From the NCBI GenBank assembly GCA_012960155.1, contig DUBU01000016.1:1-64000 (forward strand): a stretch of DNA of 64,000 bases. The letters run 5' to 3'. The translations under genes were made by a program, and so were the position numbers. The notes under the pieces are model-generated. The model did not search any database and was not told the DNA's origin. It worked only from the letters and a program-made list of their open reading frames with translations. Below, in pieces: positions 1 through 64,000 of this stretch; within the stretch, counting starts at the first letter, position 1; each line of letters starts with the position of its first letter. The stretch is from Micavibrio sp. (lineage in GTDB: Bacteria; Pseudomonadota; Alphaproteobacteria; Micavibrionales; Micavibrionaceae).

Positions 1-62
1 TCGCGATCCGTGAAGGTGGCCGCACTGTTGGTGCCGGTGTTGTTGCGAAGATCATTGAGTAA
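1..62 (+). CDS. tuf: Elongation factor Tu, C-terminal end (partial)
   Basis: Only the last 19 codons are inside the window, read from base 3 to the TAA at 60–62. They encode the very conserved EF-Tu ending GGRTVGAGVVAKIIE. EF-Tu is the GTPase that delivers aminoacyl-tRNA to the ribosome. A tuf gene just upstream of rpsJ is the common arrangement in Proteobacteria, so this copy probably belongs to the str–S10 transcription unit. The gap to rpsJ is 26 bases, with no terminator. Confidence 0.93.
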   Translation, partial: AIREGGRTVGAGVVAKIIE

Positions 63-88
63 GTTCGAGAAAATAAAGGTTTAAGGCA

Positions 89-415
89 ATGGATACACAA
101 AGCATTAGAATTCGTCTGAAAGCATTTGATCACAGAGTTCTGGATCAATCGACAGCCGAGATTGTTGGCACAGCAAAGCGCACTGGCGCGTCTGTTCGTG
201 GGCCTATCCCATTGCCGACAAACATCAAGAAATTTACTGTCATCCGCTCACCACACATTGATAAAAAATCAATGGAGCAGTTCGAGATGCGTACACACAA
301 GCGTCTTCTGGATGTTGTACAACCAACACCACAGACAATTGATGCGCTGATGAAACTGGATCTGCCAGCTGGCGTGGATGTTGAAATTAAAATTATGGAT
401 CAGGCCGCCGCGTAA
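89..415 (+). CDS. rpsJ: 30S ribosomal protein S10
   Basis: This is a 108-residue S10, close to the usual length of about 103. It is a 30S head protein and, as NusE, also takes part in transcription antitermination. Recognisable family segments are [14 protein letters not shown] at the N-terminus, GPIPLPT near residue 40, and a central [11 protein letters not shown] motif. It is the first gene of the S10 block and lies 26 bases after tuf, so the two are probably co-transcribed. Confidence 0.97.
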
Positions 416-482
416 GCACAGGACTGATTCCTATGTTGGCCGTAATGGTGCGGTCAACCTCTAGAAAAGGAAGTAAAAGAAA

Positions 483-1349
483 ATGAGAACTGGTGTTATT
501 GCAAAGAAAGAGGGCATGACCCGTATCTTTGACGAGGACGGCAAGCACGTTCCAGTCACTGTATTGCGGATCGATAACTGTCAAGTTGTGGCAGTGCGCT
601 CTGAAGAAAAAGACGGATACGTTGCTGTTCAGCTGGGTGCCGGTGCTGCGAAAACAAAACGCACATCTAAAGCACAGCGCGGCCACTTCGCTAAAGCGAA
701 AGTTGAGCCTAAGAAGAAGCTTGCGGAATTCCGTGTCGATTCTGACAAAATTTTGGAAGTCGGTGCAGAGCTGGGTGCAAACCACTTTGTAATTGGCCAG
801 TTTGTTGACGTTCAGTCTACATCCAAAGGTAAGGGGTTTGCCGGTGCGATGAAGCGTCACAACTTCGGTGGTATGCGCGCATCACACGGTGTGTCGATCT
901 CTCACCGTGCACACGGTTCAACAGGTCAGTGTCAAGAACCTGGTAAAGTGTTTAAAGGCAAGAAAATGGCCGGTCACATGGGTGATGCGACGACTACGAC
1001 GCAAAACCTGAAAGTGGTTGCGGTTGATCTGGAAGATAACCTGGTTCTGGTTAAAGGTGCTGTCCCTGGTGCGACAAGCGCATGGGTACTGATCTCTGAT
1101 GCGATCAAAAAAGCTCTGCCAGCCGATCTGCCTCTGCCAGCTGGTCTGCGCAGCGAGATTAAAGTTGAAGAAGCTGCTAACGACGAAGCGCCTGCTGAAG
1201 AAGCACAAGCTGAAGCACCAGCAGAAGAAGCAAAAACTGAAGCCGCAGCTCCTGCAGAAGAAGCTAAAACAGAAGAAGCTCCTAAAGAAGAAGCTAAAGC
1301 TGAAGACGCTCCTGCAGAAGAAGCAAATGATGAAAAGAAGGACGCGTAA
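483..1349 (+). CDS. rplC: 50S ribosomal protein L3 with long acidic C-terminal tail
   Basis: L3 organises the 3' domain of 23S rRNA near the peptidyl-transferase centre. The core is standard: [20 protein letters not shown] at the start and the [20 protein letters not shown] region around residues 140–160, which includes the Gln that PrmB methylates in other bacteria. The protein is 288 residues, against about 210 in most bacteria. From about residue 228 it continues as an Ala/Glu/Lys repeat tail of units such as AEEAK and APAEE, strongly acidic overall. An A-GGAAG ribosome binding site precedes the ATG. The stop lies 3 bases before rplD, so translation is probably coupled. Confidence 0.96.
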
Positions 1350-1352
1350 GCC

Positions 1353-1976
1353 ATGAAACTTGCAGTCAAAACATTAGAAAATAAAGCCGCAGGCGATATT
1401 ACACTTGATGACTCCGTATTCGGCGTTGAAGTGAAACAGGATATTCTGCACCGCATGGTTAACTACCAGCTGGACAAACGTCGTGCCGGTACACACGCTG
1501 TGAAAACACGTAGTGACGTTGCGGGTCGTCAGAAGAAGCCATGGAAGCAAAAAGGTACAGGCCGCGCGCGTGCAGGTAACTTAAAGCGTAACATCGACCG
1601 CGGTGGTGGCGTTGTTCATGGTCCAGTAGTACGCAGCCACGCAACAAGCCTGCCGAAGAAAATTCGTGCATTGGCTCTGAAAATGGCTCTGTCAGCAAAA
1701 GCCAAAGAAGGTAAGCTGATCGTGATCGACGAAGCTAAAGCGAAAGACCACAAAACAAAAGCTATGGCTTCTGCTTTGGGTAAATTCGAAATGAAATCCG
1801 CTCTGATTGTTGGCGGTCAGGAAATCGACGTGAACTTTGCACGTGCGACAGCAAACATTCCGCTGATCGACGTTGTGCCAAGCATGGGTGCGAATGTGTA
1901 TGACATTCTGCGTCGTGACACGCTGGTTCTGACAAAAGACGCTGTTAACGATCTGACAGACAGACTGAAAGGTTAA
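1353..1976 (+). CDS. rplD: 50S ribosomal protein L4
   Basis: L4 lines the exit tunnel and, in E. coli, represses its own operon. At 207 residues the length is normal. The extended-loop region is recognisable: [19 protein letters not shown] near residues 60–80, then the VHGPVVRSH segment. It starts 3 bases after rplC and ends 5 bases before rplW. No L4-type attenuator upstream of rpsJ can be judged because the window begins inside tuf. Confidence 0.97.
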
Positions 1977-1981
1977 GAACG

Positions 1982-2296
1982 ATGGCTAAGGCAAAGAAAC
2001 AAGAAGTTCAGGCATGGATGTACGATATTATTCGTAATCCTGTTGTGACAGAAAAATCGACACTTGGTTCACAACACGGCCAAGTTACGTTTAACGTGCC
2101 TAAAACAGCAACAAAGCCGGAAATCAAAACGGCCGTTGAAACTCTTTTCGAAGTAAAAGTTAAGGGCGTAAACACACTGGTTGCTAAAGGTAAAACGAAG
2201 CGTTTCCGCGGTATTATCGGCAAACGTAACGATACTAAAAAGGCGATTGTTACACTGGAAGACGGCCAAACAATTGATGTTGGCACAGGCGTCTAA
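1982..2296 (+). CDS. rplW: 50S ribosomal protein L23
   Basis: L23 sits at the tunnel exit and is the docking site for trigger factor and SRP. At 104 residues it has the family segments [14 protein letters not shown] and [20 protein letters not shown]. It follows rplD by 5 bases and is followed by rplB after a 51-base gap containing a GGAGAAAGG-type ribosome binding site. Confidence 0.96.
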
Positions 2297-2347
2297 GGAT
2301 TAACAAATTTAAGGTACTCCACCGATACTGGAGAAAGGTAAAAGAAA

Positions 2348-3172
2348 ATGGCATTGAAAAAATATAACCCAATGACACCCGGTACGCGCCAGTTGGTAAC
2401 AACTGATCGTAGCGAGCTTTACAAAGGTAAGCCTGTAAAAGCTCTGACCGAAGGTCTGAATAAAACTGGTGGCCGTAACAACAAAGGTCGTATTACAACA
2501 CGTCACATTGGTGGTGGTCACAAGCGCCGTTACCGTATGATTGACTGGAAGCGTACAAAATTCAACGCCCCGGCAACCGTAGAACGTATTGAATACGATC
2601 CTAACCGCACAGCGTTTATCGCTCTGATTAAGTACGAAGACGGTGAACTGGCATACATCTTGGCACCTCAGCGTTTGCAAGTTGGCGATCAAGTGATCTC
2701 CGGCGAGAAAACAGACGTTAAGCCAGGTAATGCGATGGTTCTGAAAAACATGCCTGTTGGTACAATCATCCACAACATCGAGATGAAGCCAGGTAAAGGC
2801 GCGCAGATCTGCCGCTCGGCCGGTACATATGCTCAGCTTGTTGGTCGTGACCAAGGCTACGCACAGATTAAACTGCCTTCTGGTGAACTGCGTTTGGTTC
2901 GTCAGGAATGTATGGCAACTGTTGGCGCGGTTTCAAACCCTGACAACATGAACACAAACAAAGGTAAAGCTGGTCGTAACCGCTGGCTGGGTCGTCGCCC
3001 GACTGTTCGTGGCGTGGTAATGAACCCGGTTGATCACCCACACGGTGGTGGTGAAGGTAAGACTTCAGGTGGTCGTCACCCGGTTACACCTTGGGGTAAG
3101 CCGACTAAAGGCTATAAGACACGTAAGAACAAAGCTACGGACAAGTACATTGTTCGTCGCCGTAAGAAGTAA
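2348..3172 (+). CDS. rplB: 50S ribosomal protein L2
   Basis: L2 is a primary 23S rRNA binding protein needed for subunit joining and peptidyl transfer. It is 274 residues, the standard length. It shows [20 protein letters not shown] near residue 45 and the conserved C-terminal [14 protein letters not shown], which contains the invariant histidine. The C-terminus is the usual Arg/Lys-rich tail. Confidence 0.97.
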
Positions 3173-3190
3173 TTAAGGAGTAGATGACCG

Positions 3191-3469
3191 ATGGCACGTA
3201 GTGTATGGAAAGGCCCGTTTGTTGATCGCCACCTTCTGAAGAAGGTAGAAGCGGTTCGCACAGGCGGCAAAAATGAAGTTATCAAAACATGGTCACGTCG
3301 CAGTACTATTCTGCCTCAGTTTGTTGGCCTGACTTTTGGTGTTCACAACGGTAAGAAATTTATTCCGGTATTGGTTTCCGACCAAATGATCGGTCACAAG
3401 CTTGGTGAATTTGCGCCAACTCGTACCTATCCTGGTCACGGTGCCGATAAGAAAGGTAAAAGAGGCTAA
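3191..3469 (+). CDS. rpsS: 30S ribosomal protein S19
   Basis: S19 is a 92-residue protein of the 30S head that contacts S13 and the A-site tRNA. It begins [18 protein letters not shown] and contains [13 protein letters not shown] and the family ending [17 protein letters not shown]. It lies 18 bases after rplB and ends 2 bases before rplV. Confidence 0.97.
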
Positions 3470-3471
3470 TT

Positions 3472-3846
3472 ATGGGACAGTCAGCTAACGAAAAAAGGGT
3501 TGAAGATAACGAAGCCAGAGCAATGGCGAAGTATCTGCGCACAAGCCCATACAAACTGAACTTGGTAGCGGAAATGATCCGTGGTCAGAAAGCTGAAAAA
3601 GCTTTGGTTGATCTGGAGTTTTCTAACAAGCGCATCGCACAGGACGTTCGTAAAGTTCTGCAAGCCGCTGTTGCCAACGCCGAAAATAATCACGGTCTGG
3701 ATGTTGACCGCCTGTATGTGTCAGAAGCACACGTAGGCAAAAGCATTCAGATGAAACGCTTCCGCGCCCGCGCTCGTGGCCGTGCAAGCCGTATCGTAAA
3801 ACAATTCAGCCGTTTGACTGTAGTAGTCAAAGAGCGCGAAGCGTAA
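3472..3846 (+). CDS. rplV: 50S ribosomal protein L22
   Basis: L22 reaches into the exit tunnel and lines its constriction together with L4. At 124 residues it is slightly longer than E. coli L22 because of an N-terminal lead of about 18 residues before [20 protein letters not shown]. The C-terminal [13 protein letters not shown] loop is the tunnel hairpin. The first ATG lies only 2 bases after the S19 stop, which supports this start over the internal ATG at the AMAKYL position. Confidence 0.95.
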
Positions 3847-3865
3847 GAAGGAGCATAGAAAGACT

Positions 3866-4552
3866 ATGGGACAGAAGGTAAACCCTATTGGAATGCGCGT
3901 TGGAATTAACCGGACTTGGGACTCCCGCTGGTTCTCCGACAAGAATTACGCAGAGAAGCTCGTACAGGATCTAAAACTGCGCGAATTCGTTAAAGATCGC
4001 CTGAAAATGGCTGGTATAAGCAAAGTGATCATCGAGCGTGCTGCTCAGAACACAACTGTGACTGTATATACAGCACGTCCTGGTGTGATCATCGGTAAAA
4101 AAGGCGCTGATATTGAGAAACTGCGTCGTAAGCTTTCAGAAAAAGCAGGCAACGACGTATCTCTGAACATCGTAGAAATTCGTAAGCCAGAGATGGATGC
4201 ACAGCTGGTTGCTGAAGGCGTATGTCAACAGCTTGAGCGTCGTGTATCTTTCCGTCGTGCCATGAAGCGTGCGGTTCAATCTTGCCTGCGCATGGGTGCT
4301 GAAGGTATTCGTATCGCAGTATCCGGTCGTTTGGGTGGTGCTGATATCGCGCGTACTGAATGGTACCGTGAAGGCCGCGTGCCACTACACACACTGCGTG
4401 CTGATCTGGACTACGGTTTTGCCGAAGCCCTGACAACATACGGTATCATTGGTGTTAAAGTTTGGATCTACAAAGGCGACATTATGGAGCACGATCCAAT
4501 GGCTCGCGATAAGAGAATCCAAGATAACCAAGGCGGGATGCCCCGTTCTTAA
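3866..4552 (+). CDS. rpsC: 30S ribosomal protein S3
   Basis: S3 forms part of the mRNA entry channel with helicase activity. It is 228 residues and starts [20 protein letters not shown]. The KH domain contains the [15 protein letters not shown] loop at about residues 73–88, and the C-terminal domain has [20 protein letters not shown]. It is followed by an unusually long, structured gap before rplP. Confidence 0.97.
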
Positions 4553-4762
4553 GGCCCTGAAACGGGCGCATTGAGCGGGTTTCCGCTCAATGCAATAAAA
4601 AGCTGGTAATGTCTGGCAAAATAGGTTAGAGTGCGCCGCCTTAGTAGTGACGGCAGAAGCTTGAACCATATGGAGACTGAAGTTAAAGAACTTTAAGTCC
4701 ATGTGTACGAATTTTTTTTGTGCGCGTTTTGGCGCGATAAACAAGACTGACGGAGATTAGGA
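4553..4762 (+). other. Structured 210-base spacer between rpsC and rplP
   Basis: In most bacteria rpsC and rplP are nearly contiguous, but here 210 bases separate them. A perfect 11-bp hairpin (GCATTGAGCGG at 4568–4578, loop GTTT, CCGCTCAATGC at 4583–4593) is followed by AATAAAAAG, not by a T-run, so it is not a standard intrinsic terminator. A second, longer imperfect dyad spans about 4668–4705: CATATGGA pairs with TCCATGTG, enclosing TTAAA-GAAC-TTTAA. A T8 run follows at about 4711. I see no convincing ORF. An RNA regulatory element or an RNA processing site are both possible. Confidence 0.55.
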
Positions 4763-5176
4763 ATGTTAAGTCCGAAGAGAACAAAATTTAGAAAGCAGCA
4801 TAAAGGCCGCATCCACGGTAACGCAAAAGGCGGTACAGCGCTTAACTTTGGCCAGTTTGGTCTGAAAGCATTGCAGCCAGAGCGTATTACAGCGCGCCAA
4901 ATCGAAGCGGCACGTCGTGCGATGACACGTCACATGAAAAGACAAGGTAAAGTATTTATTCGTATCTTCCCTGATGTTCCTGTAACAAAGAAGCCTCTGG
5001 AAGTTCGTCAAGGTAAAGGTAAAGGCTCTGTGGAATTTTGGGCCGCACGCGTAAAACCTGGTCGCATCCTGTTCGAAATCGACGGTGTGAACGAAAGTGT
5101 AGCACGCGAAGCATTGTCACTGGCTGCGGCCAAGTTGCCAATCCAAACAAAATTTATTGCCCGCGTTGGCAGCTAA
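4763..5176 (+). CDS. rplP: 50S ribosomal protein L16
   Basis: L16 is a late assembly protein near the A-site and the peptidyl-transferase centre. At 137 residues it has the standard start [16 protein letters not shown] and the [19 protein letters not shown] and [16 protein letters not shown] segments, the latter including the arginine region hydroxylated in some species. A GGAGATTAGGA ribosome binding site lies directly upstream. Confidence 0.97.
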
Positions 5177-5197
5177 GAAGTTTTAAGGAGTAGAGCC

Positions 5198-5455
5198 ATG
5201 AAGGCAGAAGAACTTAAAGGTAAAACAGAAGACGAGCTGAACAAGATGCTTTTGGATCTTAAGAAGCAGCAGTTCAACATGCGTTTTCAGTTGTCACAAG
5301 GGTCGACAGAGAACACAGCACTTATCCGTGCTAACCGTCGCGATATCGCCCGCGTGCAAACATTTTTGAGCCAAGTTAAAGCTGGTGCAGCAACTGCTGA
5401 CAAAGCTAAGAGTGCAAAGCCGAAAGCGGCTAAGAAAACTAAGAAAGCCGCTTAA
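5198..5455 (+). CDS. rpmC: 50S ribosomal protein L29 with basic tail
   Basis: L29 lies next to L23 at the tunnel exit. The core of about 62 residues (MKAEELKGKTEDELNKMLLD, then TALIRANRRDIARVQT) is standard. After that the protein runs on for about 22 residues of Ala/Lys repeats (KSAKPKAAKKTKKAA). The total is 85 residues against about 63–68 in most families. The tail resembles those on S17, L15 and L30 in the same operon. Confidence 0.95.
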   Translation: MKAEELKGKTEDELNKMLLDLKKQQFNMRFQLSQGSTENTALIRANRRDIARVQTFLSQVKAGAATADKAKSAKPKAAKKTKKAA

Positions 5456-5486
5456 GGTAAGCAGAAGGATATAGGAGTTATAAAAC

Positions 5487-5885
5487 ATGCCACGTCGTAT
5501 TCTGGAAGGTAATGTTGTTAGCGATAAAATGGACAAGACAGTAACTGTTCTTGTTGAGCGTCGCTTCAAACACCCCATGTATGGTAAATACGTTAAGCGT
5601 ACTGATAAGTTCGCTGCACACGATGAGAACAATGCATTTGCAACTGGCGATCGCGTTCAGATTCAGGAATGCCGTCCGATTTCAAAGCGTAAATCATGGA
5701 CAGTCATTACTCCGGTATCTGAAGGCACAGGCAAGCCTGCTGCTAAAGCTGCTCCTGCTAAAGAAGAAGCCAAAAAAGAGGCTCCTGCTAAAGCGGAAGT
5801 AAAAAAGGAAGAAGCTAAGAAAGCAGCTCCTAAAAAAGAAACTGCTAAGAAAGCAACATCCAAGAAGAAGGATGAAGACAAATGA
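5487..5885 (+). CDS. rpsQ: 30S ribosomal protein S17 with long Ala/Lys/Glu tail
   Basis: S17 is a primary 16S rRNA binding OB-fold protein. The core, residues 1–78, has [32 protein letters not shown] and the RPISKRKSW signature. It is followed by about 53 residues of low-complexity Ala/Lys/Glu/Pro sequence, making 132 residues against about 80–87 usually. Its last codons overlap rplN by 4 bases (ATGA), so the tail is translated in frame with a real downstream start and is not a frameshift artefact. Confidence 0.95.
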
Positions 5886-6250
5886 TCCAGGTAGAAACAA
5901 AAATGGAAGTCGCTGATAACAGCGGCGCTCGTCAAGTTCAATGTATTAAAGTACTCGGTGGTTCACACCGTCGTTACGCCCGCATTGGTGACGTTGTTGT
6001 TGTATCTGTTAAGGAAGCTATTCCACGCGGTCGCGTTAAAAAAGGTGACGTTATGCAGGCAGTTGTTGTCCGCACAGCAAAACCTTTGATGCGTGATGAT
6101 GGCACAGCCATCCGTTTTGACCGCAACGCTTGTGTTCTGTTGAACAAACAGAAAGAGCCGATTGGTACACGTATCTTTGGCCCAGTTACTCGTGAACTGC
6201 GTCGTAAGAACTTTATGAAGATTATTTCTCTAGCGCCGGAGGTTTTATAA
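5882..6250 (+). CDS. rplN: 50S ribosomal protein L14
   Basis: L14 is a 122-residue protein at the subunit interface, contacting L19 and 16S rRNA. It begins [20 protein letters not shown] and has the conserved [20 protein letters not shown] and [20 protein letters not shown] segments. It overlaps rpsQ by 4 bases and rplX by 1 base (TAATG), implying tight translational coupling. Confidence 0.98.
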
Positions 6251-6576
6251 TGGCCAAAGCGAAGTTGAAAATTAAAAAGGGCGATGAAGTCGTTATCCTG
6301 ACAGGTAAAGACAAAGGCTCTAAAGGTGAAGTGCTGAAGGTTCTTCCTGAAGAGCGCCGTGTGATTGTACAAGGCGTAAACGTAGTGAAGAAACACCGCA
6401 AGCCAACACAGTTGAACCCACAAGGCGGCATCGAGACTATCGAAAAGTCGATTGATGTGTCTAACGTAGCACTGGTAGATCCTAAAGAAGGTAAAGCCAC
6501 ACGCGTTGGGTTTAAAGTCCTGAAAGATGGCAAAAAAGTCCGCGTTGCGAAGCGCTCCGGTGAAACAGTAGAATAA
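6250..6576 (+). CDS. rplX: 50S ribosomal protein L24
   Basis: L24 is an assembly initiator that binds the 5' end of 23S rRNA. At 108 residues it has the KOW motif [20 protein letters not shown] near residues 14–33 and [15 protein letters not shown] after it. It starts within the rplN stop codon (TAATG). Confidence 0.97.
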
Positions 6577-6590
6577 CGTGAAGGTGAGAT

Positions 6591-7133
6591 ATGCAACCGC
6601 GTTTTAAAGAAAGATACGAAAAGGAAATCGTTGGTAAAATGACCGAGAAATTCGGTTACAAAAACCAATTTGCAGTTCCTAAACTGGACAAGATCGTGAT
6701 CAACATGGGTGTTGGTGAAGCGACAGCTAACCGTGGTTTTATCGACGGTGCTGTTAACGACATGACATTGATCGCAGGTCAGAAGCCAGTAGTAACAAAA
6801 GCTCGTAAGTCTAACGCATCATTTAAAGTGCGTGACGGTATGGCTGTCGGTGTGAAGGTAACACTGCGTCGCGAGCGTATGTATGAATTCCTGGACCGTC
6901 TGGTAACAATTGCTATGCCACGTATCCGCGACTTCCGCGGTATCAACGGCAAGAGCTTTGACGGTCGTGGTAACTATGCCATGGGTATCACAGAACACAT
7001 CGTGTTCCCTGAAATCGACTACGATAAAGTTGATAAGATCCGTGGTATGGACATCATCATTTGTACAACGGCGAAAACCGATGAAGAAGCAAAAGAGCTT
7101 CTGCGTGGTTTCGACATGCCGTTCAAGAATTAA
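6591..7133 (+). CDS. rplE: 50S ribosomal protein L5
   Basis: L5 binds 5S rRNA and contacts the P-site tRNA. It is 180 residues. Family segments are [16 protein letters not shown] near residue 28, [16 protein letters not shown], and the C-terminal [20 protein letters not shown]. It is followed by rpsN after 28 bases. Confidence 0.97.
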
Positions 7134-7161
7134 TAGCGCATAAGAAAGAGGAACACATAGT

Positions 7162-7467
7162 ATGGCCAAAGCTAGCGCAGTAGAAAGAGACCTGAAACGT
7201 CGTCGTCTGGCAAAAAAATATGCCGGTAAGCGTGCGAAGTTAAAAGCAGTCATTAAAAGCAAAGACGTATCAATGGAAGAGCGCTTCCAAGCAGTTCTGG
7301 AGCTTTCTGAGCTTCCTAAGAACTCTGCGAAAGAACGCATCCGCAACCGTTGTGCCCTGACAGGCCGTCCACGTGCTAACTACCGCAAGTTTAATCTGTG
7401 CCGTGTGGCATTGCGTGATCTGGCTTCCAAAGGCGAACTGCCTGGCGTAACGAAGTCCAGCTGGTAA
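7162..7467 (+). CDS. rpsN: 30S ribosomal protein S14 (zinc-free type)
   Basis: S14 is a 30S head protein. At 101 residues it is the long, zinc-independent form: the C-terminal section reads [20 protein letters not shown] with no CxxC pairs. The basic N-terminal helix ([20 protein letters not shown]) is typical. The next gene, rpsH, follows after a 77-base spacer. Confidence 0.97.
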
Positions 7468-7544
7468 TTAAGGTTTTAACATCCGGTTTCTAACATTAGT
7501 AAAAGAGCCGGCTTTGTAAGGAAAGAAGAAGAGGATATCGCAAG

Positions 7545-7943
7545 ATGACAATGAGTGATCCCCTTGGTGATATGTTGACCCGCATCCGTAACGGTTTGCG
7601 TGCAGGTAAGAAAACAATCCGTGTACCGGCATCTAAGCACAAAGTTTCTGTGCTGGACGCAATGGTTCGTGGTGGGTACATCCGTGGCTACAACATGGTT
7701 GACCTGGGCAACAATAAAAAAGATATCGAAATTGAAGCCAAATACGATGAAGGCATGCCTGTGATCCGTGAGATCAAGCGCGTATCTAAGCCAGGTCGTC
7801 GTGTTTATCACTCTTCAAACGATTTGCCGCGTTTCCACAGCGGTCTGGGCATGACAATCGTCTCAACACCACGCGGTGTTCTGGCTGATCACGAAGCCCG
7901 TGAGCAAAATGTAGGTGGCGAAGTTATCTGCCAGATATTCTAA
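7545..7943 (+). CDS. rpsH: 30S ribosomal protein S8
   Basis: S8 is a primary 16S rRNA binder and, in E. coli, the translational repressor of the spc operon. It is 132 residues. The start MTMSDPLGDMLTRIRNG has two in-frame ATGs (7545 and 7551). The first fits the GAAGAAGAGG ribosome binding site better. The C-terminal STPRGVLADHEAREQNVGGE is conserved. Confidence 0.97.
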   Translation: MTMSDPLGDMLTRIRNGLRAGKKTIRVPASKHKVSVLDAMVRGGYIRGYNMVDLGNNKKDIEIEAKYDEGMPVIREIKRVSKPGRRVYHSSNDLPRFHSGLGMTIVSTPRGVLADHEAREQNVGGEVICQIF

Positions 7944-7979
7944 TCAGATAACAGCCGACGATAAAAAAGGATTTGAACG

Positions 7980-8528
7980 ATGTCACGTTTAGCAAGAAAC
8001 CCGATTGCCCTTCCTAACGGCGTAACAGTCGAAGTAAGTGGTCAAGACGTTAAGGTTAAAGGCAGCAAAGGCGAAATGGCCTACCGCATCCACGACGAAG
8101 TAAGTGTCGCTCTGGAAGACGGTGATGATGGTGCCAAGCAGGTTCGTGTTAACCCACGCTCTAATAGCCGTACAGCACGTGCGCTTTGGGGCACAATGTG
8201 GGCACAAATTCGCAACCGCGTAGTAGGCGTAAGCGAAGGTTACTCTAAAAACCTTGAGATTCAGGGTGTTGGTCTTCGTGCCAACATGCAGGGTAGTAAA
8301 CTGGTAATGCAGCTGGGCTTCAGCCACGATGTGGAATATGAAGTACCTAAAGGCGTAACAGTAGAAGTTGAAAAGCAAACAGCAATCAAAGTCAGCGGTA
8401 TCGATAAGGACCTGGTTGGCGCGGTTGCCGCTAAGATCAAATCATTCAAGCCACCAGAGCCTTACAAAGGTAAAGGTATTCGTTACACAGGCGAATTCGT
8501 TCTGCGTAAAGAAGGTAAGAAGAAGTAA
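7980..8528 (+). CDS. rplF: 50S ribosomal protein L6
   Basis: L6 binds 23S rRNA near the sarcin–ricin loop. It is 182 residues with two tandem related α/β domains. The second contains GVTVEVEKQTAIKVSGIDKD and the signature PPEPYKGKGIRYTGEFVLRK near the C-terminus. It is followed by rplR after 41 bases. Confidence 0.97.
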   Translation: MSRLARNPIALPNGVTVEVSGQDVKVKGSKGEMAYRIHDEVSVALEDGDDGAKQVRVNPRSNSRTARALWGTMWAQIRNRVVGVSEGYSKNLEIQGVGLRANMQGSKLVMQLGFSHDVEYEVPKGVTVEVEKQTAIKVSGIDKDLVGAVAAKIKSFKPPEPYKGKGIRYTGEFVLRKEGKKK

Positions 8529-8569
8529 TAGGTAAATAACTAGGCTTACAATTAGTAAGGGTTAAGACA

Positions 8570-8947
8570 ATGACAGTTAAACTAACAGGCCAACAACGCC
8601 GCAGCTACCGTACACGCAACAAATTGCGTCAGGTAAACATTCTGAGAAACGCGACTCGTGATACTCGTCCGCGTCTTTCAGTACACCGCACAGGCCAGCA
8701 CATCTACGCTCAAATCATCGATGATGTTAAAGGCGTAACGCTTGCAGCGGCTTCTACTCTGGATAAAGAGCTGAAGTTGAAAAAAGGCAGCGACGTAGAC
8801 GCAGCGTCTAAAGTTGGCAAGCTGGTAGCAGAACGTGCTAAAAAAGCCGGTGTTGAAAAAGTTCAATTTGACCGTGGAAGCTTCGTGTACCATGGCCGCG
8901 TGAAAGCGCTGGCTGAAGGTGCTCGCGAAGGCGGCTTGGAATTCTAA
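8570..8947 (+). CDS. rplR: 50S ribosomal protein L18
   Basis: L18 is a 5S rRNA binding protein. It is 125 residues, with a basic N-terminal arm ([14 protein letters not shown]), [20 protein letters not shown], and the C-terminal [26 protein letters not shown], all typical for the family. Confidence 0.97.
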
Positions 8948-8968
8948 GAGAAGAAGGATTTAGTTATA

Positions 8969-9547
8969 ATGGCAAGAGCAGCAGAACAACAGCGTGATCG
9001 TGAAGAACCAGAACTGGTTGAGCGCCTTGTAAGCATCAACCGTGTAGCCAAAACAGTTAAAGGTGGCCGTCGTATGGCATTTGCCGCTTTGATGGTTGTT
9101 GGTGATGGTCGCGGTCGTGTTGGTTTCGGTACAGGTAAGGCCCGTGAGGTTCCTGAAGCAATCCGCAAAGCAACAGACGACGCGAAACGCAACATGATCC
9201 GTGTACCACTGCGCGAAGCACGTACACTGCACCACGATGTTAAAGGTCACCACGGCGCAGGCCGTGTGATTCTTCGCTCTGCACCACAAGGTACTGGTAT
9301 TATTGCTGGTGGTCCTCTTCGTGCAGTATTCGAAGCTCTGGGCATTCAGGACATCGTTGGTAAAGCGATTGGTTCAAACAACCCGCACAGCATGATCAAT
9401 GCAACATTTGCGGCCTTGAAAGAAGTACAAAGCCCCCGTCAGGTGGCTGCCCGTCGCGGCATCAAAGTGAGTGAGATCGTAGCAAACCGTGAGGCTGCTC
9501 GTTCACAAGCTGAAATTGTTGCGTCTCAGGAAGAAGACGAGGAGTAA
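8969..9547 (+). CDS. rpsE: 30S ribosomal protein S5
   Basis: S5 forms part of the mRNA entry channel and affects decoding accuracy. It is 192 residues. The double-stranded RNA binding domain begins [20 protein letters not shown], followed by [20 protein letters not shown]-type sequence (here [16 protein letters not shown]), and then the C-terminal domain with [19 protein letters not shown] short acidic end (QEEDEE) is present. Confidence 0.97.
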
Positions 9548-9553
9548 GGAATA

Positions 9554-9868
9554 ATGGCTGACGAAAAAGAAACAAAAAAAGCACCGGCAAAAAAGCCAGC
9601 TGCTAAGAAGACAGAAACTAAAGCTGCTCCTAAAAAGGAAACAGCTGCCAAGAAAGCTCCTGCTAAGAAAAAAGCAGCACCTTCAGGCAAGACTGTCACA
9701 GTAACACAGATCGGTAGCCCGATCGGTCGTCAGGCTTACCAGCGTGCAACGCTGATCGGTCTGGGTCTGAATAAAATGCACCGCACAAGCACTCTGGAAG
9801 ATACTCCTTCTGTGCGCGGCATGATTGAAAAAGTAAAGCACCTGGTACGCGTTGAAGACGCTGCCTAA
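9554..9868 (+). CDS. rpmD: 50S ribosomal protein L30 with basic N-terminal extension
   Basis: The L30 core of about 59 residues begins near residue 46 ([20 protein letters not shown]) and ends normally with [16 protein letters not shown]. Ahead of it lies about 45 residues of Lys/Ala/Pro repeats (units such as KKAPAKK and APKKE), giving 104 residues against about 60. The ATG at 9554 has an AAGGAATA ribosome binding site just after the rpsE stop. No alternative start with a good site exists near the core, so the extension is probably translated. Confidence 0.92.
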
Positions 9869-9902
9869 GCTAAATACATCTTTGTAATAAAGGATAAAGA
9901 TT

Positions 9903-10466
9903 ATGAAACTTAACGAACTGAAACCAAATGAAGGCGCTGTGACCTCAGGTAAACGTGTTGGTCGCGGTATCGGTTCCGGCAAAGGCAAAACATCAGGCCG
10001 TGGTCAAAAAGGCCAGAAGGCACGTTCAGGCGTGTCTATCAAGGGCTTTGAAGGCGGTCAAATGCCATTGTACCAACGCTTGCCAAAGCGTGGTTTCAAC
10101 AACATTTTCGCACGTGACCTGGTAACAGTAAGCCTGGCACGTATTCAGGAAGCCCTGGATAAGAAAATGATTGATGCCAAAGGTACAATCGACGAAGACA
10201 CACTGGTGAAAGCCCGTGTAATCCGTCGCAAGAAAGACGGCGTCCGTCTTCTGGGTACTGGTGAGTTGAAAACAAAAGTAACTTTGCAGCTATCTGGCGG
10301 CGCAACAAAATCTGCAATCGCAGCTGTTGAAAAAGCCGGTGGTAAAGTTGAAATCGTTGAGCCAGCTAAAAAAGTAGCTAAAGAAGCTTCTGAGAAAAAA
10401 GAAGCAAAAAAGCCAGCTGCGAAAAAAGCACCAGCGAAAAAAGCTGCTAAAAAAGACGACAAGTAA
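9903..10466 (+). CDS. rplO: 50S ribosomal protein L15 with basic C-terminal tail
   Basis: L15 is a late assembly protein. The N-terminal glycine-rich segment ([20 protein letters not shown], then [12 protein letters not shown]) and the central [18 protein letters not shown] are conserved. The body ends near residue 150 and is followed by a Lys/Ala tail (about 35 residues, units KKAPAKK). The total is 187 residues against about 145–160. The gene is followed directly by an intrinsic terminator, which ends the spc transcription block before secY. Confidence 0.95.
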
Positions 10467-10491
10467 GTCTTATTGATATAAGTATTCAAAG

Positions 10492-10517
10492 AGCGCGGCT
10501 TAATCCGCGCTTTTTTT
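10492..10517 (+). terminator. Intrinsic terminator after rplO
   Basis: The stem AGCGCGG (10492–10498) pairs with CCGCGCT (10505–10511) around the loop CTTAAT, and a run of seven T (10511–10517) follows. This is a textbook Rho-independent terminator. It separates rplO from secY, which are normally co-transcribed. Confidence 0.9.
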
Positions 10518-10567
10518 ATGACGTAATAGAAAAATAATAAACGCGTCTAATTACAGGGGAGGTTTAA

Positions 10568-11095
10568 ATGCCAAATACATATTTGCTCTTATGCGGGTTT
10601 GAGGACCATGACAGCAATGGCACTGCATATCCCGAGCTAGATCGTTTGGTCATGCAGCATGTTATAAATAGCATCGCTGGTAATGCGTTTCAAAATGATG
10701 ACACGCTGATCGTGCGCCATCACCCTGCTGTTACTGCTATACTCAAAGCGCATTTTGAGCAAAAGCCGGATCTTCTTGTTATTCTGGAAGAAGACACGGC
10801 GCTGTCAGAGGTATTAGACTCGCTACCGCACCGCATTCATAGCGCCTTCATTATTGGTGGCGGATCGCGTGAGGTGCAAGACGCGGATAGTATCCGCTTG
10901 CATAGCGCTCCGATTACGCTATTACCATTAAAAGATACAGGCGGCGCAGCAGCGCATATCTACGAAGGTCTTAAAAAATCAGACGATGCGCACCCGCTAT
11001 TAAAGGCCTTCGGGGATGCAGCATTCGGATTTGACCTGATCCATAGGATTATGCTGAATCATGGCCTTCCTTTAATAAGAACGCCAAAACCATAG
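10568..11095 (+). CDS. Unrecognised 175-residue soluble protein
   Basis: I do not recognise this protein. It has no signal peptide or membrane segment. The N-terminus is β-strand-like (TYLLLCGFE), there is a central FIIGGGSREVQ stretch near residue 99, and then ITLLPLKDTGGAAAHIYEGL. The glycine-rich turn after a hydrophobic strand and the late TGGAA motif recall Rossmann-like nucleotide-binding folds of the SLOG type, but this is a weak resemblance. A very strong GGGGAGG ribosome binding site precedes the ATG. The gene lies 51 bases after the rplO terminator and 13 bases before the next small gene, so those two probably form an operon. Confidence 0.75.
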   Translation: MPNTYLLLCGFEDHDSNGTAYPELDRLVMQHVINSIAGNAFQNDDTLIVRHHPAVTAILKAHFEQKPDLLVILEEDTALSEVLDSLPHRIHSAFIIGGGSREVQDADSIRLHSAPITLLPLKDTGGAAAHIYEGLKKSDDAHPLLKAFGDAAFGFDLIHRIMLNHGLPLIRTPKP

Positions 11096-11108
11096 GGAGT
11101 AACAAAAT

Positions 11109-11417
11109 ATGACAGCGATGCAATTCAAAGGTGTGCCAAAGCTCACCGAGGTCTACGAAAAGGCGCGCGGTAAAAATAAGCCGTCTTTACGCATGATTGA
11201 TATGGGTGGATCGCCTGGGATTCCTGTCGAGGCGATCTTTGAAGATACCCGCACAGGTGAGCCGTTAACGGCCGTTTGGTATTCCGAATTACGCGCGTTG
11301 ATGAATCATGCTGAAAACCAGAATGATTTCGAAGGCGGTAATCCGAACTATAAAGTGGTAGATGAGGCCCTGCGCCAGATGACTAAAATGCGTCAGGCGC
11401 TAGGGCAGCCGACTTGA
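11109..11417 (+). CDS. Unrecognised 102-residue soluble protein
   Basis: No family is recognised. The sequence is soluble and of mixed charge, with a mid-section MIDMGGSPGIPVEAIFEDTR and a C-terminal helix (YKVVDEALRQMTKMRQALG). The ribosome binding site is ATAGGGAGT, 13 bases after the previous stop. Because it is probably co-translated with the gene before it, the two products may act together. It ends 3 bases from the convergent end of the next gene. Confidence 0.7.
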   Translation: MTAMQFKGVPKLTEVYEKARGKNKPSLRMIDMGGSPGIPVEAIFEDTRTGEPLTAVWYSELRALMNHAENQNDFEGGNPNYKVVDEALRQMTKMRQALGQPT

Positions 11418-11420
11418 ATT

Positions 11421-11852
11421 TTAAGGGGCAGGCGTGTCATTCTTGGGAGCGCCCCAACCCGTGTCACGAAGATAATGAGCTGCTGTGTTCAGAGCACCTG
11501 CGCCAGTCATTCCAACCAGCGTGATCGCACTAATAGCAAAAAGCCCCATAATGCCTTGAGAGCCATCAAGATTTTCTGCTGCTGTATACAGAGCGGTCCC
11601 GCCAAATCCTGCAGCCGCGAGGTTGAATGCTTTTGAAAGCACAGAGCGTTGCTTGAAAATGCTGGCAACGCCAATCGCTGTTGTGGCTGCACAGAGTATT
11701 GGGGATGCGGTAAGTCCAGCGGCTGCAATGTAGTCAGCAATAGCAGGAACGGTACCGCTGCTGACAAAACTAGCCAGACTGGCGATGCCAAAAGCCGCAG
11801 TAAGCCCTGAAAAAATTGGATGTTTGGATGATATCTTATTGGCGTCGCCCAT
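11421..11852 (-). CDS. Small Ala/Gly-rich membrane protein, unknown
   Basis: This is a 143-residue protein with about four hydrophobic segments rich in Ala, Gly, Ser and Thr (for example GLTAAFGIASLASFV and FAISAITLVGMTGAGAL). No signal cleavage site or known motif is seen. A GAAGGGAA ribosome binding site precedes the start on the minus strand. It is transcribed against the ribosomal operon and divergently from secY. In size and composition it recalls the other orphan membrane protein at 18858–19184, but I see no clear alignment between them. Confidence 0.7.
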   Translation of the reverse strand: MGDANKISSKHPIFSGLTAAFGIASLASFVSSGTVPAIADYIAAAGLTASPILCAATTAIGVASIFKQRSVLSKAFNLAAAGFGGTALYTAAENLDGSQGIMGLFAISAITLVGMTGAGALNTAAHYLRDTGWGAPKNDTPAP

Positions 11853-11895
11853 GGTAATTTCCCTTCTATAAATTCTTGTTTAATTCCATAAAATT

Positions 11896-11931
11896 TTGCA
11901 TGGCTTAGCATGTGCTCTATATATATGCAAA
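11896..11931 (+). promoter_or_regulatory. Candidate secY promoter with flanking inverted repeat
   Basis: TTGCAT (11896–11901) and TATATA (11918–11923) are spaced by 16 bases, about 97 bases upstream of the secY ATG. A 7-bp inverted repeat TTTGCAT…ATGCAAA (11895–11901 and 11925–11931) brackets the promoter and could be an operator or a DNA hairpin. The leader beyond it can form AAGGGC/GCCCTT (11936–11941 and 11966–11971). An own promoter is expected because a terminator and an antisense gene separate secY from rplO. Confidence 0.45.
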
Positions 11932-12019
11932 TAAAAAGGGCGATTCAAAAAACGAAGGCTTGTAAGCCCTTGCCGTTTTCTTTATGAATTGTGAGTCTCA
12001 AAATTATCAGGAGTAGTAA

Positions 12020-13363
12020 ATGGTATCCGCTGTTGAACAACTGGCTAAAAACGCCAATTTCGGTGCGCTGTCAAAAGCGACTGAACTGAAAAGACGCATC
12101 ATGTTCGTCTTGGGTGCTTTGCTTGTATATCGTCTTGGCACATATATTCCGGTTCCGGGCATTGATCCGGTTGTCTGGAACGAGATTTTTAGCCAAAAAG
12201 GCGGCGGCATTCTGGACATGTTCAACATGTTCTCAGGTGGCGCTTTGCAGCGTATGACCATTTTCGCGCTCAATATTATGCCGTATATCTCGGCTTCGAT
12301 TATCATGCAGCTTGCCACTTCTATGTCGCCCAAACTTGAGGCTATGAAGAAAGAGGGCGAAACAGGCCGCATGAAGATCAACCAATACACACGCTATTTC
12401 ACAGTGCTTTTGGCGGCTATTCAGGCTTACGGCTTGGCTGTCGGTCTGGAGCAAATGCAAGGCTCAACAGGCCCCGCGGTGATTGATGCCGGTCTTTTCT
12501 TCCGTATTTCAACAGTGATCACAATTGTTGGCGGTACGGTCTTCCTGATGTGGCTTGGTGAGCAGATTACGCAGCGTGGCGTTGGTAACGGTATCTCTCT
12601 GATCATCTTCGCCGGTATTGTGGCAGAGCTTCCACGTGCGATTGTTAGTACGTTGGAACTTGGTCGCCAAGGTCAATTCAACTTCTTGGAACTTCTGGTA
12701 ATTGCAGCACTGATCGTTGGTGTTATTACATTCATCGTATTCATGGAGCGCGCACAGCGCCGTGTGATCGTTCAATACCCGAAACGTCAGGTCGGTAACC
12801 AGATGATGATGGGTGAGCAGAACTTCCTGCCGCTGAAACTGAATACAGCAGGTGTTATTCCACCAATCTTCGCATCATCTTTGCTGCTGCTGCCTTTGAC
12901 AATTGTTGGCTTCAGCGGTGCTGACGGTGGTGATTTCACGGCTGCGATTTCACGTTGGCTGCAACACGGTCAGCCTGCCTACATGTTTATGTATGGTGCC
13001 TTGATCATGTTCTTCGCGTTCTTCTACACAGCGATTGTTTTCAATCCGCAGGAGAATGCAGATATGCTAAAACGCTACGGCGGCTTCATTCCGGGTATCC
13101 GTCCGGGCACGCCAACTGCCGAGCATTTGGATTACGTGCTGACTCGTATCACTACGATTGGTGCGCTGTATCTGGTCTTTATCTGTCTGCTGCCTGAGTT
13201 CATGCTCAGCCGTTACAGCTTGCCATTCTACTTCGGTGGTACCAGCTTGCTGATTGTTGTGACGGTGACACTGGACACAGTCGGTCAGATTCACTCTCAC
13301 TTGATTGCCCACCAATATGAAGGGTTGATCAAGAAATCTAAGCTAAGAGGAAAGCGTCGATGA
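12020..13363 (+). CDS. secY: Protein translocase subunit SecY
   Basis: SecY is the channel of the Sec translocon in the inner membrane. The protein has 447 residues and ten hydrophobic segments. Conserved parts include KRRIMFVLGALLVYRLGTYI at the first membrane helix, the plug/second helix region, GIRPGTPTAEHLDYVLTRIT, and the basic end KKSKLRGKRR. The stop overlaps the adk start by 4 bases (ATGA), the usual secY–adk coupling. Confidence 0.97.
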   Translation: MVSAVEQLAKNANFGALSKATELKRRIMFVLGALLVYRLGTYIPVPGIDPVVWNEIFSQKGGGILDMFNMFSGGALQRMTIFALNIMPYISASIIMQLATSMSPKLEAMKKEGETGRMKINQYTRYFTVLLAAIQAYGLAVGLEQMQGSTGPAVIDAGLFFRISTVITIVGGTVFLMWLGEQITQRGVGNGISLIIFAGIVAELPRAIVSTLELGRQGQFNFLELLVIAALIVGVITFIVFMERAQRRVIVQYPKRQVGNQMMMGEQNFLPLKLNTAGVIPPIFASSLLLLPLTIVGFSGADGGDFTAAISRWLQHGQPAYMFMYGALIMFFAFFYTAIVFNPQENADMLKRYGGFIPGIRPGTPTAEHLDYVLTRITTIGALYLVFICLLPEFMLSRYSLPFYFGGTSLLIVVTVTLDTVGQIHSHLIAHQYEGLIKKSKLRGKRR

Positions 13364-13947
13364 ATATCATTTTCTTTGGACCACCTGCTGCCGGTAAAGG
13401 TACACAGGCTCGTATCATTGAAGAAAAATATGGCCTGAAGCAACTTTCTACAGGCGATATGCTTCGTGCGGAAATCTCCGTAGGCAGTGAATTAGGACTG
13501 GCCGCCAAGAAGATTATGGATCGCGGCGAACTGGTATCTGATGAAATCGTGATCGGCATGATTGCCAAACGTATCGATTCACCGGCTTGTGCCAAAGGCG
13601 CCATCTTTGATGGTTTCCCACGCACTGTGCCACAGGCTGACGCGCTTGAGAAAATGCTGGCCGAACGCGGTAAGAAAATCGATATCGTGATGGAGCTGGA
13701 AGTTGATCAGGATATGCTGGTTGCCCGTATTGAAAAGCGTGCTGCCGAAGAAGGCCGTAGCGATGATAACATCGATGCGCTTAAGGTTCGTCTGGAGCAG
13801 TATAATGATTATTCAGCTAAGGTGCTGCCATACTATGCGGCTAAAGGTGAGGTTCATAAAATTGACGGTAAGAAAGCCATCAATGAAGTAACAGCCCAGA
13901 TCGAGGCTATTTTGCAGCCTGAAGCCGAGGCACGCGCCGCAGGCTAA
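13360..13947 (+). CDS. adk: Adenylate kinase (short form)
   Basis: Adk converts ATP + AMP to 2 ADP in the cytoplasm. It has 195 residues: P-loop GPPAAGKGTQ at residues 7–16, the AMP-binding STGDMLR at 31–37, and DGFPRT at about 85–90. The LID is the short version, without the zinc-finger insertion found in many longer Adks, as is usual in Alphaproteobacteria. Start and stop are coupled to secY. A shorter paralogue-like gene follows at 14021. Confidence 0.96.
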   Translation: MNIIFFGPPAAGKGTQARIIEEKYGLKQLSTGDMLRAEISVGSELGLAAKKIMDRGELVSDEIVIGMIAKRIDSPACAKGAIFDGFPRTVPQADALEKMLAERGKKIDIVMELEVDQDMLVARIEKRAAEEGRSDDNIDALKVRLEQYNDYSAKVLPYYAAKGEVHKIDGKKAINEVTAQIEAILQPEAEARAAG

Positions 13948-13976
13948 GCATGCAGCAATATAAATGAGTTTAAGTT

Positions 13977-13998
13977 TTGGGTTGCTTCGGCAACCCAA
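13977..13998 (+). other. TTCG-tetraloop hairpin between adk and the second kinase
   Basis: TTGGGTTGC (13977–13985) and GCAACCCAA (13990–13998) form a perfect 9-bp stem around a very stable TTCG loop. No T-run follows, so it is more likely an mRNA stability or processing element than a terminator. It lies 23 bases before the start of the next gene. Confidence 0.6.
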
Positions 13999-14020
13999 AC
14001 TGCTTTAGGGTTATTTGGTT

Positions 14021-14623
14021 ATGGATATTGTCATCATTCTCGGCCCGCCTGGTTCAGGTAAGGGCACATATTCGGAAAAGCTATCGCAGCGTCATGGGTA
14101 CGAGCACGTATCAATGGGCGACTTACTGCGTAATCGCGGCAAGACCGATGATGCTTTGGGCCGTGAAGTCAATGAGCTGATGGCGCAGAACATCTTGCTA
14201 CCCGACGAGATTGTGAGTGCTGTGCTGGAAGATTATCTGGTCGGCTTATCTGATGATGCCAAAGTCATACTGGATGGCTATCCGCGCAAAATGGATAATC
14301 TGAACGCGTTTAAGCAGATGCAAACGCGCTATGGCTGGAATCTGATACAGGCCTTTGCCATCGATGTCTCGGAGAAGATTTGTACCGAACGTATTCTGGG
14401 TCGTGGCCGGAATGAGATCGACAAGAGCCGCGCGCAGATCGCCAAACGTTTCTTTGACTATAATGCCCATACGGTGCCGGTCATAAAGTCTCTGAAAGAA
14501 GAGGGCGTCCTAACGCCTATAAATGGCATTGGCACGATTGATGAATGTGTCGGTCGTATTGAAATAGCGTTAGGGCTGTCAAACGCACAGCCAGAGTCAA
14601 AAATGACGCCTAAACCGCGCTGA
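14021..14623 (+). CDS. Second adenylate-kinase-like nucleoside monophosphate kinase
   Basis: The 200-residue product belongs to the adenylate kinase family: P-loop ILGPPGSGKGTYSEKL, SMGDLLR, and DGYPRKMDNL in place of the usual DGFPRT. The LID segment GRGRNEIDKSRAQIAKRF is short and keeps basic residues. It diverges well from the adk upstream, so this is an old paralogue or a kinase with another specificity, not a recent duplication. ATG at 14021 is preferred to the upstream in-frame TTG at 14015 because the AGGG at 14007–14010 is better spaced from it. It ends about 200 bases before rpsM. Confidence 0.85.
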   Translation: MDIVIILGPPGSGKGTYSEKLSQRHGYEHVSMGDLLRNRGKTDDALGREVNELMAQNILLPDEIVSAVLEDYLVGLSDDAKVILDGYPRKMDNLNAFKQMQTRYGWNLIQAFAIDVSEKICTERILGRGRNEIDKSRAQIAKRFFDYNAHTVPVIKSLKEEGVLTPINGIGTIDECVGRIEIALGLSNAQPESKMTPKPR

Positions 14624-14637
14624 AATCATTATTTTTC

Positions 14638-14665
14638 TTGACCTTAAACACATAATACATATAAT
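14638..14665 (+). promoter_or_regulatory. Strong σ70-type promoter for rpsM–rpsK–rpoA–rplQ
   Basis: TTGACC (14638–14643), a 16-base spacer and a perfect TATAAT (14660–14665) are the best σ70-like promoter I find in the window. Transcription would begin near 14672 and give a leader of about 155 bases before rpsM. That leader contains short dyads (GCCTT/AAGGC near 14708–14726 and repeated GTATAC). An autoregulatory leader is possible but not shown. Confidence 0.8.
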
Positions 14666-14827
14666 GCGCCCATCTCTAATAGTGGAGAGAAGTCTCTATT
14701 CGCTATAAGCCTTGGTTTTTAAGGCGTTACAGCAAATAAAGATAGTGTTTAACAGTATACGAACCGGCGCAGGAAAAGTTTAACGGACGGCCCTGTATAC
14801 GGTTTGGCTAGAAACTGGAGAAAAGTA

Positions 14828-15199
14828 ATGGCACGTATTGCAGGTGTAAACGTACCTGATAATAAGCGCGCAGTAATTGCGTTGACTTATATTCATGGCA
14901 TCGGTCGCACGAGCGCCCGTCAAATCCTCGATAAGCTGAGCATCGAACGTTCACGTCGTATGAACGATCTGTCAGAGGATGAACTGAACCAAATCCGTAA
15001 AGAAATTGAATCTGAAGGTTACACCATTGAAGGTGAACTTCGCCGCGCAGTTTCAATGAACATCAAACGTTTGATGGACATGAAATCATACCGTGGTCTA
15101 CGTCACCGTGCACATCTTCCTGTGCGTGGTCAGAAGACAAAGACTAACGCGCGTACACGTAAAGGTCCGGCAAAACCAATTGCTGGCAAGAAGAAGTAA
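14828..15199 (+). CDS. rpsM: 30S ribosomal protein S13
   Basis: S13 bridges the subunits and contacts P-site tRNA. The chosen start [20 protein letters not shown] at 14828 gives 123 residues, the family length. An upstream in-frame ATG at 14804 would add eight residues not found in the family and lacks a good ribosome binding site, whereas 14828 has GGAGAAAAG. The C-terminus [20 protein letters not shown] is typical. Confidence 0.96.
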
Positions 15200-15215
15200 G
15201 GCGGAGGATTAGATA

Positions 15216-15605
15216 ATGGCTAAACCACAAAAAGCGACGAAGAAAAAAGTCAAAAAGAATATCACCGCCGGTATCGTGCACGTGAATTCTACATTCAACA
15301 ACACACTGGTTCTGATCACAGACGCACAAGGTAACGCTGTGTCATGGTCATCAGCTGGTACAATGGGTTTCCGTGGCTCACGTAAATCTACGCCGTTTGC
15401 GGCGGGTGTTGCTGCTGAAGACGCAGGCCGTAAAGCTCAAGAGCACGGCATGAAAGAATTGGAAGTCCGCGTAAAAGGTCCAGGTTCAGGTCGCGAAAGC
15501 GCTCTGCGTTCCCTGCAGTCAATCGGCTTCACAATCAAGTCAATTCAGGACATCACACCGATCCCACACAACGGTTGTCGTCCACGTAAACGCCGCCGCG
15601 TTTAA
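15216..15605 (+). CDS. rpsK: 30S ribosomal protein S11
   Basis: S11 is a 30S platform protein near the E-site. It is 129 residues, with [20 protein letters not shown], the [14 protein letters not shown] segment, and the C-terminal [18 protein letters not shown]. The ribosome binding site is GGCGGAGGA. A terminator-like hairpin follows within 15 bases. Confidence 0.97.
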
Positions 15606-15615
15606 TAAGTGTTTG

Positions 15616-15652
15616 GTATTCCGCCTTAATCATGGGGCGGAATGCTTTTTTT
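15616..15652 (+). terminator. Terminator/attenuator between rpsK and rpoA
   Basis: GTATTCCGCC (15616–15625) pairs with GGCGGAATGC (15636–15645), a 10-bp stem with one G·T pair, and is followed by seven T (15646–15652). It has the form of an intrinsic terminator, yet rpoA begins only 53 bases later and no promoter is evident between. It is likely a partial terminator that lowers rpoA and rplQ expression relative to rpsM and rpsK. Confidence 0.8.
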
Positions 15653-15705
15653 AACCAGTAACAAGAGGCCGGTTAAGAGCCGGATGAAGTGAAAAGGAAA
15701 ACCAA

Positions 15706-16722
15706 ATGATACAGAAAAACTGGCAAGAGCTGATTAAACCGTCAAAGGTTGATATTAACCACGGTAACAACCCACAGATTTCAGGCAAGATCGTTGCAGA
15801 TCCTCTGGAGCGTGGCTTTGGTCTTACGTTAGGTAACGCCCTGCGTCGTATTCTCCTGTCTTCTCTACAAGGTGCGGCTGTAACAGCTGTACAAATCGAA
15901 GGCGTGCTGCACGAGTTCTCTTCAATCGAAGGCGTGCGCGAAGACGTAACAGACATTATTCTGAACATCAAAGCGATCGCAGTGCGTATGCACGTTGAAG
16001 GTCCTAAGAAAATGCGTTTGAACGCAGAAGGTCCATGTGAAGTGACTGCCGGCATGATCGAAGCAGGTGCTGATATTGAAATCATGAACCCTGACCTGAT
16101 CATCTGCACACTTGATAAAGGTGCTAAACTGTCAATGGAAATGACTGTTAACACAGGTAAAGGCTACTGCCCTGCGGCTCAGAACCGCCCGGAAGAAGCA
16201 CCTGTTGGTCTGATCCCTGTAGACTCAGTATTCTCACCAGTACGCAAAGTATCTTACGAAGTTGAAGATACTCGTGTTGGCCAGATCACTGACTACGACA
16301 AACTGACAATGAACATTGAAACAAACGGTGTGATCACGCCTGAAGACGCTGTTGCTTACGCATCACGTATTCTGCAGGATCAACTGCAAGTCTTCATCAA
16401 CTTCGATGAGCCTCAAGAGCAGTCTCAAGAGAAGGAAGAGGAAGAACTGCCATTCAACCGTAATCTTCTGCGCAAAGTTGACGAACTGGAACTGTCAGTA
16501 CGTTCAGCAAACTGTCTGAAAAACGACAACATCGTTTACATCGGCGATCTGGTACAGAAGAGCGAAAGCGATATGCTTCGTACACCAAACTTCGGTCGTA
16601 AGTCTCTGAACGAGATCAAAGAAGTTCTGGGTACAATGGGTCTGCACCTCGGTATGCAGGTCGAAGGTTGGCCGCCAGAGAACATTGAAGAACTGGCACG
16701 CAAACTCGAAGAGCCTTACTAG
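15706..16722 (+). CDS. rpoA: RNA polymerase α subunit
   Basis: The α subunit dimerises to nucleate RNA polymerase assembly and contacts UP elements and activators. It has 338 residues. The N-terminal domain contains [20 protein letters not shown] at about residues 27–46. An acidic linker ([10 protein letters not shown]) lies near residue 240. The C-terminal domain begins [20 protein letters not shown] and has the [12 protein letters not shown] helix. The ending [10 protein letters not shown] is followed by an immediate hairpin that includes the stop codon. Confidence 0.97.
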
Positions 16723-16821
16723 GCTCTTCACCCCTAGGGCATGGTGCCCGAACCCCGTCTTCTATGGAGACATGTTGGCGGGGGGTGTGATGGCTCTCAC
16801 ACGATATTACTATGTGAGGCC
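16708..16821 (+). other. Two hairpins in the rpoA–rplQ spacer
   Basis: GAAGAGCC (16708–16715) and GGCTCTTC (16722–16729) form an 8-bp stem with loop TTACTA, so the rpoA stop codon (TAG 16720–16722) lies at the stem/loop junction. Nearer to rplQ, GGC-T-CTCACA (16792–16801) pairs with TGTGAGGCC (16813–16821), ending 26 bases before the rplQ ATG. There is no T-run after either. They may stabilise or control the rplQ part of the message. Confidence 0.5.
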
Positions 16822-16847
16822 GCAGCGAAAGTGAAAGGAATGACGCT

Positions 16848-17306
16848 ATGAAACACCGTATTAAACAGCGCAAGCTGAATCGTGACTCTCAACACCGTAA
16901 GGCAATGCTGGCCAATATGGCTGCGTCTCTGGTAAAGCACGAGCAAATCGTAACAACTTTGCCTAAAGCGAAAGAACTCCGTCCTTTCGTTGAGAAAATC
17001 ATCACAATGGGCAAGCAAGGTCAGGCAAACCCTGATTGTGCGCTGGCAAAACGCCGTCAGGCAATGTCAGTAATGCGTGACGAAACACAGGTTAAAAAAG
17101 TATTCGACGTTCTGGCTGAGCGCTACAAAGACCGCCAAGGTGGTTACTGCCGCGTACTGAAAGCCGGTTACCGTTATGGTGACGCAGCCCCTATGGCTGT
17201 GATCGAACTGGTTGACCGTGACCCTGAAGCCAAAGGCAAAGACAGCGGTCCGGTACAGGAATTCGAAACTCCTGATTTCGGTGACATGAAAGTTGCTCAA
17301 GGCTAA
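16848..17306 (+). CDS. rplQ: 50S ribosomal protein L17
   Basis: L17 is 152 residues. The N-terminal [20 protein letters not shown] and the [20 protein letters not shown] region are the family signature. The C-terminal third beyond about residue 125 is an acidic extension ([20 protein letters not shown]), of a kind common in Alphaproteobacteria. It is the last gene of the ribosomal superoperon and is followed by a good terminator. Confidence 0.96.
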
Positions 17307-17332
17307 TCAGCCCTGAAGATAAAGTTTTAAAG

Positions 17333-17363
17333 CGGCCTGCATGAATGTGCGGGCCGTTTTTTT
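17333..17363 (+). terminator. Intrinsic terminator after rplQ
   Basis: CGGCCTGCA (17333–17341) pairs with TGTGCGGGCCG-derived TGCGGGCCG (17348–17356), a 9-bp stem with one G·T pair and loop TGAATG. A run of seven T (17357–17363) follows. It closes the ribosomal protein region. Confidence 0.9.
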
Positions 17364-17413
17364 GTGATCCATAGTCTTGAGTTTTAAAAAAAGCCGCACT
17401 AAATTTTAGAACT

Positions 17414-18502
17414 ATGACACGTGTAATTATCTTTTTAATGGCCATGATCCTGCCCTTTTTATTTATAGGGCCTGCCAGCGCGCAGGATCGTGCTGTGCCG
17501 CAGGAAGATACGCAAATCAAATTGTCTTTCGCCCCGCTGGTTAAGCAGGTCTCTCCTGCCGTTGTAAACATTTACGCAGAGCGCGTGGTCACGCAGCGCG
17601 TTAGCCCGTTTATGAGTGATCCGTTCTTCGAACAGTTCTTTGGTGGTTCTTTCGGCTTCGGTAGTGTGCCGCGCCAGCGCGTGGAGAACGCTCTGGGTTC
17701 AGGCGTCATCGTCGCTGCAGACGGTCTTGTGGTAACGAACGCCCATGTGGTTGAGGATGCAGATGAGATCAAGGTGATCCTGCCTGATGAGCGGGAATTC
17801 GACGCCGTAAAGGTGCTGTCTGATGAGCGCTCTGATCTCGCGCTACTGCGCTTTGATACCGAAGGTGAAGATGTTCCGTTCGTTGAAATGGCTCCTAGTG
17901 AATCACTCGAGGTTGGTGATCTGGTGCTGGCGATCGGTAACCCGTTCGGGGTAGGGCAGACCGTGACCAGCGGCATAGTCTCTGCACTCTCCCGTTCTAG
18001 CCTGAATATCAATGATTTTAATTTCTTTATTCAAACAGATGCCGCGATTAATCCTGGCAACTCAGGCGGCCCGCTTATTGCAATGGACGGTAAGGTCGTC
18101 GGTATCAATAGCGCCATCTACTCACGCAGCGGCGGCAGTATGGGCATTGGTTTTGCTATCCCGTCTGAAATGGTCGCCACGGTCATTGCGGCTGAGGCCG
18201 CAGGGCAGGCAGGTGATCATGGTGTTATTCGCCCTTGGCTGGGTGTCAGCGCGCAAAAGGTTACTTCCGATATCGCCAAGTCACTGGATTTAAAACGCCC
18301 GATCGGTGTGCTGATCGCGGCGCTACATAGCCATAGCCCCGCACGTAAGGCAGGGCTGAATGTTGGTGACGTGGTGCTGGCCGTCAATGGTAACGATGTG
18401 CGTGACCCGTCGGAAATGAAATTCCGTATGGCAACAGTGCCTTTGGGTGAGCACGCGGTCTTCTCGGTGCTCAGTAAAGGTAAGCAAAAGGATAACAATT
18501 GA
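17414..18502 (+). CDS. Do-like (DegP/HtrA) periplasmic serine protease, truncated after PDZ1
   Basis: The N-terminus is a Sec signal peptide with the cleavage region GPASA-QD. The protease domain has the full catalytic triad: His in VVTNAHVVED near residue 113, Asp in SDLALLRF near 143, and Ser in NPGNSGGPLIA near 219. One PDZ domain follows (VIRPWLGVSAQK to about residue 350). The reading frame stops at TGA 18500–18502, whereas homologues continue into a second PDZ domain. That domain is found downstream (18503–18856) in the same frame. See the next entry for the probable pair of compensating indels. Confidence 0.9.
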   Translation: MTRVIIFLMAMILPFLFIGPASAQDRAVPQEDTQIKLSFAPLVKQVSPAVVNIYAERVVTQRVSPFMSDPFFEQFFGGSFGFGSVPRQRVENALGSGVIVAADGLVVTNAHVVEDADEIKVILPDEREFDAVKVLSDERSDLALLRFDTEGEDVPFVEMAPSESLEVGDLVLAIGNPFGVGQTVTSGIVSALSRSSLNINDFNFFIQTDAAINPGNSGGPLIAMDGKVVGINSAIYSRSGGSMGIGFAIPSEMVATVIAAEAAGQAGDHGVIRPWLGVSAQKVTSDIAKSLDLKRPIGVLIAALHSHSPARKAGLNVGDVVLAVNGNDVRDPSEMKFRMATVPLGEHAVFSVLSKGKQKDNN

Positions 18503-18856
18503 CAAAGTCGCGCCGGGAACAAGCCGATCGCACCGCCTGATAAGCCAGACCGTGATGAGACTGTATTATCAGGACGTCACCCGTTTGACGGTGTCACAGT
18601 CGCCAATTTAAATCCCGCTGTGGCCTTGGAGTATGCACTGGACGTGGATGAAGAAAAGGGCGTTGTGGCTGTGGGTTTTGTGCGCCGAAATCTGGCTATG
18701 CGCTTTTTAGGTGAGGGCGATATAATCAAATCTGTAAACGGCAAAGCCATTCAAACGGTCAATGATCTTGAGGAGGTTTTAAAAACAAGCTCTTCCCGCG
18801 GCTGGGAAGTTGTCGTCAGCAGCGGCGGGCTGGAAAGCCGTATATTACTCAGATAA
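18503..18856 (+). pseudogene. Detached second PDZ domain of the Do-like protease
   Basis: Reading on in the protease frame past the TGA gives a Pro/Asp linker (KPIAPPDKPDRDETVLSGRH), then VANLNPAVALEYALDV and a PDZ core with FLGEGDIIKSVNGKAIQTV, ending at the stop 18854–18856. This matches the normal C-terminal part of alphaproteobacterial Do proteases. In the other frame between A4 at 18486–18489 and GGG at 18515–18517, the sequence reads QRITIDKVAPG, which fits the missing β-strand of the linker. One base lost in the A-run and one gained in the G-run would restore a full-length protein of about 480 residues. It could be a true lesion or two homopolymer sequencing errors. Confidence 0.75.
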
Positions 18857-18857
18857 A

Positions 18858-19184
18858 TTACTGAACTGCGGGCGCGCTTATCGGGGCTGCAATCTGCTGA
18901 CCTGCAAGGTAACCACCAACAGGCGCCGCTGTCACTGAGAGTGCAAGGCCAAGCATCAAAGCGTTTAATGTATTGGGCGCTTTGGAGCCAAAACGGCTGC
19001 TCATAGCATCGTTCACGTAGCCATTAGTGTTTAGTGCCGCAGATGTAAACATACCTGTGAGAAGGGACTGCGCAACGATTTGTGCTGTAGAAGATCCGTC
19101 GACAAGGCCAATAGCAGTGGCGGCTGTCGCGAACAGCGCTGGCAGCGTTAATTGTCTTCTAGCTGTTTCGGCAACTGATGTCAT
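18858..19184 (-). CDS. Small Ala-rich membrane protein, unknown
   Basis: This 108-residue protein has three or four weakly hydrophobic, Ala/Thr/Gly-rich segments (LPALFATAATAIGLV, LNALMLGLALSVTAAPVGGY). I recognise no family. Its stop lies 1 base from the end of the protease remnant, convergently. A GGGATTAT sequence before the ATG is a poor ribosome binding site, so expression is uncertain. The unrelated orphan membrane protein at 11421 has a similar composition. Confidence 0.6.
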   Translation of the reverse strand: MTSVAETARRQLTLPALFATAATAIGLVDGSSTAQIVAQSLLTGMFTSAALNTNGYVNDAMSSRFGSKAPNTLNALMLGLALSVTAAPVGGYLAGQQIAAPISAPAVQ

Positions 19185-19266
19185 GGCATAATCCCTATAT
19201 CTAAATATTAAACTTTAATAGGGTTTTACTGCGTAAATTGCTCAGATGTCAAGAAATATGGAAATA

Positions 19267-20070
19267 TTATGCGCTGAGAGCCATATTATCAATAAGGCGC
19301 GTCTTACCAAGCCATGCTGCAACCAACACTCTGTCCCATTCAGGCTTGATGGTGAGGTAATCAATCTTATCAAAGCCAGCATCTTTTAACTTGCGAATAC
19401 CGTTCTCGATCGTCGCCGCACGTTCGTTTTCATTGACTGTCGCAACATCGCGTAGAACACGGTTCAAGATGCGGGCGCTTGCGATCTCTGTGCCAAATAG
19501 ATAGGCGTTACGGGATGAAAGCGCAAGCCCTTCCGCGTCACGTGCAGTCTCGCCGCCGATAATCTCTATGGTCAGGTTTTCAGCCTCAGTCATCTCCTTG
19601 ATGACTTGTAACTGCTGATAATCCTTTTCTCCGAATACGGCGACATCGGGACGCATCTGCATAAAGAGGCGATGCACTACGGTGGCAACGCCGTCAAAGA
19701 AATGCGGACGGAAATCACTCTCCAGCCCTTGCGCCGCCCTTCCTGCCTTCACAGTAATCTCTGTCCCATTCGGGTACATATCTTCGGTACGTGGTAAATA
19801 GACAAGGCCTACACCGACCGTTTGCAGCTTGGCCAGATCGCCATCCACATCACGCGGATAGCTGTCAAAATCTTCGTTCGGAGCAAACTGGGTCGGATTC
19901 ACATAGATGCTAACGCTGACCACATCGGCTTTTGAGGCTGCGAGTTTCATAAGACCTAGGTGTCCGTCATGCAAAGCGCCCATTGTCGGGACAAAGCCAA
20001 CCGTTTTGCCGCCTGCCTTTATAGCATCGACCGCGGATTGAAGCTCCTCCAGACTGCGGGCGATGATCAT
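19267..20070 (-). CDS. panC: Pantothenate synthetase
   Basis: PanC joins pantoate and β-alanine with ATP, the last step to pantothenate. At 267 residues it is slightly short for the family. Motifs: PTMGALHDGHLGLMKLA (nucleotide-binding, residues 28–44), NPTQFAPNEDF, VFGEKDYQQLQVI, and LALSSRNAYL. It overlaps panB by 4 bases on the minus strand, giving a panBC operon. Confidence 0.95.
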   Translation of the reverse strand: MIIARSLEELQSAVDAIKAGGKTVGFVPTMGALHDGHLGLMKLAASKADVVSVSIYVNPTQFAPNEDFDSYPRDVDGDLAKLQTVGVGLVYLPRTEDMYPNGTEITVKAGRAAQGLESDFRPHFFDGVATVVHRLFMQMRPDVAVFGEKDYQQLQVIKEMTEAENLTIEIIGGETARDAEGLALSSRNAYLFGTEIASARILNRVLRDVATVNENERAATIENGIRKLKDAGFDKIDYLTIKPEWDRVLVAAWLGKTRLIDNMALSA

Positions 20071-20891
20071 GCGGCTTCTTTAATCTCGGTTTCTGGCTTT
20101 ACTGTGTAAAGGTTCTCGATGCGCGGGAATACACCTTCACGAACATCGGCAGCCCATTTGGAAATAGCGCCATCAATGTCCTGACGCAGTGTAGCGTATT
20201 CTGTTACGAACTTTGGAGGGACATCATGCAGCATACCCAGCAAATCATCTGTCACCAAAATCTGACCATTACAATGCGCAGACGCGCCAATACCGATGGT
20301 CGGAATATCAATCGCATCAGTTACAACAGCAGCGGCCTCATGAACAGTGCCCTCAATCACCATCATAAAAGCACCGGCAGCTTCAACAGCAAGGGCATCG
20401 GCAATCAGCTTTGTGACTTGCATATCATCCTTGCCTTTGATCTTGTATCCGCCTTCTTTAACAACGGATTGCGGCTGCAGACCGATATGCCCCATTACAG
20501 GAATGCCGGCTTCGACAATTGCTTTGATCTGGGCGCGCATATCAACGCCGCCTTCTAGCTTCACACCATCTGCGCCTGTTTGCGCCATCAGGAACTGCGC
20601 GTTTTTAACTGCCTCTTCAACACTATCTTCGTAACTGCCATAAGGCATATCTATAATGACGGGGCACTCAGGCTCAGCGCGCATAACGGCTTTACCGTGC
20701 GCAGCCATCATCTCGAGCGTTACACCTGTGGTATTCTCCATCCCATACAGAACCGTGCCGACACTATCGCCAACAAGCAAAAGATCAACGTGCGGCGCAA
20801 GGCTCTTCGCCATCGGAGTTGTATAGGCAGTCAGGCATACCAGTTTGTGCGGCTGGAAGTTGTCGTTCTGGTAGTCTTTCAAAGTTGCCAT
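20067..20891 (-). CDS. panB: 3-methyl-2-oxobutanoate hydroxymethyltransferase
   Basis: PanB transfers a hydroxymethyl group from methylene-tetrahydrofolate to α-ketoisovalerate, the first committed step to pantothenate. It has 274 residues: LLLVGDSVGTVLYG near residue 38 (metal-binding Asp), GADGVKLEGG, GHIGLQPQSV, and GIGASAHCNGQILVTDDLLG. The usual LTAYD reads LTAYT here. It leads the panBC operon, with a 120-base divergent region to rarA. Confidence 0.95.
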   Translation of the reverse strand: MATLKDYQNDNFQPHKLVCLTAYTTPMAKSLAPHVDLLLVGDSVGTVLYGMENTTGVTLEMMAAHGKAVMRAEPECPVIIDMPYGSYEDSVEEAVKNAQFLMAQTGADGVKLEGGVDMRAQIKAIVEAGIPVMGHIGLQPQSVVKEGGYKIKGKDDMQVTKLIADALAVEAAGAFMMVIEGTVHEAAAVVTDAIDIPTIGIGASAHCNGQILVTDDLLGMLHDVPPKFVTEYATLRQDIDGAISKWAADVREGVFPRIENLYTVKPETEIKEAA

Positions 20892-21011
20892 GTGTAATGC
20901 TCTTTCTGTAAGTGGAAATGAGTAGCCATAATTAACAATATTTGCTCCCGTGTCCAGAAACTGTTTATGCCTGTGATTGCATTACCCCCGTGATTGCTCT
21001 AAATCATAGAT

Positions 21012-22325
21012 ATGGTCGATCTATTTCAAAAAGATACTGCGGTGGCAGCAAACCAGTCAGAGGGCGATTCCACGCGGCCGCTCGCCGATCGCCTGCGTCC
21101 GAAAACACTCGATGAAGTGGTAGGACAAGATCATCTTGTTGGCGCGAATGGCACACTGTCTAAACTGATTAAAAGCGGACGTATGGTCTCGCTGGTCTTC
21201 TGGGGGCCTCCCGGATGTGGCAAGACAACGCTGGCCCGTATTCTGGCGCAGCATACTGACCTGCATTTTGAACAGATATCTGCGATTTTTTCTGGCGTGG
21301 CTGATTTGAAAAAAGTTTTTGAATCCGCACGCATTCGTAAACAGAACGGCAAGGGGACATTGCTGTTTGTGGACGAGATTCACCGTTTTAATAAATCACA
21401 GCAGGACGCGTTTCTGCCTGTTGTAGAAGACGGCACGATTACATTGGTGGGAGCCACAACTGAAAACCCGTCCTTTGAATTAAACGCCGCCCTGATGTCA
21501 CGCTGTCAGGTCATGGTGCTAAAGCGTCTGGATGATGAGGCACTGGAAAAATTACTGGCTCGCGCCGAAGAGGAAGCGGGCACAAAATTACCTGTTGATG
21601 ACGCCGCGCGAGAAGCGCTGAAGGCTATGGCTGATGGTGACGGTCGCTATGCGCTAACGATGGCAGAGCAAGTCTTTGCACAAAATGAGGAGTTGGATGT
21701 AGAAGGTCTAACAGCGCTCGTGAATAAGCGAGCGCCGCTCTATGATAAAAGCGATGATGGTCATTATAATCTGATAAGTGCCTTGCATAAATCCGTGCGC
21801 GGCAGTGACCCTGATGCGGCGCTATATTGGTTTGCGCGGATGCTGGCAGGCGGTGAAGACCCGCGTTTTCTGGCGCGCCGCATTACGCGTATGGCCAATG
21901 AAGATATCGGTCTCGCTGATCCGCAAGCTGTTCAGCATTGCCTTGTGGCATGGGATACATATGAACGCTTGGGCAGTCCTGAAGGTGAGTTGGCTCTGGC
22001 ACAAGCTCTGGTCTATGTCGCAACCGCACCGAAGTCTAATGCGGTTTATACGGCTTATAAAACAGCTCTGCGGGCAGCCAATGAGACTGGGTCGTTGATG
22101 CCGCCGAAGCATATTCTGAATGCCCCGACCAAGATGATGAAAGATCAGGGCTACAGTGACGGGTATCAATATGATCATGATACGCCCGAAGGCTTTTCCG
22201 GTCAGAATTACTTCCCTGATGAAATGAAGCGCCCGCAATTTTATAGTCCGCCCGACCGCGGCTTCGAGCGCGATATCAATAAGCGTTTAAGTTATTGGCA
22301 AAAGCTGCGCGACCAAAAATCATAA
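21012..22325 (+). CDS. rarA: Replication-associated recombination protein A (AAA+ ATPase)
   Basis: RarA/MgsA acts at stalled replication forks. It has 437 residues: [20 protein letters not shown] at the start, Walker [12 protein letters not shown] near residue 65, Walker [21 protein letters not shown], and sensor [12 protein letters not shown]. The C-terminal tetramerisation domain includes [20 protein letters not shown] and [13 protein letters not shown]. The order rarA–crcB–rluC–ATP12 is common in Alphaproteobacteria, here interrupted by a TerC gene and an AsmA gene. Confidence 0.95.
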
Positions 22326-22348
22326 ACATACGACACGACTTGTATTGA

Positions 22349-23122
22349 TTACTCTATCGGCTTGGGCTTTCGAATGCGGCGTCTGTTGCGAACAAGCATA
22401 TTTAGAACTTCAACGCCGATCGAAAACGCAATCGCAAAGTATAGATAGCCGCGCGGAATATGGAAGTGCAACGCATCGGCAATCAGGGCGACACCAACCA
22501 GTAGCAAGAAACTAAGCGCGAGCATCTTGATCGTCGGGTGCTTTTCGATAAAGGCGGCGGTCGGTTCTGCGGCAACCATCATAACGCCAATGGCGACACA
22601 AACTGCGGCAATCATAACAGGCAGATGATCGGACATACCAACGGCTGTAATGACGGAGTCTAGCGAAAATACCATGTCCAGAACGGCTATTTGCGCAATG
22701 ACACCAAAGAATGTATGTACCTTCTTCTTGCCGCCATCTTCGTGATCATCGCCTTCAATTTCGTGGTGAATTTCATCCGTTCCTTTGAACAGCAGGAACA
22801 AGCCACCGATCAATAGAATGATGTCTCGCCATGAAACCTCGTGATCCCACACCGCAAAGATCGGTTTGGTTAAGCTCATGATCCATGCGATGGAGGCAAG
22901 CAAGCCTATCCGCATGACCAGCGCCATGATCAGTCCGATGCGCCGTGCCTTGGCCTGCTGGTCTTTGGGCAGATAGCCCGAGACGATCGACAAGAAAATA
23001 ACGTTATCAATGCCTAGAATGATTTCCAGCAATGTCAGCGTCAGAAAGCTGGCCCATACCGCGGGGGAAGTCAGCATTTCAGCAATAGAGAGGTCAGCAA
23101 CGGGCGCTATTTCGGTGATCAT
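22349..23122 (-). CDS. TerC/YoaE-family integral membrane protein
   Basis: This is a 257-residue protein with about seven membrane helices. It has the family signature LEIILGIDNVIFLSIVSGYL near residue 32 and the repeat-related MVFSLDSVITAVGMSDHLPV, each holding a membrane-embedded aspartate. A His/Asp/Glu-rich loop (HHEIEGDDHEDGGKK) lies between helices and may face a metal. TerC-family proteins are linked to metal efflux (manganese) and tellurite resistance. The substrate here is unknown. It is convergent with rarA and divergent from crcB. Confidence 0.85.
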   Translation of the reverse strand: MITEIAPVADLSIAEMLTSPAVWASFLTLTLLEIILGIDNVIFLSIVSGYLPKDQQAKARRIGLIMALVMRIGLLASIAWIMSLTKPIFAVWDHEVSWRDIILLIGGLFLLFKGTDEIHHEIEGDDHEDGGKKKVHTFFGVIAQIAVLDMVFSLDSVITAVGMSDHLPVMIAAVCVAIGVMMVAAEPTAAFIEKHPTIKMLALSFLLLVGVALIADALHFHIPRGYLYFAIAFSIGVEVLNMLVRNRRRIRKPKPIE

Positions 23123-23197
23123 TGAGGAATCCTATTTAAGCAATTGGATAAAAACGATAATAATGCTATGTAACTTAACATCAAACACAGGTGTTGT

Positions 23198-23581
23198 ATG
23201 CAGATGATTTTGGCCATAGCCGCAGGCGGCGCAGTAGGGGCAGTGCTGAGGCACTATCTCAATAGTTTTGCTGCCGCGCTGCTGGGAACAGGTTTCCCTT
23301 ATGGTATCTTTGCTGCGAATATTTTGGGCTCTTTTTTGATGGGCGTTCTGATTGTTTATTTTGCGCTGGCGGGCGAGGGAACGCAAACCATGAAAGCATC
23401 GTTTTTAACGGTAGGGCTTTTGGGTGCGTTTACAACATTTTCAACATTCTCGCTGGACGCGGCACTGATGATTGAGCGTGGACAGTTGATAACCGCAGGT
23501 CTTTATATCGGCGGCTCAGTGGTGCTGGCAATCGGCGGTTTGTTTTTGGGTATGGCTATTACAAGGATATTTTTGGCATGA
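23198..23581 (+). CDS. crcB: Fluoride channel CrcB/Fluc
   Basis: CrcB is a small dual-topology fluoride channel of the inner membrane. It has 127 residues and four hydrophobic helices. Family segments are GGAVGAVLRHYLNSF at residues 9–23, PYGIFAANILGSFLMGVL, and GLLGAFTTFSTFSLDA. No fluoride riboswitch was recognised in the 75 bases upstream. The stop overlaps rluC by 4 bases (ATGA). Confidence 0.94.
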   Translation: MQMILAIAAGGAVGAVLRHYLNSFAAALLGTGFPYGIFAANILGSFLMGVLIVYFALAGEGTQTMKASFLTVGLLGAFTTFSTFSLDAALMIERGQLITAGLYIGGSVVLAIGGLFLGMAITRIFLA

Positions 23582-24564
23582 GTGATGTGCGTGAAGTTGT
23601 AGTAAACGGAGCAGATGACGGGCAGCGACTGGATCGCTGGCTGAAGAAAAATGTACCTGAGCTTCCTTATGCTCTGGCGCAAAAGCTTATCCGTAAAGGC
23701 GCGATTAAGGTGAACGGTAAAAAAGCCAAGACTGACACGCGTCTTGCGACCGGAGAAATCGTGCGTCTGCCTCCTATGGAAGATAAACCGAAGGCGCCGT
23801 CTTACCGCGTGAGCCCTGACGATGAAAAGTTGATTAAATCCTGTGTCATTTTTGATGACGGCGATCTTGTGATCCTGAATAAGCCTGCAGGTTTGGCAAC
23901 ACAGGGCGGCGGCGATGAAAAGCGCCATATTGATGGTATGGTCTCCGTGCTTACAAATAAGGAAGGCATAGCCCCGCGTCTGGTGCACCGTCTTGATAAG
24001 GAAACATCGGGCGTTCTGGTCCTGGCACGTAGTCCCGAAGCGGTACGCAGGCTCGGGAAAATGTTCCAAGGCCGCGATATCCGCAAGCTGTACTGGGCTG
24101 TTACACTGGGCGTGCCCGCACAGCGCGAGGGTGAGATTCGTGCGCCGATCGGCAAAACCAAAGGTCCGATCAAAGATAAGATGATTATCGATGATGAAGA
24201 CGGTAAGCACGCGATTACCGATTTCGTTGTGGTTGATAAAGTGCAGGGGCAATCAGCCTTCGTAGCATTCATGCCGCGCACAGGTAGAACACACCAGATC
24301 CGCGTTCACGCGAGTGAAATTCTGGAGTGCCCGATTGTGGGCGACTCCCGTTATCACGGCAAAGGTGAAAAATGGGGCGAGATGGAGCAGCTGACTTTGG
24401 CGAATAGGCTTCATTTGCACGCAAGGCGTCTGGTCTTTAACCACCCGATTACAGATTCCCCGCTCGATGTTTGGGCTGACCTGCCTAAAGATTTGGTGAA
24501 AAGCTGGAAAACGCTAGGATTTAATCCATCTGAGAAAATCGACCCTTTTGAAGAACTGTTCTAA
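23578..24564 (+). CDS. 23S rRNA/tRNA pseudouridine synthase, RluC/RluD type
   Basis: The protein has 328 residues. The N-terminal S4 RNA-binding domain (GQRLDRWLKKNVPELPYALA) is followed by the RluA-type catalytic domain with LVHRLDKETSGVLVLARSPE near residue 137, where the Asp is the nucleophile, and TGRTHQIRVHASEILECPIV. The length and S4 domain fit RluC more than RluA. The exact target uridines cannot be told from the sequence. It is translationally coupled to crcB. Confidence 0.93.
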   Translation: MSDVREVVVNGADDGQRLDRWLKKNVPELPYALAQKLIRKGAIKVNGKKAKTDTRLATGEIVRLPPMEDKPKAPSYRVSPDDEKLIKSCVIFDDGDLVILNKPAGLATQGGGDEKRHIDGMVSVLTNKEGIAPRLVHRLDKETSGVLVLARSPEAVRRLGKMFQGRDIRKLYWAVTLGVPAQREGEIRAPIGKTKGPIKDKMIIDDEDGKHAITDFVVVDKVQGQSAFVAFMPRTGRTHQIRVHASEILECPIVGDSRYHGKGEKWGEMEQLTLANRLHLHARRLVFNHPITDSPLDVWADLPKDLVKSWKTLGFNPSEKIDPFEELF

Positions 24565-24591
24565 GGGCGCGAAGGATAAGGAAAACACAAT

Positions 24592-26466
24592 ATGGTCATG
24601 TTCAAAGAAGATGAAGAGCGTATCAAGGCGCAGGAAAAAGCCGAGAAGCTTGCCAAGCGCACACCGCTGGGGAAATGGTGTAGACGCCTTGTAAAGGTCA
24701 CATTGATCCTTGGTGTATTACTTTTCATTGGCTTGACCTTACTTAGCCGCATTGCGGGAAACAGCGAATATCTACAGCGCGGTGTAACCGAGTTTATGGA
24801 AAGCTCGACCGGCATGAAAGTCGCTATCGGTGAGTTTCATTATCTAAAACTATTCCCGAATGTGGGCATCCATCTGGAAGATGTACAGTTAACTGATCCC
24901 GACACGCAAGCCGTAACAGCAAGCGCGACCGAATTCCAATATGAGTCAGGCTTTTTCGATTTGATGTTCTCGCGCAACCGCATGAGTGTGCTGTCCATCA
25001 AAGAAGCGTTTGTCAGCAAAGCTCTGACAGGGCGCCGTAACCTGAACATCACGCAGGCAGGTCTTGATGCCAATGCCCTAGGCAAAGGGCAGCCGGGACT
25101 GTCAGCGAGCGGCACATGGGGCAAAGATGCATTCGCTGTGGCAATGGCTGGCGAAGTCGAGATGGCTGGAGAGAACATTAAATCATTTCAGCTAGTTAAA
25201 AATGGAGCATTCAACGCCAAAATTGGCGCCGTGGTAATTGAAGGCTCTGTTGGCGCGAGCGCGATTGGCGGCACGAAAATTGACGTTACAAAACTGACCG
25301 ACTCGAAAATGACTGCGACGGGCGAGATTACCTACAACAAGAGCTGGGGCGAACATAAGGTCGGGTTTGATCTGGCGATTGATCGTAACAAGCTTCAAGG
25401 CGATGTGGCGATCTCCCCTGAACTGGTCAAAGGCGATATTTATAGCCCGCAATTCCATATGGAAGATATAGATTCAACGGTCGATATGATTACGGCCTTT
25501 AGTGATTTGCTTAGTGACGACACTCAGGAGCGTTCAAAAGATATCAGCCTTCCTGAAGGCCGCGTCGAAGTCGATTTCGAGCTGGATGAATTGATGGGTA
25601 AGAACGTTAATCTGGGCAAGCTTGAAATACCTGTACGCATTAACGGCAATAAAATGACGATTAATAGCGTGAAGGGCACATTCAGCGGCGGCAAAGTCGA
25701 TTTGGAAATGGTACTGGATACGTCTGTTTCTCCCACCTCTATGATGTTGAAGGGCAATATGAAAGACTGGGATTACGGCCAAATTCAGGAAGTGTATCTA
25801 AGCCGCAAAAACCTCGCAGGTGATGCCGATGTCTTTGTGGAGCTGACGGCGAACGGCAATAATTTCGACGCAATGATGAATGCCTTGAATGGTAAAATCA
25901 CGATGATCGCGGGTGAAGGCCAGTTTGAATCCAAAGCGCTGAACGTTTGGGGCGCAGGTTTGGTGAATGCGATTATGCCTAGAATCGGTGATAACGATTT
26001 AACAACGTTAAATTGTATGGTTGCTGACTTCACCGTTGAGAACGGTGTGGCGAAAGCTGATCCGTTATTTCTGGATACAGCGCGTTTGAAAGTTGTTGGT
26101 GACGGCAAAGTGAATTTGGCACGCCAGACGATTGATTTGACTCTCGAACCTGAAGCCAAAGGCGCGGCCTTCTTGGATATCGCGACAGCGGTCAACGTTA
26201 AAGGCCCTCTGGCGAGCCCTGATATCGGCCCCTCAACATTCTCGTTGCTGGAAAAAATCGGTGGCCTGGCGCTGGGGGCTATTAACCCTGCCTTCCTGGC
26301 ATTCAGTATGACCGATCTGGGGCTGACAAATAATCACCCATGCGCCAAATTCTTCAATGAAGATGGGCAAGCAGCGCCAGCTGCGGAAAAAGCAGACGAA
26401 GCGCCTGCTAAGAAAACTGAAGAGCCAGCACCTGCAAGCTCTGCAAATGAAGGTGTGAACGAATAA
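24592..26466 (+). CDS. AsmA-like envelope protein
   Basis: This is a 624-residue protein with a charged cytoplasmic N-terminus (about 35 residues), one membrane helix (LILGVLLFIGLTLLSRIAG, about residues 43–61), and a long periplasmic part rich in β-strands. The AsmA-type N-terminal pattern is FHYLKLFPNVGIHLEDVQLT, and the C-terminal AsmA-2 pattern is TIDLTLEPEAKGAAFLDIAT with GPLASPDIGPS. AsmA-like proteins form grooves that move phospholipids between membranes. The last about 40 residues are a low-complexity Ala/Glu/Lys/Pro tail. The stop overlaps the next start by 1 base. Confidence 0.85.
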   Translation: MVMFKEDEERIKAQEKAEKLAKRTPLGKWCRRLVKVTLILGVLLFIGLTLLSRIAGNSEYLQRGVTEFMESSTGMKVAIGEFHYLKLFPNVGIHLEDVQLTDPDTQAVTASATEFQYESGFFDLMFSRNRMSVLSIKEAFVSKALTGRRNLNITQAGLDANALGKGQPGLSASGTWGKDAFAVAMAGEVEMAGENIKSFQLVKNGAFNAKIGAVVIEGSVGASAIGGTKIDVTKLTDSKMTATGEITYNKSWGEHKVGFDLAIDRNKLQGDVAISPELVKGDIYSPQFHMEDIDSTVDMITAFSDLLSDDTQERSKDISLPEGRVEVDFELDELMGKNVNLGKLEIPVRINGNKMTINSVKGTFSGGKVDLEMVLDTSVSPTSMMLKGNMKDWDYGQIQEVYLSRKNLAGDADVFVELTANGNNFDAMMNALNGKITMIAGEGQFESKALNVWGAGLVNAIMPRIGDNDLTTLNCMVADFTVENGVAKADPLFLDTARLKVVGDGKVNLARQTIDLTLEPEAKGAAFLDIATAVNVKGPLASPDIGPSTFSLLEKIGGLALGAINPAFLAFSMTDLGLTNNHPCAKFFNEDGQAAPAAEKADEAPAKKTEEPAPASSANEGVNE

Positions 26467-27176
26467 TGAAGCGTTTTTATAAGCTCGTTAGTCATGCCCC
26501 CGCAGCAGGTGGTTACGAAGTTCATTTGGATGGTAAGCCTGTTAAGTCGCCGGCCAAGCGAGCGCTGGTCTGTGTGACAGAACCACTGGCATTATCGATC
26601 GTGCGCGAATGGGCGGATCAGGGCGAACATATTGATCCTGAAACTATGCCGCTGACACAAATCCTGACAACGCAGATTGATGTTGTATCAGAGCAGCGCG
26701 AAGATATGACGGCCGAGGTTCTGCGTTTTCTGGATACGGATTTGATCTGCTATCGAACCGATGAACCGCAAGCAATGGCAAAAGCGCAGGCGGCGGTCTG
26801 GGATAAATGGGTGGAATGGATGAACGCGCATACAGGCGCAACATTGCAAACCACAACAGGTCTGGCCGCGCTAAAGCAAGACCAGATAATCCATGAGAAG
26901 CTTGCCGCAGACGTAAAGGCGATGGATGAAGCCGATTTTACCATCTATCAAATGTTGGTGCCGTTAACAGGCTCGGCCATATTGCCGCTGGCCTTTGTCA
27001 AAGGGCAGGCTAGGCCTGAAGACCTATATGAAGCCGCCAATGTAGAAGAAAATTATCGCGCCGAAATCTACAACGAAGACTTCTATGGCACCGCGCCGCA
27101 TCAGGAGCAGAAGCAAAATGCCATGCGCCGTGATCTCAGGGCCGCACGTGAATTTCTCGACTTTCTGAAATCATAA
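26466..27176 (+). CDS. ATP12-family F1-ATPase assembly chaperone
   Basis: The 236-residue product matches the alphaproteobacterial ATP12 family, which in mitochondria chaperones the F1 α subunit. Signature parts are YEVHLDGKPVKSPAKRALVC near residue 18, EWADQGEHIDPETMPLTQI, and DTDLICYRTDEP. It starts inside the AsmA-like stop codon (TAATG), so the two are co-translated. Confidence 0.9.
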   Translation: MKRFYKLVSHAPAAGGYEVHLDGKPVKSPAKRALVCVTEPLALSIVREWADQGEHIDPETMPLTQILTTQIDVVSEQREDMTAEVLRFLDTDLICYRTDEPQAMAKAQAAVWDKWVEWMNAHTGATLQTTTGLAALKQDQIIHEKLAADVKAMDEADFTIYQMLVPLTGSAILPLAFVKGQARPEDLYEAANVEENYRAEIYNEDFYGTAPHQEQKQNAMRRDLRAAREFLDFLKS

Positions 27177-27281
27177 ACTTCGCATCGCACAAAAATTTTT
27201 CTTGATCTTGTCATGGGTTTCATGAGAGCTTGGAAAAGTGCCTGTGCGCACAAGTTTATAAAAACAACACGGAATAGACCC

Positions 27282-27356
27282 ATGAAGAACACATTTGCGA
27301 GATATCTTGTGCCTTCTTTCGGTATTTCCGGGTTCATGGCAAAACGTCACAACTGA
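27282..27356 (+). CDS. Candidate 24-residue leader peptide upstream of the ABC exporter
   Basis: A short ORF encodes MKNTFARYLVPSFGISGF-MAKRHN and has a GGAATAG ribosome binding site 8 bases before the ATG. It lies alone in the 353-base gap between ATP12 and the ABC transporter gene. Its stop codon is part of a 6-bp hairpin (ACGTCA-CAAC-TGACGT, 27344–27359), and further mutually exclusive hairpins follow before the transporter. That layout is typical of a regulatory leader peptide. I do not recognise the peptide from a known family. Confidence 0.6.
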   Translation: MKNTFARYLVPSFGISGFMAKRHN

Positions 27357-27480
27357 CGTCTTCCCCAAGGACCCGTTAAGCCGAAGAGCTGGGTCCTCTT
27401 ACGCGTTTTTAAAACTCTTCCGTATCACGACAGATTTTTACGCATTCGAAGACCCTCTGCTATTGGGGCATTTCGTGCTG
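27344..27480 (+). promoter_or_regulatory. Attenuator-like leader RNA before the ABC exporter
   Basis: After the leader ORF hairpin comes AGGACCC (27368–27374) with GGGTCCT (27391–27397), with an inner AGC/GCT pair, followed by CTTACGCG and five T at 27406–27410, which resembles an intrinsic terminator. Competing pairings exist: AAGAG (27384–27388) with CTCTT (27396–27400 or 27415–27419), GGGTC (27391–27395) with GACCC (27451–27455), and CCCCAA (27363–27368) with TTGGGG (27463–27468). Alternative folds sharing the same strand suggest that translation of the leader peptide or a ligand selects between termination and read-through. Confidence 0.55.
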
Positions 27481-27529
27481 TAATTTTATTACAAAGCAAT
27501 AAACCAACGATAAGAAAACGAGAAAAACC

Positions 27530-29338
27530 ATGTTGGAAAAAGTAAATTATAAAGATGTAATCCGATTTTCATTCGCCTATTGGGGGCGGCAGAAAAAGAT
27601 GTGGCCTGCGCTGCTTGGTCTGATGGGGCTGGCCGCGGTCTTGGATACGCTGTTCCCCGTGATGACGGGCGTACTGGTCAGCGCGATTGATAACAACGCG
27701 AGTGCCGATGTGCTGCTATGGACTTTTGCGGGCTTTTTGGCGCTGGAGTTCTTCTATCACACGACACGTAACGGCTCTATCTGGGTATGGAACCGTTTTG
27801 CGCTGAAAAACCTGCGCGGTATCGTGACCGAAGCATTTGGCAAGGTGCAGCGTTTTTCAACTGACTGGCACGCCAACAGCTTCGCGGGCGGTACGGTACG
27901 CAAGATTACACGTGGTATGTGGTCATTCGATACCTATGAAGACATTATCTTCATGTATCTGTACCCGACCGCTGTTGTGATGTTATCGACCATTATCATC
28001 ATGGCCATTAAATGGCCGATTATGGGTCTGGTCACCGCAGGCGTTGTTGTGGTCTATGTGGCAAGTTCGATCTTCACTGTTGTGAAAATCAACGCCCCGC
28101 GCTTCCGCCGCTCTGCTGCTGAAGACACCAAAGTCGGTGCGGCATTGGCAGACGCGATCACGGGCTGCCCGACGGTCAAAAGCTTTGGTCGCGAAAAGTC
28201 CGAGGAGCTGCGCTTTGGCGGTGTCGTCAATAACTGGAGCGGGGCTGCCGTCAATGCATGGCAGGTGGCCAACGGTACGGATTTGATCCGCCGTTACATC
28301 TCCATCCTGATGATGGGGGTCATGGTCGGTAGTGCCATCTTGCTGTGGAAACAAGGCCGTGCCGATACGGGCGACGTGGTGTTCGTGTTCACAAGCTTCA
28401 TTGTATTGTCTGCATATTTGCGACATATCGGGGAGCAAGTTGCTAACCTGCAACGCGCCATTACTGAGATGGAAGATGTCATCTGGTACTGGAAGACAGA
28501 CATTGCCGTAAAGGATGCCAAAGACGCAAAAGACTTCGTGCCTGGTGAAGGCGAGATTGTCTTTGATAAGGTAACCTTTGCGTATAAAGGCCAAGAAGAG
28601 CCGATCTACAAAGACTTTGATATCCGCATTGCGCCGGGTGAAAAAGTCGCGCTGGTCGGTCACTCTGGTTCCGGTAAGTCTACCTTCGTCAAAGTCCTGC
28701 AACGTCTATACGACATTCAGGACGGACAGATCAGGGTTGATGGTCAATGTGTCGCCGCCGTCACGCAGTCATCGCTGCGTAAAGGCATGGCACTGGTACC
28801 GCAAGAGCCGATCTTGTTCCATCGTTCTCTGGCTGAAAACATTGCTTATGGCAAGCCGGAGGCATCCATGGACGAGATCATCGCCGCCGCCAAACAGGCA
28901 TACGCCCACGAATTTATCGAGGCATTGTCTGAAGGTTACAAAACCTTGGTGGGCGAGCGTGGTATCAAGCTCTCCGGTGGTGAACGGCAACGTGTGGCAA
29001 TCGCCCGCGCCATTCTGGCCGATGCGCCTGTCCTGATTCTGGACGAAGCAACATCGGCGCTGGATTCAGTGTCCGAACACTACATCCAGAAGGCGCTGGA
29101 TACGTTGATGGAAGGGCGCACGACCATCACCATCGCCCACCGTCTGGCGACGATTAAATCGGTCGATCGTATTCTGGTCTTTGATCAGGGTCGGATTGTC
29201 GAACAAGGTCGTCACGATGAATTGGTGACACGCGAAGGCTCTGTCTACCGTCGTCTGTTTGAAATGCAGGCACTGGACTTGGTGGGCGAAGACTACGCCG
29301 AAGCCGATAAAGAACTATCAGGGGAGGCCGCTGCGTAA
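27530..29338 (+). CDS. ABC exporter, fused permease–ATPase half-transporter
   Basis: This 602-residue protein has an N-terminal membrane domain with about six helices (residues 20–310) and a C-terminal ATPase: Walker A GHSGSGKSTF near residue 380, Q-loop VPQEPILFHRSL, signature LSGGERQRVAIARAIL, and Walker B VLILDEATSALD. It would work as a homodimer moving substrate out of the cytoplasm. It belongs to the MsbA/MDR-like type, but the substrate cannot be told. It is preceded by a candidate leader-peptide attenuator and followed by a terminator that overlaps its stop codon, so it is a single-gene unit. Confidence 0.93.
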   Translation: MLEKVNYKDVIRFSFAYWGRQKKMWPALLGLMGLAAVLDTLFPVMTGVLVSAIDNNASADVLLWTFAGFLALEFFYHTTRNGSIWVWNRFALKNLRGIVTEAFGKVQRFSTDWHANSFAGGTVRKITRGMWSFDTYEDIIFMYLYPTAVVMLSTIIIMAIKWPIMGLVTAGVVVVYVASSIFTVVKINAPRFRRSAAEDTKVGAALADAITGCPTVKSFGREKSEELRFGGVVNNWSGAAVNAWQVANGTDLIRRYISILMMGVMVGSAILLWKQGRADTGDVVFVFTSFIVLSAYLRHIGEQVANLQRAITEMEDVIWYWKTDIAVKDAKDAKDFVPGEGEIVFDKVTFAYKGQEEPIYKDFDIRIAPGEKVALVGHSGSGKSTFVKVLQRLYDIQDGQIRVDGQCVAAVTQSSLRKGMALVPQEPILFHRSLAENIAYGKPEASMDEIIAAAKQAYAHEFIEALSEGYKTLVGERGIKLSGGERQRVAIARAILADAPVLILDEATSALDSVSEHYIQKALDTLMEGRTTITIAHRLATIKSVDRILVFDQGRIVEQGRHDELVTREGSVYRRLFEMQALDLVGEDYAEADKELSGEAAA

Positions 29339-29352
29339 GCGGCCTTTCTTTT
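29325..29352 (+). terminator. Terminator overlapping the ABC exporter stop codon
   Basis: AGGCCGC (29325–29331) pairs with GCGGCCT (29339–29345) around a 7-base loop that contains the TAA stop (29336–29338), and TTCTTTT follows. The gene ends convergently with the minus-strand gene at 29361. Confidence 0.85.
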
Positions 29353-29360
29353 ATAAAAGC

Positions 29361-29876
29361 TTAGAACCAGCTTTTGTTATCACCCATGCGGTGACCTTTG
29401 GCTGCGCGCAAAATACCCTTTGAAATACGATATAACATATAGGCAATCAGCGGCGCGCCGCCGATCACTGTGGCCGTAAGTAGGGGGCCTTTATTGGCAA
29501 GGATGTAGTCATCCATACAAAGCTGTGCAATGTTATTGAGCGTTTGCATATCTGTAGCGGTAAGGCCGCCATTTTCGTTGACGCAGTTATGAAAGACCGT
29601 CAGGTCTAAATTGCCGAAAAGATAAGACAAAGCCACTGTCATTGTGAGGATACCGAACAGACCTGCAATCCAGATCGTGCGGATGATGAATGTCATATGA
29701 TCATTCATCAATGTTTCTTCGCCTGATTTAGCGCGTAGGATATAGGCGGATATCATAACACCGAAGAATAAAACAAAGGCGATCACAGCTGCAGGAAGAT
29801 TGGGTAGAAACGTCATAAAGAGCGACACAACAAATGCCGCATATACATTCTTGATGATCTTTTCTTCGTTCTTCAT
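29361..29876 (-). CDS. Four-helix inner-membrane protein, unknown
   Basis: This 171-residue protein has about four membrane segments (near residues 12–30, 30–48, 65–88 and 133–150). Between the third and fourth is a loop with two cysteines (FHNCVNENGG and AQLCMDDY) that could form a disulfide on the periplasmic side. The C-terminus is basic. I recognise no family. It starts 24 bases after the mutL stop, so it is probably the last gene of the mutL transcription unit. Confidence 0.75.
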   Translation of the reverse strand: MKNEEKIIKNVYAAFVVSLFMTFLPNLPAAVIAFVLFFGVMISAYILRAKSGEETLMNDHMTFIIRTIWIAGLFGILTMTVALSYLFGNLDLTVFHNCVNENGGLTATDMQTLNNIAQLCMDDYILANKGPLLTATVIGGAPLIAYMLYRISKGILRAAKGHRMGDNKSWF

Positions 29877-29900
29877 AGCTTCAGATCTCCCATAAATGAT

Positions 29901-31706
29901 TTAGCGTCGCCCGAATAATTTTTCAATATCGGCAAGGCTCAGCGATACCCATGTCGGCCGCCCGTGATTACACTGCCCTGAATGCGGCGTGTCTTCCATC
30001 TGGCGTAGCAAGGCATTCATCTCGTCTGTGTTCAGGCGGCGACCCGACCGCACGGAACCATGACAGGCCATGGTCGATAAAATGTGGTTCAGCTTTTCTT
30101 CCAGCAATGTGGTCTCGCCGCTCTCGGTCAGCTCATCAGCGATATCCTTGATCAGTTTCTCGATATTCACGCGGCTGCCTAAAATCGCAGGCAGGCTGCG
30201 CACAGCTATCGCGCCTGCGCCGAAGGGCTCAACCTCAAGGCCAAGCTTGGATAAGACATCAGCCTGATCAATAAGACGCTGAGCTTCACTCTCCTCCAGA
30301 TCAACAATCTCCGGTGACAGCAAACCTTGCTTTTCAATACCGCGCTCGGCCATTTGGGCTTTGAAACGCTCATAGACAAGGCGTTCATGCGCGGCGTGCT
30401 GGTCAACGATGACCATGCCCTCACTTGTTTGCGCGATAATATAATTTTCATGCACCTGTGCGCGCGCAGCGCCAAGCGGATATGTTTCGGCTACGGACGG
30501 TGTCTGTTCTTCCTGTATCTCGGCGCGGGCATGAGGCTGCAAACCTTCAAAAGGCTGATAGTGCTGCTCGACTTTTTCCGCCATAGCCTGATTGGCAGAC
30601 GGGCTGTAGAAGCTGCCGCCACCAAATGATGATTGCGACGGACGGCCCATTGGCAGCGCGGGACTATGCATTTGCGGACGCAGCGCACCGAAGGCCTGAT
30701 GTGAGACTGTGGTGGATGTTTGCTGCCCGTGTTCATGCAGAGAGTGCTTCAGAGCACTAACAATCAACCCGCGCACTAATCCAGCATCTTTAAAACGTAC
30801 CTCGGCTTTAGCGGGGTGGACGTTCACATCAACATCGGATTGTGAGACTTCCAAGTAAAGCGCCAGCATCGGGTGACGATCACGCGCAAGCAAATCCATA
30901 TAGGCGCCGCGCACAGCGCCTGTCATCAGCTTATCGCGAACAGGGCGTCCGTTCACAAACAGATACTGGTATTGCATGGTGCCACGGTTCAATGTTGGCA
31001 AGCCCGCAAAACCATGCAGGCGGATGCCTTCACGCTCGGCATCGATCTTGATTGCGTTCTCTGCAAAATCCTTGCCCAGAATGGCCGATAGACGATCCAG
31101 CGGCTCACTGGCAGCAAGCTTAAGGGCCGTCTTGCCATCATGGGTCAGGGTAAACGCAACTTGGGGGAAGGCCATTGCAAGACGCGTAATGGTATCTTTC
31201 ACAGCCATGAACTCGGCACGTTCGGTTTTCAAAAACTTCAAACGGGCGGGGGTGGCGTAAAATAGGTCACGGACTTCCAGCGTTGTGCCTTTTGGATGGG
31301 CGCTGGGCTTGACGGCAGATTTTTTGCCGCCTTCAACTGTAATCTCCCATGCATCACCACTTTCGGCATCACAGGTCTTAATGTTGACGCGGGCAACAGA
31401 AGCAATGGACGGCAAAGCCTCGCCGCGGAAGCCCAGATGGTCAATATGCAGCAGATCATCATCAGGCAGTTTAGAGGTTGCGTGACGATCAAGCGCGGCT
31501 TTCAGTTCTTGTGTACTCATACCAAACCCGTTATCAGCCACACGGATCAGGCTTTTACCGCCTGCCTGAAGGTCGATATCAACGCGCGTGGAGCCCGCAT
31601 CAATAGCGTTCTCCACCAGCTCTTTAACGGCGGCGGCAGGTCTTTCAATCACTTCACCGGCGGCGATCTGATTGACCAAGGTGTCTGGCAAATGTCTTAT
31701 ACGCAT
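29901..31706 (-). CDS. mutL: DNA mismatch repair protein MutL (endonuclease type)
   Basis: The protein has 601 residues. The GHKL ATPase domain shows ELVENAIDAGSTRVDID, VADNGFGM, DRHATSKL and HLGFRGEALPSIASVA. The C-terminal domain has DQHAAHERLVYE, which is the DQHA(x)2E(x)4E metal-binding endonuclease motif, plus ACHGSVRSGRRLN and CNHGRPTW. So this MutL should nick DNA itself, as expected for bacteria without MutH. The middle (residues about 330–420) is a variable Pro/Gln/Ser-rich linker. Confidence 0.96.
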   Translation of the reverse strand: MRIRHLPDTLVNQIAAGEVIERPAAAVKELVENAIDAGSTRVDIDLQAGGKSLIRVADNGFGMSTQELKAALDRHATSKLPDDDLLHIDHLGFRGEALPSIASVARVNIKTCDAESGDAWEITVEGGKKSAVKPSAHPKGTTLEVRDLFYATPARLKFLKTERAEFMAVKDTITRLAMAFPQVAFTLTHDGKTALKLAASEPLDRLSAILGKDFAENAIKIDAEREGIRLHGFAGLPTLNRGTMQYQYLFVNGRPVRDKLMTGAVRGAYMDLLARDRHPMLALYLEVSQSDVDVNVHPAKAEVRFKDAGLVRGLIVSALKHSLHEHGQQTSTTVSHQAFGALRPQMHSPALPMGRPSQSSFGGGSFYSPSANQAMAEKVEQHYQPFEGLQPHARAEIQEEQTPSVAETYPLGAARAQVHENYIIAQTSEGMVIVDQHAAHERLVYERFKAQMAERGIEKQGLLSPEIVDLEESEAQRLIDQADVLSKLGLEVEPFGAGAIAVRSLPAILGSRVNIEKLIKDIADELTESGETTLLEEKLNHILSTMACHGSVRSGRRLNTDEMNALLRQMEDTPHSGQCNHGRPTWVSLSLADIEKLFGRR

Positions 31707-31796
31707 AGGCTGATACTAGCGGAGAACAAGGATAAAAGGGAAGGTGCGATCTATGGTATTCCCCAGCCTAATACTATGAAAAGGCGAAGGGTTTGC

Positions 31797-33122
31797 TTAG
31801 TCATCTTTGCGGTAGCGCTCATCAATATCGGCGTCTGCTGTGTTAGAACCGCTCATATCTGCGCCATCCAGAAGGGCCCCGGATAAATCAGCGCGTCGTA
31901 AGTCACAATCAATCATGATCGCATAGGATAAATCAGCACCATTCAGGATCGCATCATTCAGCTGCGCGCCATTTAATACCGCATACCGCAGATTGGCCCC
32001 AGATAGATTAACGCGCTGCAACCATTCGCTACCGTCAGGATTTTTAAAATGCAAAGGCGTTAAATTGGCACCTGACAAATCGGCACGGGATAGCATAGCG
32101 TTCTTTAATGATGTGCCGCGTAGATCAATATCTTTCATATTGGCATCACGAAAATCGGAACGATCGAGCAGGGCACTCTGTATTTGTGCGCCTTCCAGAT
32201 CCTGACGCAGGAAGTTGGCACCGACAGCCTTGAGGGCTGTCAAAGGGCGTGCGGACAAATTCTCGATTTTACGAAGGTCATAACCGCTCAAGTCCAGGCG
32301 TTCGCCTTGTCCGCCAGCAGATTTAACCCATGTGGCGTGTTTATCCAGCATCTCCGGCAGCGTGGCGGCAATATCTTCAACCTTTTCTCCCATCGCTTCA
32401 TCGGTCAAGGCTTCCTTGATGTTAGAGCCGCCTGTTTCCGCCGCCTCAAGTATGGTGCCGGTCATAATGGATGAAGCGAGGTTAGCTTTAGACAAATTCG
32501 AGCCTGTAAAATCGGCATCCGATAGATTGGCACCTTCCATATTGGCGCCACGAAAATCAGCATCTTTCACCACCACGCCTGATAAGTCAGCATCCGAAAA
32601 ATCAGCGGCAGAGGCGCGAGAGCCTGAGAGGTTTGTTTCACGTAGCTTGGCACCTGAGAAGATCGTGCGCTGGGCGGCGCTGCCGACGCGGTCATCGGAC
32701 ATTTTTTTATCTTCCAGAATGCCGCGGTGACCTTTTTCCATCACCTTGCCTTCGCGCAAATCGGCAGATGCCATATCCGCACCTTTAAGGTTGGCGCCTG
32801 CAACATAGGCGCCACGGAAATCAGCGCGCGTAAAATCAGCATCTTCCAGATTGGCATTGCGCAGATCACACGCAAAGAATGATACGCCCTTGAAGGTTCC
32901 TTTTCTCAAAATAGCGTTCTGTAAGACAGAGCCTGTAAAGTCGGCCTGCGATAAATCACTACCTTTAAAATCAAGGTTACTAAGGTCTTTGAATTTTAAA
33001 ACCGCACGCGCACCGCCTCGTATACCTTTCAAAAAGGTAACGTGCTTCTTCATGACTTCGTCCAGCGCTTGCTGCGAGAGTCTTTCTAAACCAGAATTTG
33101 AATCTTTAGGGGGCACGGTCAT
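31797..33122 (-). CDS. Large pentapeptide-repeat protein with duplicated architecture
   Basis: This is a 441-residue soluble protein made mostly of A(D/N)Lxx pentapeptides, which fold as a right-handed quadrilateral β-helix. Two related blocks can be seen. Each begins with a short helical cap of the form H-x2-(W/F)-x-K (KKHVTFLKGIRGGARAVL near residue 25, and DKHATWVKSAGGQGERLD near residue 262) followed by repeats. No signal peptide is present. Some proteins of this type mimic DNA and bind gyrase, but nothing here shows that function. It lies between pgi and mutL on the same strand, 54 bases after pgi. Confidence 0.85.
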   Translation of the reverse strand: MTVPPKDSNSGLERLSQQALDEVMKKHVTFLKGIRGGARAVLKFKDLSNLDFKGSDLSQADFTGSVLQNAILRKGTFKGVSFFACDLRNANLEDADFTRADFRGAYVAGANLKGADMASADLREGKVMEKGHRGILEDKKMSDDRVGSAAQRTIFSGAKLRETNLSGSRASAADFSDADLSGVVVKDADFRGANMEGANLSDADFTGSNLSKANLASSIMTGTILEAAETGGSNIKEALTDEAMGEKVEDIAATLPEMLDKHATWVKSAGGQGERLDLSGYDLRKIENLSARPLTALKAVGANFLRQDLEGAQIQSALLDRSDFRDANMKDIDLRGTSLKNAMLSRADLSGANLTPLHFKNPDGSEWLQRVNLSGANLRYAVLNGAQLNDAILNGADLSYAIMIDCDLRRADLSGALLDGADMSGSNTADADIDERYRKDD

Positions 33123-33176
33123 GCCTTGGCGGTTAGAGTAAAATTACAGCCGACAGTATAGCACAGCAATTTAGCT

Positions 33177-34766
33177 CTAGAGAATCCCTATCTTTTTCTG
33201 CAATGCGTCAGTTGACGGATCGCGCATGGCATTCGGGTTGTCCAGCAAGTCATTCGCTAGCTCTTTCCCAAGCTCAACGCCCCATTGATCAAAGCTATTG
33301 ATGCCCCAAAGAATGCCCTGAACGAATACTTTGTGTTCATACAGCGCCAGTAACATACCAAGGTAGTATGGATCAAGCTGCGGCATCAGGAGTGTCGTGC
33401 TGGGGCGATTACCGCTAAAGACGCGATGCGTGTTGCCGCCCGCTTCATCAACGGTACGGCCTGTCATCAACGCACGTGATTGCGCCAGCATATTGGCCAT
33501 CAGCATTTTATGATGCGGGTCTGTGTTGTAATCACTTTTGATTGCGCCGATAAAATCACAAGGGATAAGCGCTGTGCCTTGGTGGATCAGCTGGTAAAAC
33601 GCGTGCTGCCCGTTTGTGCCTGGCTGACCGAAGACCACGGGGCCTGTCACTACATCCATCGGGTTGCCGTGACGATCAACACCCTTGCCGTTGGATTCCA
33701 TATCCAGCTGCTGTAGCCAGTCGGCGAAGTGCTTCAGATTTTGCAAGTAAGGCAGAACGGCGTAGCTCTCCGCATCACAGAAATTGCGATACCAAAGACC
33801 AATCAGACCCAATAGGATCGGCATATTCTCTTCGGCGGGCGCATCACAGAAATGTTTATCCATGGCATGCGCGCCGTTTAAGAGCTTATCAAAATTATCG
33901 TAACCAACAGCCAGCGCGATCGATAAACCAATGGCTGACCATAGGGAATAACGTCCGCCAACCCAGTCTTTGAACGGGAACATATTCGCCGCATCAATAC
34001 CGAAGCCTGTAACGGCCTCTTCATTGGTCGACAGCGCCACAAAATGTTTTGCAACAGCAGCTTCATCACCTAAAGCATCCAGTAGCCATGTTTTGGCCGT
34101 GCGCGCATTGGTCATTGTTTCCTGCGTCGTGAATGTTTTGGACGCAATCAAGAACAGCGTCGTTTCAGGATCGCAGTCTTTTAAAACTTCTTCGATATCG
34201 GCCGCATCAATATTAGAAACAAATCGTACCGTAATATTTTCTTTTTGGTATGGTTTTAAGGCTTCAACAACCATACGGGGGCCAAGATCGGAGCCGCCGA
34301 TGCCGATATTAACAACGGTTTCTACGGCCTTGCCAGTGTGGCCTGTCCAGCTACCGCTGTGAACCTGATCGCAAAAATCTTTCATCTTGGCGCGGACGGA
34401 TTGAATAAACGGCATGACGTTCTCGCCATCAACTTCGACCACATCCTCTGCAGGGCGGCGCAATGCGGTATGCAGCACCGCACGGTTTTCAGTGTTATTG
34501 ATCTTTGCGCCGCTGAACATTTGATCGCGCCAGCCTTCAACATCGCGTGCCTTGGCAAGGGCGAGCAGGGCGTTCATGATATCGCCTGTCACAAGGTTCT
34601 TGGAAAAATCCATCACCATGCCGTCCAGTTCAACGCTGTAGCTTTCCGCGCGCTTAGGGTCTGCGGCGAAAACATCGCGCATATTCATATCTTTGATCGT
34701 GCTATGCAGATCAGAAAGATTTTGCCATGCGGAGAGTGATTTTAGTGATGGTACGTTATTCGACAT
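33177..34766 (-). CDS. pgi: Glucose-6-phosphate isomerase
   Basis: Pgi interconverts glucose-6-phosphate and fructose-6-phosphate. It has 529 residues. Sites: [20 protein letters not shown] near residue 152, [20 protein letters not shown] near 268, a [17 protein letters not shown] region, and [14 protein letters not shown] near the C-terminus. Its first codons overlap the end of the M16 gene before it by 11 bases. Confidence 0.96.
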
Positions 34767-36156
34767 TCGGTAATTCCGTTACTGTTTTATCTGCGGTAAT
34801 TGATTCAGGTTTGCCAACCAGAATAATGGCTAGCGCATCTTCTTTAAGCAAATCTTTGGCAACCGACAAGATATCTTCGGCAGTAACGGCATTTATTTTT
34901 TCATCATAGCTATCCAGATAGTTCGCAGGCAGGTCTTCCAGCTGCAGTGACAGCATCAAACCGGCAATACGATCAGTGGACGAAAGGCTCAGCGGCAGCG
35001 AGCCCGTTAGGTATGATTGCGCACGTGTTAGTTCGTCTTCGCTGACAGGTTCTGTGCGCATACGGGCAAATTCCTGCTCGGCTAGCGACAGTAACTCGGC
35101 AACACTTTCATTCTTTGTCGATGTTGAAAGTGTGAGCGATGCCAGGTGATCCATTTCGGACATCCCTGTATAAACGCCGTAAGTCAGGCCGCGCTGCTCT
35201 CGAATAACATCCATTAAGCGAGATCCGAAGCCGCCGCCGCCTAAAATGTAGTTCATGATTTTGGCAGGGTAGTAACGCGGATCATCACGGCCGATTGCAT
35301 CCTGTGTCGCGCGGATCACCGTCTGCGGAATGTCCTGCTCATAAACAGTGATTGTGCCGGCATTCTGGATTGTTAAATCAGCAACCTCTGTCAGCTGCGC
35401 TGTTTCCGGTAAACCTGCAAAAGCCTCGTCAATCTCTGCTTTTAATTCTTCGGCGGTAATATCCCCTGTAACAGCAATCATCAGATTGTCTTTAGCTAGG
35501 CGCGGCAATACTTTTGAACGCAGCTTCTCTGCCGTCACACCTGCCAAACCTGAAATTGTGCCACCGCTATTCTGCGCGTAAGGATGACCTTGAAAGGCAA
35601 CATCGTTGAGAATGCGCGCTGCTTTCCATTCAGGGTCGGACAGGGAAGAGCGAATGCGTGCCGTGTGCGATGCGCGCATACGGTCCAGTGCTTCTTCTTC
35701 AAAACGGGGCTCTGTTAAGGCAATGTGCAAAAGATCAAAGGCGAGATCTTTATGTTTTGTCAGCGTCTTTAAATAGCCTGTGAAATTATCGCGATCTGAC
35801 CTGAAAGAGACGCTGATATTATTGTCTGATAACGTTTTTTGGAATGACTGTGCGTCGTACTCACCCGCGCCTTCATCCATTGTAGAGGACGCCATAATCG
35901 TAAGCCCTTGATCTTCGGGGGCGTCCTGTGCAGATCCTGCGCCTTTAAAAGCGTAGCTCATGGCAATGATTGGTAGTGTGTGGTCTTCGACCAGCCATAC
36001 TGTAATACCACTATCCGTTTTCAGTTCCTGAATATCCAGAAATTTATCGGCGGTAGTTTCTTCTGCAGTGGCAGGCGAACTGTCTTGCGCTTCACCACAA
36101 GATGGTAGCGCGATAAGAATCATAAAACCGAGAAGAAGGGAGGCTATCTGTTTCAT
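34756..36156 (-). CDS. M16-family peptidase-like subunit without zinc site
   Basis: The 466-residue protein has the two-lobed M16 fold, but the HxxEH zinc motif is absent: the corresponding region reads [20 protein letters not shown]. It is therefore expected to be the non-catalytic partner. It keeps the glycine-rich loop [20 protein letters not shown], used for substrate handling. The N-terminus has a lipoprotein-like signal ([10 protein letters not shown]), with Cys near residue 20. It overlaps the catalytic M16 gene by 4 bases, so the two are made together as a likely heterodimer in the periplasm. Confidence 0.9.
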
Positions 36157-37550
36157 TCTGCGGACTCCTCAATTTGTTCTGGCGCAGGGGCAGGCTGTGC
36201 TTTCGGCAGTAAGTAGCCTGTCGTATACGGGCGATCACCGACATTATCGGGATCCAGATATTTTGCGGCAACAGTCTGGACTTGCTCAGCTGTTACTTGT
36301 GAAATGTTGTGGGGCCAGTATTCAATGTCATCAATGCTGCTACCAACTGTTAGTCCGTAGCCGAACACCATGGCAGGGCCTTGCAAGCTATCACGGGCAA
36401 AAACGGCCGCATCAATCAGGCGTGTTTTGGCTTCGCTAAGTTCTGTTTCTGTAACGCCTTCGCTCACCAGTTTACGCAGCTGACTATCAATGGCTGTTTC
36501 CAGCATATCCATATCTGTACCCTCGGCAGGGTTCGCAGTTATGCGCAGCGTGCCATCAGAACGGGCGCTGCCGCTGTAATGGAAAGAAATGCCAGAGGCG
36601 AGCTTCTGCTCTGCGACTAGAGATTTATACATGCGCGCGCTTTGACCGTCGCCCATCACACTCGCTAAAACCTCAAGTGCTAGAGACTCTTCCTTGTTCT
36701 GGTTTTCGCTGGGGACGCGGAACACGCGGGATAGCATTGGCTGCTGGATGGAAGGATCGGCAAAGATCAACTTTTGTGTGGCTTTCAGTGGTGGCACTGC
36801 TGTCCAGTTATGATCAGGTACTTCGCGGGCAGGAATGCTACCGTAAATACGTTCAGCCAACGGGCGTAGTGTATCCATCGTCACATCGCCAGATACAACC
36901 AATATAGCGTTATTAGGCGCATACCATTCTTTGTAAAACGCCATAACATTTTCGCGAGTCAGAGCCTCGGTTTCGTGCAGCCAGCCAATCACAGGGTTAG
37001 CGTAGGGATGGTTTGGAAAAACAATGGCATTCATTTGCTCAAAGAAATAACCGCGCGGGTCATTCTCGGTGCGCTGACGGCGCTCTTCCAGAACAACAAG
37101 CTTTTCTGATTCAACGTCTTCGGGTGGGAAGATCAGATTAGTCATGCGGTCAGCTTCCATTTCCATCACAGTTTCCAGACGGTCGCTGGAGATTGACTGG
37201 AAATAGGCAGTAATATCTTGTGCTGTAAAAGCGTTGTCATTGCCGCCCATGGCTTTGATACGTGTAGAAAATTCGCCTGGCGGTATTTTCTCGGTGCCTT
37301 TGAACATCAAGTGTTCAACAAAATGGGCGAGGCCCGATTGACCGCGTTTCTCATCGGCAGCACCAACACCGTACCATACCATATGCGTTATAACAGGAGC
37401 ACGGTGGTTCGGTACCAGCACAACCTGCATACCGTTATCTAGGGTAAAGTATTCGGCGTTGAAAACCTTCTCTCGGGCGGGGGCTGCGGTATCCTGCGCA
37501 GCAGCAGGTAAACTCAAGACAACAAAAAGCAGTGCAAGTAATATCCGCAT
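36153..37550 (-). CDS. M16-family zinc peptidase (catalytic subunit)
   Basis: The protein has 465 residues with a Sec signal peptide (LLALLFVVLSLPAAA-QD). The inverted zinc motif GLAHFVEHLMFKGT (HxxEH) lies near residues 75–88, and the distal glutamate is in LVVLEERRQR. The C-terminal lobe has RITANPAEGTDMDMLETAID. It acts on peptides in the periplasm, probably with the inactive partner encoded next. The C-terminal end is a Pro/Ala/Glu-rich tail. Confidence 0.93.
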   Translation of the reverse strand: MRILLALLFVVLSLPAAAQDTAAPAREKVFNAEYFTLDNGMQVVLVPNHRAPVITHMVWYGVGAADEKRGQSGLAHFVEHLMFKGTEKIPPGEFSTRIKAMGGNDNAFTAQDITAYFQSISSDRLETVMEMEADRMTNLIFPPEDVESEKLVVLEERRQRTENDPRGYFFEQMNAIVFPNHPYANPVIGWLHETEALTRENVMAFYKEWYAPNNAILVVSGDVTMDTLRPLAERIYGSIPAREVPDHNWTAVPPLKATQKLIFADPSIQQPMLSRVFRVPSENQNKEESLALEVLASVMGDGQSARMYKSLVAEQKLASGISFHYSGSARSDGTLRITANPAEGTDMDMLETAIDSQLRKLVSEGVTETELSEAKTRLIDAAVFARDSLQGPAMVFGYGLTVGSSIDDIEYWPHNISQVTAEQVQTVAAKYLDPDNVGDRPYTTGYLLPKAQPAPAPEQIEESAE

Positions 37551-37575
37551 AATCCAGAAATCCCTTTTCTAAGGT

Positions 37576-38097
37576 TTACTCTTCGATAGTCGGCGTCTCT
37601 CCTTCAGTGACAGGCTTGCCTTCTTCGATGTTCTTTTGCAGGCGCTGTGCTTCAGCTTCCGCATCTACGACAGTGGCCGCAGGTTTGCCGCGATCACCAA
37701 CCGCAATACCCAGAAGCTTTTCTGCTACGGGTTTTTCACGGGGGTCCATTGCTGCAGTTTCTTGATCGACCACGCGGCGAATACTGTCATCCGCGTTGGT
37801 TGCGCCCGCGCTCATAAGCAAAGCCGCTTCACCATCGCGCGGTGCCGCTGTTGCTGATTGCTGTGCGTCAGCGCCAAAGACAACTGCTTGCGCTTCTTTG
37901 TCTGTGGTCATTTCTTGTGGTCTCTGCGCACCTGGTGCAGGTGGACGCAATGTATAATCCGGCGGCATTTCTAGCGGCGCGCGCTTTACAACAGCGAACT
38001 CATCAGGAGCCTGACGCTCAAGCCCGAGTTGTTTTTTTGCCCCGTCACAGGCAGATAGCGCCAATACGGCCACCAGAAGAACAGGAAATTTACGCAT
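37576..38097 (-). CDS. DUF3035 lipoprotein
   Basis: The 173-residue protein begins with a lipoprotein signal whose lipobox is LSAC (Cys near residue 16). The conserved DUF3035 part is APDEFAVVKRAPLEMPPDYT followed by LRPPAPGAQRP. This family is regularly found directly after lspA in Alphaproteobacteria. The rest is Ala/Glu/Asp-rich and probably disordered. It overlaps lspA by 8 bases. Function is unknown, presumably in the envelope. Confidence 0.88.
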   Translation of the reverse strand: MRKFPVLLVAVLALSACDGAKKQLGLERQAPDEFAVVKRAPLEMPPDYTLRPPAPGAQRPQEMTTDKEAQAVVFGADAQQSATAAPRDGEAALLMSAGATNADDSIRRVVDQETAAMDPREKPVAEKLLGIAVGDRGKPAATVVDAEAEAQRLQKNIEEGKPVTEGETPTIEE

Positions 38098-38578
38098 CTT
38101 TAGTCTCTGCTTTATTTCGTTTCGGCTCCAAGAATATACTATCGACTATAACGAAGGCAATGCCCAAAACGATGGCCGAATCCGCGATGTTGAAGGCAGG
38201 ATAATGCCAGGCACCAATGTGAAAGTCCAGAAAGTCTACAACCGCACCGTGAACAAGGCGGTCAATGACATTGCCGAATGCCCCCGCTATAACACAGGCT
38301 AGGGCGATAAATAATGGTTTATAACTTACACTGCGCATCCAGAAGGCAAGGCCCGCCACAACGGCCATTGATAAAGCTGCGAGAATATAAGGGCCGTAAT
38401 CATGCGCGTTACTAAACATCCCGAAACTTACGCCGCGATTCCATACCAGCACGAAATTAAAAAACGGCAACACCTCGACAGGCGATTCCGCAAAATATTT
38501 AAGCGCCGCCAGCTTGCTCAGCTGGTCGGCAACTAAAATAACAAGGCCGATAATCAGGGCCTGCAGCTTCATGCTCAT
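38090..38578 (-). CDS. lspA: Lipoprotein signal peptidase II
   Basis: LspA cleaves prolipoprotein signal peptides in the inner membrane. It has 162 residues and four helices. The two catalytic aspartates are in GNVIDRLVHGAVVDFLDF and FNIADSAIVLG. ATG at 38578 overlaps the last base of the ileS stop codon. A second in-frame ATG two codons later is possible. Confidence 0.95.
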   Translation of the reverse strand: MSMKLQALIIGLVILVADQLSKLAALKYFAESPVEVLPFFNFVLVWNRGVSFGMFSNAHDYGPYILAALSMAVVAGLAFWMRSVSYKPLFIALACVIAGAFGNVIDRLVHGAVVDFLDFHIGAWHYPAFNIADSAIVLGIAFVIVDSIFLEPKRNKAETKDA

Positions 38579-41430
38579 TAAGCAGCCTTACGTGTTTTCT
38601 GGAAGTGATCTACTGCATCAGCACAGCGATTACAGACACCGTCTTTCTCGCTGCCGACTTCAGGCAAGATCTTCCAGCAGCGCTCACATTTATCGCCGTC
38701 TGCTTTTTTGATCGTGATGCCGTCGCTGCCTTCCGTCACAGTGACAGGGGCTGTGATACAGATCTCTGCCAGGTCGACTGTCTTCAAGATCGCTGCCGCA
38801 TCAGCCGCAACAGCCAGAGTCGGGGCAGCCTCTAGGGAAGAGCGGAGCTCTTTGCTGGCGCGCATCGGCTCGATCGCACCCAGAATATCGCTGCGTGTTT
38901 TAGCAATCAGATCCCATTTTTCTTCCAAAGCATCATTCTGCCAGCTGGCTGGGACATCAGGGAAATCGCGCATATGCACGCTCTCCTGATCACCGAATAC
39001 GCCTTCGGGGCGGTACTGCCACGCTTCCTCTGCCGTGAAGCAAAGAATAGGCGCAAGCCATGCTGTCAGGCTGTTATAGATCACGGCCATGACGCTGCGG
39101 GTCGCACGGCGTTCATCGCTATCCGTACGATCACAGTAAAGGCGATCTTTGCGGATGTCGAAATAGAACGCTGACAGCTCTTCGTTACAGAAATCATGGA
39201 TCAGCTTGGCAAGCTTGGAAAACTCGTAGTTCTCGATATGCTTCTTAACTTTACGATCCGTTTCGAGTAACTTATGTAGCATAAGCTGCTCTAATTCTGG
39301 TAAATCACCGGATAGATCAACTTGCTCTGCTTTGCTAAAGCCTTCCAGCGCACCGAGCAAAAAGCGCAGCGTGTTACGAATACGGCGGTATAGATCGCCT
39401 GTCGCTTTCAGGGCTTCGTCACTAATGCGCAAATCTTCAGAGTAATCTGACATCATCACCCACAGACGCAGAATATCGGCGCCGTGTTCCTGCATGACAT
39501 CCATCGGCGATACAACATTGCCGGCTGATTTTGACATCTTGTAACCGTCTTTATCCAGAACGAAACCATGCGTCAGCACAGCCTTGTAAGGCGCTTCGCC
39601 CTTCGTGCCACATGACTCCAGCAAGGAAGAATGGAACCAGCCACGGTGTTGGTCAGAGCCTTCCAGGTACAGGTCAGCCTTACCCACGCCTTCAAACGCA
39701 GGCCAGCGATCGGTATCGCCCAGCACGAAAGAATGCGTTGAACCTGATTCAAACCATACGTCAACGATATCGAAAACCTGCTCGTAGTCATCGGCGTTGT
39801 AACCGTTGCCAAGGAAATCAGACGCAGGGCGTGACCACCATGCATCGCTGCCTTCGTCTTCAAAGATATCGCCAATGCGGTTCAGCACTTCGGTATCGTT
39901 CAGAACTTTGCCAGTCCCTTTTTCAACGAATAACGCAATCGGAACACCCCATGCGCGCTGACGGGAAATACACCAGTCAGGGCGGTTTTCAATCATGGAA
40001 CGAATGCGGGCCTCACCTTTTTGCGGTACCCATTTCGTTTCGCTGATCGCTTTCAAGGCTTTCTCGCGCAGCTTGTTCTCATCATCCATCGCGATGAACC
40101 ATTGTGGTGTCGTGCGGAAGATCAGCGGCGCTTTTGAACGCCAGCTATGCGGATATTCGTGACGTAGTGAACCCTTGGCCAGCAAGGCGCCAGCCTCTGC
40201 CATCTCTTTCAGGACAGCAAAGTTACCGCCGCCCAGTTCGCCCTCCTGCGTGTAAACTTCCATGCCTGCAAATAGCGGCACATGATCACGGAATTTACCG
40301 TCATCGGATACGTTGTCAGTGACTTCCACGCCATTGGCAACACCAAGATAGAAGTCGTCCTCACCGTGGCCGGGGGCTACGTGTACGAAACCCGTACCGG
40401 CCTCGTCCGTTACGAAATCACCCGCAAGCGCAGGAACATCGAACTCGTATCCTTTACCATGCAGCGGGTGCTGACAGATTGTGCCGGCAACATCACTACC
40501 TTTGAATGTCGCAACTTGCTCCCATGCGGCAATCTTGGCTTTGTCTTTAACATCATCGGCCAAGGCAAGCGCCAGCGCGATCTTATCACCAACCTGCGCT
40601 TTACTGTCCTGACCGAGTTCTGTGACTTCAAACACGCCATATTCCATGTTTTCGCCAAAGGCAATCGCACGGTTGGACGGCATCGTCCATGGCGTTGTTG
40701 TCCAGATCACGATGCTCGCATCTCTCAAGGCTTCGCAATTGGTTTCCTTAACAGGGAACTTGATCCAGATTGTTACCGATTTGTGTTCTTTATATTCAAC
40801 TTCAGCTTCGGCGAGCGCGGTTTTCTCAACCACAGACCACATCACAGGCTTCGCCCCGCGATATAGCAGGCCGCTTTCGATGAATTTATGGATCTCGCGT
40901 ACGATTGTACCTTCGGCTTTGTTCGTCATTGTCAGGTAAGGCGTATCCCAGTTACCGACAGAACCCAAACGCTGGAACTCTTCAGCCTGAATATCAATCC
41001 ATTTACGCGCAAAATCGCGGCACTCCGAACGGAACTGCACAGGGTCAATCGTGTCCTTATCAATGCCTTTCTCGCGATACTGCTCTTCAACTTTCCATTC
41101 GATCGGCAGGCCGTGACAATCCCAGCCCGGCACGTATGGCGCGTCATAGCCCATCATTTGCCAGCTGCGATTGATAACGTCTTTCAGGATTTTGTTCAGC
41201 GCGTGACCGATATGGATATTGCCGTTCGCATAGGGAGGGCCATCATGCAAAATCCATTTCGGCTTGCCTTGGCTCTGCTCTCGAATTTTATCGTGCAGCT
41301 TCATGTCCTGCCACTTCTGCACCATGGCAGGTTCTTTCTTCGGCAGCTCCCCGCGCATCGGGAAGTCTGTCTTTGGCAGGAATACGGTTTCTTTGTAAAA
41401 ATCGGCGTTATTATTGCTGTCATTACTCAT
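38578..41430 (-). CDS. ileS: Isoleucyl-tRNA synthetase
   Basis: IleRS charges tRNA-Ile and edits valine. It has 950 residues. Motifs: DGPPYANGNIHIGHALNK (HIGH) near residue 62, the class I core WDCHGLPIEW, KMSKSAGNVVSPMDV (KMSKS) near 605–620, and a C-terminal zinc ribbon CERCWK…CNRC near 915–940. It is of the zinc-containing bacterial type. It lies upstream of and is coupled to lspA, a common gene pair. Confidence 0.97.
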   Translation of the reverse strand: MSNDSNNNADFYKETVFLPKTDFPMRGELPKKEPAMVQKWQDMKLHDKIREQSQGKPKWILHDGPPYANGNIHIGHALNKILKDVINRSWQMMGYDAPYVPGWDCHGLPIEWKVEEQYREKGIDKDTIDPVQFRSECRDFARKWIDIQAEEFQRLGSVGNWDTPYLTMTNKAEGTIVREIHKFIESGLLYRGAKPVMWSVVEKTALAEAEVEYKEHKSVTIWIKFPVKETNCEALRDASIVIWTTTPWTMPSNRAIAFGENMEYGVFEVTELGQDSKAQVGDKIALALALADDVKDKAKIAAWEQVATFKGSDVAGTICQHPLHGKGYEFDVPALAGDFVTDEAGTGFVHVAPGHGEDDFYLGVANGVEVTDNVSDDGKFRDHVPLFAGMEVYTQEGELGGGNFAVLKEMAEAGALLAKGSLRHEYPHSWRSKAPLIFRTTPQWFIAMDDENKLREKALKAISETKWVPQKGEARIRSMIENRPDWCISRQRAWGVPIALFVEKGTGKVLNDTEVLNRIGDIFEDEGSDAWWSRPASDFLGNGYNADDYEQVFDIVDVWFESGSTHSFVLGDTDRWPAFEGVGKADLYLEGSDQHRGWFHSSLLESCGTKGEAPYKAVLTHGFVLDKDGYKMSKSAGNVVSPMDVMQEHGADILRLWVMMSDYSEDLRISDEALKATGDLYRRIRNTLRFLLGALEGFSKAEQVDLSGDLPELEQLMLHKLLETDRKVKKHIENYEFSKLAKLIHDFCNEELSAFYFDIRKDRLYCDRTDSDERRATRSVMAVIYNSLTAWLAPILCFTAEEAWQYRPEGVFGDQESVHMRDFPDVPASWQNDALEEKWDLIAKTRSDILGAIEPMRASKELRSSLEAAPTLAVAADAAAILKTVDLAEICITAPVTVTEGSDGITIKKADGDKCERCWKILPEVGSEKDGVCNRCADAVDHFQKTRKAA

Positions 41431-41473
41431 GACGAATCTCTCTTTTATTCTCTAACGATGTTTGGAAAATGTA

Positions 41474-41520
41474 TTACAGGTGTAACCCGACTTTGTCTAT
41501 TACACTTTTATGTAAGACAA
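41474..41520 (-). promoter_or_regulatory. Dyads in the ileS upstream region
   Basis: Two related inverted repeats lie 44–90 bases upstream of ileS: TTACA-GG-TGTAA (41474–41485) and a longer hairpin TTGTC-TA-TTACA / TGTAA-GACAA (41493–41520) with loop CTTTTA. On the minus strand a weak promoter can be read as TAGACA, 17 bases, TAATAC, so the first dyad overlaps the possible −10. It could be an operator for an unknown regulator, or the hairpin could end the upstream gene's message. No T-box or other aminoacyl-tRNA riboswitch is seen. Confidence 0.35.
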
Positions 41521-41591
41521 GGCCGGGATCATAATTCGAATAATGATGTGCGCTATTGCGTATGCCATAAAGGCACTATTGCCGATAAGCC

Positions 41592-42185
41592 TTATAAAAT
41601 CAAGTTTATTAGGCCGTTGCTATAATCCATCCGCGGGTTGTATCTGACATTTTTATCAAAGAAATCCTCGCTTGGGGCACCCGCATCATGTTCGGCAACA
41701 TATTCCATGCCGCGGCGGGCAATATCGGTGAGGCCTTGAAGCTGCTCACGGGTAATAAGGACCTGTCCTTCATTCACCAGTGTTTCTGCAAATTCCTTGA
41801 GCTGCTCGCCATAGCTATTAAGCGCGCCTTGATTGCCCGTGCGGAACGTATCCAGATATTTATCAAAGACATCGCGTCCAGCCTTCAAGGCATCAGCCGC
41901 GTTAAAAGCCTGCACCAACGTGTGATAGGACTGCGTTTCGGACGGATCCATCGCTTGGTAGCCAAAGGCCACGGCCATATAGGATCGATCATTGCGCGAA
42001 GAATGAATCTTCTCGACCGACCTGTCATAGATCGGGCCTAGCGTTGCATTCCATTCATCCAAAGAAACCAGATAGCGCCCGTCATTCGTGGGCAGCGCTT
42101 CGATGCTTGTTTTCAAAGTCGGTCCGAAAATTCCCATTTCGTCCGATACAAGTCTTAACATTGTTTTGTTTTGTCCTTCCGTCAT
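41592..42185 (-). CDS. Unrecognised 197-residue soluble protein
   Basis: No family is recognised. I choose the start MTEGQNKTMLRLVSDEMG at 42185, because the minus strand has a GGGGGAA ribosome binding site just before it. An in-frame ATG at 42278 would add 31 residues without a good site. The product is soluble and largely helical, with no signal peptide. It includes SRNDRSYMAVAFGYQAMDPS and a C-terminal ITREQLQGLTDIARRGMEYV. It lies between ribF and ileS on the same strand. Confidence 0.7.
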   Translation of the reverse strand: MTEGQNKTMLRLVSDEMGIFGPTLKTSIEALPTNDGRYLVSLDEWNATLGPIYDRSVEKIHSSRNDRSYMAVAFGYQAMDPSETQSYHTLVQAFNAADALKAGRDVFDKYLDTFRTGNQGALNSYGEQLKEFAETLVNEGQVLITREQLQGLTDIARRGMEYVAEHDAGAPSEDFFDKNVRYNPRMDYSNGLINLIL

Positions 42186-42295
42186 TCCAATTCCCCCAAA
42201 GTAGTTACTCGGACTCTCTATTGAGAACAGGATTGACTTGAACGACTCTACCATACCACGTGTTATCGAAAATATCAAATATTAGAAATAGCTTA

Positions 42296-43222
42296 TTAAG
42301 AAAGTAAGGCACGCGTAGCGTCACAGTCTTTATCAATCTGTGCGATCAGATCTTCTAAAGATTCGAACTTGGCCTCACCGCGCAGTTTCTTGATCGGTTT
42401 AATACGCAAGGTTTTGCCGTAGATGTCCCGATCAAAATCCAGAATATGCGCTTCGACCTGCCCGATTTTAAGCTCGAACATCGGACGGATGCCGATATTT
42501 GTGGCGGCGGCCATCCACGGCGCATCATCGCCGTCTTCGGCTAGCTTAACGAGTGTTGCATACACACCATAGGCAGGGTGCAGCGTTTCCTGCAGCTGGA
42601 CATTGGCTGTCGGGTAACCCAGCTCGCGCCCGCGCTGGTCGCCTTTGACCACTTCGCCGCGCATTTCCCAGTCCCAGCCCAGCATATCATTGGCCTTTTC
42701 GATCTCGCCTTTCCGCAAAGCCTGACGGATATCGCTGGATGAAAAATCAATGCCGTGCGTGTCTTTGATCTTGGTGACGACGGTGACCTCAAAGCCTGCG
42801 TCTTTAAGGGTTTCAGCAGTGCCTTTACGCAGCTGCCCGAAACAGAAATCATCACCAACAATGATATGCGCGGGAACTATACCGTCCGTTAGAACGTTCT
42901 GAATGAATTCGGCGGCACTCTGGCTGGCAAAATCCCAGTCAAAGGGCAGGGAATACACCATATCGACACCGCACGCCTGCAATCGCATGTGCTTGGTAGA
43001 GACAGGAGTAATGCGAAATGGTGGGTCATCAGGACGGAACAATCGGCGCGGATGTGGCTCGAATGTCAAAACGGCCAGTTTTTTGTGAAGCGTTTCGGCA
43101 AGGCTGCGCGCCCTTGATAGAAGCGCCTGGTGGCCTATATGAACGCCATCGAAATTGCCGATGACCACGATAGCATCCGTGGCATCTGCAGGTAAATTCG
43201 TAAGGGTTTCAATAACGCGCAT
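42296..43222 (-). CDS. ribF: Bifunctional riboflavin kinase/FAD synthetase
   Basis: RibF makes FMN from riboflavin and then FAD. It has 308 residues. The N-terminal nucleotidyltransferase has VIGNFDGVHIGHQALL near residue 22 and FSSSDIRQALRKGEIEKAND. The C-terminal kinase domain has GDQRGRELGYPTANVQLQET and a GVYATL strand. It begins the long minus-strand run toward mutL and is divergent from the esterase gene. Confidence 0.95.
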   Translation of the reverse strand: MRVIETLTNLPADATDAIVVIGNFDGVHIGHQALLSRARSLAETLHKKLAVLTFEPHPRRLFRPDDPPFRITPVSTKHMRLQACGVDMVYSLPFDWDFASQSAAEFIQNVLTDGIVPAHIIVGDDFCFGQLRKGTAETLKDAGFEVTVVTKIKDTHGIDFSSSDIRQALRKGEIEKANDMLGWDWEMRGEVVKGDQRGRELGYPTANVQLQETLHPAYGVYATLVKLAEDGDDAPWMAAATNIGIRPMFELKIGQVEAHILDFDRDIYGKTLRIKPIKKLRGEAKFESLEDLIAQIDKDCDATRALLS

Positions 43223-43240
43223 AAGGTTTTTTCAATTCAA

Positions 43241-43269
43241 TAAGTGACCGTTAGGTGCTAGGTTACTTA
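43241..43269. other. Imperfect dyad in the ribF/esterase divergent region
   Basis: TAAGTGACC (43241–43249) can pair with GGTTACTTA (43261–43269), nine pairs with one G·T, around 11 bases that include a second GGT copy. It lies in the 59-base divergent promoter region, with TTATAA just after it for the plus strand. It might be an operator, but no promoter is clearly defined. Confidence 0.3.
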
Positions 43270-43281
43270 TAAACGAAAAGC

Positions 43282-43986
43282 ATGATGAAGCAAGAATTTG
43301 AATATATCGCCAAAGCGCCAAGCTCGGGGCAGCCTAAAAAGCTTGTATTCCTGTTCCACGGATACGGGCTGGATGCGCGTGCTATGCAAAAAATGGCTGA
43401 TATCCTCGCCGAAGAAATCGAAGATGTTCTGGTCATTATGCCCCACGCGCCCGAACGTTTCAGGATGCCAGAAGCGGATGATAATGTCCTGCGTGTGCCG
43501 GAACAGTTAATTGGCGAAGACAGTGTTCTGCAATATGGCCGACAATGGTTTGATATCACAGGCAACGATCTTACGGATTATCGCGATCCGCTCTATAATC
43601 TGGCAGAGCGCCTCAATGCCTTCATTGATGGTTTGCGTGATGAGCATAATCTGTGTGATGAAGATATCGCGATTATGGGCTTTTCCCAAGGTGGTGCGGT
43701 TGCGGCTTACACAGCGATGCTGCGCGATAAGCCTGTAGCAAGTTTGGTGGCGCACAGTACAGTCTTCCTTGGTGGCGATTCACTGAACAGCATTATGCCG
43801 ACCTTGTTTATTTACGGCGAAGCTGACGAGGAGTTTAAACAACATACATATCAAGAGATCATCGCTCACTTGAAATTATACGTGCCGGCGCTCGAGGTAG
43901 AGAGCTTTAGTGATTTAACACATAAAACCAGCGATGAATCACGCCGTGCCGCTGCGGCCTTTATTAAAAAGAAATTCGGATTATAA
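43282..43986 (+). CDS. Carboxylesterase/phospholipase of the α/β-hydrolase fold
   Basis: The 234-residue product is of the YpfH/acyl-protein-thioesterase type. It has the oxyanion loop LVFLFHGYGLDARAM near residue 21, the nucleophile elbow IMGFSQGGAVAA with Ser near residue 125, the acid region LFIYGEADEEF, and the expected late His in SDLTHKTSDES. No signal peptide is present, so it acts in the cytoplasm. It ends 1 base before the LpxR-like gene, so they are probably co-expressed. Confidence 0.88.
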   Translation: MMKQEFEYIAKAPSSGQPKKLVFLFHGYGLDARAMQKMADILAEEIEDVLVIMPHAPERFRMPEADDNVLRVPEQLIGEDSVLQYGRQWFDITGNDLTDYRDPLYNLAERLNAFIDGLRDEHNLCDEDIAIMGFSQGGAVAAYTAMLRDKPVASLVAHSTVFLGGDSLNSIMPTLFIYGEADEEFKQHTYQEIIAHLKLYVPALEVESFSDLTHKTSDESRRAAAAFIKKKFGL

Positions 43987-43987
43987 A

Positions 43988-45070
43988 ATGAAAAGATTAC
44001 TACTGACTTTTGGTTTGGTTCTGGCATTCCAAGCGCCTGTTTATGCGCAAGATGACGTTGCGGCCATAGCGCCTGCGTCAGGCGAAAAGGTCATCGAAAA
44101 AGACAAGACCCTCGAAGAGCAAGTGCCTGTCGTCGCCGTAAATGGCCGTAAGAACTTCTTTACACTCGGCTATGAAAATGACTTGATCGGGGCCGGCACC
44201 GACAGTGACTTTACCAATGGCGTCCGTCTTTCTTATTTTGATATCAATCAGGATCTGCCGTGGCTGGCGATGAAGATCGCTGACATCATTCCGACGTTCC
44301 GCGTTAACCAGACAACCAGCGTCTTTTATTCAGTGGGGCAAAATATGTACACGCCCAAGGAAATCAGCCAGCGCACCCAAGATCCTGATGACAGGCCATG
44401 GGCAGCGTTTTTATACGGCTCTATGGGCATGGCAACGCTGAACGACAACCGTATTGACGAGCTTGAAGCCACTATCGGTGTGGTCGGCCCTTATGCGCTG
44501 GGTGAACAAACGCAAAAGGCCGTACATAAGCATATCACAAACAGTCCCACGCCTAAGGGCTGGTCGAACCAACTGGAAAACGAACCCGCGCTGATGGTGT
44601 CTTGGCGTCGCCGTTATCCGTACTGGGCGAAATATGAAACGCATGGCTACATGATGTCCGCGTCCCCCAGTATTGGCGCGAGCCTCGGTAATGTTTACAC
44701 ACACGCCAATGCAGGTATGACATTCAGCTTGCGTCCGTCTAAATCTGCCTGGGAAGATACGCCGCTGCGCGTGCGACCTGCTATGCCGGGGACCGGATTT
44801 TTCTCAACGCCGGAAGACGGGTGGGGCTGGGCTTTATTCGCGGGTGTTGATGGTCGTGTTGTTGGCCGCAACATTTTCCTTGATGGTAATACGTTTACCG
44901 ATAGCCACAGCGTAGATAAGAAGCCGTTTGTGTTGGACGGAAATGTCGGCGTTTCATTCACGTTTGAGAATACGCGCGTAAGCTACACGCTCACCCACCG
45001 TACCAAGGAATTTGACGGCCAAGAAAAAGGGCACGTCTTCGGTGCCCTCAGCCTTACTTATAAATTCTAG
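43988..45070 (+). CDS. LpxR-family lipid A deacylase (DUF2219)
   Basis: The protein has 360 residues. ATG at 43988 is chosen because it begins a clear signal peptide (KRLLLTFGLVLAFQAPVYA-QD). An upstream in-frame ATG at 43934 lies inside the esterase gene. The mature part starts with the family signature FFTLGYENDLIGAGTDSDFT and NGVRLSYFDI, and ends with the aromatic GHVFGALSLTYKF typical of outer-membrane β-barrels. LpxR removes 3'-acyloxyacyl groups from lipid A at the cell surface. Its gene ends convergently, 8 bases from the DUF4159 gene. Confidence 0.9.
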   Translation: MKRLLLTFGLVLAFQAPVYAQDDVAAIAPASGEKVIEKDKTLEEQVPVVAVNGRKNFFTLGYENDLIGAGTDSDFTNGVRLSYFDINQDLPWLAMKIADIIPTFRVNQTTSVFYSVGQNMYTPKEISQRTQDPDDRPWAAFLYGSMGMATLNDNRIDELEATIGVVGPYALGEQTQKAVHKHITNSPTPKGWSNQLENEPALMVSWRRRYPYWAKYETHGYMMSASPSIGASLGNVYTHANAGMTFSLRPSKSAWEDTPLRVRPAMPGTGFFSTPEDGWGWALFAGVDGRVVGRNIFLDGNTFTDSHSVDKKPFVLDGNVGVSFTFENTRVSYTLTHRTKEFDGQEKGHVFGALSLTYKF

Positions 45071-45078
45071 AGTTAGCC

Positions 45079-45870
45079 TTAATTCGGGCCGCTTTGCATG
45101 CGTTCCAGAATGGCAGGTAAGTGCGTGATATCTGTTTTGTAATCACCCGTGTTGGCATACAGCACCAAATTCATCAGTTGGCGCGTTAGCATTTCACGCT
45201 CGCGCTCTGATACACGGGACTGCTGCGGGTTAATCTCGCGCACAATGCCGATATCTGTAATCACAATATTCGATAAGCTCTCAACACTGTCTTCATCGTT
45301 GCGCTCAACGCAGAACGGGTTGCGTGACATTTCAGATGTGAAGTCTTGCAATAAGAAGAATGTCTTTGTTGCTGTATGATCAAACGGCATCTCGGTAAAC
45401 GGACGTGTATCAAGTTCGCCGATTGTTTCATTCATCAGGCCGCGGCAATCATTGCGCGTGCTGATGTCGCTGGTATCAATTAACAGGATGCCACCATTAT
45501 CAACGTAACGCTGCAATCTGGCGCGCTGGTCTTCGGAGAGATTGTCGCTCTGGTTTGTAACGGTCCAATATATAAACGGGAACAGGTTGAGTTCGTCGCT
45601 CGCCAGATCAAGCGGCACCACAGTCGGGCTGGAGATCGGCACGCGCGTATCCATCATCAAACGGTAAGCCAGCACATCAAGGCCGGCTTCGGTATAGCTG
45701 TCTAATCTGTTGGATCCGCTTTGGATGTATCCGATATGATACCCTTGTGAAAGTTGCACCATCTCTTCGTCACTAAAGCGGTGAGAAGGCGCGTCCTGAG
45801 CGATTGCAGGTGCTGCACTACCCAAGAGCGCAGCAGTCGTGAATGCACTTATTATGCTTCTTATTTTCAT
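45079..45870 (-). CDS. Stand-alone DUF4159 protein with its own signal peptide
   Basis: The protein has 263 residues. ATG at 45870 has an AGGT ribosome binding site and starts a signal peptide (SIISAFTTAALLGSAAPAIA-QD). The mature protein is a DUF4159 domain: GYHIGYIQSGSNRLDSYTEA, then PLDLASDELNLFPFIYWTV, VDNGGILLIDTSD, and a C-terminal segment with MLTRQLMNLVLYANTGDYKT. In most Alphaproteobacteria this domain is the C-terminal half of a protein of about 900 residues whose N-terminal half is BatA-like. Here that N-terminal half is a separate gene (48392–50488) on the other strand. Confidence 0.88.
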   Translation of the reverse strand: MKIRSIISAFTTAALLGSAAPAIAQDAPSHRFSDEEMVQLSQGYHIGYIQSGSNRLDSYTEAGLDVLAYRLMMDTRVPISSPTVVPLDLASDELNLFPFIYWTVTNQSDNLSEDQRARLQRYVDNGGILLIDTSDISTRNDCRGLMNETIGELDTRPFTEMPFDHTATKTFFLLQDFTSEMSRNPFCVERNDEDSVESLSNIVITDIGIVREINPQQSRVSEREREMLTRQLMNLVLYANTGDYKTDITHLPAILERMQSGPN

Positions 45871-46050
45871 AGTTACCTCGTCCTGTATAAACATGACATA
45901 GCACGCAAAAAAATCCTTTGGCAATAAGTAAGGGCTTTTTTTCTGAAAAATCTTTTTTCCCTAACAAAAGGAGTTGACAGTCTACTAGGCAGGCTGTTAG
46001 CCATAACATCTAACTATAAAAATAAATAAAAAACACAAGCAGGTGCAGGG
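45871..46050. promoter_or_regulatory. Divergent promoter region of the DUF4159 and VWA-like genes
   Basis: This 180-base AT-rich region separates two divergent genes of the same cluster. A perfect TTGACA lies at 45974–45979 on the plus strand, but a matching −10 is not clear (TTAGCC at 17 bases, or CATAAC further on). On the minus strand TTGCCA followed 18 bases later by TATGTC could serve the DUF4159 gene. Shared control of both arms is plausible. Confidence 0.4.
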
Positions 46051-48363
46051 ATGAAACTCCGCGATCACTTTATGTCCAAAGTCGCAGCTGGCGCTGTCGC
46101 ATTGACGCTTTCCGCAAGCGGTGCGGTCTTTGCCCAATCCAATGATACAGACGCAAATATTGTTACAAATGACAGTATTACCGAGCGTTTGAACCCTGCA
46201 AATTACGAACTCAATCCGCATCAGTTGGTTAGTCCTGAAATGGATCCTTACATTATTGGCGGCGCTGCAGGTCTGTTCGCATTGCTGTGTTTGGCAGGTG
46301 TAGCACGACGCAAACCCGGAAGCAGCCTTTTGATGCTGGGCGCAGGTGTTGCTGTTACGGGCGCACTATTGAACCCCGGTTTTGTCAGCAAGGAAATGGA
46401 ACGCCGCCCGACAGAGGTTGCGGTTGTGGTTGACCAAAGCGCGAGCCAAAGCTTGGAAACACGCGCTGAAGAAACAAGGGCTGTAACAGAGAATATTCTG
46501 GCGCAGCTGCGCGCTATGGGTATTGATGATGCCAATATCCATCTGGTAATGACGGATGGTGAAAACGAACACATCGAAAATGGCGGCACGAATATCTTTA
46601 CAAGCCTGCCGGCAAGTCTGTCAGCTATGAAACCGCATCAGGCGGGGGCAGTCATTTATATCGGCGATGGTGTAGTCCACGACGTTCCCGAGGAAGCCAG
46701 AGGCATTATGGCACAGGCACCGTTCTATGGTGTGATCTCTGGTTCCGAAGAAGAGCGTGACCGCTATATTGATTTGGAAGACGTGCCGCTCTTCGGTATC
46801 GTTGATGATGAACAAACAATTAGCTTCCGCGTGGTTGATGAAGGTGTGCCAGAAGCGCAGCTGCAACCTGTCGAAGTAACAGTGAAAATTGACGGCGCTG
46901 TGTATCAGCAAATGACAGTTATCCCGAACGAGCTGTCTACCATTACATTTGATATCGAGCATGGCGGCGAGAACATCATCGAAATAGAAACTGCGGAGTT
47001 ACAGGACGAGCTGACAACCCGCAATAACGCAACAGCGTTTTCTATTGAAGGTGTGCGCGAGAACATGAACGTGTTGCTTGCTGTTGGCGAGCCATATGCG
47101 GGCAGTATCTCATGGCGTATGGCGCTGAAATCTGATCCGAATATAGACTTGGTGCATTTCAATATTCTACGCGGTCAGGGCCAAGGGCGCTTCATCCCGG
47201 TTGATGAAATGTCATTGATTGCGTTCCCGACCAGAGAACTATTCGATGAGAAAATCGAAGATTTTGATCTGATCATTCTGGATAGTATCGCCGTCGGTGA
47301 GTATCTAACGCCTTACTACGTTAACCGTATCAGAGAATACGTCATGAATGGCGGCGCACTTTTGGTTGTTGCCGATCAGGAATACTCGACATTCAACGGT
47401 GTAGGCGGTACGGCGCTAGCCGATATTATGCCTGCTGGCAGATCAGAAAATTTGGCGGCAAACGGTACAGCGTTCAGACCTGAAATCAGTGATTACGGTG
47501 AACGTCATCCTGTGACGCGCGGCGTTGCACAGGCACAAGACCCTGAAGAATGGGGACGCTGGTTCCGTGTTGTTGATGTTGGCGATGTAACAGGTGACAT
47601 CCTGATGCAGGCCGCAGACGACAGACCGCTTTTGATTATGGATCACGCAGGCGAAGGTCGCGTGGCATTGATGGCCTCTAATCAGGCATGGCTATGGCAG
47701 CGCGGCATCGAAGGCGGCGGCCCTTACCTTGAATTGCTGCGTAATGTGGCACATTGGACAATGGCTGAACCGGCGCTAGAAGAAGAAGCCTTGCGTCTAC
47801 GCAATGATGATGGAATGCTGGTCGTCGAACGTCAGACAATGGCGGATGTCGATAGCATCGCCCCTGCCGTGATTACTGACCCCGAAGGTCACGAGCGTGA
47901 AGTGCAGTTGGAAGAAGTTATGCCTGGCCTATGGCGCGGGCAAATCGCTGCTGATGAACCTGGTCTTTACGCCGCATCTCACGAAGAGCTTGAAACAGCA
48001 ACAAGCGTAGGGCTGATTAACCCGCTGGAATACCGCAATATGCTCTCGACAGAAGAGACTCTGGCACCTTTGGCTGAGGAAACAGGTGGTTCTGTTATGC
48101 GCTTTAATCGTAATGCGGTGGGTGCTGCTTCCGCGCCGCGTCTTGTCGCTTTGGAAGGTGATCAGGTTGCAGGCGAGGGAGAGATCGGCATTCGCATGAA
48201 TGAAGAGACAATCCTGCGCGGCTCTGAACGACAATCCATCCCGCCTTGGATTTATCTACTGGCGGCCATGGGATTTGTCGCAGGCGCATATGCCGCTGAA
48301 GGACGCCGCAGTCAGGCGAATAAGAAAACGGCAGACGGCGCGCCAAAGCCTGAAGGCCCATAA
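46051..48363 (+). CDS. VWA/glutamine-amidotransferase-like inner-membrane protein of the BatA/DUF4159 cluster
   Basis: The protein has 770 residues. It starts with a signal-peptide-like segment (VALTLSASGAVFA-QS), then two membrane helices (near residues 69–88 and 93–112), then VAVVVDQSASQSLETRAEET, which looks like the first strand of a von Willebrand-type domain with DQSAS in place of the metal site DxSxS. A flavodoxin/GATase-like part follows (FDLIILDSIAVGEYLTPYYV, then EYVMNGGALLVVADQEY). A final helix (IPPWIYLLAAMGFVAGAYAA) precedes a short basic end. Homologues lie beside the DUF4159 protein and MoxR/DUF58 genes in other Alphaproteobacteria. Confidence 0.85.
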   Translation: MKLRDHFMSKVAAGAVALTLSASGAVFAQSNDTDANIVTNDSITERLNPANYELNPHQLVSPEMDPYIIGGAAGLFALLCLAGVARRKPGSSLLMLGAGVAVTGALLNPGFVSKEMERRPTEVAVVVDQSASQSLETRAEETRAVTENILAQLRAMGIDDANIHLVMTDGENEHIENGGTNIFTSLPASLSAMKPHQAGAVIYIGDGVVHDVPEEARGIMAQAPFYGVISGSEEERDRYIDLEDVPLFGIVDDEQTISFRVVDEGVPEAQLQPVEVTVKIDGAVYQQMTVIPNELSTITFDIEHGGENIIEIETAELQDELTTRNNATAFSIEGVRENMNVLLAVGEPYAGSISWRMALKSDPNIDLVHFNILRGQGQGRFIPVDEMSLIAFPTRELFDEKIEDFDLIILDSIAVGEYLTPYYVNRIREYVMNGGALLVVADQEYSTFNGVGGTALADIMPAGRSENLAANGTAFRPEISDYGERHPVTRGVAQAQDPEEWGRWFRVVDVGDVTGDILMQAADDRPLLIMDHAGEGRVALMASNQAWLWQRGIEGGGPYLELLRNVAHWTMAEPALEEEALRLRNDDGMLVVERQTMADVDSIAPAVITDPEGHEREVQLEEVMPGLWRGQIAADEPGLYAASHEELETATSVGLINPLEYRNMLSTEETLAPLAEETGGSVMRFNRNAVGAASAPRLVALEGDQVAGEGEIGIRMNEETILRGSERQSIPPWIYLLAAMGFVAGAYAAEGRRSQANKKTADGAPKPEGP

Positions 48364-48391
48364 AATAAGATACCGCAGGGAAGTTAAATCA

Positions 48392-50488
48392 ATGATAGGC
48401 GATAGATTAAAGACAATATTTACAAGAGCAGCCGCAGCAACAGGCGCTTCGCTTGTGGCAACGCAAGCGATGGCGCAAGACGCTGCAACATCTGTTCTGG
48501 GTATCGGGCTGATGTCGCCATGGATTTTGGCAGGTGCAGCAGTCGCCGTGCCCGCAATCTGGTGGCTATCCCGCAATAACCCGCCATCACCACGTATCGA
48601 GTCATTCCCGTCCATGCGCCTTTTGCTGGGACACCAGACCGAAGAAGTAAAACCAGACACTATGCCTGTATGGCACAAAGTGCTGCGTGCTGCTGCCGCT
48701 ATGGCAGTGATCGCTGGTCTCGCTGGTCCTTTACTAGACCCTGAACAGCCTTTGCCGGGAAGCAGTGACGAACCGCTGATGCTGGTCGTTGATAATGGCT
48801 GGGCGTCTGCTGAGAACTGGCAAGAACGTCAAGAAGCCGTGGCTGTATTGCTCGAGCGCGCCGAACGTGAAGGCCGCCAAATTATTATTTTGCCTGCGGC
48901 TCTGCCGGAGGACGGTCAGGATCTGGAAATGATCGGGCCGGTTGATGCGACTGATGCGCAGCGCATCTTCGGCTCTATGGCAGCACAGCCTTGGCCTGTA
49001 GATCACGAAGATGCTTTAACGCTTCTACAAAATTCCGGCATTGATAACGCTGCCGCGGTCTACTGGATCGGCAACGGTCTGGCAAGTGACGGCACGCTTG
49101 AATTGGCGAGTGCCCTTGATCGTATTGGCGATGTGACTTACATCGACAGCCTCGATGATTACAATCCAAAAGTACTGTCCCAGCCCAATGAATCGGCGCT
49201 GAATATGACAGTCGAGGTTGAGCGCAGTTACGCGGATCGCGCCGAAGAAGTTACGCTGCAGGCAATGGACGATGCAGGTTACGTGCTGGGCGCTGTTGAT
49301 ATTGTGATGGCCGCTGGCGATACAGTGGCAACGGCAGTCTTTGACCTGCCCGAAGAAATTCGCGCACAAGTTACCCGTGTGAATATTGCCGGTGAAAGCA
49401 ACGCAGGTGCGACATTGCTTGTCGATGATAACTGGCGTCAGCGCCCCGTTGGTATTGCCACAAACCCGAATGAACTGGTCACCAGCCCCGTGCTGCGCGA
49501 TACATTCTATCTGGAATCAGCGATGGCGCCTTATGCCAGATTACATAGCGGTAATATCGATGAACTACTCAGCAGACCGCTAGCCGTAGCCATGGTGCCT
49601 GATGATACTGATTTATCCGAGCGCGATATGGCGCGTCTTGCCCAATGGGTTGAAGACGGCGGTATGCTCGTCCGTTTTGCGGGCCCTGATCTGGCGGAAA
49701 GTAGCGGGGATGAACTGCTGCCGGTTGATCTGATGTATGGTAACCGCACGCTGGGTGGCTCCATGTCATGGAGCGAGCCTTTAAGTATTGCGACATTTGA
49801 CCGTGAATCACCGTTTTATGGCGTGGATATCGCAGATGATATCGAGGTTACAAGACAGGTTGTCGCTCGTCCTGACGGAAACTTGCGTGAACGCACATGG
49901 GCGTCACTATCCGATGGTACTCCATTGGTGACTGCGGAGCAGCGTGGTGAAGGCCATATTGTACTGTTCCATGTGTCATCAAACGCAAAACATCATTGGT
50001 CGAATTTGCCGCTTACAGGCACATTCGTGAACATGTTGCGTCGTGTAGTGGATTACAGCAGCGGCGTAACAGGCGTTACAGAGGGCTTTGAAAGCTTGGC
50101 GCCTTGGCAAACCCTTGACGGTCAAGGTCGTCTGGGCACACCATCAGCCGCAGCGGAGCCTATTGATGCTGCGAAGATTGAGGCTGGCGCAATTGGTCCG
50201 CGCACACCGCCGGGTTTCTATGGCGATGAAACAACACGCCTTGCGTATAATTTGTCTGATGCCGAACTGTCCTTTAGTCCGTTGCCATCAGCAGGAGCGA
50301 TGGGCGTGACCCGCGAAACTCTGCAAACAGAAGGCAGTAATAACCTGACAGGATATTTGTTACTGGCTGGCTTGTTGGCACTGGGTGTGGATCAAGGACT
50401 GCGTGCCTTCCAAAATGGTGGACGTCGCAGACGATCAGGATCAGAGTCTAATAACAAAAAGCCCGCGCCGACACCGGCAGGCATATAA
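48392..50488 (+). CDS. BatA-type membrane protein lacking its DUF4159 domain
   Basis: The protein has 698 residues, starting at ATG 48392 with a GCAGGGAAG ribosome binding site. An in-frame ATG at 48200 lies inside the previous gene. After a signal-like stretch (ATGASLVATQAMA-QD) comes the BatA N-terminal signature MSPWILAGAAVAVPAIWWLS and IESFPSMRLLLG, then a second helix. A GATase-like middle part (AQWVEDGGMLVRFAGPDLAE) follows, and a last helix (LTGYLLLAGLLALGVDQGLR) near residue 665. It then ends with a basic tail. In relatives a DUF4159 domain follows that last helix. Confidence 0.85.
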   Translation: MIGDRLKTIFTRAAAATGASLVATQAMAQDAATSVLGIGLMSPWILAGAAVAVPAIWWLSRNNPPSPRIESFPSMRLLLGHQTEEVKPDTMPVWHKVLRAAAAMAVIAGLAGPLLDPEQPLPGSSDEPLMLVVDNGWASAENWQERQEAVAVLLERAEREGRQIIILPAALPEDGQDLEMIGPVDATDAQRIFGSMAAQPWPVDHEDALTLLQNSGIDNAAAVYWIGNGLASDGTLELASALDRIGDVTYIDSLDDYNPKVLSQPNESALNMTVEVERSYADRAEEVTLQAMDDAGYVLGAVDIVMAAGDTVATAVFDLPEEIRAQVTRVNIAGESNAGATLLVDDNWRQRPVGIATNPNELVTSPVLRDTFYLESAMAPYARLHSGNIDELLSRPLAVAMVPDDTDLSERDMARLAQWVEDGGMLVRFAGPDLAESSGDELLPVDLMYGNRTLGGSMSWSEPLSIATFDRESPFYGVDIADDIEVTRQVVARPDGNLRERTWASLSDGTPLVTAEQRGEGHIVLFHVSSNAKHHWSNLPLTGTFVNMLRRVVDYSSGVTGVTEGFESLAPWQTLDGQGRLGTPSAAAEPIDAAKIEAGAIGPRTPPGFYGDETTRLAYNLSDAELSFSPLPSAGAMGVTRETLQTEGSNNLTGYLLLAGLLALGVDQGLRAFQNGGRRRRSGSESNNKKPAPTPAGI

Positions 50489-50506
50489 AACGTTCAGAAC
50501 AGGAAC

Positions 50507-52477
50507 ATGGTTATGAGAGCACGTGAAATAGGAAAAGGTCTGGCAGCAGCAGCATTAAGTCTGTCACTGGCATTTCAGGCAGCAGCACAGGATGCACCAA
50601 ACGCACCGGGCTTTACCGCTGAGCGTCATTTTGAAATTCCTGATTATCACGAACACCCGCTGGCAGGCAGTGATGTTGAAATCATCATTGGCGTAGAAGA
50701 TGACGCGGGCCGTACAGCCAGCACAGGCAGCGTTAGAACAACTATTCCGGCCTATAATTTTACAAACCCTATTGCGCGCATTATGGCTGCGCAGCGCCCG
50801 ACTGTTGCGTTTGATACACAAGAGTCACTGCGTGTGGCTTACGAAATCGACCGCATCATTCAGGACTTCGAAGACCAAATTCCGACGGTGCCGATTTACG
50901 TGGCGCTGCATAATATCCGTGATGGTTTCCTGCACGCTGAAACAGTGGGCGATTACAACCGCGCCATCAGCTTGATGTGGTACACCATGATCGAGCTCGA
51001 GCGCGAAGTCCCGAGCCCTGCCGAGCGCCGTCTGCGTGAAGCACAGCGTGCCCTTGAGGAAGCGTTGCAAAATGGTGCCAGTGATGAAGAGCTGCGCGAG
51101 CGTATGGAAGAACTGCGTCAGGCCATGGAAGAGCGTATGCAGGAAATGGCCGAGCAGAACGCACAAGATCAGGAAAACGGCTTGAGCCCAGAAGAGCAGC
51201 AGCAGCTTGAAGAAATGCGCGAGCGTTTGGCCGAGCTGATGGAAGAACTGCAACAGCAACTGGCGCAGGACGCTGCCCAGCAAATGCTGAACCAGTCCCA
51301 ACAGATGCAGCAACAGCAGCAGCAAATGACGCCGCAGCAGATGATGCAGATGATGGAACAGATGATGCAGAACATCGAGAACATCAAAAAGATGATGCAG
51401 ATGCAGCGCGATATGGATCAGCTGATCGAAGACCAGCGCCAGCTGCGCGAAGATACATTTGATCAGCAGCAACAGCAGCCGCAGATCGACCCTGAAATGT
51501 TCGAAGAGTTCATGCAGAACCTCGAAGACGAAATGGAACGCCAGCAGGATATCGAAGAGCAGGAAGGCACAACTGAGGGCGCCGAGAATGCCGATACATT
51601 ACAGCAGCATCGTGATCGCATCGACGAATTCCAGCAGGAAGATAGCCAGCGCGAACAAAACGGCGAGGCCATGCCGGGCGATGAAGCGCAAGAGCGTATG
51701 CGTGAATTACAGGATATGACCCGTGATTTGCAGGAAATGCAGCGCCAAGATCAGCAGCCAGGTCAGGATCAACAAGGCCAAGATCAGCAGCCCGGTCAAC
51801 AAGGACAGCAGGGCCAGCAAGGTCAACAAGGTGGTCAGCAGCAGCAACAGCAAACACCGGGCGAGCAGCTACAGCAGCAGCTTGATGAATTGCAGCGCCA
51901 GCTCGATGGTGAAATGCAGCAGCAGAACGACGCCTTAAGACAGCGCCAGCAGGAGTTGCAGCAGCGACTGGATGAACTGCAGCAGCAAATGGACGATATG
52001 GGCGGCGACTCAAGCCAGATGGGCGAGGCGCAGAACCATATGGACGGTGCACAAGGCCAGTTGCAACAAGGCCAAGGCCAAGGCGCTATGCAGAGCATGG
52101 ATGATGCTATCCGCGCGCTGGAGCAAGCTCAGCAGCAAATGCAGCAGCAGATGCAACAAATGCAGCAAGGTCAGCAACCAGGGCAACAGCAAGGCCAGCA
52201 ACAAGGTAACGGCATGCCGGGTCAAGGTTCGCCGCAAGGCAGCCAGGACATCATGGAAGGCCAGTCAGATCCGCTGGGTGAAATGCAGCGTGATAACGGC
52301 GCCCATAACCCGAATATGGGACAGGCGCCAACAGAAGCGGACCGTAACGTTGTGCGTGAATTGCAGGACGAAATCCGTGAACGCCTGCAAGATCCTGATC
52401 TTGATCCTGTGGAGCGCGAATATCTGGAGCGTCTGGAGCAAGGCGCTGCGGGACAGCCGCGGCCACCGGGACCATAA
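50507..52477 (+). CDS. C-terminal half of a DUF4175/TIGR02302 protein, with its own signal peptide
   Basis: The protein has 656 residues. A Sec signal peptide (AAAALSLSLAFQAAA-QD) is followed directly by the part that in single-chain TIGR02302 proteins begins midway: FEIPDYHEHPLAGSDVEIII, GVEDDAGRTASTGSVRTTI, the NFTNPIARIMAAQRPTVAFD helix, then AERRLREAQRALEEALQNGA and a long helical Glu/Gln/Met-rich region. The end matches the family: SDPLGEMQRD…VVRELQDEIRERLQDPDLDP with REYLERLEQ. No membrane helix remains after the signal peptide, so it is probably periplasmic. The N-terminal half is encoded at 52556–53680 on the minus strand. Confidence 0.87.
   Translation: MVMRAREIGKGLAAAALSLSLAFQAAAQDAPNAPGFTAERHFEIPDYHEHPLAGSDVEIIIGVEDDAGRTASTGSVRTTIPAYNFTNPIARIMAAQRPTVAFDTQESLRVAYEIDRIIQDFEDQIPTVPIYVALHNIRDGFLHAETVGDYNRAISLMWYTMIELEREVPSPAERRLREAQRALEEALQNGASDEELRERMEELRQAMEERMQEMAEQNAQDQENGLSPEEQQQLEEMRERLAELMEELQQQLAQDAAQQMLNQSQQMQQQQQQMTPQQMMQMMEQMMQNIENIKKMMQMQRDMDQLIEDQRQLREDTFDQQQQQPQIDPEMFEEFMQNLEDEMERQQDIEEQEGTTEGAENADTLQQHRDRIDEFQQEDSQREQNGEAMPGDEAQERMRELQDMTRDLQEMQRQDQQPGQDQQGQDQQPGQQGQQGQQGQQGGQQQQQQTPGEQLQQQLDELQRQLDGEMQQQNDALRQRQQELQQRLDELQQQMDDMGGDSSQMGEAQNHMDGAQGQLQQGQGQGAMQSMDDAIRALEQAQQQMQQQMQQMQQGQQPGQQQGQQQGNGMPGQGSPQGSQDIMEGQSDPLGEMQRDNGAHNPNMGQAPTEADRNVVRELQDEIRERLQDPDLDPVEREYLERLEQGAAGQPRPPGP
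51180..52260 (+). repeat. Glutamine-rich low-complexity coding region
   Basis: Within the preceding gene, CAG/CAA codons occur in long runs. One block is QQQQQMTPQQMMQMMEQMMQ, a second is made of short PGQDQQ and GQQGQQ units (about 51755–51860), and a third is around 52130–52215 (QQMQQQMQQMQQGQQPGQQ-type). The helical Q/M/E blocks could form coiled coils, while the PGQ blocks are likely flexible linkers. Copy number may vary between strains. Confidence 0.85.
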
Positions 52478-52501
52478 GTCTAATTAAAGAATATAAAAAT
52501 T

Positions 52502-52532
52502 AAAGGCCGCTGAAATCAAAGCGGCCTTTTTT
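52502..52532. terminator. Bidirectional terminator between the two DUF4175 half-genes
   Basis: AAAGGCCGC (52502–52510) pairs with GCGGCCTTT (52521–52529) around a 10-base loop, and a T6 run follows on the plus strand. On the minus strand the stem is followed by TTTAATTTTT. It serves both convergent genes. Confidence 0.88.
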
Positions 52533-52555
52533 GTATTCTATGAAACTATGGAAGC

Positions 52556-53680
52556 TTAGCGCAGACCCAGATCAATGCGCGGCTCGCGATACTGCGGCAG
52601 GGGCGTTGCATCCGCACCAGCCAAAGGCGCTGTATCAACCACCGCACTACCTTCAGTAATGTCCGCGCCAAAATCATCGGTAATCAAAACCTGATAACGC
52701 GGCGCTGCGCCTTCACGAACGGGCAGGGTATTCAGCTCCACAGTCGGTGCCATATCCTGCGTAACATTAAACGCCCATGACAGTCCTTCCCAACGGCCGC
52801 GGGAAATGTCGATGCGTGTATCTTCGGTCAGCGTGATTGTAAATTCGCGCGTATTGCCACGATTGCGGACTTCCATCGCCATATCGGACTCTGCGCCCTC
52901 AGAAATCGCGTGCAGCTCTGTTTTGTCGTCAAACAGCTGTACCGTAAGGGTGCTGCCTTCGATGATGTCCACGGGTTCACGCGCGGCAAACTGGGCACCG
53001 TTCTCGCTGTCATGCAGAACGATCGGCGCATATTCACCAGTGTAACCCGGCTGTGTCACCCATGCATTCATGCGGGACGCAGGCGCAGGCGGTACGTTAA
53101 GACTCATGTCGAAACTCGCCATGAAGTTCTCTTCGTAATGTCCGTATCCTGTGTAAGCACCGATAGAGGTGGCCAAGGCGGAAGCCAGCAAAATAGGCGC
53201 TGCAAATTTGCGCACGGTCTCGCTCTGGCGGTAAGGCTCAGCCACCAAACGCGGTACTTCGCGCATCATGTCCTGCATATGCAAACGCCATACGGGGCTG
53301 TCATTCTGGCCCTTCATGTCGCGATACATATTTTCGGCAACTTGGTGCTTGGTCGGGGACGCGTGATCAATGCGACGCACCGCATCCATCGTGCTTGGCA
53401 GTTTCGTTGTCAGAAGGCGTAAGCCTGTAACCGCCGTCGCCGCAGCAAATAAAATCAAAGTCGCGGCTTTACCTGTCGGGGGCAAGGATGCCAGCGCGCC
53501 GCTCAGCGTCGCACCTGCAAACAGACCGGCAACGCCGATCACGGGCAGGGCACGCGGCACAATACGCTCGGCCATCATGCGCCAGTACTGCGTACTCACC
53601 AGCTTGTTAAAGCCCATTGTCAGTGAATTTTTCTCTTTTTCCGGATGCGGCATACCCGCAGATGTCGATGCGTCGACCAT
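52556..53680 (-). CDS. N-terminal (membrane) half of a DUF4175/TIGR02302 protein
   Basis: The protein has 374 residues. Two membrane helices lie near residues 43–62 and 70–87. Then comes the family segment LPSTMDAVRRIDHASPTKHQ, a cytoplasmic helical part (PVWRLHMQDMMREVPRLVAE), and a third helix (APILLASALATSIGAYTGY, about residues 164–182). The periplasmic part has Ig-like strands and ends APTVELNTLPVREGAAPRYQ then VLITDDFGADI and PLPQYREPRIDLGLR. In single-chain relatives the next residues would be the start of the protein at 50507. The break thus falls inside a β-domain linker. Confidence 0.87.
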   Translation of the reverse strand: MVDASTSAGMPHPEKEKNSLTMGFNKLVSTQYWRMMAERIVPRALPVIGVAGLFAGATLSGALASLPPTGKAATLILFAAATAVTGLRLLTTKLPSTMDAVRRIDHASPTKHQVAENMYRDMKGQNDSPVWRLHMQDMMREVPRLVAEPYRQSETVRKFAAPILLASALATSIGAYTGYGHYEENFMASFDMSLNVPPAPASRMNAWVTQPGYTGEYAPIVLHDSENGAQFAAREPVDIIEGSTLTVQLFDDKTELHAISEGAESDMAMEVRNRGNTREFTITLTEDTRIDISRGRWEGLSWAFNVTQDMAPTVELNTLPVREGAAPRYQVLITDDFGADITEGSAVVDTAPLAGADATPLPQYREPRIDLGLR

Positions 53681-53809
53681 TACCCTTATCCCTGTTTTTT
53701 TATTATTTTTGATAACCTAACAACACTTAAAGACAAATAACGACTATGTCAATTTAACGGCCGCTTATTTTTTTGATTTTTCGCGGATAATCCTCTATAT
53801 CCTAGCCCT

Positions 53810-55672
53810 ATGTCCGATTTGATCTTAAGCGTCGAAGAAGCCGATGTCATTCTGGGGGGCAAGCCCCTTTTCGAAGACCTGACCTTCCATATTCACCGCG
53901 GTGCCAAAATTGCCCTCGTGGGGCGTAATGGCGCGGGTAAAACCACGCTTATGAACGTGATTACGGGCGATAAGGATATCGACGGCGGCGAACGCTGGGT
54001 ACTGGCAGGCACGAAAATCGGTTATATGCAGCAATACGTGACACCGAAAAAAGGTGAAACCGTGCTGGATTTTGTCTTTTCAGGTATGCCCGAAGATACC
54101 GAAGACTGGGAAAAACAATACAAAGTCGAAATGGTGATCGAGCCGCTGGGGCTTGCCGTCACCGATATGATGGAAACCTTGTCAGGCGGACAGATGCGCC
54201 GTGCCGCGCTCGCCCGTGCCTTGGTCGAAGACCCCGATATCCTGCTGCTGGATGAACCCACCAACCACCTTGATCTGGAAATCATCGAATGGCTGGAAAC
54301 CTTCTTAAAAGGCTTTCAGGGCGCAATCCTGTGCGTATCGCACGACAGAACATTCCTGTCCAATCTGACCGATCGTGTTTTCTGGCTTGATCGCGGAAAA
54401 ATGCGCGTATCCCCACAAGGCTTCAAATATTTCGAGCAATGGTCACAAGATCTGCTGGATCAGGAAGCCCGCGCGTTAAAGAACCGCGAAACCAAGGTTA
54501 ACCAAGAACTGGAATGGGCCAATCGCGGCGTCAAAGCGCGCGTGAAGCGCAATGTCCGCAGGGTAGAGCTTGCCCGCGAAGCCGCCAAGCAGCTGGAAAA
54601 AGACAAATCCGCATACCGCCGCGTTGTCTCCAAAATCGAGCTGCCGCCGCCCACCACCGAAGAATCCTCGAAGAACATCGCCGAGTTTTACAATGTCGGC
54701 AAAAGCTTCACCGATGAAAAAACAGGGCGCGAGATCAATATTCTCGACCGCTTTAATATGCGCATTCGCCGCGGTGATCGTATCGGTATCATGGGCAAGA
54801 ACGGCAGTGGTAAAACCACCTTCCTGAAACTGCTGACAGGCCAATACGAACCCGATAGAGGCCGCGTGAAGGTCAAGCAGGAGATGGAGTTTTCCTATTT
54901 CGACCAGAACCGTAGCGAGCTTGACCCCGATAAAACCCTGCAGGAAAATCTCTGCCCGCCGGGGGCGGATCATTTGAATGTGCGCGGGAAGATGCGCCAT
55001 ATTTGTGGCTACCTCAAAGATTACTTGTTCGAACCCGAAGACGCATGGCGCAAGGCCAGCACACTCTCAGGCGGGCAGCAAAACCGTTTGATGCTGGCCA
55101 AGGTGCTGGCTGACCCCAAAGGCTTTTTGATCTTGGACGAACCGACCAACGATCTGGACATGGATACGCTGGATATGCTGGAAGACGTGCTCTGCGCCTA
55201 TGAAGGCACGCTGTTCATCGTCTCGCACGACCGTGACTTTCTGGATAAGACCGTCAACAAATTGCTGGTCTTCGAAGGCAACGCCGAAGTCGAAGGCATC
55301 GTAGGCAATTACAGCGATTACCTGATCTACAAAAAGAAACGTGGTGAAGACGAACAAAAACAGGAAGAAAAGGCCGCCAAAGCCGCCCCGAAACCTGCCG
55401 AGCAGGTGCAGCAAGACGCGCCCAAAGCCGAACCTGTCAAAATGACCTATAAGCTTAAATACGAACTGGAACAGCTGCCTGAAAAACTGGCCAAGCTGGA
55501 AAAAGAGGTCACAACGTTAGAGGCCAAACTCGCCGACCCGCGTTTATATATGGAAGACCCGCAAAGCTTTGAAAAATACTCCCGCCGCTTCCCCAAAGCG
55601 CAAAGCGAACTCGAAGACCTAGAGGCCCGCTGGCTGGAACTAGAAGACATGCGCCAAGCCGCCGAAGGCTAG
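53810..55672 (+). CDS. uup: ABC-F ATPase, Uup type
   Basis: The 620-residue cytoplasmic protein has two ATPase domains and no membrane part. Walker A GRNGAGKTTL and signature LSGGQMRRAALARALVEDPD with LLLDEPTNHLD form the first. GKNGSGKTTF and LSGGQQNRLMLAKVLADPKG with LILDEPTNDLD form the second. Between them is the ABC-F linker, and at the C-terminus a coiled coil (LEQLPEKLAKLEKEVTTLEA), typical of Uup, which is linked to ribosomes and to precise excision of transposons. Confidence 0.93.
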   Translation: MSDLILSVEEADVILGGKPLFEDLTFHIHRGAKIALVGRNGAGKTTLMNVITGDKDIDGGERWVLAGTKIGYMQQYVTPKKGETVLDFVFSGMPEDTEDWEKQYKVEMVIEPLGLAVTDMMETLSGGQMRRAALARALVEDPDILLLDEPTNHLDLEIIEWLETFLKGFQGAILCVSHDRTFLSNLTDRVFWLDRGKMRVSPQGFKYFEQWSQDLLDQEARALKNRETKVNQELEWANRGVKARVKRNVRRVELAREAAKQLEKDKSAYRRVVSKIELPPPTTEESSKNIAEFYNVGKSFTDEKTGREINILDRFNMRIRRGDRIGIMGKNGSGKTTFLKLLTGQYEPDRGRVKVKQEMEFSYFDQNRSELDPDKTLQENLCPPGADHLNVRGKMRHICGYLKDYLFEPEDAWRKASTLSGGQQNRLMLAKVLADPKGFLILDEPTNDLDMDTLDMLEDVLCAYEGTLFIVSHDRDFLDKTVNKLLVFEGNAEVEGIVGNYSDYLIYKKKRGEDEQKQEEKAAKAAPKPAEQVQQDAPKAEPVKMTYKLKYELEQLPEKLAKLEKEVTTLEAKLADPRLYMEDPQSFEKYSRRFPKAQSELEDLEARWLELEDMRQAAEG

Positions 55673-55704
55673 GCGAACCTGTCACGCCGTGATAGGATTC
55701 TGTC

Positions 55705-56418
55705 ATGGACATTTCTAAAATATTACTATGTTTGGTGTTTTTATTATTATCTGGATTCGGTTTGAATGCCTTGGCTGCAAAGCCGCGCCTATACGATATG
55801 ACTTGCAATGAATATTGGGCATATCATGAGTCTGTGGACAACGGAAAGAACGAGAATAAGGGATTATCTAAAAAGTACTTTTTAGAGTTACAGGATGTTT
55901 GGAACTACAGTTTAGAAGCATTCCTAAGCAAACATCCTAACTTGGATCACCCTAGTTTAAATAGGATTGATAGCATAGATGACAATCCATATTTTATCAT
56001 GGGAGTTTATATGGCGTGTGCAAAGCGACCCGAATACAGTGATAAAATACTTGGTGAGCGTTTACAGGAAAATTTTTACAAGTTGGGTATAGACCACAGG
56101 CTAAAAACTCAAGCTATAGCAAATGGCTGTCGCGTATATAAGGGGAGTCAAGCTAAGTTATTTAATTTAAAGGCTGCGGAATTCATTAATATGTGCGGAG
56201 AGTTAAGTTCAGAAAAAGTTAGGCTAAAAGTTTTAAGAGATGAAAGTGACGAAGTATTTGGATTAGAGGTGTGTCCTGATAATCAATCTTGTATTTCCAT
56301 ACATAATCCAACAGAAGAAGATGCTTGCTTGGGTACCTTTGGTAATTGTGATCAAGACGCACAAGGAGAATGTCATTGGGTACACACGGTAGAATCAAAA
56401 CAGTGTATGAACCAATAA
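55705..56418 (+). CDS. Secreted cysteine-containing protein, unknown, AT-rich
   Basis: This 237-residue protein has a signal peptide (ILLCLVFLLLSGFGLNALA) and about nine cysteines in the mature part, several toward the C-terminus (EVCPDNQSCISI, ACLGTFGNCDQDAQGECHWV). They suggest disulfides in the periplasm or outside the cell. I recognise no family. Its base composition and codon use (many AAA, TTA, AAT, ATA) are clearly more AT-rich than the flanking genes, so it may be transferred. It sits between uup and the convergent rpmG gene. Confidence 0.75.
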   Translation: MDISKILLCLVFLLLSGFGLNALAAKPRLYDMTCNEYWAYHESVDNGKNENKGLSKKYFLELQDVWNYSLEAFLSKHPNLDHPSLNRIDSIDDNPYFIMGVYMACAKRPEYSDKILGERLQENFYKLGIDHRLKTQAIANGCRVYKGSQAKLFNLKAAEFINMCGELSSEKVRLKVLRDESDEVFGLEVCPDNQSCISIHNPTEEDACLGTFGNCDQDAQGECHWVHTVESKQCMNQ

Positions 56419-56446
56419 AAAACGCCCCCAAAGTGAGAGCGTTTTT
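56418..56446. terminator. Bidirectional terminator between the AT-rich gene and rpmG
   Basis: AAAAACGC (56418–56425) pairs with GCGTTTTT (56439–56446) around a 13-base loop. A/T runs on both sides let it work in both directions. The stem is AT-rich, so its strength is moderate. Confidence 0.65.
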
Positions 56447-56471
56447 GAATTCTGTATAGAACAGCGTCCTC

Positions 56472-56693
56472 TTATTTTTTGTGAGGAGGCAATTTCTTTT
56501 CTTCGAACCAGACGTGGCAGCCCACTTTGCCTGTTTCTTCGCTAACGGCACGTGGATCGTACTTGCGGAAACGCAGTTTCTCAGTCGCGCCTTTACCTTT
56601 TTTAACGTAGTAAGTGTAACCTGTTGCGTTACCTTTTACGTTTTTGCCTGTGCTGATCAAACGCACTTTTGTGGCGACACCTTTTTTAGCCAT
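56472..56693 (-). CDS. rpmG: 50S ribosomal protein L33, extended form
   Basis: The protein has 73 residues, against about 55 in most L33s. The core is recognisable: VRLISTGKNVKG, GYTYYVKKGKGATEKLRFRK and YDP. The extra length lies in an insertion before GYTYY and at the C-terminus (GKVGCHVWFEEKKLPPHKK). There is a single cysteine, so it is not the zinc type. rpmG next to rnr is a usual alphaproteobacterial arrangement. Confidence 0.88.
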   Translation of the reverse strand: MAKKGVATKVRLISTGKNVKGNATGYTYYVKKGKGATEKLRFRKYDPRAVSEETGKVGCHVWFEEKKLPPHKK

Positions 56694-56789
56694 TGTCTTG
56701 TTCCTAATATAAAAAAATTTGAATTAGACCGCGCAATTTAAGGATTTCTGGCTATAAGTCAAGAAAATAATAGGCAATTAATCGCACGC

Positions 56790-59105
56790 CTATTTCTTGC
56801 CCTTGCCTTTACCCTTCTTAAAGCCGCCCATTTTTCCTTTATTCCCGCGCTTATGCTTGGGTGTTGTGCCGCTTTTGCCGCGTGGTTTTCCGCCTGATTT
56901 GTTGCGGCCTCTCGGCGGCCCGCCGCGGCGTGTGGCTTCGGCTGGTTTTTGCAATTTGATGCCCGGGATATCGGCACTGTCACTATTGGTCAGTTCCAAA
57001 AGCGTGCTGCCCGTCAGGCCATCGGCCTCCACAAGGCGCACCGTAACATTTGCACCCATGCGGTACACACGGCCTGATTTACGGCCGATCAGCGCGTGCT
57101 GCACCTCGTCATGGATGTAATAATCATTTGGCAGGGTACGCATCGGGATCAAGCCATCCGCGCCTGTATCGGCAAGCTCCACAAACAGCCCGAAGCGCGA
57201 CACGCCGCTGATGCGACCTGCGAACTCCGCGCCCACCTGTTCGGATAGATAGGCCGATGTGAAACGGTCAACCGAATTACGCTCTGCCTCTGCCGACAGG
57301 CGCTCTGTCTGCGAGATATGATCGCATTTCTCTTGCAGTGTCACTTCTTCTTCCGGCGATAATTCGCCAGGGCCAAGACGATAGGCTTTGATCAAGCTGC
57401 GATGTACCAGCAAATCCGCATAGCGGCGAATAGGGGAGGTGAAATGCGCATATTTGGTCAGCGCGAGACCAAAGTGGCCTAGGTTTTCAGGGCTGTATAC
57501 GGCCTGTGACTGCGCGCGCAGCACAACCTGACTGACCAGATGGCTGTACGGCAGACCCGCCGCTTGCTCCAGCAAACGGTTAACGGTGGCGGAGCGAATG
57601 ACTTGCCCCTTGGCAAGCTCCAGACCGAAGCCCTGGATAAAGCTGCGCACGGCATCCATTTTTTCAGGCTTGGGCGTATCGTGAATACGGTACACACACG
57701 GCGCGCGTTTATCTTCCAGAGCGCTTGCCGCCGCCACGTTCGCCAAGATCATAAATTCTTCGATCAGCTTGTGGCTATCAAGGCGCATACGCTTTTTCAC
57801 GCCCTTCATATTGCCTTCGTCATCCAGAATAATCTGGCGCTCGGGCAAATCCAGATCCAGCGCGCCGCGCTTCTTACGGGCTTCGTCCAGTATCTCGTAA
57901 GCCTCATAGAGCGGCTTGATCACAGGTTCGAGCAGCGGATCAGTCAGATCATCGGGCTGGCCGTCAAAGGCGGCTTGCACTTGTTCATATGTCAGGCGTG
58001 CCGCAGACTTCATAAGGCCGCGCACGAATTTGTAACCTTCCAGCTTGCCGTCCTTGCTGACATGCAGGTGAACGGCCATACAGGCGCGGTTTTCCTTAGG
58101 GCGCAGCGAACACAAATCATTCGACAGCTTTTCAGGCAGCATCGGAATAACGCGGTCAGGGAAGTATGTGGAGTTACCGCGCGCATAGGCTTCGCGGTCA
58201 AGATGGCTGTCAGGCTTCACGTAATAGGCCACATCGGCAATCGCCACCACCAGATGGAAGCCGCCATTATCCAGCTTTTCGGCAAAGACAGCATCGTCAA
58301 AATCACGGGCATCGGCACCGTCAATCGTGACAAGCGGAATATCGCGCAGATCTTCGCGCCCGTTGGTATCAGGCACTTTCATCTTGCTGGTTTCGCCGAT
58401 CACAGCTGTTGGAAATTCTTCGCGCAGACCCATTTCATGGGCGCTGATAATGCTGATCGCGCGCGGGTCGGCTTGGTTGCCGATCACATCGACAATGCGC
58501 ACGTAACGGTTTTTCATGGTGCGGGTCGGCTGTATCTCGCCAATCGCCAGATCGCCTTCCTGCGCGTTATTCAAATCCTGCTGATGGATGTCGAAATGAT
58601 ACTTTGCCTTCTTGTCGGTCGGCATCAGCACCCAGCCCTTTTTGTGGCGGGTGACAAGCCCCATCACGCGGCCTTTAGGCGTATCCAGACGGCGGATGAT
58701 ATTGGCCTGATACAGCGTGTCATTCTGGCGTGATAAACGCGCCAATACGCGGTCACCTTTGCCGAGCGACGGGTGGCCTTTCTTATCGGGCGCGACCAGT
58801 ATCTTCGGCATATCGCCCTGAAGCTCTTCATTCCATTGCGTCGGCTTGGCCACAACCTCGCCATCGATATCGATATCAATCACTTCGATGACGCTAACGG
58901 CGGGCATGGCCTCGGGCGCGCTGTAACCGCCGCCCGGATGTTTGACCACCAAGCCTTCGGTTTCAAGGTCGCGCAGCAGTTTTTTGAACGGCACGCGGTC
59001 CGCGCCCTTTATATCAAAAGCTTTGCCCAGCTCGCGCTTGGTTAGGGGGGAATCGCTCTCGGCGATGAATTTTAGTAAGTCCTCTTGTGAGGGTACGTTC
59101 GACAT
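56790..59105 (-). CDS. rnr: Ribonuclease R
   Basis: RNase R is a 3'→5' exonuclease that degrades structured RNA. It has 771 residues. An N-terminal winged-helix part (SPLTKRELGKAFDIKGADRV) is followed by cold-shock domains, then the RNB catalytic domain with TIDGADARDFDDAVFAEKLD near residue 270, which holds the metal-binding aspartates, and DRVIPMLPEKLSNDLCSLRP. A C-terminal S1 domain (GRISGVSRFGLFVELADTGA) follows. The last about 50 residues are a Gly/Lys/Arg-rich tail (RNKSGGKPRGKSG). Its start is 1 base from the topA stop. Confidence 0.95.
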   Translation of the reverse strand: MSNVPSQEDLLKFIAESDSPLTKRELGKAFDIKGADRVPFKKLLRDLETEGLVVKHPGGGYSAPEAMPAVSVIEVIDIDIDGEVVAKPTQWNEELQGDMPKILVAPDKKGHPSLGKGDRVLARLSRQNDTLYQANIIRRLDTPKGRVMGLVTRHKKGWVLMPTDKKAKYHFDIHQQDLNNAQEGDLAIGEIQPTRTMKNRYVRIVDVIGNQADPRAISIISAHEMGLREEFPTAVIGETSKMKVPDTNGREDLRDIPLVTIDGADARDFDDAVFAEKLDNGGFHLVVAIADVAYYVKPDSHLDREAYARGNSTYFPDRVIPMLPEKLSNDLCSLRPKENRACMAVHLHVSKDGKLEGYKFVRGLMKSAARLTYEQVQAAFDGQPDDLTDPLLEPVIKPLYEAYEILDEARKKRGALDLDLPERQIILDDEGNMKGVKKRMRLDSHKLIEEFMILANVAAASALEDKRAPCVYRIHDTPKPEKMDAVRSFIQGFGLELAKGQVIRSATVNRLLEQAAGLPYSHLVSQVVLRAQSQAVYSPENLGHFGLALTKYAHFTSPIRRYADLLVHRSLIKAYRLGPGELSPEEEVTLQEKCDHISQTERLSAEAERNSVDRFTSAYLSEQVGAEFAGRISGVSRFGLFVELADTGADGLIPMRTLPNDYYIHDEVQHALIGRKSGRVYRMGANVTVRLVEADGLTGSTLLELTNSDSADIPGIKLQKPAEATRRGGPPRGRNKSGGKPRGKSGTTPKHKRGNKGKMGGFKKGKGKGKK

Positions 59106-61664
59106 TTATGCCTTTTTCTTCTTTGTAGTCTTTTTCGCCGCTTTCTTCTTCGGCTTGGCTTTGGCCTTTTCTGCCTCTTTTTCGGCTTTGGCGGCTTCTT
59201 TTGCGGCCTTCTTCTCGGCAGCTTCGGCGATCACCACAACCGCACGGTTCAATCCTACATGTAGTACTTCATCACCTTTTGGCAAGGATGTGAATTTGTT
59301 GTCATGCATCAGGAACGGCCCGAAACGTCCGATACCCGCGCGGATCATCTTGCCCGTTTCAGGGTGTGGTCCGACATCACGTGGCAGCGCCAGCAGATCA
59401 AGTGCCATCTCCAGCGTTACGTCCGCAGGTGCAGTGCCTTTCGGCAGACCTTGGCGTTTTGGCTTTGGTGCCGCAGGCTTTTTCGGCTTCGGCGGGTTTT
59501 TCTCGCCGTTTTTCTTGGCTTCTTTCTTGGCCTCTTTCCATTCTTCGATCTGCTGATCGTATTCTTTCATACGCGCGGCTTCTTCTTCGGCCGTTTCCTC
59601 AGGCGCATCAATCTGCACGTAAGGGCCGTAGGGGCCTCGGCGTAATGTCACAGTGCGGCCGTTATCAGGATGCTTGCCCAGCTCTTTCGGCTCGTTGGCC
59701 AGCTCCGCCCCTTCATTGCCGCCATCTTCGTCTTTTACGATCAGCGGGCGCGTAAACTTACACTCAGGATAGTTAGAACAGCCGATAAACGCGCCGAACT
59801 TACCAAGCTTCAAGGACAGCTGACCGCTATCACAGGCAGGGCAGGAGCGCGCAGGCTTGCCGTCTTCGCGTTCAGGGAAGAAGTGGTGACCCAGCTCTTC
59901 GTTCAAATGATCAATCACCTCGGTGATTGTCAGGCCTTTGGTTTCTTCCACGGCTTTGCTGAAATCTTCCCAGAACTGCTTCAGGGATTCTTTCCAGTAC
60001 AAATGACCCGCGGCAATCACATCCAGCTCTTCTTCAAGATTGGCTGTGAAGTCGTAATCGACATATTTATTAAAGAACTTGATCAGGAACGCCGTCACAA
60101 TGCGGCCGCGATCTTCTGGAATGAAGCGGCGCTTATCCATGATCACGTAATTACGGTCGCGCAGTACCTGCAGTATAGACGCATAAGTTGACGGACGGCC
60201 AATGCCCAGCTCTTCCATCTTCTTCACAAGCGACGCTTCGGAATAACGCGGCGGCGGCTGAGTGAAGTGCTGGTTCGGATCAACATCGACAAGACGTGTC
60301 GCATCGCCTTGGGTTAGCGGCGGCAGAATTCTGTCGTTATCTTTTTCATTGGCATCATCGTCATCGGTATCTTCGACATAAAGTGTCAGGAAACCGTCAA
60401 ACGCAATGATAGAGCCGTTAGCACGTAAGACAACATCGTCTGTGCCGTCTGAAATATCAACGCGCACCTGATCCAGAATGGCGTTTTCCATCTGGCTTGC
60501 CATCGTGCGTTTCCAGATCAGCTCATACAGCTTCAATTGCTGGTCATCCAGCACTTTGGCCAATGACTGTGGTGTGCGGGACAGGTCAGTCGGGCGGATC
60601 GCTTCGTGCGCTTCCTGTGCGTTCTTGGCTTTCGACTTATAAAGGCGTGGCTCATCAGGCAGATATTTATCGCCGTAATTCTTTTTGATCTCGCCGCGGC
60701 ACTGGTTCACGGCATCTTGTGACAAAGTCGTGCCGTCCGTACGCATATAGGTAATCAGACCTGTGGCTTCGCCGTCAATCTCTATACCTTCATACAGGCG
60801 CTGCGCGGTGCGCATGGTTTGTGAGGCGCTAAATCCAAGCTTGCGGGATGCTTCCTGCTGCAGTGTTGATGTAATGAACGGCGGCGCAGGGCTGCGGCGC
60901 ATCTGTTTCTTTTCAACGCTCTGGACTTTCAGAGCCTTGTTTCTAATGCGGTCAACCGCATGCATCGCATCGGCTTCGTTATTGATATCCAGCTTATCAA
61001 GCTTATTACCTGCCAGATGCGTCAGCTTGGCTGTAAACGGCACGCCGTCAGGATTTTTCAGGCGGGCTTCGATGCTCCAATATTCTTGCGCATTAAACGC
61101 TTCGATCTCGGATTCGCGCTCACATATAAGACGCAGTGCCACAGATTGCACGCGCCCCGCCGAGCGGGAGCCTGGCAATTTGCGCCACAGAACAGGCGAC
61201 AGGTTAAAGCCCACCAGATAATCCAGCGCACGGCGCGCAAGATAAGCTTCGATCAGCGGCGTATCCAGATCACGCGCATTGGCGAACGCTTCTTTAACGG
61301 CATTCTTGGTAATCTCGTTGAATGTAACGCGGTGTAATTCGCGCCCGGACAAGATGCCGTCATCTTCCAGAATTTCTTTGATATGCCATGAAATCGCTTC
61401 TCCCTCTCTATCCGGGTCGGTTGCGAGATATATGGCTTTGGACTTCTTGGCCAGCTTTTTGATATCGCTGATCGCTTTATCGGAACGATCACCCGCTTGC
61501 CACTTCATGGCAAATCCATCGTCAGGCTGCACGGAACCGTCCTTGGGCGGCAGGTCACGAACATGGCCGTAAGAGGCGATGACCTCGTAATCACTGCCTA
61601 GATATTTATTGATCGTCTTGGCCTTGGCGGGCGACTCAACGATAACAAGATTGGATGCACTCAC
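59106..61664 (-). CDS. topA: DNA topoisomerase I
   Basis: TopA relaxes negative supercoils by passing one strand. It has 852 residues. The TOPRIM domain has VESPAKAKTINKYLGSDYEV and ATDPDREGEAISWHIKEIL, and the catalytic tyrosine is in GLITYMRTDGTTLS near residue 307. One C-terminal zinc ribbon is intact (CPACDSGQ…GCSNYPECKF), followed by two degenerate zinc-less repeats (for example RRGPYGPYVQ and RFGPFLMHDNKFTSL). The tail is Lys/Ala-rich and basic. It is co-oriented with rnr and dprA. Confidence 0.96.
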   Translation of the reverse strand: MSASNLVIVESPAKAKTINKYLGSDYEVIASYGHVRDLPPKDGSVQPDDGFAMKWQAGDRSDKAISDIKKLAKKSKAIYLATDPDREGEAISWHIKEILEDDGILSGRELHRVTFNEITKNAVKEAFANARDLDTPLIEAYLARRALDYLVGFNLSPVLWRKLPGSRSAGRVQSVALRLICERESEIEAFNAQEYWSIEARLKNPDGVPFTAKLTHLAGNKLDKLDINNEADAMHAVDRIRNKALKVQSVEKKQMRRSPAPPFITSTLQQEASRKLGFSASQTMRTAQRLYEGIEIDGEATGLITYMRTDGTTLSQDAVNQCRGEIKKNYGDKYLPDEPRLYKSKAKNAQEAHEAIRPTDLSRTPQSLAKVLDDQQLKLYELIWKRTMASQMENAILDQVRVDISDGTDDVVLRANGSIIAFDGFLTLYVEDTDDDDANEKDNDRILPPLTQGDATRLVDVDPNQHFTQPPPRYSEASLVKKMEELGIGRPSTYASILQVLRDRNYVIMDKRRFIPEDRGRIVTAFLIKFFNKYVDYDFTANLEEELDVIAAGHLYWKESLKQFWEDFSKAVEETKGLTITEVIDHLNEELGHHFFPEREDGKPARSCPACDSGQLSLKLGKFGAFIGCSNYPECKFTRPLIVKDEDGGNEGAELANEPKELGKHPDNGRTVTLRRGPYGPYVQIDAPEETAEEEAARMKEYDQQIEEWKEAKKEAKKNGEKNPPKPKKPAAPKPKRQGLPKGTAPADVTLEMALDLLALPRDVGPHPETGKMIRAGIGRFGPFLMHDNKFTSLPKGDEVLHVGLNRAVVVIAEAAEKKAAKEAAKAEKEAEKAKAKPKKKAAKKTTKKKKA

Positions 61665-61746
61665 GGACTAAAATCTTCCCGAATCAATTACTCTTCTTTT
61701 TAGGAAGTGACATGTAATTGTGATTTCGTCAACCCTGTTGCGTGTA

Positions 61747-62901
61747 TTACGCATGAACCAGCATTACGCGATTGCCAGGCAAACGCTGGATTTCTCCGCA
61801 TAATTCCAGTTCTAATAATATTGTCTGGGCAAGTGATGCTGGTATGTCGGCGCTACGGATCAGCTCGTTAATCTCGCACGGCGTAAATGACATCGCGTTT
61901 ATTAATAATGTCTTGGATTCGGCAGCATCGGGTCTGTGTACGGCTTCGATAATTTCATCATTGGCCGCCAGCGGCACAGAATAGGTCGGGCGCGCCACAT
62001 CCGACAGCTGATTGCCGCTAAAGCTATTGATACTCTCTAATATGTCCGCCGCATCACGCACCAAGCTCGCACCGTCACGGATTAGCGCATTAGGCCCGCT
62101 AGCGCGCGGATCAAGCGGATGACCCGGAACGGCGTAAACATCACGGCCCTGTTCCCCTGCAAGACGCGCGGTTATCAGTGATCCTGAGCGCACAGTGGCC
62201 TCAACGACAACAATGCCTTGAGAAATGCCTGACACAATACGGTTACGGCGCGGAAAGTCGCGGCTGCGCGGGGATACGCCTAGCGGGTTTTCAGCCAGTA
62301 TCGCACCTTTTTCACGGATTTCGGCATATAACTTCTCGTTCTCGCGCGGATATATAATGTCGATGCCACCCGCCACAACGGCGATTGTTCCTGTCTCGAT
62401 CGAACCGTTATGCGCCGCCGTATCAATACCGCGCGCAAGGCCTGATGCGATCACTTGCCCCGCTTCGCCCAGCTCTTTGGCGAGCTTCTCGGCAAACTTC
62501 AAACCATTGATCGATGAATTACGCGCGCCGACAATACCGATTGTGGCTTTGTTCAAAAGATCGACATTGCCCAGCACAGATAGCACAGGCGGCGCATCCT
62601 CTGTCGCGGCCAGCGCCAGCGGGTAAACATCATCGGCAGCCGTAATCATATCGCCGCCGTTCTTACGCACGCGCTCATATTCTTTTTCAATCGCGGCGAG
62701 CGGGGGGATGACTAGCTGTTTTTTGGATTTCGCTGTTAGGGTCGGAATGGCTTCCAGTGCTTTGGATGCGCTGCCGAACTGTTCGATGAAACGGTAAAAT
62801 GTAATCGGCCCGACATTTTCTGTGCGCGAAAGCCTGATCCAAGCCAGCTTCTCCGCATCTGTCAGCGGGGCGGCGCTCTGTCTTGCCGATTTAAAAAGCA
62901 T
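61747..62901 (-). CDS. dprA: DNA processing protein DprA/Smf
   Basis: DprA loads RecA on incoming single-stranded DNA during natural transformation. It has 384 residues: an N-terminal helical SAM-like part (LSRTENVGPITFYRFIEQFG), the Rossmann core IGIVGARNSSINGLKFAEKL and VIASGLARGIDTAAHNGSIE, the AENPLGVSPRSRDFPRRNRI loop, and a C-terminal winged helix. It lies 82 bases from topA. Confidence 0.95.
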   Translation of the reverse strand: MLFKSARQSAAPLTDAEKLAWIRLSRTENVGPITFYRFIEQFGSASKALEAIPTLTAKSKKQLVIPPLAAIEKEYERVRKNGGDMITAADDVYPLALAATEDAPPVLSVLGNVDLLNKATIGIVGARNSSINGLKFAEKLAKELGEAGQVIASGLARGIDTAAHNGSIETGTIAVVAGGIDIIYPRENEKLYAEIREKGAILAENPLGVSPRSRDFPRRNRIVSGISQGIVVVEATVRSGSLITARLAGEQGRDVYAVPGHPLDPRASGPNALIRDGASLVRDAADILESINSFSGNQLSDVARPTYSVPLAANDEIIEAVHRPDAAESKTLLINAMSFTPCEINELIRSADIPASLAQTILLELELCGEIQRLPGNRVMLVHA

Positions 62902-62948
62902 ATGCCTTTATAAACACAGAAGAACTACTTTGGGTAGGGGTATTGTGA

Positions 62949-63542
62949 CTACTTGTCTTTCTTTTTGCCGATTTTCGGCTCTTCGCCTTTAATCAGGCGC
63001 TGGATATTCGCGCGGTGCTTTACCCAGACAAGCAGGGCGATAATGCCGCATACGCCTGAAACCTGCGCATCGCCATATATAAAGTGGGCGGCAATCGGGG
63101 ATAGCGCGACAGCGACGAGCGCAGATAGCGAAGAAATGCGGAAGATCAGCGCCATCACCAGCCATGTCAAACAGGCAAAAACGCCCACGGTCGGCACAGC
63201 GGCCAGCAAAGTTCCGAGTGTTGTGGCAACGCCTTTGCCGCCTTTGAATTTAAGCCAGACAGGGAACATATGGCCGATAATCGCGGCAAGACCCGCAAAG
63301 ATCGCCGCTTGGTCGTTAATCAGATACATGGCTGTGAGTGCTGCAATCGCGCCTTTTCCGCTATCTAGCATCAGTGTCACAAAGGCCAGCGGCTTGTTAC
63401 CCGTGCGCAGAACGTTGGTCGCGCCGATATTGCCTGACCCGATCTTGCGGATATCGCCATAGCCCGCCATATAGGACAGCACCAGACCAAACGGGATAGA
63501 GCCGAATAAATAACCAAGAAGTATTGCGAGTAAGAACATCAT
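62949..63542 (-). CDS. plsY: Acyl-phosphate:glycerol-3-phosphate acyltransferase
   Basis: PlsY makes lysophosphatidate in the inner membrane from acyl-phosphate. It has 197 residues and about five to seven helices. Family motifs: [13 protein letters not shown] near residue 10, [18 protein letters not shown] (the SGNxGxTN motif), and [20 protein letters not shown]. It overlaps pyrB by 4 bases. The pyrC gene that often stands between pyrB and plsY in Alphaproteobacteria is missing here. Confidence 0.95.
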
Positions 63543-64000
63543 TTGTTTTTCAGTAATAGGTCTAGGACAGCCATGCGGGTCGGGACGCCGTTACGCACTT
63601 GATTAAGGATCAAGCTGCGCTGTGGGTCATCGGCCACTTCATCGGCGATTTCAACATTGCGGTTCATGGGGCCGGGATGCATGACAAGCGCATCGGGCTT
63701 GGCCATATCAAGGCGTTCCAGCGTCAGGCCGTAATCAGCAAAGAAGCTCTCTTCGGATGGAATTTCAGCATCAAGCATACGCTCTTTTTGAAGGCGCAGC
63801 ATCATCACGATGTCGCAATCCTTCAGGCCTTCCTCCATAGAGGTGAACATTTGAATGCTATCGTGTGGTAATTTCTTTGGCATCAGTAGGGGCGGCGCGA
63901 TAACGCGGACATTCGCGCCGAGCTTAACCAGCGTATCCATGTTTGATGACGCTACGCGGCTATGCGCGACATCCCCGCAAATCGCGATGTTCAGCCCTTC
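63539..64000 (-). CDS. pyrB: Aspartate carbamoyltransferase catalytic chain (partial)
   Basis: Only the C-terminal about 153 codons are present; the reading frame is open to the window edge. It reads [19 protein letters not shown] (the carbamoyl/aspartate-binding GD-HSRVA motif), then MLRLQKERM and [20 protein letters not shown], which carries the HPGPMNR active-site loop. PyrB condenses aspartate and carbamoyl phosphate in pyrimidine synthesis. The stop overlaps the plsY start by 4 bases. Confidence 0.95.

Follow-up and report, generated by a model that had tools for sequence, protein, structure and literature searches.

The window, by which is meant the whole stretch of 64,000 nucleotides of Micavibrio sp. 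DNA that was analysed (contig DUBU01000016.1), contains two convergent genes on opposite strands, both confirmed as open reading frames, whose products correspond to the two halves of a DUF4175 protein. The features of this locus are as follows.

50507-52477, plus strand: DUF4175 C-half, 656 aa (PF13779 columns 356-673, E 1.1e-68; second stretch at columns 551-821), comprising a signal peptide, the latter half of Ig-like domain 2, a helical segment and an extended Gln/Met-rich, coiled-coil-like tail
50507-50590, plus strand: C-half signal peptide (about residues 1-28), read from the sequence
50630-50752, plus strand: C-half share of Ig-like domain 2 (about residues 42-82), strands E-G, with the HPLAG motif
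52502-52529, no strand assigned: bidirectional terminator-like hairpin between the two genes
52556-53680, minus strand: DUF4175 N-half, 374 aa (PF13779 columns 5-343, E 7.3e-42; AlphaFold model), with membrane helices, Ig-like domain 1 and the first half of Ig-like domain 2
52559-52756, minus strand: N-half share of Ig-like domain 2 (about residues 309-374), strands A-D, with the DDFG motif

Complementary halves of one family profile

A preliminary description of this DNA had assigned the minus-strand product to the N-terminal half and the plus-strand product to the C-terminal half of DUF4175, with little or no overlap, and had proposed an alignment of both to the family profiles. This assignment is borne out. 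Residues 27-373 of the N-half align to PF13779 positions 5-343 and residues 44-367 of the C-half to positions 356-673, with a further stretch reaching position 821 in the genome search, leaving a gap of about 12 columns and zero overlap. The two products score 232.6 and 143.8 bits, well past the gathering cut-off of 27.3 bits, and the profile is never spanned by a single chain at this locus, as positions 356-821 reside in one product and 5-343 in the other. The same pattern was obtained with TIGR02302 (columns 375-699 for the C-half and 5-360 for the N-half); the respective scores of 157.2 and 93.5 bits fall below the curated cut-off of 394.3 bits and neither half is a TIGR02302 equivalog. HMM mapping of the halves revealed neither overlapping parts nor remnants of the missing half. 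Together with a cut point that is common to all pairs (see below), this complementary coverage is what a two-chain protein encoded by split genes should display.

The shared terminator that had been suggested for the 78-base intergenic gap was recovered as a hairpin with a 10-pair stem, which scores as a terminator on either strand. The C-half carries its own signal peptide, as had also been proposed: its N-terminus (MVMRAREIGKGLAAAALSLSLAFQAAAQ), judged by eye, is of the classical type with a positive start, a hydrophobic core and an AxA-type end, and similar starts are found in other C-halves. Two segments of the N-half are strongly hydrophobic, and a further helix coincides in position with the third membrane helix of the fused protein.

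Recurrence and history of the split

A survey of 142 genomes of the order (Micavibrio-like Alphaproteobacteria; the named relatives are Micavibrio and other alphaproteobacterial metagenome-assembled genomes) identified a stand-alone N-half in nine of them: the window genome G000 and G002, G023, G035, G061, G068, G073, G074 and G109. A profile built for the split N-halves separates these proteins (275-554 bits) from the single-chain proteins of the order (161 bits at most). All nine genomes, which represent seven genera and two families, also encode a stand-alone C-half with a signal-peptide-like start, and the cut falls at the same point in every pair. In seven pairs the genes converge and are separated by 11-123 bases, while in G073 and G074 the halves are located on one strand with an oppositely transcribed AAA-family gene in between. 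Outside the window genome, the N-half was thus found in eight genomes and the C-half in ten. This repetition in eight other genomes of the order excludes chance and misassembly; the division of this known protein is genuine, natural and conserved, and it runs through a predicted domain.

Across the class, in a sample of 385 other genomes, nearly all of the matches listed lie in long single-chain frames and no clear stand-alone N-half was found among them. The few short matches inspected trace to the end of a contig in G211, to what looks like a change of frame in G486 and, in G499, to a split of independent origin (discussed below). Two DUF4175 frames contain one in-frame TAG (G530:C1:6691890-6694850 and G535:C40:6912-9884). 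No description of a split DUF4175 was found in the open-access literature searched.

The window genome also encodes a single-chain DUF4175 of 849 aa (G000:C39:11415-13913; profile 2-825, E 3.6e-173), which adjoins lysA and is situated near ftsE/ftsX. This neighborhood is the usual site of DUF4175 genes in Alphaproteobacteria and was also observed in G129, G234 and G367. Consequently, the split pair is a second copy, and all nine genomes with a split pair carry a single-chain DUF4175 as well. The preliminary description had named a full-length gene elsewhere in the genome as an argument against its proposal. The split itself stands despite this copy, whereas the idea of the divided protein as the only DUF4175 of the genome had to be abandoned. 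The single-chain protein of G035 (L038:5508-9107) has a length of 1199 aa; an insert of about 245 residues, which separates profile parts 263 and 315, falls just ahead of the cut site of the split form.

Phylogenetic trees were calculated separately for the N-region and for the first part of the C-region, each with about 100 single-chain proteins. In these trees, which are unrooted and contain long branches, the split N-halves form one clade (support 100/93), as do the split C-halves (support 100/98). Both clades are placed outside the single-chain clade of the order and share the same single-chain neighbors, G329 and G499. A recent duplication of the local, lysA-linked copy is unsupported, as the pair belongs to a separate clade. 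The simplest and best-fitting reading of the trees is one old split, after which both pieces would have been inherited together. G035, which belongs to a different family, is nested within the split clade, suggesting a transfer of the gene set. Such a transfer, and the placement of the split clade close to other alphaproteobacterial families rather than within the single-chain clade of the order, would also agree with a divided ancestral state, in which single chains arose by fusion and the second set was acquired horizontally from an unsampled lineage whose genes were always separate. We regard this history as quite improbable, given the lack of a clear stand-alone N-half among the matches listed for the 385 other genomes of the class and given that the trees are unrooted and long-branched.

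With regard to the facing order of the genes, an inversion had been considered a requirement. This claim does not hold, since an inverted duplication in convergent orientation, with opposite parts lost afterwards, can yield the same order, and since the halves of G073 and G074 are encoded on the same strand.

Two genomes contain a C-half only. In G064, which is 87% complete, the gene lies at a contig edge and the N-half was not detected. In G001, the HPLAG segment of the C-half (L037:5763-8810) is readable only in another frame and no N-half was found at the syntenic spot, indicating that this genome has lost the partner and that the decayed portion of its C-half is the interface part. This visible decay, the redundancy with a full-length copy and the long branches of the halves in the window genome are features that a decaying pseudogene, derived from a broken duplicate, or an assembly artefact might also exhibit. 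Such an origin is nevertheless highly improbable for the pair: the same cut is present in nine genomes with open frames, and signal peptides were gained. In addition, between G073 and G074 the dN/dS of the N-half (202 codons) is 0.070 and that of the C-half 0.067, similar to the ratios of the adjacent BatA, DUF58 and DUF4159 genes. Judged by these ratios, which contradict decay and led to the rejection of a pseudogene, both halves are under purifying selection.

Position of the cut within an Ig-like domain

The position of the cut was analysed with an AlphaFold2 model of L079, a single-chain relative from the same genus (60 sequences, mean pLDDT 83). In this model, membrane helices are followed by two Ig/FN3-like domains (residues about 200-294 and 297-404), a helical region and finally an extended helical tail; the Foldseek matches of this fused model are tandem Ig/FN3 domains. 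In fused numbering, HMM mapping places the ends of the N-halves at residues 328-357 and the starts of the C-halves at residues 346-366, so that the cut lies within the second Ig-like domain. For the pair of the window, C-half residue 42 corresponds to fused residue 366, and the N-half extends up to fused residue 336; its share of domain 2 was placed by HMM mapping together with a MAFFT alignment of the tails. According to the model, in which local pLDDT around the cut is mostly 87-94, about four strands of predicted domain 2 are assigned to the N-half (300-303, 319-322, 327-336 and about 349-354) and three to the C-half, on whose side the fused model has strand segments at 363-365, 380-389, 394-396 and 400-403. 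The motifs of the domain are kept on both sides, as DD(Y/F)G in most N-halves and as HP(x)LAG in the C-halves.

When the N-half of the window was modelled alone, domain 1 was predicted with confidence and the domain-2 remnant reached a pLDDT of 42-69, compared to about 90 in the fused model; the lone model is based on a shallow alignment at 20% identity, which may account for part of this decrease. With this qualification, the low values fit the need for a partner. A sequence search of the PDB with the N-half profile returned no match, and a search with the first 331 residues of the C-half returned only a coiled-coil or compositional match to GldL/PorL.

A cut through the middle of a predicted domain implies that the pieces probably have to rejoin outside the inner membrane. 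This supports the earlier expectation that the two products would meet in the periplasm, where we infer that they form a heterodimer in which Ig-like domain 2 is restored. Alternatively, the C-half strands could dock on another Ig-like partner. More generally, the halves might have become independent and no longer associate, the N-half acting as a membrane protein and the C-half as a soluble, periplasmic coiled-coil protein, each with separate partners such as BatA or the GATase-like protein of the gene set described below. The non-adjacent halves of G073 and G074 with their intervening AAA gene, the C-halves of G001 and G064, for which no N-half was detected, and the co-transcription of the C-half, but not of the N-half, with BatA/DUF58 are in agreement with such independence. 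It would, however, leave each piece with an unfinished beta-sandwich, and it is at odds with the retention of domain-2 motifs in both pieces and with the joint inheritance of the N- and C-clades. The partnerless C-half of G001, moreover, is the one whose half-domain is out of frame. Overall, independent halves appear unlikely.

A second MoxR-DUF58-BatA-DUF4159 gene set and the proposed assembly

The split genes are the last members of a second MoxR-DUF58-BatA-DUF4159 gene set. This context, in which BatA/DUF4159 is likewise divided, was absent from the preliminary description. The following members precede the pair in the window.

45079-45924, minus strand: stand-alone DUF4159 protein with signal peptide, 281 aa (PF13709, E 1.5e-23), divergent from the operon
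46051-48363, plus strand: membrane protein with a weak GATase1-like/DUF7408 match, 770 aa, operon member
48392-50488, plus strand: BatA-like membrane protein without DUF4159 (PF07584, E 1.2e-10); the frame opens at 48200 and the start is probably at 48392

The order of the set is moxR, DUF4159 (with signal peptide, on the opposite strand), GATase-like, BatA, DUF58 and the DUF4175 C-half, with the N-half facing. G068 has the complete set, and G023, G035, G073, G074 and G109 have nearly all of it. In G002 the pair has stayed adjacent and convergent even though the stand-alone DUF4159 gene is located on another contig and the pair is not flanked by the remaining operon genes. The window has lost DUF58 and moxR from this place. 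Elsewhere in the same genome, a lone DUF58 gene is present near ribosomal protein genes (G000:C3:123120-123818) and a second moxR beside the canonical moxR (L068:11167-12246); these are possibly the missing members.

The GATase-like protein is 34% identical to the product of a 693-aa gene of the canonical operon (G000:C1), in which BatA and DUF4159 form one chain of 907 aa. The BatA-like protein of the window spans residues 8-637 of this fusion and its DUF4159 protein residues 623-905. In general, the BatA proteins of the second set reach fusion residues 637-662 and the separate DUF4159 proteins extend from about 662 to 907, so that 662-905 is the region absent from the former. Of the 11 genomes that carry pieces of the split DUF4175, 10 also have a stand-alone DUF4159 gene, and the remaining one (G061) is truncated at the end of a contig; three further genomes have such a gene as well. 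As both DUF4175 and BatA/DUF4159 are divided, two long membrane proteins per set are present as an anchor and an exported piece encoded on opposite strands.

Taken together, these observations make it probable that the pair is a second DUF4175 copy which was divided once, either by an old split within the Micavibrio-like Alphaproteobacteria or before its acquisition, that it was kept as part of an accessory MoxR-DUF58-BatA-DUF4159 set, and that its chains are rejoined via domain 2. In this model, the N-half would insert into the inner membrane and expose Ig-like domain 1 and about four strands of domain 2 to the periplasm. The C-half would be exported separately via its signal peptide and contribute the remaining strands together with the long Gln-rich coiled tail. 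Completion of domain 2 would then join both chains into one membrane-anchored periplasmic complex, which might perform the task of the single-chain protein as a MoxR/Bat component of the cell envelope. Physical association and an envelope function are the properties expected of the pair, which would form that arm of an accessory MoxR/Bat complex which extends into the periplasm. A further, more tentative suggestion, for which we see somewhat less than an even chance, is that the split domain is the joint through which a membrane anchor has to connect to a coiled-coil protein exported on its own, within a secreted-type MoxR/Bat envelope system, in which DUF4175 and BatA/DUF4159 are both made as anchor and exported piece from opposite strands, perhaps for separate control of each part.

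A link of single-chain TIGR02302 genes to the envelope is indicated by two sources: in Rhodobacter sphaeroides, CenR directly targets one such gene (PMC9275681), and a title cited in PMC6842974 describes an Azorhizobium deletion mutant that overproduces exopolysaccharide and is defective in plant infection. DUF4175 is a widespread alphaproteobacterial envelope protein, and the natural cut reveals where it is separable. In addition, the split pair ties the family genetically to the MoxR/DUF58/Bat system, which provides a testable list of partners for both. If the proposed assembly is correct, this beta-sandwich cut, which has persisted in at least seven genera, would offer a clear example from nature of a membrane protein and an exported protein completing a shared domain.

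Concatenated, the halves show the same domain order, Ig-like domains and Gln-rich tail as the single-chain DUF4175/TIGR02302 proteins of the lysA locus (G000:C39, L079), which are, however, made as one chain of 850 aa without an internal signal peptide, are encoded near ftsE/ftsX and belong to a different clade. The canonical alphaproteobacterial MoxR-DUF58-BatA/DUF4159-GATase-like operon (G000:C1, L068) consists of the same gene families as the second set, which differs by its separate, secreted DUF4159 on the opposite strand and by the two DUF4175 halves. A DUF4175 in two genes also exists in G499 (L188:6814-9896; columns 2-535 and 535-825), where the C-terminal piece has its own signal peptide, and in its relatives G524, G527, G533 and G538. 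This split is independent, as it lies at column 535 in adjacent, same-strand genes at the lysA locus and sibling species of the genus are unsplit. Gene fission with reassembly of the subunits is known in general, for example from split RNA polymerase subunits, where one ancestral chain is made as two polypeptides as in the present case. In contrast to these examples, the two DUF4175 genes face each other, the second piece has gained an export signal and the cut is located within a domain.
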